This document shows, one piece after another, positions 1 through 23,623 of a DNA stretch of 23,623 nt. Both the position numbers and the translations under genes were made by a program. Positions within the stretch are counted from its first letter, which is position 1. Every line of letters starts with the position of its first letter. Source of the DNA: a virus; IMG/VR virus record IMGVR_UViG_3300021957_000308, positions 1-23,623 of that record; one strand, 5' to 3'. The notes beneath the pieces were generated by a model, which was not told the DNA's origin, made no database searches, and worked only from the letters and a program-made list of their open reading frames with translations.

Positions 1-3000
1 TATTGCAGTAAAAACTTCTTGTGCATATTCTGCTTCTGTATATACTCGTCCATCTTTTTGCTTTCTACCTACAAATGTTCCGTCTTCATTGTATTCTCCG
101 TAAGTTCCTTTTAACCTACTTAATATATTATTTACAGTGCCTTCAGATATTCCTTTACCAGACTGTTCTTGTAAATAATTGTTTAAATCTTTGCTAATGT
201 TTATTATTTCTGCATCAGTAAAAGTACGATCTAAAACGGCATGCAATACTTCATGCGGCATAGCTGCAGACAATACATCTAATTTTGATTCAAACTGTGC
301 TTGAGTACCACGAGTTCTTATTAACTTTTTATTTAAAAATATAAGCTGTTTACTTCCTTCAGTATATGGTGTTACAAAAGCAGGAGCATTTGAATTATTT
401 ACCGCTTCTTGCAGCTCTGGAGATATATCATCAGTAAATTTAAAATTACCATTTTCGTCACTTTCTACAAGTGTTACATCATCAGCAACACCTAATGATT
501 TTAAAAAGCTTAATCCATTTTTAATACCTTTTTCGTAATTTTTTATATAATCATTGAAAGTAAGAACTCCACTTTCACTGAGTTCTCCTGTTGAACTTAG
601 CTTACTTATTTCTTGATCAATGTCACCTAGCTTGTTGCTTTTTGTATTTTGATCAGTAATCATTTTTCTTGTATGCAATAAGTCAGCAAGCCTAGCTCTA
701 TTTTTATTATTTGCTTTATTGCCTAATTTAGCATTTGCTTCATCAAGAAATTGAGAATTTTCTAATATTTGATTTCCAACTTCTTCACTAATAAATTTTT
801 TCTTTTTTAATCTATCTACAAATTTGATAACCTGTTTACCATCATAGTTACCGTTAACCATGTTATCTAAATTAGTAAGATTTTTTGCTAATTTTACTGA
901 AAATCCTTTTGTTGAATTTTTGTACATTTCAAAAGCAACATTATGATAAGTACCTCCAATGCCACCAATAGCTTCATTAAACCCCTCTGTAAAACTTAAA
1001 TCTTCACCAGCAGTTTGTTGTGCTACCATTTCTCCACTAAATTCAAACCCAGGCTGCACTATAAGTTGTGACCCTAATGCTCTTGTAAATTGTTCACCAC
1101 CGGTTGCCAAAGGTTTTACCATCATACCCGCCGCTTTAGCACTCATAAAGTTTGCAATCGCTATAGGTATACCTCTTTTAATTCCTTTTTCTCTTGCTTG
1201 ACTTTGTATTTCAGGATTCATTAAAGCTTTTTCTACTGTTTCGGCATTGGTTATATCTATTTGATTTTCTTGCATAACATCTAAATATGCGTTTCCATAT
1301 TCCATACCAAAACCAGCAATCGCTGTCCATGCTTGCAATGCCTTAGCTGCTGTTGGTGCACCCCCTATAGCTGCACCACCACCTACAATTGGAAAAAATA
1401 TTTTTGAACCACTTCTTATTAATTGGCTCATTGAATTTCCAAATAAAGCTGTAGAAATTTCAAATGGATTTTGACCTAATAATTTTAATTGTTCCGCAAC
1501 AGAGTCAGCATTTAAGTATTGTTCGTATACTCTAGAATTTAATATACCTTGTTGGTATGCTTTTTCTGTGGCTATTAATTTTGCAACTTCTGCGGCATCT
1601 TCAGGGTTATCCATGTCAACGCCACCGTAAAGTTCTGACATAATAGTAGAATTGATTTTACCACTACTCCAGCCGCTTTTTATATTATTTAAAAAATTCT
1701 TATATTGATCTGTATACTCACCCCTAGTTCTTTGCACATCATCAAAGTTAAGCAACATTGTTGAAATTTCATTTAAATCGTTTAAATTTTTAGAACGTTG
1801 ATATAGTGCACTGTGCTTAGTAGAAAAATCATTTAAAGGTTTTGCATTATTAACAATAGTGTTTAGCGCATCTATTTTTGAATTTAATAAATCATTTTCT
1901 TCTTTACTTTTTGGTTTATATTTTTCTAATTTACTAATATCACTGCCAATAATTTGTTCAATTTCTTTTGTTGCATTATCTATTTGACTGTTAAATTCAT
2001 TAACTTTTAATTCAAAATTTTTATTATTAAATTCTAAATCATATGCTTGTTCCCATTCTTGCTGTAGTTTTTTCTGCTCTTGTTCAATTACAGGAATTTC
2101 TTTTTCAATTTCAGCTCCTGCTTTATTTTTAATCTCAGCATAAAATAAATTTAAATCACCCTCTGCTTTTAAAAAATCAGGGTTAGTAGTTATATTTGAA
2201 TAGTCTTTATTTTCCTTTTTAAATTTTTCTAATTCTGATTTTAAAATATCTCTTTTTGCAAAGCCATTTTGATCAAAATATTCAGGATATTTTTTTATTT
2301 CTTCTTCAGTGCCTTGATATGACCTTTGCATAATACCTGGCGCTAAAAGTTTTATTGTTAATGGAATTGGCACACTACCAGGTTGTTGATACCTTGTTGT
2401 TTTAAATTGAAGTTGTTCAATAAAATTAATTCTTTCTTGATTATTTTTACTTTTATTTTTAAGGTTTTTTATGTCTTTATAATTAAACCCTCGGCTAGCA
2501 TACCAATGATCAGCAAATAATTCTTCAGTTTGATCTTCGTCATACATTTCGCCAGAGCTTCCTTTAAATTGAACTTTGCCATCAACTCCAGATTCTATCA
2601 TTGATTTTTTCAATTTTTGAAATTCTTTAAGATCAAATTCTTCAAGCTTTTTAGGTGAAGCATAACCTACAGCGTCTTTTTTATTTGCTTTAACAAATTC
2701 TTCTAATTCATCAAAACTATTTCCCCCTCTGAATAAATCTCTTTTGTTAATTTTAAATGTTTTTGTTACAGGATTTTCAGCGTCAGTTGTAGATACTTTT
2801 ACAAAATCACCTATACCAGTTTCTTCAAAAACAAAACCATATTTGCCAAATCTTTTCATTAATTCTGGCTGTACTTTTTCTTCCGTAAAGTCTTGAAAAC
2901 TAACGGCATTTGATTTTCTAGTTCTTATATTTTCAAAGTATTTAAAATCTTCTTGTTCTTGAGGGGTAAATTTACTTGCACCTCCAGTTAAAATATTAGC

Positions 3001-3288
3001 TCTGCTTGGCGCTGATACCGATGAACCAGGATCCAATTTGGAATCCGTACTGCTTAGGTTTTCTAACCCTACACTCGCAGTCTCCTGTACAGGGTCGTTT
3101 GACTTTCCCAGTTTAAACTGAGTTTTAAACGAATCAAAATCTTTTGTATATAAACCATCTTGCGATAGTTTATTATGCAATTTTTGAGCCGCTTCATCTT
3201 CTTCAAATTGTTTTAAAAAATCATCATAGGATTTTGTATATAATTTATCAGAAAATAAATTATTATATAAAATTTTTGGATCTGCCAT
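1..3288 (-). CDS. Giant ejection-type (polyvalent) virion protein with HEVLH metallopeptidase domain, C-terminus beyond window
   Basis: An open frame of 1096 codons runs from ATG at 3288 to the window edge with no stop, so the C-terminus is missing. Residues 7-28 and 37-58 are two copies of one motif (L-x-N-x-L-x-x-D-x-LYTK-x-x-D-x-F-x-x-QF). A Ser/Pro/Asp-rich linker follows, then long charged helical stretches to about 610. Residues 630-662 are glycine- and alanine-rich and hydrophobic, and could touch membrane. Near the end, VTP at 972-974 and the strand LIFLN at 982-986 precede HEVLH at 1012-1016, the HExxH signature of zinc metallopeptidases. E1087 or E1091 could supply a third ligand. 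It follows two other ejection-type genes after a 5-nt gap. Position and size suggest a protein packaged in the virion and injected; the protease-like domain fits the known class of phage polyvalent proteins. Peptidase activity and target are inferred. It could also be purely structural. Confidence 0.85.
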   Translation of the reverse strand, partial: MADPKILYNNLFSDKLYTKSYDDFLKQFEEDEAAQKLHNKLSQDGLYTKDFDSFKTQFKLGKSNDPVQETASVGLENLSSTDSKLDPGSSVSAPSRANILTGGASKFTPQEQEDFKYFENIRTRKSNAVSFQDFTEEKVQPELMKRFGKYGFVFEETGIGDFVKVSTTDAENPVTKTFKINKRDLFRGGNSFDELEEFVKANKKDAVGYASPKKLEEFDLKEFQKLKKSMIESGVDGKVQFKGSSGEMYDEDQTEELFADHWYASRGFNYKDIKNLKNKSKNNQERINFIEQLQFKTTRYQQPGSVPIPLTIKLLAPGIMQRSYQGTEEEIKKYPEYFDQNGFAKRDILKSELEKFKKENKDYSNITTNPDFLKAEGDLNLFYAEIKNKAGAEIEKEIPVIEQEQKKLQQEWEQAYDLEFNNKNFELKVNEFNSQIDNATKEIEQIIGSDISKLEKYKPKSKEENDLLNSKIDALNTIVNNAKPLNDFSTKHSALYQRSKNLNDLNEISTMLLNFDDVQRTRGEYTDQYKNFLNNIKSGWSSGKINSTIMSELYGGVDMDNPEDAAEVAKLIATEKAYQQGILNSRVYEQYLNADSVAEQLKLLGQNPFEISTALFGNSMSQLIRSGSKIFFPIVGGGAAIGGAPTAAKALQAWTAIAGFGMEYGNAYLDVMQENQIDITNAETVEKALMNPEIQSQAREKGIKRGIPIAIANFMSAKAAGMMVKPLATGGEQFTRALGSQLIVQPGFEFSGEMVAQQTAGEDLSFTEGFNEAIGGIGGTYHNVAFEMYKNSTKGFSVKLAKNLTNLDNMVNGNYDGKQVIKFVDRLKKKKFISEEVGNQILENSQFLDEANAKLGNKANNKNRARLADLLHTRKMITDQNTKSNKLGDIDQEISKLSSTGELSESGVLTFNDYIKNYEKGIKNGLSFLKSLGVADDVTLVESDENGNFKFTDDISPELQEAVNNSNAPAFVTPYTEGSKQLIFLNKKLIRTRGTQAQFESKLDVLSAAMPHEVLHAVLDRTFTDAEIINISKDLNNYLQEQSGKGISEGTVNNILSRLKGTYGEYNEDGTFVGRKQKDGRVYTEAEYAQEVFTAI

Positions 3289-3293
3289 ATTGT

Positions 3294-5228
3294 TTAATTT
3301 AAATCGTCGTAAGCGCCGCCAGTATTAGCTGGAGTATTTTTACCTGTAATTTCATTCCATAGTGGGCCAGTTGCATTTGCTTCATTTTTTTGGGCCCATT
3401 CTTGTAACCATTTTTTACCTGACTTTGTTCTGTTTAATTCGTTAAACCATTGTCTGTATCTTGCATCTTTAAATTTGCCTTTATCAGCTAATTCTTTTGC
3501 CCTTATTATAATTTCGTCATTTGCTTTAACTTCATAATTTCTAGGATCTTTAGCTTCAGCTCCAAAGTTTATTAACAACTTTTTATAATCAGAAGGACTA
3601 TAAGCACTAAATGTAACTTTTTTAGCGTCAGTATCTGCTAAAAATTTAACATTTGCTATAGGTACATCTGGGTTATATCCAGGATCGCCTTTCTTTAATG
3701 TTACCTTATAGCTTTTTGGATCACCAGCATAAATAGTTATATTGCCATCGTAGTCAACGTTCACATCGGTAATTGATGTTTTTTCACCACCATCAAACTC
3801 GTATTTTTTGTTTTTAAATATACCTTTTAGTTCTTCAGCGCCTTGATTTACTTTCATATTGTCAACTTCAAAACCTAAATCAATAACATTAGTAAGATTA
3901 TTTAAACTTCTATTTAAATCATTTTTTTGAACATTATAATATCGGTTTTCATCATAAATACCTTTTTTCTGAAACTCTGAAAGACCTCCCGTTTCTTGTT
4001 GTTCTTTTGGTTTATTAAATTTATCTAATACACCATTATTTTTTATAGATTGTATTTGATAATTTCTAGTTAGTTTATGTTTAGCCACTAAACTAGCTCC
4101 ATAAATTTTATCGTATTTATCTTCATTTATTTTTAATGGGCCGTCTAATCCAACAATTCTATCATTTTTTAAACCTCCTACTCCAACTTTCATAGCTTTA
4201 TCCATTATTCTATCAATTTGATCATCGCTTAATCCATGATCATCACCAAACGCGGTTTTAAACGCAGCTAATTTTTCACCTGGGCTTGCTTTAACTATAT
4301 TGTTATAAAAATTATTTACTCCAGTAATATCTGGTATTTTTGAAAAATCATACGTCCCATCTTCATTTTTTATTTTTAGATCGCCATTGTCATCCAAATA
4401 ACCTTCTAGGCCGTTTGTTCTATCAATTGCTGTTTTTATTTGTCCCTCAGCTTCAAAATATTCTTCATCATCATCATACGATGCTTTGGTAAATTTTTGG
4501 TTTAATATATTATTAACTTCTGCTGTTATAGATCCATCACCTTCTTTTTGTGTATACGCTTTATCCCAAGCATTATTTATTTCAGTTCTAGCAGCTCTAG
4601 TGTCAGTATTCATTGCTAAATTCATTTCATTAGAGCTTATAACTTCACCAGTTGGGTTTCCCTTTGCGTCTAATACTTCAAAAGATGATTCAAATCCCTT
4701 ACCTTTAACAAGTTTAAAATTAGTTTTTAATCTACCTTCTTGTTGTAAACTTTTATAATATAATTGTTTTTCCTGTCCCTCGCCACCTAAATCTAAATCT
4801 TCTGATGGTATAGTTTCAACATCCCCTGCTACAACACTTAATGCTTTAATTGCAGCATACTCTGATTTAAAACTATTAGTATAATTTTTCATTTGTACGC
4901 CTTCTATTCTATTTTCTTCACGAGGCGTAAACAAACCTTTTAGACCTTTTTGTCTTTCTCCTTTTTCAAAAGCAAATTCATAAAATTCATTTAGAGTACC
5001 TTGCATTGTTTCCGCAGTCATTTTAGCATTGCCTACAAGTGTTTCTAAATGTGCCTCTAGTTTAGCTCCTTCTTCATATACACCTTCTTTATATTCATCT
5101 CTAGCTTCTTGTCTTTCTTGAAAAATTTTTTCTCCTTGAGCTAAGCCTCTTTGAAACGCTTGATCAAATGCTTTTGTGCCTGCAGTATAGTCTACTGAGA
5201 AAAATTTTGGATTTTCGTATGCTCCCAT
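3294..5228 (-). CDS. Probable internal virion / ejection protein, 644 residues
   Basis: No enzyme motif is recognised. The N-terminal 100 residues are charged and helical (AFDQAFQRGLAQGEKIFQER and onward) and probably form a coiled coil. The rest alternates Asp/Lys/Asn-rich helical segments with short beta-type stretches, and the C-terminus is Trp-rich (W598, W611 and W615 by approximate count) before a loose Gly/Asn tail. There is no signal peptide or clear membrane segment. It lies between the 225-residue glycine-zipper protein and the giant metallopeptidase-containing protein, matching the position of the second of three internal core proteins in podoviruses such as T7 and P22. The start at 5228 is preceded by AAAATAATAAAT, the same 12 bases found before the 225-residue gene. 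The role is inferred from position and composition rather than homology. Confidence 0.8.
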   Translation of the reverse strand: MGAYENPKFFSVDYTAGTKAFDQAFQRGLAQGEKIFQERQEARDEYKEGVYEEGAKLEAHLETLVGNAKMTAETMQGTLNEFYEFAFEKGERQKGLKGLFTPREENRIEGVQMKNYTNSFKSEYAAIKALSVVAGDVETIPSEDLDLGGEGQEKQLYYKSLQQEGRLKTNFKLVKGKGFESSFEVLDAKGNPTGEVISSNEMNLAMNTDTRAARTEINNAWDKAYTQKEGDGSITAEVNNILNQKFTKASYDDDEEYFEAEGQIKTAIDRTNGLEGYLDDNGDLKIKNEDGTYDFSKIPDITGVNNFYNNIVKASPGEKLAAFKTAFGDDHGLSDDQIDRIMDKAMKVGVGGLKNDRIVGLDGPLKINEDKYDKIYGASLVAKHKLTRNYQIQSIKNNGVLDKFNKPKEQQETGGLSEFQKKGIYDENRYYNVQKNDLNRSLNNLTNVIDLGFEVDNMKVNQGAEELKGIFKNKKYEFDGGEKTSITDVNVDYDGNITIYAGDPKSYKVTLKKGDPGYNPDVPIANVKFLADTDAKKVTFSAYSPSDYKKLLINFGAEAKDPRNYEVKANDEIIIRAKELADKGKFKDARYRQWFNELNRTKSGKKWLQEWAQKNEANATGPLWNEITGKNTPANTGGAYDDLN

Positions 5229-5241
5229 ATTTATTATTTTA

Positions 5242-5919
5242 TTAACCTGTGTCTTTTGACCCTATAATACCTCCTGCTAAAGCGCCGAACGCACCACCTA
5301 ATGCTTGGCCAAACATTTGATTTCCTTGGTTAGCATATTGAGAAGCTTGATTTGCAGCGTTTTGCTGTTTTGCAGCTAATCTATTTAATAATTGATTGTC
5401 TCTTCTTTCTTGCGCGCCAAATTTAAACACAGCACCTTGTGCTCTTGCTTGTTGCACTCTTCCCTCTTCTCTTAATTGCAGTTGTTGCATTTGTTGTTCA
5501 CCTTGTGCTCTTAGCCTAGTATTAGTTGCTTCTTGCTTTTGTATATCTGCAGCAATATTTGCTTTACTCCTCGATGCTGCTTGAGCTAATGCCGTAGCAC
5601 CTCCAGCTCCAGCTCCCGTTGCTCTTAATGTATCTAGTGTAGTTGCTAATGATATATCCTGTTCTTGTGCTCTCATTTCAGCTGCAGCAGTTGCAACTTG
5701 CAAGTTTTCAAATGGATTACTAATCATATTACTAAGATTTTTAATATTAGCATATGGATCTATTACAGCTTGTCTATTTGCTTCAACATTTGATATTCTA
5801 CGTTCTAAAGCAGCAGATTCTTTTCTTGCTCTTCTCGCCGCTCTTCTAGCTCGACCTGCACCAAATAAGCCACTTATTAGTGATGCCCCGCCGGAAATTG
5901 CCATTGTAATTGGGTCCAT
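5242..5919 (-). CDS. Small internal virion / ejection protein with terminal glycine zippers
   Basis: This 225-residue protein has a hydrophobic, small-residue N-terminus (about residues 4-22, ISGGASLISGLFGAG), followed at once by a strongly basic patch (RARRAARRARK, 23-33). A long Ala/Gln/Arg-rich helical middle (34-195) ends in a second hydrophobic glycine-zipper segment, FGQALGGAFGALAGGIIG (203-220). Two membrane-compatible ends around a helical body are typical of the short podoviral ejection proteins, such as T7 gp14 and P22 gp7, which help build the DNA conduit through the cell envelope. It starts 5 nt after the upstream stop codon, and that TAA lies inside its AT-rich leader. The pore role is known for the class and inferred here. 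Confidence 0.8.
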   Translation of the reverse strand: MDPITMAISGGASLISGLFGAGRARRAARRARKESAALERRISNVEANRQAVIDPYANIKNLSNMISNPFENLQVATAAAEMRAQEQDISLATTLDTLRATGAGAGGATALAQAASRSKANIAADIQKQEATNTRLRAQGEQQMQQLQLREEGRVQQARAQGAVFKFGAQERRDNQLLNRLAAKQQNAANQASQYANQGNQMFGQALGGAFGALAGGIIGSKDTG

Positions 5920-5924
5920 ATTTA

Positions 5925-7199
5925 TTATTTTGATGATTGCGCAACTTCACTTGAAACTGCAAATAATTCTTGTTTACTGTTTTCTGTTGTATTTAATGTA
6001 ACATCCATATACATACCCTTAATCCCTGAGATATGTTCATGACCAAATAAAATTTCATTTTCACCTGGTGCGCTAGATTTATTTTGCAATATAGAGAAAT
6101 ATTTATTTTCTTTTTTACTAAACATAGATGGTAAAATACTTATTAAATCATTGTTATTATCATAACCATAATCGTACTGATATTTTGATATATTCTCTGC
6201 TGTGTCAGATGAATTATTATTATCAGCATCTGTTTTTATATTATTAGCATACCAACCGCTAGTTCCTTCATACCCTAATGTTTTAAAGTTTTTAACTGTT
6301 GAAGCATCTGTATTTACAATTAAAGAAATTGTTGAAGCATTTGAAGATAAACCATAAAATGTATTATAGCTACCAGATGTACTATGATGCTCATATATAT
6401 TACTTTGATAAAAAGTATAAAATGTATTATTTAAAGTAAACCCAGCTTCTGGATAATATGTATAAAAACTTGTCCAGCCTCTAGAGTTCTCATCATAAGC
6501 AATTGTTTTTGCTGAATCTTTTAAATGTAATATATATTGGTCTTTTACATTATCATATAACCCAACTAGCTTTGTATTATTTTTAAGATTATCTTTAAAA
6601 TAATCATGCATACCATAATTTGATATTTCTGTTAATCCGTCTCTTGTTAATCTTAATACAACACCTCTTTTTCTATCTGTAAAATATTTTCTATTTCCTT
6701 TAATAGCAAAACTTTCTGGGTTTAAGCTTATACCATATTTGCCTAAATACGTTCTTACCTGCCCAATTACAATATTTGATGCTGTTGACAACGGTTGGCC
6801 TTCCGCTGTAAATATAAAATCTTTATTTATACCTGCCGCATTTACTTTATCTTCTTGCAATATAAATAGCTCACGATCTTCAGCATGAAGTTTTTGTATT
6901 GATCCATCTGTAATATCAACTGCTTTTGTAATATTTGCACCAATAGGAAATTGATTTAATTCATTAACACCAGTTTTTGAATTATAAATACCAGAATATA
7001 TCATGGCATTTTTTCTATTTATTACAGTATAATCGTCATTTACAGCATACGCACGGACGCCTTGATCCATTTGGGTATTATTAAATCCACCCTTTATTCT
7101 ATTTTCTTCTATATGGTATTTATTACTAGCATTACTAGAATAGTCAAAAGACTTTACAAATATAGAGTTAAAATAACCGATTTCTTTAATAGCTGCCAT
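5925..7199 (-). CDS. Tail stabilisation / nozzle protein, beta-propeller-like C-terminal portion
   Basis: This 424-residue protein is rich in Asn, Tyr and Ser and dominated by beta-type repeats. Short blade-like units recur, for example GVVLRLTRDGLTEIS (about 179-193), YDNVKDQYILHL (215-226), YDENSRGWTSFYTY (235-248) and FYQSNIYEHH (263-272). This alternation of strand, Asp/Asn turn and strand is typical of the propeller part of podoviral nozzle or stabilisation proteins (T7 gp12-like and the stab proteins of related environmental phages). The block around EENRIKGGFNNTQMDQGVRA (31-50) and ISLIVNTDASTVKNFKTLGY (291-310) resembles the downstream half of such proteins. It follows the 1127-residue gene after 32 nt and in another frame, so the two gene products may act as one tail component. 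The family call is by pattern only. Confidence 0.75.
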   Translation of the reverse strand: MAAIKEIGYFNSIFVKSFDYSSNASNKYHIEENRIKGGFNNTQMDQGVRAYAVNDDYTVINRKNAMIYSGIYNSKTGVNELNQFPIGANITKAVDITDGSIQKLHAEDRELFILQEDKVNAAGINKDFIFTAEGQPLSTASNIVIGQVRTYLGKYGISLNPESFAIKGNRKYFTDRKRGVVLRLTRDGLTEISNYGMHDYFKDNLKNNTKLVGLYDNVKDQYILHLKDSAKTIAYDENSRGWTSFYTYYPEAGFTLNNTFYTFYQSNIYEHHSTSGSYNTFYGLSSNASTISLIVNTDASTVKNFKTLGYEGTSGWYANNIKTDADNNNSSDTAENISKYQYDYGYDNNNDLISILPSMFSKKENKYFSILQNKSSAPGENEILFGHEHISGIKGMYMDVTLNTTENSKQELFAVSSEVAQSSK

Positions 7200-7231
7200 A
7201 TTATTTTATTATTACATATTTTCTTAATTCT

Positions 7232-10200
7232 CTAAGGACCAGGGTATCCGCTACAATTGTTGTCTTGGTCAATATATCGAACTTTACCACCAACTACTTC
7301 CGTATGTATACCTGTGCCATCTCCCCCTCCAACAATCTGTGTTATAACAGCACCTGAATTAAACGCGGTAGTTAGAGCAGCGTCTGTATATACCTCATCA
7401 TTATATTGTGGTGTTAATGATGTTGACGTATTTGATGTAGGCCTTTTAATATAAAAGTTTTGACTAGGGGAATTAGAATTTATAACACCACAAATATCAA
7501 GTATTGCTCCATATAAATAATTACCCCAAAACCATCCCCCCATTGTAACATCACAAGTTGCGGATGCAGAAGTTAATCCGCCATCATCAGTAACAGTCAT
7601 TGTAATTCTATATATTTTTCCAACTTCACTTGCTGGAAAATTATGATTATTTGCTGAAACAGCGCCAGTGCTCCCATTTACTGTAAATTTAGAAATTTGT
7701 GTGCCACTACTGTCTTCATCATTACCCCCTGGGTCATATGTAACACCAGTTATTGCATATGCACTTGTGCCTGTAAATATATTATCTTGATCAGGGTCTG
7801 CGCTACCATTTACCGTTGTATTTAATGGACTAAATACTACTGCTGTTGATCTAAAATGTATATGATTTGCTGTTGCTGGTAAAACTAAAGTAGGTGTTGA
7901 ATTATTCAAAGTAATTGTAAAATTTTGATATATTGCAGGATTATTTTGATTATCTAATACTTTTATCCTTACGGTATATGTATGTCCAGACGAACCATAA
8001 TAAAATTCAGCATTAGTTATTCTTAATTGATATATGCTATTGCCTGCGTCGTGAATTCCAAAATGTGTTTCTGATGCTTCTTGCAATGGTGGAGTTGCCC
8101 CATCTTCTAATACACTAACAATTGAATATGTCAAACCACTAGGAATAACTGTACCATCTTGATCCAATGTTTGCAAATTAGTACCTACTTGATTAGGCGC
8201 TGATAATCCTTCATCAAAACTTGCAGCTGTAGTGGTATTATTAAATTGTATAGTTGTTGGTATTTGGCCACTTGGTGTTCCTCCACCGCCAAATCCATCA
8301 TTAATTTCATTTTTTAAATCAGAAATTAAACCACAAGTTAAAGTCTCATAATATATATCTAAGGCGCTTTCAAATGGTTTTGTTTCCCATACTGAAAACC
8401 CTAATGTTCCAATAAATATTAGCGGTTGCTGAGTTGATATATTAGCTAATGAAACCCCAATATCGCTACCATATCCATCTGGTAATTCAGCTAATAAAGG
8501 ATTTTTTTTCCAATTATGAAATGGTAAATATGTATTACCTGTTTCTTGCTCTACGCCTGTATATGCAGGATTAATTAATTCTAATCCATGATCAATTGCT
8601 TTTCCAATACTTGTTATATCAATTAAAGGGCCATCATCCATTATATATGTTAAGTAACTATTTACTTTAGGATATAAGCTTACATTGGTTGGAAATACAG
8701 AATTATCACCAACAGATTCTTCTGTTGTATCTCTAGGTACTTTATTTATATTATCACCATGCAATACTAACCAAGTTCTTTTATCTTCATCGCTGTGATA
8801 TATACCAGAATGAGCAGCCAACGTATTCACATTTGGCACGCCATCTTTTGCCTCTGGAGCATATACGTTATAATAATCTTGTTCTGTTTGTTTTACAACA
8901 ATTTTATAAGAATACCACCCAGTTGGATTAGCTGTTGGATTAAGTGGGTCATATAGTACTGAATTACTATTTATATCACTATCCGGTATTGGCTGATTAA
9001 ATTTTATTTTTAAAACTTCGCCATTCCAGCTATTTGAAACTTCATTAGTATTTTTTGCATTAACCTTTACTATTGAATTATCTATATTATCAGATAAAAA
9101 TACAGGTGATTGTCTACCATATCTATCCGATAATACAATACCAACTTGATATGTTCTTCTTGTTTTTATTGTATGATATGGATACTGTATATGATATTTT
9201 TCGCCAGGTTCTGTGCTGCCTTTATTTTCTAAAAAAATTTCATAATCAAATGAATATGAACTATAAGGTTTATTATGAGGATTTTCTTGATAATTACCAT
9301 AAACAATTCTGTTACCTATTATTTCTTGTGCTTTAGCTTTAGCAGGTACATTATCATATACTCTAGTAACTTGTGCTTCTGGTAAAGTTTTATAAGGTAA
9401 ATTACCTTTGTACGTATAATTATATATTTTGTCAGATCCAACACTCGCATCTGTAACACTAAGTTGTGCCATAGCTTTCAATGATGGCTTATCTGATTCT
9501 TTATATAATATCTCTATTTTGTCAATTTCAAAATCAGTTGTAGGACTTGCTGAGGGCAGTTCAATTTGTAACCTAACATGTGCAATATCATTAAGAAAAC
9601 TTTCTAATTCTGTTGTTTTTGCAGCAAGCTCTTCTTGACTAGCTGTTATACCACCCGCGTTATAACTTGTTCCCGCTGAGTCTTCATAATTAGCATTATA
9701 TGTTTTGGGTATAAAACAATGCTGCGTAAACGGTGATATTAATGAATATTCTCCATCTAAATATTTAAATCTATATGCAAATCTTACAAATTTTTCTTCT
9801 AATCGTTCATTTTGGTTTAAAAATGTTAATTCTACAGGGTTTACTCCATCGTATACAATAGTAACATTTTGGTCAACCGTAATTGTTAATCCATCCGAAC
9901 TCACGCTTTCTACAACACCAATTGCTGTTCCGCTTTCATATATAGTTTGCCCCTCGTGAATATCATTGTTATAATCAGTTAATATTATATCTGTATTTGC
10001 TGTAACTGAAGTTGTAGTTTCAGCTATTGTTTTAGCTTTTTGCATACCAGTGTAGTATGTAGAGCCTTGCTGAGTTAAAACTTGGGGAGGGGTATAAGGA
10101 TAATATTTTGCTACAGATATTTTATCTTCATTATTGTAATAACTTGTATTATTAAGGGCTGTTAATACATTTATTCTTCTTGGCTGATTTAAATTGTCTG

Positions 10201-10615
10201 TCCAAAATAATAAATTATCAATTAAATTAATTCCTGTAATTAAATAATTTGTATTAAATTTTAAAAAGTTACTTGTATTGTTTATTAAAGATATAGGGGC
10301 TGTTGTTGAACCTGCTTCATAATAATAAATATTATCAGTATAATTTCCAGTGCCCTTTACAAAATAAAATACTCTATATTCATTATTACTTGTTCTTTCG
10401 CTATCTACGTAATACCCTATAACAGTGCCTTTATTAATATTTGATGAATATGGCAATGCGTTGCCTAAAATATTTTGTACAGTACCAACATCAGAACCTT
10501 CAGATTTAGTTATATAAATATTTTGAGCATCCACATATTCTCCGTTTTTTAATAAACGAGCATCTAAGTCTTTATTCATTTTACCTTCTAAAAAGGTATT
10601 TTTAAGTTCTGGCAT
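7232..10615 (-). CDS. Tail stabilisation / nozzle protein with two C-terminal cadherin-like domains
   Basis: In this 1127-residue protein the N-terminus (LKNGEYVDAQNIYITKSEGS at 22-41, then DVGTVQNILGN) and LLFWTDNLNQPRRINV (135-150) match the pattern of podoviral stabilisation/nozzle proteins that plug the portal channel. Further family-like blocks are GWYSYKIVVKQTEQDYYNVY (566-585), GDNINKVPRD (620-629) and VWETKPFESALDIYYETLT (742-760). After a glycine-rich hinge (775-780) there are two Asp/Asn-rich beta domains, about 787-904 and 905-1025. Their YSI...F.I...Y.l.I...Y.v.I.v.D pattern is cadherin- or Ig-like, and such domains often bind glycans or extend tail surfaces. The last 100 residues form a small separate module ending CSGYPGP. 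The stop is TAG. It starts 4 nt after the upstream stop, with an A/T-only leader. The specific role is inferred. Confidence 0.8.
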   Translation of the reverse strand: MPELKNTFLEGKMNKDLDARLLKNGEYVDAQNIYITKSEGSDVGTVQNILGNALPYSSNINKGTVIGYYVDSERTSNNEYRVFYFVKGTGNYTDNIYYYEAGSTTAPISLINNTSNFLKFNTNYLITGINLIDNLLFWTDNLNQPRRINVLTALNNTSYYNNEDKISVAKYYPYTPPQVLTQQGSTYYTGMQKAKTIAETTTSVTANTDIILTDYNNDIHEGQTIYESGTAIGVVESVSSDGLTITVDQNVTIVYDGVNPVELTFLNQNERLEEKFVRFAYRFKYLDGEYSLISPFTQHCFIPKTYNANYEDSAGTSYNAGGITASQEELAAKTTELESFLNDIAHVRLQIELPSASPTTDFEIDKIEILYKESDKPSLKAMAQLSVTDASVGSDKIYNYTYKGNLPYKTLPEAQVTRVYDNVPAKAKAQEIIGNRIVYGNYQENPHNKPYSSYSFDYEIFLENKGSTEPGEKYHIQYPYHTIKTRRTYQVGIVLSDRYGRQSPVFLSDNIDNSIVKVNAKNTNEVSNSWNGEVLKIKFNQPIPDSDINSNSVLYDPLNPTANPTGWYSYKIVVKQTEQDYYNVYAPEAKDGVPNVNTLAAHSGIYHSDEDKRTWLVLHGDNINKVPRDTTEESVGDNSVFPTNVSLYPKVNSYLTYIMDDGPLIDITSIGKAIDHGLELINPAYTGVEQETGNTYLPFHNWKKNPLLAELPDGYGSDIGVSLANISTQQPLIFIGTLGFSVWETKPFESALDIYYETLTCGLISDLKNEINDGFGGGGTPSGQIPTTIQFNNTTTAASFDEGLSAPNQVGTNLQTLDQDGTVIPSGLTYSIVSVLEDGATPPLQEASETHFGIHDAGNSIYQLRITNAEFYYGSSGHTYTVRIKVLDNQNNPAIYQNFTITLNNSTPTLVLPATANHIHFRSTAVVFSPLNTTVNGSADPDQDNIFTGTSAYAITGVTYDPGGNDEDSSGTQISKFTVNGSTGAVSANNHNFPASEVGKIYRITMTVTDDGGLTSASATCDVTMGGWFWGNYLYGAILDICGVINSNSPSQNFYIKRPTSNTSTSLTPQYNDEVYTDAALTTAFNSGAVITQIVGGGDGTGIHTEVVGGKVRYIDQDNNCSGYPGP

Positions 10616-10619
10616 ATTG

Positions 10620-11714
10620 TTATTTAATTATCTTAGCTTTACCTTTCATTACTTGAGTAAGCTCCTCCATTTTTAAATTATACAATCTAATTTTAGCATT
10701 TCGCATTGCTGCTCTACGCTCTTTTTTAAATCTATTAACTATATATTCTGGCATATTTGCCTTTGCGCTTGCAATACCAAGCGATATGTGTTTATATAAT
10801 GCCTCCTCAGCAAACTTATGCACTTTCATTTCATCATCAGTTCCTAAGCCGTCTGATATATATCTTAATGTTATAATTTTATCAGCTATATTACTACTAA
10901 AACTAATTTTACCATTTGCTTCATCAATTATAAAGACACCGTTTTCAGTTGTAGTTTCAGGATTTAATCCGTATCTGCCACCATAAACCATTAATCTATC
11001 TAAACTGTTATCAGCATTATAATTTACCTCTGTATCATTTGCTGAGCCAGATATTTTAGTAATATCAAAGTTTTTAAATCTATCTTCAATAACCGAACTA
11101 CCTAATAGTAATTCATCGTTTTGGTCATATAAATATTTATAATCTTCGTCCTGCAGTATAGGTTCAGATGCTTTTGAAGATAATCTTGTCGGCATAATTA
11201 ATCTTTCAATACCTGCGTCGTCTACAAATGATATTTTAACATAATTAACATAATCTTGCGGCATTGGTATTGATAAACTTGGGCCAACTTCTATTTCTTG
11301 TATTTTTTCAACTCTTGCAATATCAAAAGCAAATTCCTGTATACCTCTTTTCGCATGAAACAATACGTCTGTTTTATTTACGCTATTTATTAATTTGCCA
11401 TCTCCAACATATGCAACCATATAGTTGCTCACGATGTCCGCTAATGTTGTAAATCTATATCTGCCTAATCCACTATCTTTTAATATAACAGTTACTACAT
11501 CATTTAAATTTGTAGCAGCTATTGTTATTACGCCTGTATCTGCATTATATGTTAAGCCTGAAGTTATTTCAACATTATTAAGTGTAACATTAAATCTTTC
11601 AGTGCTTTCAGGTAATGGGTCTAATGTTACTGTAAAATCAGTCTGGCCTTGCGTTGCAATAAAAGTTTGCTTAGACTCGTAATATTGATATGCTGTTTCT
11701 TGTAGTAGTCCCAT
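10620..11714 (-). CDS. Head-tail connector / ring protein candidate with N-terminal beta-sandwich module
   Basis: Residues 17-80 of this 364-residue protein (FIATQGQTDFTVTLDPLPES, then VTLNNVEIT, GVITIAA and NDVVTVIL) follow the pattern of a small beta-sandwich often found in phage fibre and surface proteins (GQT.F.v ... v.lNGv.l ... DvV.v). The remainder begins LADIVSNYMVAYVGDGKLI and includes IPMPQDYVNYVKISFVDDAGIERLIMP, a block typical of phage neck or tail-ring proteins. It ends in a basic helix, NRFKKERRAAMRNAKIRLYNL, near 325-350. The gene sits between the 250-residue adaptor candidate (3-nt gap) and the nozzle protein (4-nt gap). Position and composition support a ring or tail-hub role between portal and nozzle; no experimentally named homologue is claimed. 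Confidence 0.75.
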   Translation of the reverse strand: MGLLQETAYQYYESKQTFIATQGQTDFTVTLDPLPESTERFNVTLNNVEITSGLTYNADTGVITIAATNLNDVVTVILKDSGLGRYRFTTLADIVSNYMVAYVGDGKLINSVNKTDVLFHAKRGIQEFAFDIARVEKIQEIEVGPSLSIPMPQDYVNYVKISFVDDAGIERLIMPTRLSSKASEPILQDEDYKYLYDQNDELLLGSSVIEDRFKNFDITKISGSANDTEVNYNADNSLDRLMVYGGRYGLNPETTTENGVFIIDEANGKISFSSNIADKIITLRYISDGLGTDDEMKVHKFAEEALYKHISLGIASAKANMPEYIVNRFKKERRAAMRNAKIRLYNLKMEELTQVMKGKAKIIK

Positions 11715-11717
11715 TTA

Positions 11718-12470
11718 TTATGAATTTTCTAGTTGTATTACCTTTTGTTCCTCAGCGTTTGCTACTTGTATTACAGTAGGGTCTTTTATTATTACACCAG
11801 CGTGTGCTAATATTTTTATAATTAAATCAACTTGGTCGGATTTATGTATTTCAAAATCATATGACGTGCTTGCTTGATAATTATAAGCATTTGTATCAGT
11901 AACCCTTGTAAAGCTCCATTTAGGTTCTTGTGGAACTTTTACATAATCTATCGTAGCAGATGATAAAGTTGATGGTAAAAATTTAATGTTTGTACTAATT
12001 GTGTTATCTGCAGAAGTTTCTTGATTTGTAGTATTTGCAGATGATGATTCAATATAGTATACGGGGTAAGATAATGTAGGTGATGTTAATTTTGAAGCAT
12101 TTATATATGTTAATTCAGATTTTTTAACTTCTTGCAAGTTAATTGTTCTACTTTTTGTAGTTATACCTATAACTCTATATAAATCTGCTGGTAATGTTGA
12201 TGCTCCAGCTGTTATACTTAATGATGCTTCTTTTGATAAAATATCAATTTTTTCTTTTATGTTTTTTGGCAAGTTACCGTATTCGTCATTAGTTACATAG
12301 CTTTTTTTTCTATTCATTGCTTTATTATAATCATAAAAAGCTCTTTCAAGTAAGTCTAACTGCACTTGTGCACCTATTCTATTAAATTGATCCGGCGTCA
12401 AATATCCTCTACCTTCTTTATTTAATATTGAAAGTACGGTTCTATATACTGAATTTACTGATATTGCCAT
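11718..12470 (-). CDS. Head-tail adaptor (ring) protein candidate, 250 residues
   Basis: The N-terminus is helical (SVYRTVLSILNKEGRGYLTP and on to LLERAFYDYNKAMNRKK, about 7-56), a layout common in phage adaptor proteins that clamp under the portal. The middle is beta-rich, with STLPADLYRVIGITTKSRTI (about 91-110) and a Ser/Thr/Asn-rich loop near 143-158. The C-terminal helix, VDLIIKILAHAGVIIKDPTV (about 217-236), could pack against the portal or the next ring. Order within the block (portal, scaffold, coat, unknown, this gene, ring, nozzle) matches an adaptor. It starts 17 nt after a UUCG-loop hairpin, with an all-A/T leader. The NKEGRGYLTPDQ stretch faintly resembles an EF-hand loop but lacks the needed acidic residues. 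Confidence 0.75.
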   Translation of the reverse strand: MAISVNSVYRTVLSILNKEGRGYLTPDQFNRIGAQVQLDLLERAFYDYNKAMNRKKSYVTNDEYGNLPKNIKEKIDILSKEASLSITAGASTLPADLYRVIGITTKSRTINLQEVKKSELTYINASKLTSPTLSYPVYYIESSSANTTNQETSADNTISTNIKFLPSTLSSATIDYVKVPQEPKWSFTRVTDTNAYNYQASTSYDFEIHKSDQVDLIIKILAHAGVIIKDPTVIQVANAEEQKVIQLENS

Positions 12471-12492
12471 ATTTTTTTTATATAATGATTAA

Positions 12493-12506
12493 GCCGCCGA
12501 AGCGGC
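12493..12506 (-). terminator. Hairpin with UUCG tetraloop after the 252-residue gene
   Basis: In the minus-strand RNA this reads GCCGC UUCG GCGGC: five G-C pairs closed by the very stable C(UUCG)G tetraloop. It begins 16 nt after the TAG stop of the 252-residue gene. The following bases (UUAAUCAUUAUAU) are AU-rich but hold no long U run, so it may be a weak or leaky terminator, an mRNA 3'-end stabiliser or a processing barrier. It stands out as the most GC-rich patch in an AT-rich gap. Confidence 0.6.
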
Positions 12507-12522
12507 ATAACCACTGTAACGA

Positions 12523-13281
12523 CTATTTAAGTTTTTTCTCAATTGTTTGATAAACTTCAACACCTTCATCTGTTTTAAACCAAGCAGCTAAAGCTGAATA
12601 TGGATTTTCATCAAATGGTACTGTTATAAGTTTTCTATCTGTCGATCCCCAAGTAAATGTTCTTTGATCGCTTGAAAGTTTAATAATGTTATTTTCTACG
12701 GCTTTTATACCCATATTTCTAACATTTATGTTTTCGTCATTTGCAAGTTCTAAGAACAGGTTTGGATTGTTTCTAGCAAATAATAGTAGATCTCTTTTAA
12801 GCTCCTTAGAAGTCATCTTAGATACCTCATTTCCAATTTCTGACCTCAAAATTGCTTCAGCGTGATCAACATCTAAAGTTCTTGCTGTGTTCAACGCTTC
12901 GATTTCTAATTCCAATACATCTAAATCATCTTCTGCGATAGCAACTGGATTGTATTCAATAAATTTGCTACCGTTATGTGGATGATGTGCTAGAAAAATT
13001 TGTAATGTTTGTTTTTCTTTTGGAACAAATAATTTACCATCTCTAAATGATATATGGTCTAATCTTTGATCTCCTTTCATTTCATCTACAAATATTGTTT
13101 TTTGATTTGCACAATATTTAATTTCTCTTTCGTATCCTTTTTCTTTATCAAACCATAAGATACCTCTTGTTTTGATTTTGTATACAACAGGTGTTTCTCT
13201 TATGTTTAATTCGTATAATTTGTCTTTAATTTCCCATTTAGGCGCTTGCACCTCAACAGGCTTTGTTTTTGTTTTTGCCAT
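12523..13281 (-). CDS. Unknown virion-block protein encoded directly after the major capsid gene, 252 residues
   Basis: No named family is recognised. The N-terminal half is beta-rich with a Lys-rich start and a notable GKLFVPKEKQTLQIFLAHHP segment (87-106 by count). A helical middle (about 118-205) contains ELKRDLLLFARNNPNLFLEL and ENINVRNMGIKAVENNIIKL, which resembles one HEAT-type helical pair. The C-terminus (TFTWGSTDRKLITVPFDENP followed by YSALAAWFKTDEGVEVY) is compact and aromatic and looks like a conserved domain. There is no signal peptide or membrane segment. It lies between coat protein and adaptor and is bracketed by two hairpins, so its mRNA level is likely set separately from the coat gene. 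A head-completion, decoration or assembly role is possible, but only position supports it. The stop is TAG. Confidence 0.8.
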   Translation of the reverse strand: MAKTKTKPVEVQAPKWEIKDKLYELNIRETPVVYKIKTRGILWFDKEKGYEREIKYCANQKTIFVDEMKGDQRLDHISFRDGKLFVPKEKQTLQIFLAHHPHNGSKFIEYNPVAIAEDDLDVLELEIEALNTARTLDVDHAEAILRSEIGNEVSKMTSKELKRDLLLFARNNPNLFLELANDENINVRNMGIKAVENNIIKLSSDQRTFTWGSTDRKLITVPFDENPYSALAAWFKTDEGVEVYQTIEKKLK

Positions 13282-13318
13282 GATATAATATAATAAAAAT
13301 GTTAATAAAGGTAAAGAT

Positions 13319-13343
13319 TACCCCCGTAGTTACAACGAGGGTA
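13319..13343 (-). terminator. Hairpin after the major capsid gene
   Basis: In minus-strand RNA the sequence UACCCUCGU ... ACGGGGGUA forms a 9-bp stem with a 7-nt loop (13328-13334). One pair is U-G in this RNA but would be a C-A mismatch in plus-strand RNA, which supports function in the minus-strand transcript. It begins 16 nt after the coat stop codon. The following bases, AUCUUUACCUUUAUU, hold only short U runs, so termination may be partial. A leaky stop here would give more coat mRNA than downstream mRNA. Confidence 0.6.
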
Positions 13344-13359
13344 AAATTTACTTTAAATA

Positions 13360-14784
13360 TTAAGAGTCAAATCTAACAAAGTTGTTAGCAGCTTGAACTA
13401 CTAAACATCTTTCTGATAGATAGTGTACTTCCATCTTGTCATCACCGATTGTAGATGCACCACCTACTGAACCTGTAATCCAAGTTTTCATTTTTCTATC
13501 ATCAGCTTCGCTAGCTCTATATCTTACGTGTAAGAAAGGTCTCTTAACGTTTTTACCTAATTGCTGATCGTAAACAGATGTAGTACCTGCTGGGATTAAT
13601 AATCCGCTTAAACCACCAACTAAACCTCTTGTAGACTTATTATTTAAGTACTTCCAGTCAGTTTTGTAAAAATCATAAGATCCTCTTCTAAATCCTGTAA
13701 ATCCAAGATTTAATGCCATATCTTCTGAGTTATTAAATACCCCATAAGCAGTACCACCTTGTGCACCTGCTGATAGACCAGCTAATAAATCATCGAATAC
13801 TAAATTAGCGTCTCTATTTAAGAACAACATGTTTTCTTCAATAGCTCCTTGCTTATCTAGTTCTTTTAATAAGTCATCATACTCGCTTAATGTAGCACCT
13901 GAATCAAATTGATTGCTTGCAACAATCCCTCTGTTTCCGATAGCTTGTAATAAACCTTCAGATCCTTCAACACCTACTGTAGATGTACCATCAGCTTTTT
14001 CAGCTTCTACTAGTACCATCTCTAAGTAATCTTCAAATCTTTTAGTTGTATCACCTTGCGATTTTAAATACCACAAGTATCCACCTTGTCCAGATTCTCC
14101 AGAAACTTCAACCCACCCAATTTGAGCAGCATCAGATCCTTGAATTTCAAAGTGATCTTTAATGATCATTGGTTTGTTAGTGAAAGTTTTGAAGTTTGGC
14201 TCTACTGAGTCAGTCATACTTGCACTACCTTTGATAAATTCAGAACCGTAAACAAAGAAAGAAATTGCAACCGCAGTATCACCCGCTGCTAAATTTCCTA
14301 CGTCTTGTAAATTTGCACCTGCATAAGGCTTAATAGTTAAACCTGTTTCAGAAGCTTCGATACCAGCTGTTACTAAACATTTTACAACTTCAGTACCACC
14401 AGCACCTACAACAGAAGCTACAACAGTAGCACCTTTTCTTACAGCGTGCTTGTTGCTTGACCCACCGTCGATGTCAGTGATTGCAGTAATTTCTCCGTTA
14501 GTACAGTTAACAGTACCGTTATATGCTAAGTGTAATCTACCTTGCTCCGACCAAATTACTTGATCAGAAGCCATAGGCATTTCAGCACCTATCATTTTAA
14601 TAAATCCAGATATAGATCTATCTCCATATCTTTCTACTTCAGCCTCATATAGCTCTGGTAAATATTGTTGTGCCCAACCGTTGTTTTGGATGTCTAAGTA
14701 GTTTTGCCCATAGACCATCTTTTGCGCAGCTGGTGAAACAATACTTCCTGCTACAGGACCTACAAATGTATTATTGTTTGCCAT
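13360..14784 (-). CDS. Major capsid protein
   Basis: The size (474 residues), order (terminase, portal, scaffold, this gene) and composition fit a major coat protein of the HK97 fold. The N-terminus is flexible (MANNNTFVGPVAGSIVSPAA). Next comes the helix-rich YLPELYEAEVERYGDRSISG block (42-61), then SDQVIWSEQGRLHLAYNG (73-90), a pattern I associate with coat proteins of environmental tailed phages. A Gly/Ala/Val-rich beta region spans about 90-190. Acidic helices near 255-330 (EDYLEMVLVEAEKADG) and a late basic stretch (KNVKRPFLHVRYRASEADDR) follow. Its DNA appears less AT-rich than that of neighbouring genes, with more C-ending codons, which fits a highly expressed gene. It starts 20 nt after the scaffold stop and is followed by a hairpin. 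The fold assignment is inferred; coat identity is strongly supported by context. Confidence 0.9.
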   Translation of the reverse strand: MANNNTFVGPVAGSIVSPAAQKMVYGQNYLDIQNNGWAQQYLPELYEAEVERYGDRSISGFIKMIGAEMPMASDQVIWSEQGRLHLAYNGTVNCTNGEITAITDIDGGSSNKHAVRKGATVVASVVGAGGTEVVKCLVTAGIEASETGLTIKPYAGANLQDVGNLAAGDTAVAISFFVYGSEFIKGSASMTDSVEPNFKTFTNKPMIIKDHFEIQGSDAAQIGWVEVSGESGQGGYLWYLKSQGDTTKRFEDYLEMVLVEAEKADGTSTVGVEGSEGLLQAIGNRGIVASNQFDSGATLSEYDDLLKELDKQGAIEENMLFLNRDANLVFDDLLAGLSAGAQGGTAYGVFNNSEDMALNLGFTGFRRGSYDFYKTDWKYLNNKSTRGLVGGLSGLLIPAGTTSVYDQQLGKNVKRPFLHVRYRASEADDRKMKTWITGSVGGASTIGDDKMEVHYLSERCLVVQAANNFVRFDS

Positions 14785-14804
14785 TTTTAATTAATTTTTT
14801 TAGT

Positions 14805-16019
14805 TTAATAATTTTTCAGTTTTAATTTTAGCCCTGAATTATTATCACCTGAAATAACTCTCACTTTTGTGCCGCCGGCTTCAACAAACCCATCAGCAGT
14901 TTTTCTAGGATCCATATTAATGTTCTTAGCTTCTGCCGTCATTTGTTTTATAGTGTCTGCTTTGCCTTGCTCATAAAAGTGATTAGCTATTGCGTCAGGA
15001 TTAGAAGCAGCAAATAAAGCTTTATGAAAATCACCAGAGTTGGTTAGGAGCGAATCCTGATTAACAAATTTATCAAAGACACTTGATATATTCTGTGTTT
15101 TCACTTTGCTTACATCTTTAACATTGAAACGATATTTTTTTTCTCCAACATTGAAATTAAAACCTTTAAAATCATTATTGAAAACTTTATTAGTTTCTTG
15201 CTCAAAATGTGATGTTTGCTTCTGCAATAATTCATCGGCTTGTTTTTGCTCTTCAGTATATCGATTGAAAAAGTCAACTGCTTTTTGTTGCTCAGGAGCT
15301 AACTTAGAACCCAACTTGACTTCTTTGTAATATGTGTCCTTGAGACCTGTCAAAAAGTTTTTAGCTTTTGCAACCTCTTCCTTAAGAGCTAATTTTTTTC
15401 TTTTTATATCTCTATCCTCATCTACTTCTTCGTCATATGAAAAATTATCTTCCATAAGGAATTGTATTTCATCATAACTTAAATGAGGTTTAGTTTGTTT
15501 ATAGTATTCAGCTAATAATGCATCTTGATCTACATTACTATAATCCGCGTTTAACCTAACATAATCTTCCAGGGTACCACCTGTTTCATTCATGAACTTT
15601 ACTAAGTCCATCATGTTTTCAGGATATTCTACCTCTGGTTCTTTTGTTTTAGCTTTGATTTCTTCAGCTGGCTCAGTTTTGCTTTCTTCTTGCTCTGCAA
15701 CCACTGGAGCCTCACCATTACTGGTTTCGTCATTAATTATTTCTTCTAATACTGGTGTTTCTTCTACTTTTTCTTGTTGTACTTCTTGCAATTCCACTTC
15801 GGTTTCTTGCCCAGCTTTTTCATTCTCGCTGCTTCCGCGTAACACGCCATTTTCTGTTTCTTGTTCTTGAACGGCATCTGTTTCTGTTTTAGGTTCGCTT
15901 AAATTTACTTTGTACATGCCAGACTCCGTGTCATAATTGGAATCTTTCTGCACCGCTTCTTCTTGTTCAGCAATAGACTTTTCTTCAGCATCTATTACTT
16001 TTGCTTTAATTTCTGCCAT
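14805..16019 (-). CDS. Capsid scaffolding protein
   Basis: This 404-residue protein lies between portal and coat genes, the usual place for the scaffold. The first 135 residues are very acidic and low in complexity (Glu, Gln, Thr and Val repeats such as ETEVELQEVQQEKVEETP), with no aromatic core, so probably disordered. The middle (about 135-300) is charged and helical, with KRKKLALKEEVAKAKNFLTG and QKQADELLQKQTSHFEQET suited to coiled coils. The tail is basic (SGLKLKLKNY) and could dock on the acidic inner face of coat subunits, as in P22- and phi29-type scaffolds. No protease motif is visible. It begins after a 29-nt gap below the portal. It could instead be a head assembly chaperone without strict scaffold behaviour. 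Confidence 0.8.
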   Translation of the reverse strand: MAEIKAKVIDAEEKSIAEQEEAVQKDSNYDTESGMYKVNLSEPKTETDAVQEQETENGVLRGSSENEKAGQETEVELQEVQQEKVEETPVLEEIINDETSNGEAPVVAEQEESKTEPAEEIKAKTKEPEVEYPENMMDLVKFMNETGGTLEDYVRLNADYSNVDQDALLAEYYKQTKPHLSYDEIQFLMEDNFSYDEEVDEDRDIKRKKLALKEEVAKAKNFLTGLKDTYYKEVKLGSKLAPEQQKAVDFFNRYTEEQKQADELLQKQTSHFEQETNKVFNNDFKGFNFNVGEKKYRFNVKDVSKVKTQNISSVFDKFVNQDSLLTNSGDFHKALFAASNPDAIANHFYEQGKADTIKQMTAEAKNINMDPRKTADGFVEAGGTKVRVISGDNNSGLKLKLKNY

Positions 16020-16048
16020 AATAAAATATTATATAATTATTTAAAAAT

Positions 16049-18466
16049 TTATCTTGGTTCAAATTGTTCTAAACCAAACCCACCTAAGTTATCCATACCC
16101 GCGGATTCAAACTGTTTAGGTGGTTTACCAGATTTTCTCTGATCTATAAGTTCACTTTGTTGTGAAGCCTGTATTTTTGTTCTTTCGTCTTTTCTATCTT
16201 CTTTATACTTCTCTTTATCTTTAATTACATTTGATTCAGCTTCCTTAAGCTTTAAATTTAAATCAAATTCAAATTGCATTAATTCTTTCTTAATTGCTGC
16301 TTCTCTTTCTAATTTTGCAATATCAAATTGAGATTGTGCTTGTGCAATTTGTATTTTACTTTCAGCTGTTCCTTGTTGTTTTTGTATTTCAGCTTCTGCT
16401 GCTGCTTGAGCTGATTGTGCATTAGATTGTGATTGAGCTTGGATATTTTCTTGTTGTATTTGTCTATCCTGCTCAAACTTTTTACGTCTTCTAATTTTTA
16501 GTAATTGATTAGCAAGTTTTAAATTTCTTACTTCTCTTACATCAATAGCATCTTCTAAATTTATTTGCTGTTGTTGAATTGCCATTTGAATATTATTTTC
16601 AAGCAATTGTTTTTCTTCTTCGTCTGGTGATAATTCTAAAAATATACCAAAGTCATGTATATGTAACTCTTTTATTTCATTTAAATTACCAACATCAATT
16701 TTGCCTAAAGATTGCATAAATTGTTGATGTGTATTTCCATATTCTAATACATCTGATATTCTTAATGAAACAGCTTCAGCAGTTTTCAATGTTAAATATA
16801 AACCGCCTTGCAATATATGTCTTGTAGCTGTATTACTATTAGCTGCTGCTATTTTTTGTAAACCAACTAATGCATTTCTATCAGGCGTGCTTCCGTCTCT
16901 TGCTTCATTTAATCCTGTCACATCTCGCATCATTTGTAAATAATAATTATACGATTGAATTAAACTTGCAATTTTATTATTACCACCACCTGTTTGTAAT
17001 TCTTGAATAGGCACTTTTGCATTATTAAGATCGCCATCTTGTGTAAATGATCTACCAATAACAGAACCTGTTTGGAAATACATATTCAATGCTTCTTGTG
17101 GATTATAATTTGTACCGTTTCCTAAATCCACTTCAGCAATACCGTCCGCATCTAAGAATACTCCGTTTGGAACCATTCTGGAGAGTACTTGCTGTAATTT
17201 AAGATGCGTTATTTGAATCATGTCTGCGAACGACGTCATTCTTCCGACTAATGATTCAGGCTTACCTTTATATATTCTAGGCGCCACAATATTATAGCTC
17301 ATCTGTACTTTTGTAACATCTGACTTAGGTCTTGTCATATTAACAGCTTTACGCCATTTTAATAATTTTTCAATACCCACTATTTTTGACCCCTCATATA
17401 ATACCTCAATTGATCTATTTACTTTTTGAAATCTAGCTCTACTATCTTTAGGCGGGTTAAATTGATCATCTTTCTTTAATGCTTTTTGATAACCGCTTCC
17501 ACCCTCTTTTATTTTATAAACTTGATTTTCAAAAGTTTTATATTCAAAATTTAATATATAAACATAATTTTTATCTGCAGCATCTGCAGTGTATGATTTA
17601 TTATATAATTTTGAATTACCAGAACCGTAATTTTCTAATTCTTCTAAATCCTCGGTGGTTAACTCTGGATATTCTTTTTTAAGTTCAGCTATGGGTGTTT
17701 TTCTTATTTCACCTACATAATATATATCATCAAAATATGGTGATTCAGTATAAGAATAAACTAAATCAGCTGGATCAACGTATTGTAACTTAATACCTTC
17801 TGCTGTATTAAAACTATTCCTTACAGCCCCAATGCCCAATACTGTAATATCATAATCAACTCTTTTCTTTAATAAATCGTATTTATTTAATTCAAATACA
17901 TTTGTTAAAGCTTGCTCTTGTGCAATTTCAATTGATTGTTTGTAGTTTAATTGCATATGCAATTGTAATTCTTCATCAGATTGGGGTAAATTATTTTTAT
18001 CATTTTTAAATGTATTTAAACCCGTATCTTGCTCAACAGCTTCTTTAAAGCTAAATAAACGCATGTCTTCAATAATGCCTTTAACATATTCTGTTCTTTC
18101 AGCTGACGCAATATTATCTACTGAATATGCTTTTAAATCATATGTTCTTTCTTGTATACCATTTACAACTATATCAACAAACTTAGGTATAATAGGAACA
18201 GGTTTCCAATCTAAGTTTAAATATGATAAATCACCGTTAATTGATAATTCGTTTTTATATTTTTCTACGCTTTGCTCTCCTCTCGCATATAACCTTAATC
18301 TATGAAAGTTATCTCTATTTGCAAAGTAACGTGTACTTCCCGAATCTTTTTTAAACCATTCAGACTCTACGGCTTTTGCAACTTGCAATCCGTATGCCTC
18401 TCCTGATTTCTCAGCGTCGCTTACCGCTTGGCTTGGGAAGATACCTTTTGTTATTATCTTTGACAT
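16049..18466 (-). CDS. Portal protein with long Gln-rich coiled-coil C-terminus
   Basis: This 805-residue protein directly follows the large terminase, the usual portal position; the terminase TAG abuts its ATG. The core shows portal-like features: an N-terminal helical wing (about 40-140), DYDITVLGIGAVRNSF (204-219) and YVDPADLVYSY (229-239) from the beta-rich stem region, and RDVTGLNEARDGSTPDRNAL (514-533) before a long helix that would line the channel. From about 620 the chain becomes almost wholly helical and rich in Gln, Glu, Lys and Ala (QQQQINLEDA, AQSQSNAQSAQAAAEAEIQK). Such a tail could form an extended helical barrel inside the capsid, as known for P22 gp1, or bind the ejection proteins. 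The last 30 residues are Gly/Pro-rich. It is longer than many portals because of this tail. Confidence 0.9.
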   Translation of the reverse strand: MSKIITKGIFPSQAVSDAEKSGEAYGLQVAKAVESEWFKKDSGSTRYFANRDNFHRLRLYARGEQSVEKYKNELSINGDLSYLNLDWKPVPIIPKFVDIVVNGIQERTYDLKAYSVDNIASAERTEYVKGIIEDMRLFSFKEAVEQDTGLNTFKNDKNNLPQSDEELQLHMQLNYKQSIEIAQEQALTNVFELNKYDLLKKRVDYDITVLGIGAVRNSFNTAEGIKLQYVDPADLVYSYTESPYFDDIYYVGEIRKTPIAELKKEYPELTTEDLEELENYGSGNSKLYNKSYTADAADKNYVYILNFEYKTFENQVYKIKEGGSGYQKALKKDDQFNPPKDSRARFQKVNRSIEVLYEGSKIVGIEKLLKWRKAVNMTRPKSDVTKVQMSYNIVAPRIYKGKPESLVGRMTSFADMIQITHLKLQQVLSRMVPNGVFLDADGIAEVDLGNGTNYNPQEALNMYFQTGSVIGRSFTQDGDLNNAKVPIQELQTGGGNNKIASLIQSYNYYLQMMRDVTGLNEARDGSTPDRNALVGLQKIAAANSNTATRHILQGGLYLTLKTAEAVSLRISDVLEYGNTHQQFMQSLGKIDVGNLNEIKELHIHDFGIFLELSPDEEEKQLLENNIQMAIQQQQINLEDAIDVREVRNLKLANQLLKIRRRKKFEQDRQIQQENIQAQSQSNAQSAQAAAEAEIQKQQGTAESKIQIAQAQSQFDIAKLEREAAIKKELMQFEFDLNLKLKEAESNVIKDKEKYKEDRKDERTKIQASQQSELIDQRKSGKPPKQFESAGMDNLGGFGLEQFEPR

Positions 18467-20677
18467 CTATATTAATTTTGAATAATTTCCTCTATTATCG
18501 TATTTAGCAAAGCTAAAACTAACTTTATTTTTTAATTCTTTTATTTGTTTTGGGGCGTATAAATTTTTGTTACATGCCATAATTGCAAGACCAGAACTAA
18601 TCGCGGCATCAAACTTTGTTCTTTTATTTATATCAAACTTAGCCCAATCATTTAATGTTTCATTAAAATATAAATCACCATACTCGCCATCTGATTTAAT
18701 ACCTACATATGAATTTATGTAACTTTCAATTGCGGCTGCGTGTGCTTGTTTTATATCTTCACTTGAGTTTGGTATACCACCTATTTCTTTTTCTGCCGCT
18801 GATAACTTATTCCAAGTTCTATCTGGTCGGTTCATTGAGTAACCTCTATAGCCTCTTCTTTTTAAATAGTATAGTAATCTTGGTTTATTATTTTCTGCAA
18901 GTATTGGCATACCATAAAAATGCAATGCCATAAGTATATCTTCAAAAAATATTTCTGCTGTTTGCGGTCTCGCTATATACTCCAAAAAAAACCGATTTGC
19001 TGGCACCTCTTCCATGCTGAACTTAGTGAGCCCGTGAAGCGATCCCTTTGAACCTTTACCATCTGTAGTTCCGGATATATCGTAGCTATCACAGCCAAAA
19101 GCACCAACATGCTCGTTTCCTGGGTATTTGCTCCCATTTTTTATTATTACTCTATTTTGTAAATTCTTACCTGGTACCCAACTTACATTAAACCTTCCGT
19201 TAGGATTTGGCGTGAATTCTACTTCTGTATCTTTGATCCCGTTTTTCCATTGAAAACTGCCACGAGTGACAAGAGCAGAGTATCTAGCTTCTTCATTAAA
19301 ATCAATTTGTTCGTAAAGCTTAGCAAGATTAAATATGCTATTTTTAGTTTCATCTCTGAAAGCGTGTTCTTCAGTTCTTGGAAATTGTCTATAAAATTCA
19401 TTTAAACCGTCTTGATCTCCTTTTAAACCTTCAACTTCATTTTCCCAGTGATCGATAACCCCGACATCAATGTATTCCCGATGGTTGTCTTCAATTGGTT
19501 CTTCGGGAGTATTGAATACAGGTATTCCATAAGAATCAATGAATCCCTCGAAGTTCCATTCCATAGGTATGAACAAACTATATAATCCTGAGCGAGTCTG
19601 TCCATTACGGTTTCTTTTTGTAACATCTGAGTCATTGTATAATTTTTTAAAGTTCTCGCCACCTTTATCTAATGAGTTACTTGTTGAACCCATCATACAT
19701 TTACCAATAACTCTACTCCCTAATCTTAACGTGGTTTTCGTGACACGCCAGTTGTTGAGGATGTTCTCGGGCCTCTCCCATTTCCCCGCTTCATCGTGGA
19801 CCAAGAGCGAAAGCTTTTCACCATCATAGGAGTTATCTCCCGTGTTCTTCCAGTCGATGGTAGTGTCCAATCCCGCGAGTTCCTCGTTCCTTTGATTCGT
19901 GAGTATACTTTTCTTTGTAAACTTACTTGCGGGTACACGATAAGCCAATTCTGTCTTAGGCCTATCCATTCCATCCTGTATGGGTTTAAAAAAGAATGGG
20001 TAATTAACGGATATTGGAACGACCTTATCTGTAAACATTTTCTTGGCGTCAGAACCAGATTTGGATAATATCCCAAACCTAGAGTCTGAAGAGATGGTAG
20101 CTTGGTTAACAGTCTCTGCTGATGCCATGAATGAAAACCCACTCCGTCTATTCTTGAGGTAGCACATTCCATAACATCGAACGTCTGCTTTGCAAGCTTC
20201 CCAGAATAAAAAGAATAATCTGTTTGCTTCCCTGAAGTCTGGAGCACCCACGTCGATTTTAGTCCACTGCAGGTACATATAATGAGACCCAGTAATATAA
20301 GTAGGGACATCTTTGTTATAGAACCAATAACCTTCATCGCGTTTGGTAAATTCTGTATCAATGTATGCATTCCACTTATTTTTAAATTCATTCGGTAAAT
20401 CTTTCCAATCGAATATCGTTTTTAACTTTGCAAGTTCTTTTGGATATTCTATTTTACTCCATTTATTATTTTCTTTATCTAAGTTCTTCGGTGCTGGAGG
20501 CAATGCTATTTTTAAATTTTGTATGCTATACACATCACCAATCTGTCCAGTCTTGCTGATAACAATCACGTCATGGTCTTTATCGTATCCGTATTTCCAC
20601 TTTTTTGCTTTATTAAGCCTTTTGATCGTATTGATTTTTATAGGCTCTATAACGCGATATAATGATTGCTCGTACAT
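18467..20677 (-). CDS. terL: Terminase large subunit
   Basis: This 736-residue packaging motor has the two expected parts. In the ATPase, KNRRSGFS (175-182) stands in the Walker A position in the variant form common in terminases. LSLLVHDEAGK (289-299) gives the Walker B aspartate D295 and catalytic glutamate E296, and GSTSN (330-334) matches the coupling motif. In the nuclease, VGAFGCDSYDISG (524-536) supplies the first acid (D530). E579 or D580 is a likely second, and KFDAAISSGLA (688-698) the last (D690), a set typical of the RNase H-like terminase nuclease. The protein would dock on the portal, pump DNA and cut it. Its ATG shares one base with the upstream stop (TAATG), so the two are probably translationally coupled. 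Confidence 0.93.
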   Translation of the reverse strand: MYEQSLYRVIEPIKINTIKRLNKAKKWKYGYDKDHDVIVISKTGQIGDVYSIQNLKIALPPAPKNLDKENNKWSKIEYPKELAKLKTIFDWKDLPNEFKNKWNAYIDTEFTKRDEGYWFYNKDVPTYITGSHYMYLQWTKIDVGAPDFREANRLFFLFWEACKADVRCYGMCYLKNRRSGFSFMASAETVNQATISSDSRFGILSKSGSDAKKMFTDKVVPISVNYPFFFKPIQDGMDRPKTELAYRVPASKFTKKSILTNQRNEELAGLDTTIDWKNTGDNSYDGEKLSLLVHDEAGKWERPENILNNWRVTKTTLRLGSRVIGKCMMGSTSNSLDKGGENFKKLYNDSDVTKRNRNGQTRSGLYSLFIPMEWNFEGFIDSYGIPVFNTPEEPIEDNHREYIDVGVIDHWENEVEGLKGDQDGLNEFYRQFPRTEEHAFRDETKNSIFNLAKLYEQIDFNEEARYSALVTRGSFQWKNGIKDTEVEFTPNPNGRFNVSWVPGKNLQNRVIIKNGSKYPGNEHVGAFGCDSYDISGTTDGKGSKGSLHGLTKFSMEEVPANRFFLEYIARPQTAEIFFEDILMALHFYGMPILAENNKPRLLYYLKRRGYRGYSMNRPDRTWNKLSAAEKEIGGIPNSSEDIKQAHAAAIESYINSYVGIKSDGEYGDLYFNETLNDWAKFDINKRTKFDAAISSGLAIMACNKNLYAPKQIKELKNKVSFSFAKYDNRGNYSKLI

Positions 20678-20949
20678 TACTTAGATCTTCTTTCCGCAAA
20701 GCCTTTAAATGACTCAGCTCTTTCTTCTATATTCTTGCCTTCTAATAATGCTTTTTCAATTTCGATTCTATTTAATATCTCAAATGCATCGAATATTGCG
20801 AGCTTTTTAGTGGCTGCAGCGTTCTTGAGTCGATCGGCTGAAACATCATCATCAGTTTCAACAATCGGTTCTTTTGCAACTTTAATGAGCTCTTTGACTG
20901 CTTCATAGCCAGCTTGGATTATATTCTGTTTCTGTTCCTTGACGTTCAT
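20677..20949 (-). CDS. Candidate small terminase subunit, 90 residues
   Basis: A short, highly charged helical protein (NVKEQKQNIIQAGYEAVKEL at 2-21, then SADRLKNAAATKKLAIFDAF at 38-57) with no Cys and a basic end (FAERRSK). It lies immediately before the large terminase and overlaps its start by one base (TAATG), the usual place of the small subunit that recognises phage DNA. A classical helix-turn-helix is not evident, and at 90 residues it is shorter than many small terminases. Its own start overlaps the end of the 194-residue gene by 47 nt; no later in-frame ATG exists. The function is inferred from position. Confidence 0.65.
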   Translation of the reverse strand: MNVKEQKQNIIQAGYEAVKELIKVAKEPIVETDDDVSADRLKNAAATKKLAIFDAFEILNRIEIEKALLEGKNIEERAESFKGFAERRSK

Positions 20950-21487
20950 ACTTAATCGATATTGAATTAGTTAATACTCTATACATTCTTTCACCATCAA
21001 CAATGAATTCATATTCACTCATTGGCGTGAAACCAACTAAATCTTCTTTTTGTATATCTTTAAGTTCTTTATCAACATACTTTATAATACCACGCAAAGG
21101 CATTTCTTTTTCAATAATATCATTTGATTCAATTGGTTTAACAAAACAATAACCTTTTGGCGCGTGCCATTTACCGTTTCGTTTATATAAAAATATTTGG
21201 TCTTTATAAACAAGGTATTGATCTTCTTTATAATAGCTTTTACTATTTCTTTCTTTACCTCGCCCATCAAACCATCTCCTAAATACATTGTGATGTACAA
21301 TAACTTCGTCACCCACTTGTATTTCAGTTTTTTCTGATTTAGGTAATGATGTCACAATCCCAACACGACTAACATATCGATGATCAGAGATCTCTGTATT
21401 TAACAAAAGCTCCTGACCATCAATATATTTTTTGTTATTGTATCTTTCGTTCTTAGGTTTAACTATAAAGTTAAATAAACTGTGCAT
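20903..21487 (-). CDS. GroES-like co-chaperonin candidate with two tandem barrels
   Basis: This 194-residue protein appears to hold two copies of the GroES-type beta-barrel pattern. Module one: FIVKP (7-11), a loop with GQELLLN (24-30), RVGIVTSLP (41-49) and IQVGDEVIVHHN (56-67). Module two: CFVKPIE (114-120), RGIIKYVD (132-139), IQKEDLVGFT (145-154) and a GroES-like finish, VDGERMYRVLTNSISIKYE (163-181). In GroES the order is an IVK strand, mobile loop, RGEV strand, VGD strand and final helper strand, and the spacing here fits. L27-L29 could be the hydrophobic tripeptide that contacts GroEL. T4 gp31 and other phage co-chaperonins serve coat protein folding, consistent with the location beside packaging and capsid genes. 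The start shares a base with the upstream stop (TAATG). This is a pattern-based call. Confidence 0.6.
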   Translation of the reverse strand: MHSLFNFIVKPKNERYNNKKYIDGQELLLNTEISDHRYVSRVGIVTSLPKSEKTEIQVGDEVIVHHNVFRRWFDGRGKERNSKSYYKEDQYLVYKDQIFLYKRNGKWHAPKGYCFVKPIESNDIIEKEMPLRGIIKYVDKELKDIQKEDLVGFTPMSEYEFIVDGERMYRVLTNSISIKYERQGTETEYNPSWL

Positions 21488-21705
21488 TAATATTCTAAGT
21501 TATATTCAACGGCTATAGCCATATTCTTGTTAAAATCTTTCCACGGTAATACTTCTTTTCCTTTTTTAATAAAAATAGAAAACTTATCAGATTCTTCTAC
21601 GATGTCACATATTGTATGACCACCATATACTTCTTGGCCTACAGCGTAATGCATAGCGTCATTCTTATAGTCTCTACCTATACTTATTTTACGAACCAGA
21701 CTCAT
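21487..21705 (-). CDS. Small unknown protein, 72 residues
   Basis: I chose the ATG at 21705 (MSLVRKISIGRDYKNDAMHY). An in-frame ATG at 21819 exists, but the extra 38 residues would overlap the neighbouring coding sequence by 131 nt and are Lys/Ser-rich out-of-frame text. The chosen start leaves a 17-nt overlap. The protein is short, Lys/Glu-rich and beta-prone (YAVGQEVYGGHTICDIVEES and KFSIFIKKGKEVLPWKDF), possibly a small barrel. No family is recognised. Its stop overlaps the ATG of the co-chaperonin candidate by one base, which suggests coupled translation. Confidence 0.65.
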   Translation of the reverse strand: MSLVRKISIGRDYKNDAMHYAVGQEVYGGHTICDIVEESDKFSIFIKKGKEVLPWKDFNKNMAIAVEYNLEY

Positions 21706-21943
21706 CTTCTTTGATTGGCTCGTAAGTTCCGTCTTGAATGTTAATTTGTACTTTACCGTACTTTTCTTCAAGCTTGGCTTGGAATTTTTGTAGATCGCTT
21801 TGGACTTCACTAGCAGCATGCTGCAGTTGGTGTTTTTGCAATTCTAAGTTTCCAATTTGTGAGGCAGCGTTGTTTAACTTACCTACATACCCTTGCAATT
21901 CTTCTAATTGTTCTGGCGTAATTTTGTTTTCTTGGTTTTCCAT
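21689..21943 (-). CDS. Small coiled-coil protein, 84 residues
   Basis: Residues 10-65 form an amphipathic Gln/Leu/Glu-rich helix (PEQLEELQGYVGKLNNAASQ, then LELQKHQLQHAASEVQSDLQ) with heptad-like spacing, ending in KVQINIQDGTYEPI and an acidic tail. A helical oligomer such as a small chaperone or assembly factor is possible, but no function is recognised. The 73-nt gap before it (21944-22016) is almost pure A/T and is the second-longest gene-free stretch here; it could hold a promoter, but no consensus could be identified. The leader has no Shine-Dalgarno. Confidence 0.7.
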   Translation of the reverse strand: MENQENKITPEQLEELQGYVGKLNNAASQIGNLELQKHQLQHAASEVQSDLQKFQAKLEEKYGKVQINIQDGTYEPIKEDESGS

Positions 21944-22016
21944 AATTTTAATTTTTAAATTTAATTTTAATTGATTTGGTTATAATTTATTATCACTTGT
22001 TTTACTTGATTTCTAA

Positions 22017-22370
22017 TTATTCTTCTACGTCTGGTATTATGCTAGGTTCAAAAGGCGAATGAAATGTTGTATTAACTGGCGTTTTTTGTAATTCAATTTG
22101 TGAATCTAAACTAGCTTTCATACTGTCTACATCTAACCCGTTTTCTAACCAACCAATCACATCAGCCTCTTGTATACTGTCGTATTCCGTAAAGTTGTCT
22201 GCATCGTATTCTACGGAATGAGTTCCTATAGATGAAGCCGTATACATACCAGCTTCATGTTCTTCTGAGGCTGAATATCCCCAGTGTATTGTGCTGATAA
22301 CATTATCTTTGCTATCGTGTGAAATTTTTGCGTCTAACGCATTAATTGTCCATTTGTAAGTTATTGCCAT
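22017..22370 (-). CDS. Fibre-adjacent phage protein of unknown function, 117 residues
   Basis: The N-terminus (MAITYKWTINALDAKISHDS) and the pattern of an N-terminal beta domain followed by DVIGWLENGLDVDSMKASLD (70-89) resemble short proteins that I recall beside tail fibre genes in many environmental phages. The first 65 residues look like an immunoglobulin-type or small beta-sheet domain; the end (KTPVNTTFHSPFEPS) is loose and Pro-rich. The gene follows the fibre gene after a TAAA repeat leader. A fibre assembly helper is possible, from location only. Confidence 0.7.
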   Translation of the reverse strand: MAITYKWTINALDAKISHDSKDNVISTIHWGYSASEEHEAGMYTASSIGTHSVEYDADNFTEYDSIQEADVIGWLENGLDVDSMKASLDSQIELQKTPVNTTFHSPFEPSIIPDVEE

Positions 22371-22374
22371 TTGT

Positions 22375-22394
22375 TTTATTTATTTATTTATTTA
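22375..22394 (-). repeat. Five tandem copies of TAAA between fibre stop and next gene
   Basis: On the minus strand TAAA is repeated five times, beginning with the fibre stop codon and ending 4 bases before the next ATG. The 4-base period puts TAA in all three frames in succession. It could stop any readthrough and also act as the A-rich leader that replaces a Shine-Dalgarno; a simple replication-slippage repeat is equally possible. Confidence 0.7.
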
Positions 22395-23623
22395 TGCTAA
22401 TCTTCTAAGATATATTCTAATGTCTTGGTTATATGAATTTCCTCCAAAACCTTTAACTCTAAGTGTAACATTTACTCCATATGCCACATTAGTAACCTCA
22501 GAGCCATCACTTTTTACCATAACCCAAGTAAGGGATTTATTACTACCACCAGAAGGGTATAGGGTTCTAGGTGCGATTTGATCTTGTTGAGACCATAAAT
22601 GGTAGCCTACTGCGCCATTGTACCCGCCACCTATGCCTACTCTACCATAATAAAAATCAGCATAACCACTCGAACCTCCAGGATTAGGATTTAATCTTAT
22701 ATTATATTCCCACATGCCCGGCCCAGTATAACTTATAGTGTCAACCTGAGATTGTGTAGTGGCAGTGTATACATTGCTAAAAAACTTACCCTCTAAATCC
22801 GCTGCTTTTATATTACCATTTACTTCTAATTTTTCCGCTGGGGATGATTCTCCCACGCCTACCCTTCCATTACCTTTTATAGCAAGAGCAGAAGCATTAG
22901 CTCCTGTTCTAAAATCTGCTATCGTATAAGAATCTGTTGTTCCGCCTGTTTGTACCCATAAAGCAGCAGTTGTTGCAGTTTGCTGAACTTCTAGTTTACC
23001 ATTATTAGGCGCAATCGTTCCAATTCCCACGTTGCCTGTGCCTGCAATATTAAATACATCATCAACACTGTGTAGCCCCATTGAAATTCTATTTGACGTA
23101 GAACCATCACCTGCATAATGAAAATATACTTGACCCATATTTCTACTATTATCACTTCTTCCAACAGCATACATTATTTCGTCACCCGCATTCATACCTC
23201 CGTTTAACAACCTAACTCCTCTTTGAAAAGATCCTGTACCGCTTGCTACTAAATCTACCAATGGATTACTTGATGTATTAGGTCCAGCTACTTTTAATCT
23301 GCTTGAAGATGAAGTTGCTCCAATTACTACGTTTCCGCTACCAGTTCCTTCAGTGGTGAATGAAAATCCATTAACACCGCTATATTGTAAATATCCGGCC
23401 TGTGCATTATCACCATCCCAATGTATTAATAATCCGTGCTCTATTCTAACAAATCCGTTTGCTTGAAATACTGCTGAACTACCGGCACTTAATGCCTCAC
23501 CTAATTGTAACTTAGCAACAGTTGCTATAGATGACGGCGCACCTATAGTTACGGTACCTCCACTTGCGATACTCATTCTTTCCACAAGGGGAACAGTAGC
23601 ATCAGCTGTTCCAGAAGGAGCAT
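22392..23623 (-). CDS. Tail fibre protein, C-terminal part (N-terminus outside window)
   Basis: The frame stays open to the window edge, and the residues before the first ATG at 23585 (APSGTADATVPLVER) continue the same Gly/Ser/Thr-rich style, so that ATG is internal and the start is beyond 23623. Counting from that Met, fibre repeats appear at GNVVIGATSSSSRLKVAG (84-101), GNVGIGTIAPNNGKLEV (184-200) and GRVGVGESSPAEKLEVNG (240-257), the VGIG...P..KLEV unit common in phage and adhesin shafts. From about 265 a different domain follows (SQVDTISYTGPGMWEYNIRL; GGYNGAVGYHLWSQQDQIAP; DIRIYLRRLA), probably the receptor-binding tip. The S74-type self-cleaving chaperone that often follows such repeats is not visible. 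A short protein is encoded just downstream and may help folding. Confidence 0.85.
   Translation of the reverse strand, partial: APSGTADATVPLVERMSIASGGTVTIGAPSSIATVAKLQLGEALSAGSSAVFQANGFVRIEHGLLIHWDGDNAQAGYLQYSGVNGFSFTTEGTGSGNVVIGATSSSSRLKVAGPNTSSNPLVDLVASGTGSFQRGVRLLNGGMNAGDEIMYAVGRSDNSRNMGQVYFHYAGDGSTSNRISMGLHSVDDVFNIAGTGNVGIGTIAPNNGKLEVQQTATTAALWVQTGGTTDSYTIADFRTGANASALAIKGNGRVGVGESSPAEKLEVNGNIKAADLEGKFFSNVYTATTQSQVDTISYTGPGMWEYNIRLNPNPGGSSGYADFYYGRVGIGGGYNGAVGYHLWSQQDQIAPRTLYPSGGSNKSLTWVMVKSDGSEVTNVAYGVNVTLRVKGFGGNSYNQDIRIYLRRLA

Follow-up and report, generated by a model that had tools for sequence, protein, structure and literature searches.

Gene content of the window and its relatives

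The window, by which we mean the whole stretch of DNA analyzed, is a 23.6-kb virus record with a G+C content of 33%. A late gene block lies on its minus strand, with terminase and portal genes followed by a 404-aa gene, the coat gene, a 252-residue gene, and more structural genes. The window is part of the genome of a relative of the Flavobacterium, Cellulophaga, and Maribacter phages: the coat protein matches 85 named phage records (Flavobacterium, 68; Cellulophaga, 15; Maribacter, 1; unclassified, 1), and the hosts of these relatives make a flavobacterial host likely. Intergenic gaps from the terminase gene onward are mostly tight. The two longest, of 78 and 52 nt, border the 252-residue gene, and each contains one hairpin, so that this gene is bounded by two hairpins, as a sequence-only reading had proposed. 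The genes concerned are as follows:

14805..16019, minus strand: 404-aa gene between the portal and coat genes, putative scaffold (position alone)
13360..14784, minus strand: major capsid (coat) protein gene, 474 aa (phrog_13704, virion structural protein, 1.2e-98)
12523..13281, minus strand: 252-residue gene (phrog_34748, 1.4e-29)
11718..12470, minus strand: next gene, 250-aa virion structural protein (phrog_14543, 2.6e-37)

The putative scaffold has no PHROGs match; a gene at the equivalent place is also found in L082 to L085. The AlphaFold model of the 252-residue protein (pLDDT, 86) matches uncharacterized proteins of Tenacibaculum phage Gundel_1, phi14:2, and crAss-like phages, which suggests that the family is wide. 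A PDB fold search for this protein returned nothing below 0.001, and a PDB sequence profile search returned two weak matches (E values of 0.021 and 0.63) that were left unused.

Clade W comprises the window and the best 80 of at least 600 coat-protein relatives from a scan of viral contigs, and it forms one clade (support, 95/97) in a coat-protein tree of 68 rows. The root of this tree, and hence the direction of change, depends on a single long-branched outgroup (phi38:1). In all 80 of the relatives kept as the best of at least 600, the coat gene is followed by a homologue of the 252-residue gene. Clade M consists of 80 loci around MW202828 (the best 80 of at least 600 matches), and clade E consists of 50 loci around the elemo phages. 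Site one is the position after the coat gene, and site two is that after the 252-residue gene. Site two was scored in 69 of the 81 clade W loci, the region being incomplete in the other 12.

Hairpins at the two gene borders

Folding of the window recovered both hairpins at the minus-strand positions proposed in the sequence-only reading, together with the sequences that follow them:

13306..13355, minus strand: hairpin one, full stem (core, 13318-13344), from folding, clade-wide occurrence, and covariation
13296..13317, minus strand: U-rich stretch 3′ of the hairpin one core, a terminator-like site in a scan, with T-rich tails in the clade
12484..12515, minus strand: hairpin two, full stem (core, 12493-12506, with a C(UUCG)G loop), from folding, clade-wide occurrence, and covariation
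12471..12483, minus strand: A-rich unpaired leader from hairpin two to the next start codon, from the sequence

The stem of hairpin one, described earlier as 9 bp, exists, but its core has 10 pairs, of which one is U-G and the tenth is U-A, and an outer helix lengthens it to 13306-13355. The minus-strand RNA has a folding energy of −19.6 kcal/mol (z = −5.1), and the plus strand, at −17.7, has an internal mismatch opposite the minus-strand U-G pair, in agreement with the claim that the hairpin is fully paired in the minus-strand RNA alone. The lowest-z 60-nt segment of the whole minus strand contains this hairpin. The core of hairpin two is as previously described, with five G-C pairs closing C(UUCG)G, and eight more pairs lie past a U-U mismatch, giving a stem of 13 pairs and one mismatch in the window (minus strand, −17.5, z = −5.0; plus strand, −11.9).

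Both hairpins had been said to begin 16 nt after a stop codon, and the equality of the two distances had been taken as meaningful. The distance is exact for the core stems, but the full stems start 4 and 7 nt after the stops. Furthermore, the two RNAfold core offsets coincide in 2 of 69 clade W loci, where permutation gives a mean of 3.2, and in none of the 69 are both of them 16. Site-one offsets span 9 to 23 nt, and the site-two median is 12 nt. By these counts, the equal spacing is a coincidence.

The sequences following the stems also differ between the two sites. Hairpin one has the stable G+C-rich stem-loop expected at the transcript end of an intrinsic terminator. The first part of the U-rich stretch pairs within its outer helix, and the U-tract in the window is weak (score, 2.49; longest T run, 3). 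Across clade W, the site-one U-tract has a median score of 2.86 and a T run of at least 5 in 48 of 81 loci; the first 8 nt after the stem average 5.5 T, with at least 5 T in 60/81. Hairpin two lacks the U-tract of a terminator: the tail in the window is TTATATAAAAAAAAT, with a longest T run of 2, and in clade W the median score is 1.10, with a T run of at least 5 in 6 of the 67 loci scored. Here the first 8 nt after the stem average 5.7 A, and 60/69 loci have at least 5 A. T-rich tails (at least 4 T in 8) occur at site two in 6/69 clade W loci, and termination might still take place in these few relatives. Two loci with a T-rich tail at site two, L037 and L052, have stems ending 13 nt from the ATG, which leaves no space for an intervening promoter and would imply read-through. 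Stems in clade W mostly have 12 to 19 pairs at site one and reach 24 pairs at site two. A common design for the two hairpins is not supported, given the free variation in spacing and the T-rich tail at site one versus the A-rich tail at site two; on this comparison, they are probably different devices at adjacent borders rather than two uses of one design.

One site-one stem, ACCCTCG...CGGGGGT with the U-G pair (window positions 13318-13344), is found in 22/81 clade W loci and in one distant clade M locus, L263. It alternates with dissimilar stems in close relatives, as though terminator alleles were swapped.

Conservation, covariation, and strand

The sequence-only reading had looked to compensatory changes and stem conservation in relatives, and both were found. 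A hairpin is present at site one in 81/81 clade W loci (the window plus the best 80 of at least 600) and at site two in 68 of the 69 with a complete region. Values of z below −2 against dinucleotide shuffles were obtained for 81/81 loci at site one and 67/69 at site two, whereas three coding regions used as controls gave 10, 11, and 19 of 81. The stems of clade W belong to several dissimilar sequence types, across which pairing persists. Alignment of 25 loci with MAFFT, without fitting to a model, leaves 92.4% of cells paired, with 18 double-change cells versus 8.1 in shuffles. The model-fitted alignments, restricted to coding-strand, on-site matches (38/58 at site one and 74/91 at site two; of the matches left out, 3 were off-site and the others were on the opposite strand), have 97.0% and 95.1% of cells paired versus 86.3% and 72.0% when shuffled, with double changes at 13/17 and 16/16 pairs. 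The best-conserved type at site two, taken by itself, shows slight covariation (one double-change pair, equaled by 24/500 shuffles). At the level of sequence comparison, both hairpins are confirmed as real, conserved RNA structures beyond chance.

Exact stem patterns of site one were at the expected gene border in viral contigs at 92/92 distinct sites among the matches listed, and those of site two were at the expected border at 23/24, the 24th being too near a contig end for its upstream side to be judged. The covariance model of either site matches almost solely its own site, and an Rfam search of the window gave no match at the gathering score. L032 is the only one of the 69 loci from which hairpin two is absent, which indicates that the hairpin is dispensable at least there. 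In L032, a 179-aa open reading frame (about 7206-7745) occupies the place of hairpin two, just after the stop of the 252-residue homologue. Insertion of an extra gene at site two was rejected as a general rule because L032 is alone in this among loci in which the next gene was found.

In 76/81 loci at site one and 66/69 at site two, the coding-strand RNA folds more stably than its complement, a count that is independent of alignment. G-U pairs number 96 at each site in the model-fitted alignments versus 3 and 2 A-C mismatches, a ratio that leans because the alignment models themselves favor G-U. The C(UUCG)G loop occurs in 24/75 distinct site-one and 11/65 distinct site-two sequences of clade W, and its complement occurs in 0 and 0. 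Pairing, rather than the loop, is the conserved property of the stems, UUCG being present in part of clade W alone. The bias toward sense-strand stability and the sense-only UUCG loops indicate that both elements function as RNA, read in the same direction as the genes, and by these measures they are hairpins of the late transcript from the minus strand. DNA-level palindromes (protein sites or cruciforms) or antisense terminators would also appear as inverted repeats in DNA, and hairpin one does fold on both strands of the window; however, the three strand counts above largely refute such elements as an explanation, and we give it scarcely any probability. Comparative data can therefore separate RNA function from DNA palindromes by a strand test of G-U versus A-C and UUCG versus CGAA.

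The same gene borders in sister clades

At site two, the median hairpin energy is −21.2 kcal/mol in clade W versus −11.6 in clade M and −11.4 in clade E, and the median U-tract scores of 5.74 (M) and 5.69 (E) exceed that of clade W given above. The site-one score in clade M is 4.08, and 47 of the 72 hairpins scored there (of 76 loci) have a T run of at least 5. TAnnTTTG, reported as the flavobacterial sigma-A −7 box (PMC9723704), follows site two in 2/68 loci of clade W, 66/68 of clade M, and 38/38 of clade E. It precedes the scaffold-position gene in 1/64, 64/66, and 42/42 loci, respectively. After site one, before the 252-residue gene, it is found in 0/81, 0/76, and 33/37, site one having been located in 76/80 clade M and 37/50 clade E loci for this count. 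Intergenic TAnnTTTG density is about background in clade W and nearly threefold above it in clades M and E, as counted with crude gene calls in seven W and four M/E records.

At site two, clades M and E are predicted to have a strong terminator with a host-type TAnnTTTG promoter after it. In clade E, the 252-residue gene looks like a separate transcription unit, with putative promoters before and after it. In clade M, a terminator-like hairpin precedes the gene and the box does not, so the gene probably lives on read-through. The terminator with TAnnTTTG in the elemo phages, MW202828, phi38:1, and Panino is at the same genomic sites, among orthologous genes, whereas clade W is nearly without TAnnTTTG at three sites and has lost the U-tract at site two. 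A stepwise loss of the box cannot be traced inside clade W, since the box is found in the 2/68 site-two loci alone.

These abundant, little-studied phages offer a natural comparison in which the same two gene borders have different regulatory content in each clade: a putative terminator and host promoter in some, versus a predicted leaky terminator or a U-less hairpin without a host promoter in clade W. With this contrast, one can test directly how capsid-gene dosage is set and whether sigma use may have switched from host to phage. No description of terminators, hairpins, or promoters in these phages was found in the literature searched, at the level of titles and abstract openings, and the paper on Baltic Flavobacterium phages (PMC7077304) lacks the words promoter, terminator, and hairpin.

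An AT-only motif and a phage sigma factor

Two genes of the window are preceded directly by an AT-only element:

13282..13298, minus strand: 17-nt AT motif TTTTATTATATTATATC, adjoining the ATG of the 252-residue gene, near-invariant in 80 loci
16020..16036, minus strand: second copy of the AT motif, adjoining the ATG of the putative scaffold gene, from a matrix match

The second copy is the second-highest minus-strand match in the window to a matrix built from the 252-residue gene sites. In clade W, leaders of the 252-residue gene end in TAT[CT] in 78/81 loci, and those of the scaffold-position gene end in T[AT]T[CT], a pattern one letter looser, in 64/64; the leader ending of the AT motif occurs before the coat gene in 2/80 and before the next gene in 9/68. 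Further matches are scattered in three long records, and strong ones are confined to the scaffold-position and 252-residue sites, which makes a general late promoter less likely. Upstream of clade W genes, the 7-mer ATATTAT ranks with the most overrepresented words (37 of 230 regions versus 10.6 expected), although this count uses crude gene calls and the contexts share no extended consensus. No coevolution of the two copies within genomes was detected beyond the clade consensus (0.783 versus 0.779).

A sigma-70 factor is encoded by a relative (L367:1958-2689, minus strand; phrog_351, 2e-21). The sigma protein was found in 7 of 25 clade W records, many of which are short fragments, and Pfam Sigma70_r2 was found in 7 of 10 longer ones, 5 of them over the cut-off. 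None was detected among clade M, clade E, and named records, of which 30 were covered by the protein search and 27 by the Pfam search, and the window fragment itself shows no sigma gene (best match, E = 0.78). This suggests that the AT motif may be a phage-specific promoter. A role as a translation signal is an equal alternative, as the scaffold-position and 252-residue genes of clade M also have similar leaders, with a consensus ending in AAATCAA before the ATG, although one gene alone has TAnnTTTG.

Possible roles of the two hairpins

From the structures, strand, and tails compared across the loci, we infer how termination, read-through, and processing may proceed at the two borders and in which direction they may have changed. 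Hairpin one would be a leaky intrinsic terminator that ends many coat transcripts and leaves a protected 3′ end, and read-through past it would supply the 252-residue gene. In Flavobacterium psychrophilum, predicted intrinsic terminators at which termination is partial are a recognized class (PMC9723704). Hairpin two would be a converted terminator that acts on mRNA ends or stability. In clade W, site two has lost both the U-tract and the promoter, and its hairpin has about double the stability, so hairpin two most likely no longer stops RNA polymerase and works on the message instead. It may be a processing site or a 3′- or 5′-end stabilizer between the 252-residue cistron and the next, and it may prevent the A-rich region at the start of the next gene from pairing. 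We regard this pair of roles, a leaky terminator followed by a converted one, as having about an even chance of being correct.

The weak U-tract after hairpin one in the window means that a pure RNA-stability role fits hairpin one nearly as well. Both hairpins might thus serve purely in mRNA processing or 3′-end protection, through RNase cleavage or an exonuclease block, with hairpin one not terminating at all. The stems are longer than a terminator needs, and the U-tract of the window is interrupted as well as weak. However, the tail after hairpin one is T-rich in most clade W loci, and U-tracts are present at site one in clade M too, so we consider a pure processing role unlikely. A main role of hairpin two in translation, whether insulating the start of the next gene or coupling it to or uncoupling it from the 252-residue stop, would suit the span of most stems, from shortly past the stop to about 9 to 16 nt before the ATG with an A-rich leader following, and initiation in F. 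johnsoniae is reported to be tuned by mRNA structure and by an A at −3 (PMC6847099). Nevertheless, the predicted terminator and promoter at site two in the sister clades mark a transcript boundary rather than coupling, and such a role seems quite improbable as the main one. The sequence-only reading had both hairpins, as equivalents at a fixed 16-nt spacing, jointly setting coat and downstream mRNA levels. Conserved sense-strand hairpins at both sites agree with it, but the lack of conserved spacing and the U-less, A-rich tail at site two leave it very little likelihood. For hairpin one alone, setting coat relative to downstream mRNA levels is plausible.

On a wider view, clade W may have rewired its late transcription: it would have gained a sigma-70 factor, dropped TAnnTTTG before the scaffold-position gene and the next gene, used the AT element at the start codons of the scaffold-position and 252-residue genes as a phage promoter giving nearly leaderless mRNAs, and turned the terminator after the 252-residue gene into a nonterminating, extra-stable hairpin. 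This wider scenario is possible but doubtful.

Phage T4 has intercistronic C(UUCG)G hairpins, and the likeness is that of very stable UUCG-capped hairpins between genes; in clade W, however, the loop is only partly shared and the pairing is what is kept. The mRNAs of phage T7 have RNase III processing sites, which are long, nearly perfect stems between cistrons. The hairpins described here resemble these in being long stems between cistrons, although stem two of the window has 13 pairs with one mismatch. According to an account of T7 (PMC6068830), the incomplete terminator T-phi is directly downstream of the major capsid gene 10A, with the scaffold gene just upstream. Hairpin one shares this position right after the capsid gene, as a T-phi-like terminator would require, as well as the scaffold-position gene upstream. 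The T7 terminator, in contrast, acts on T7's own single-subunit RNA polymerase, and no PHROGs match to an RNA polymerase core was found among 19 proteins of one clade W record.

Other observations on the window

An open frame of at least 1,096 codons occupies positions 1-3288 of the minus strand and exits the left end of the window. We also found a GroES-like protein in the window (20903-21487) and GroEL in a relative (L367:15478-17043), which suggests that clade W brings its own chaperonin parts.
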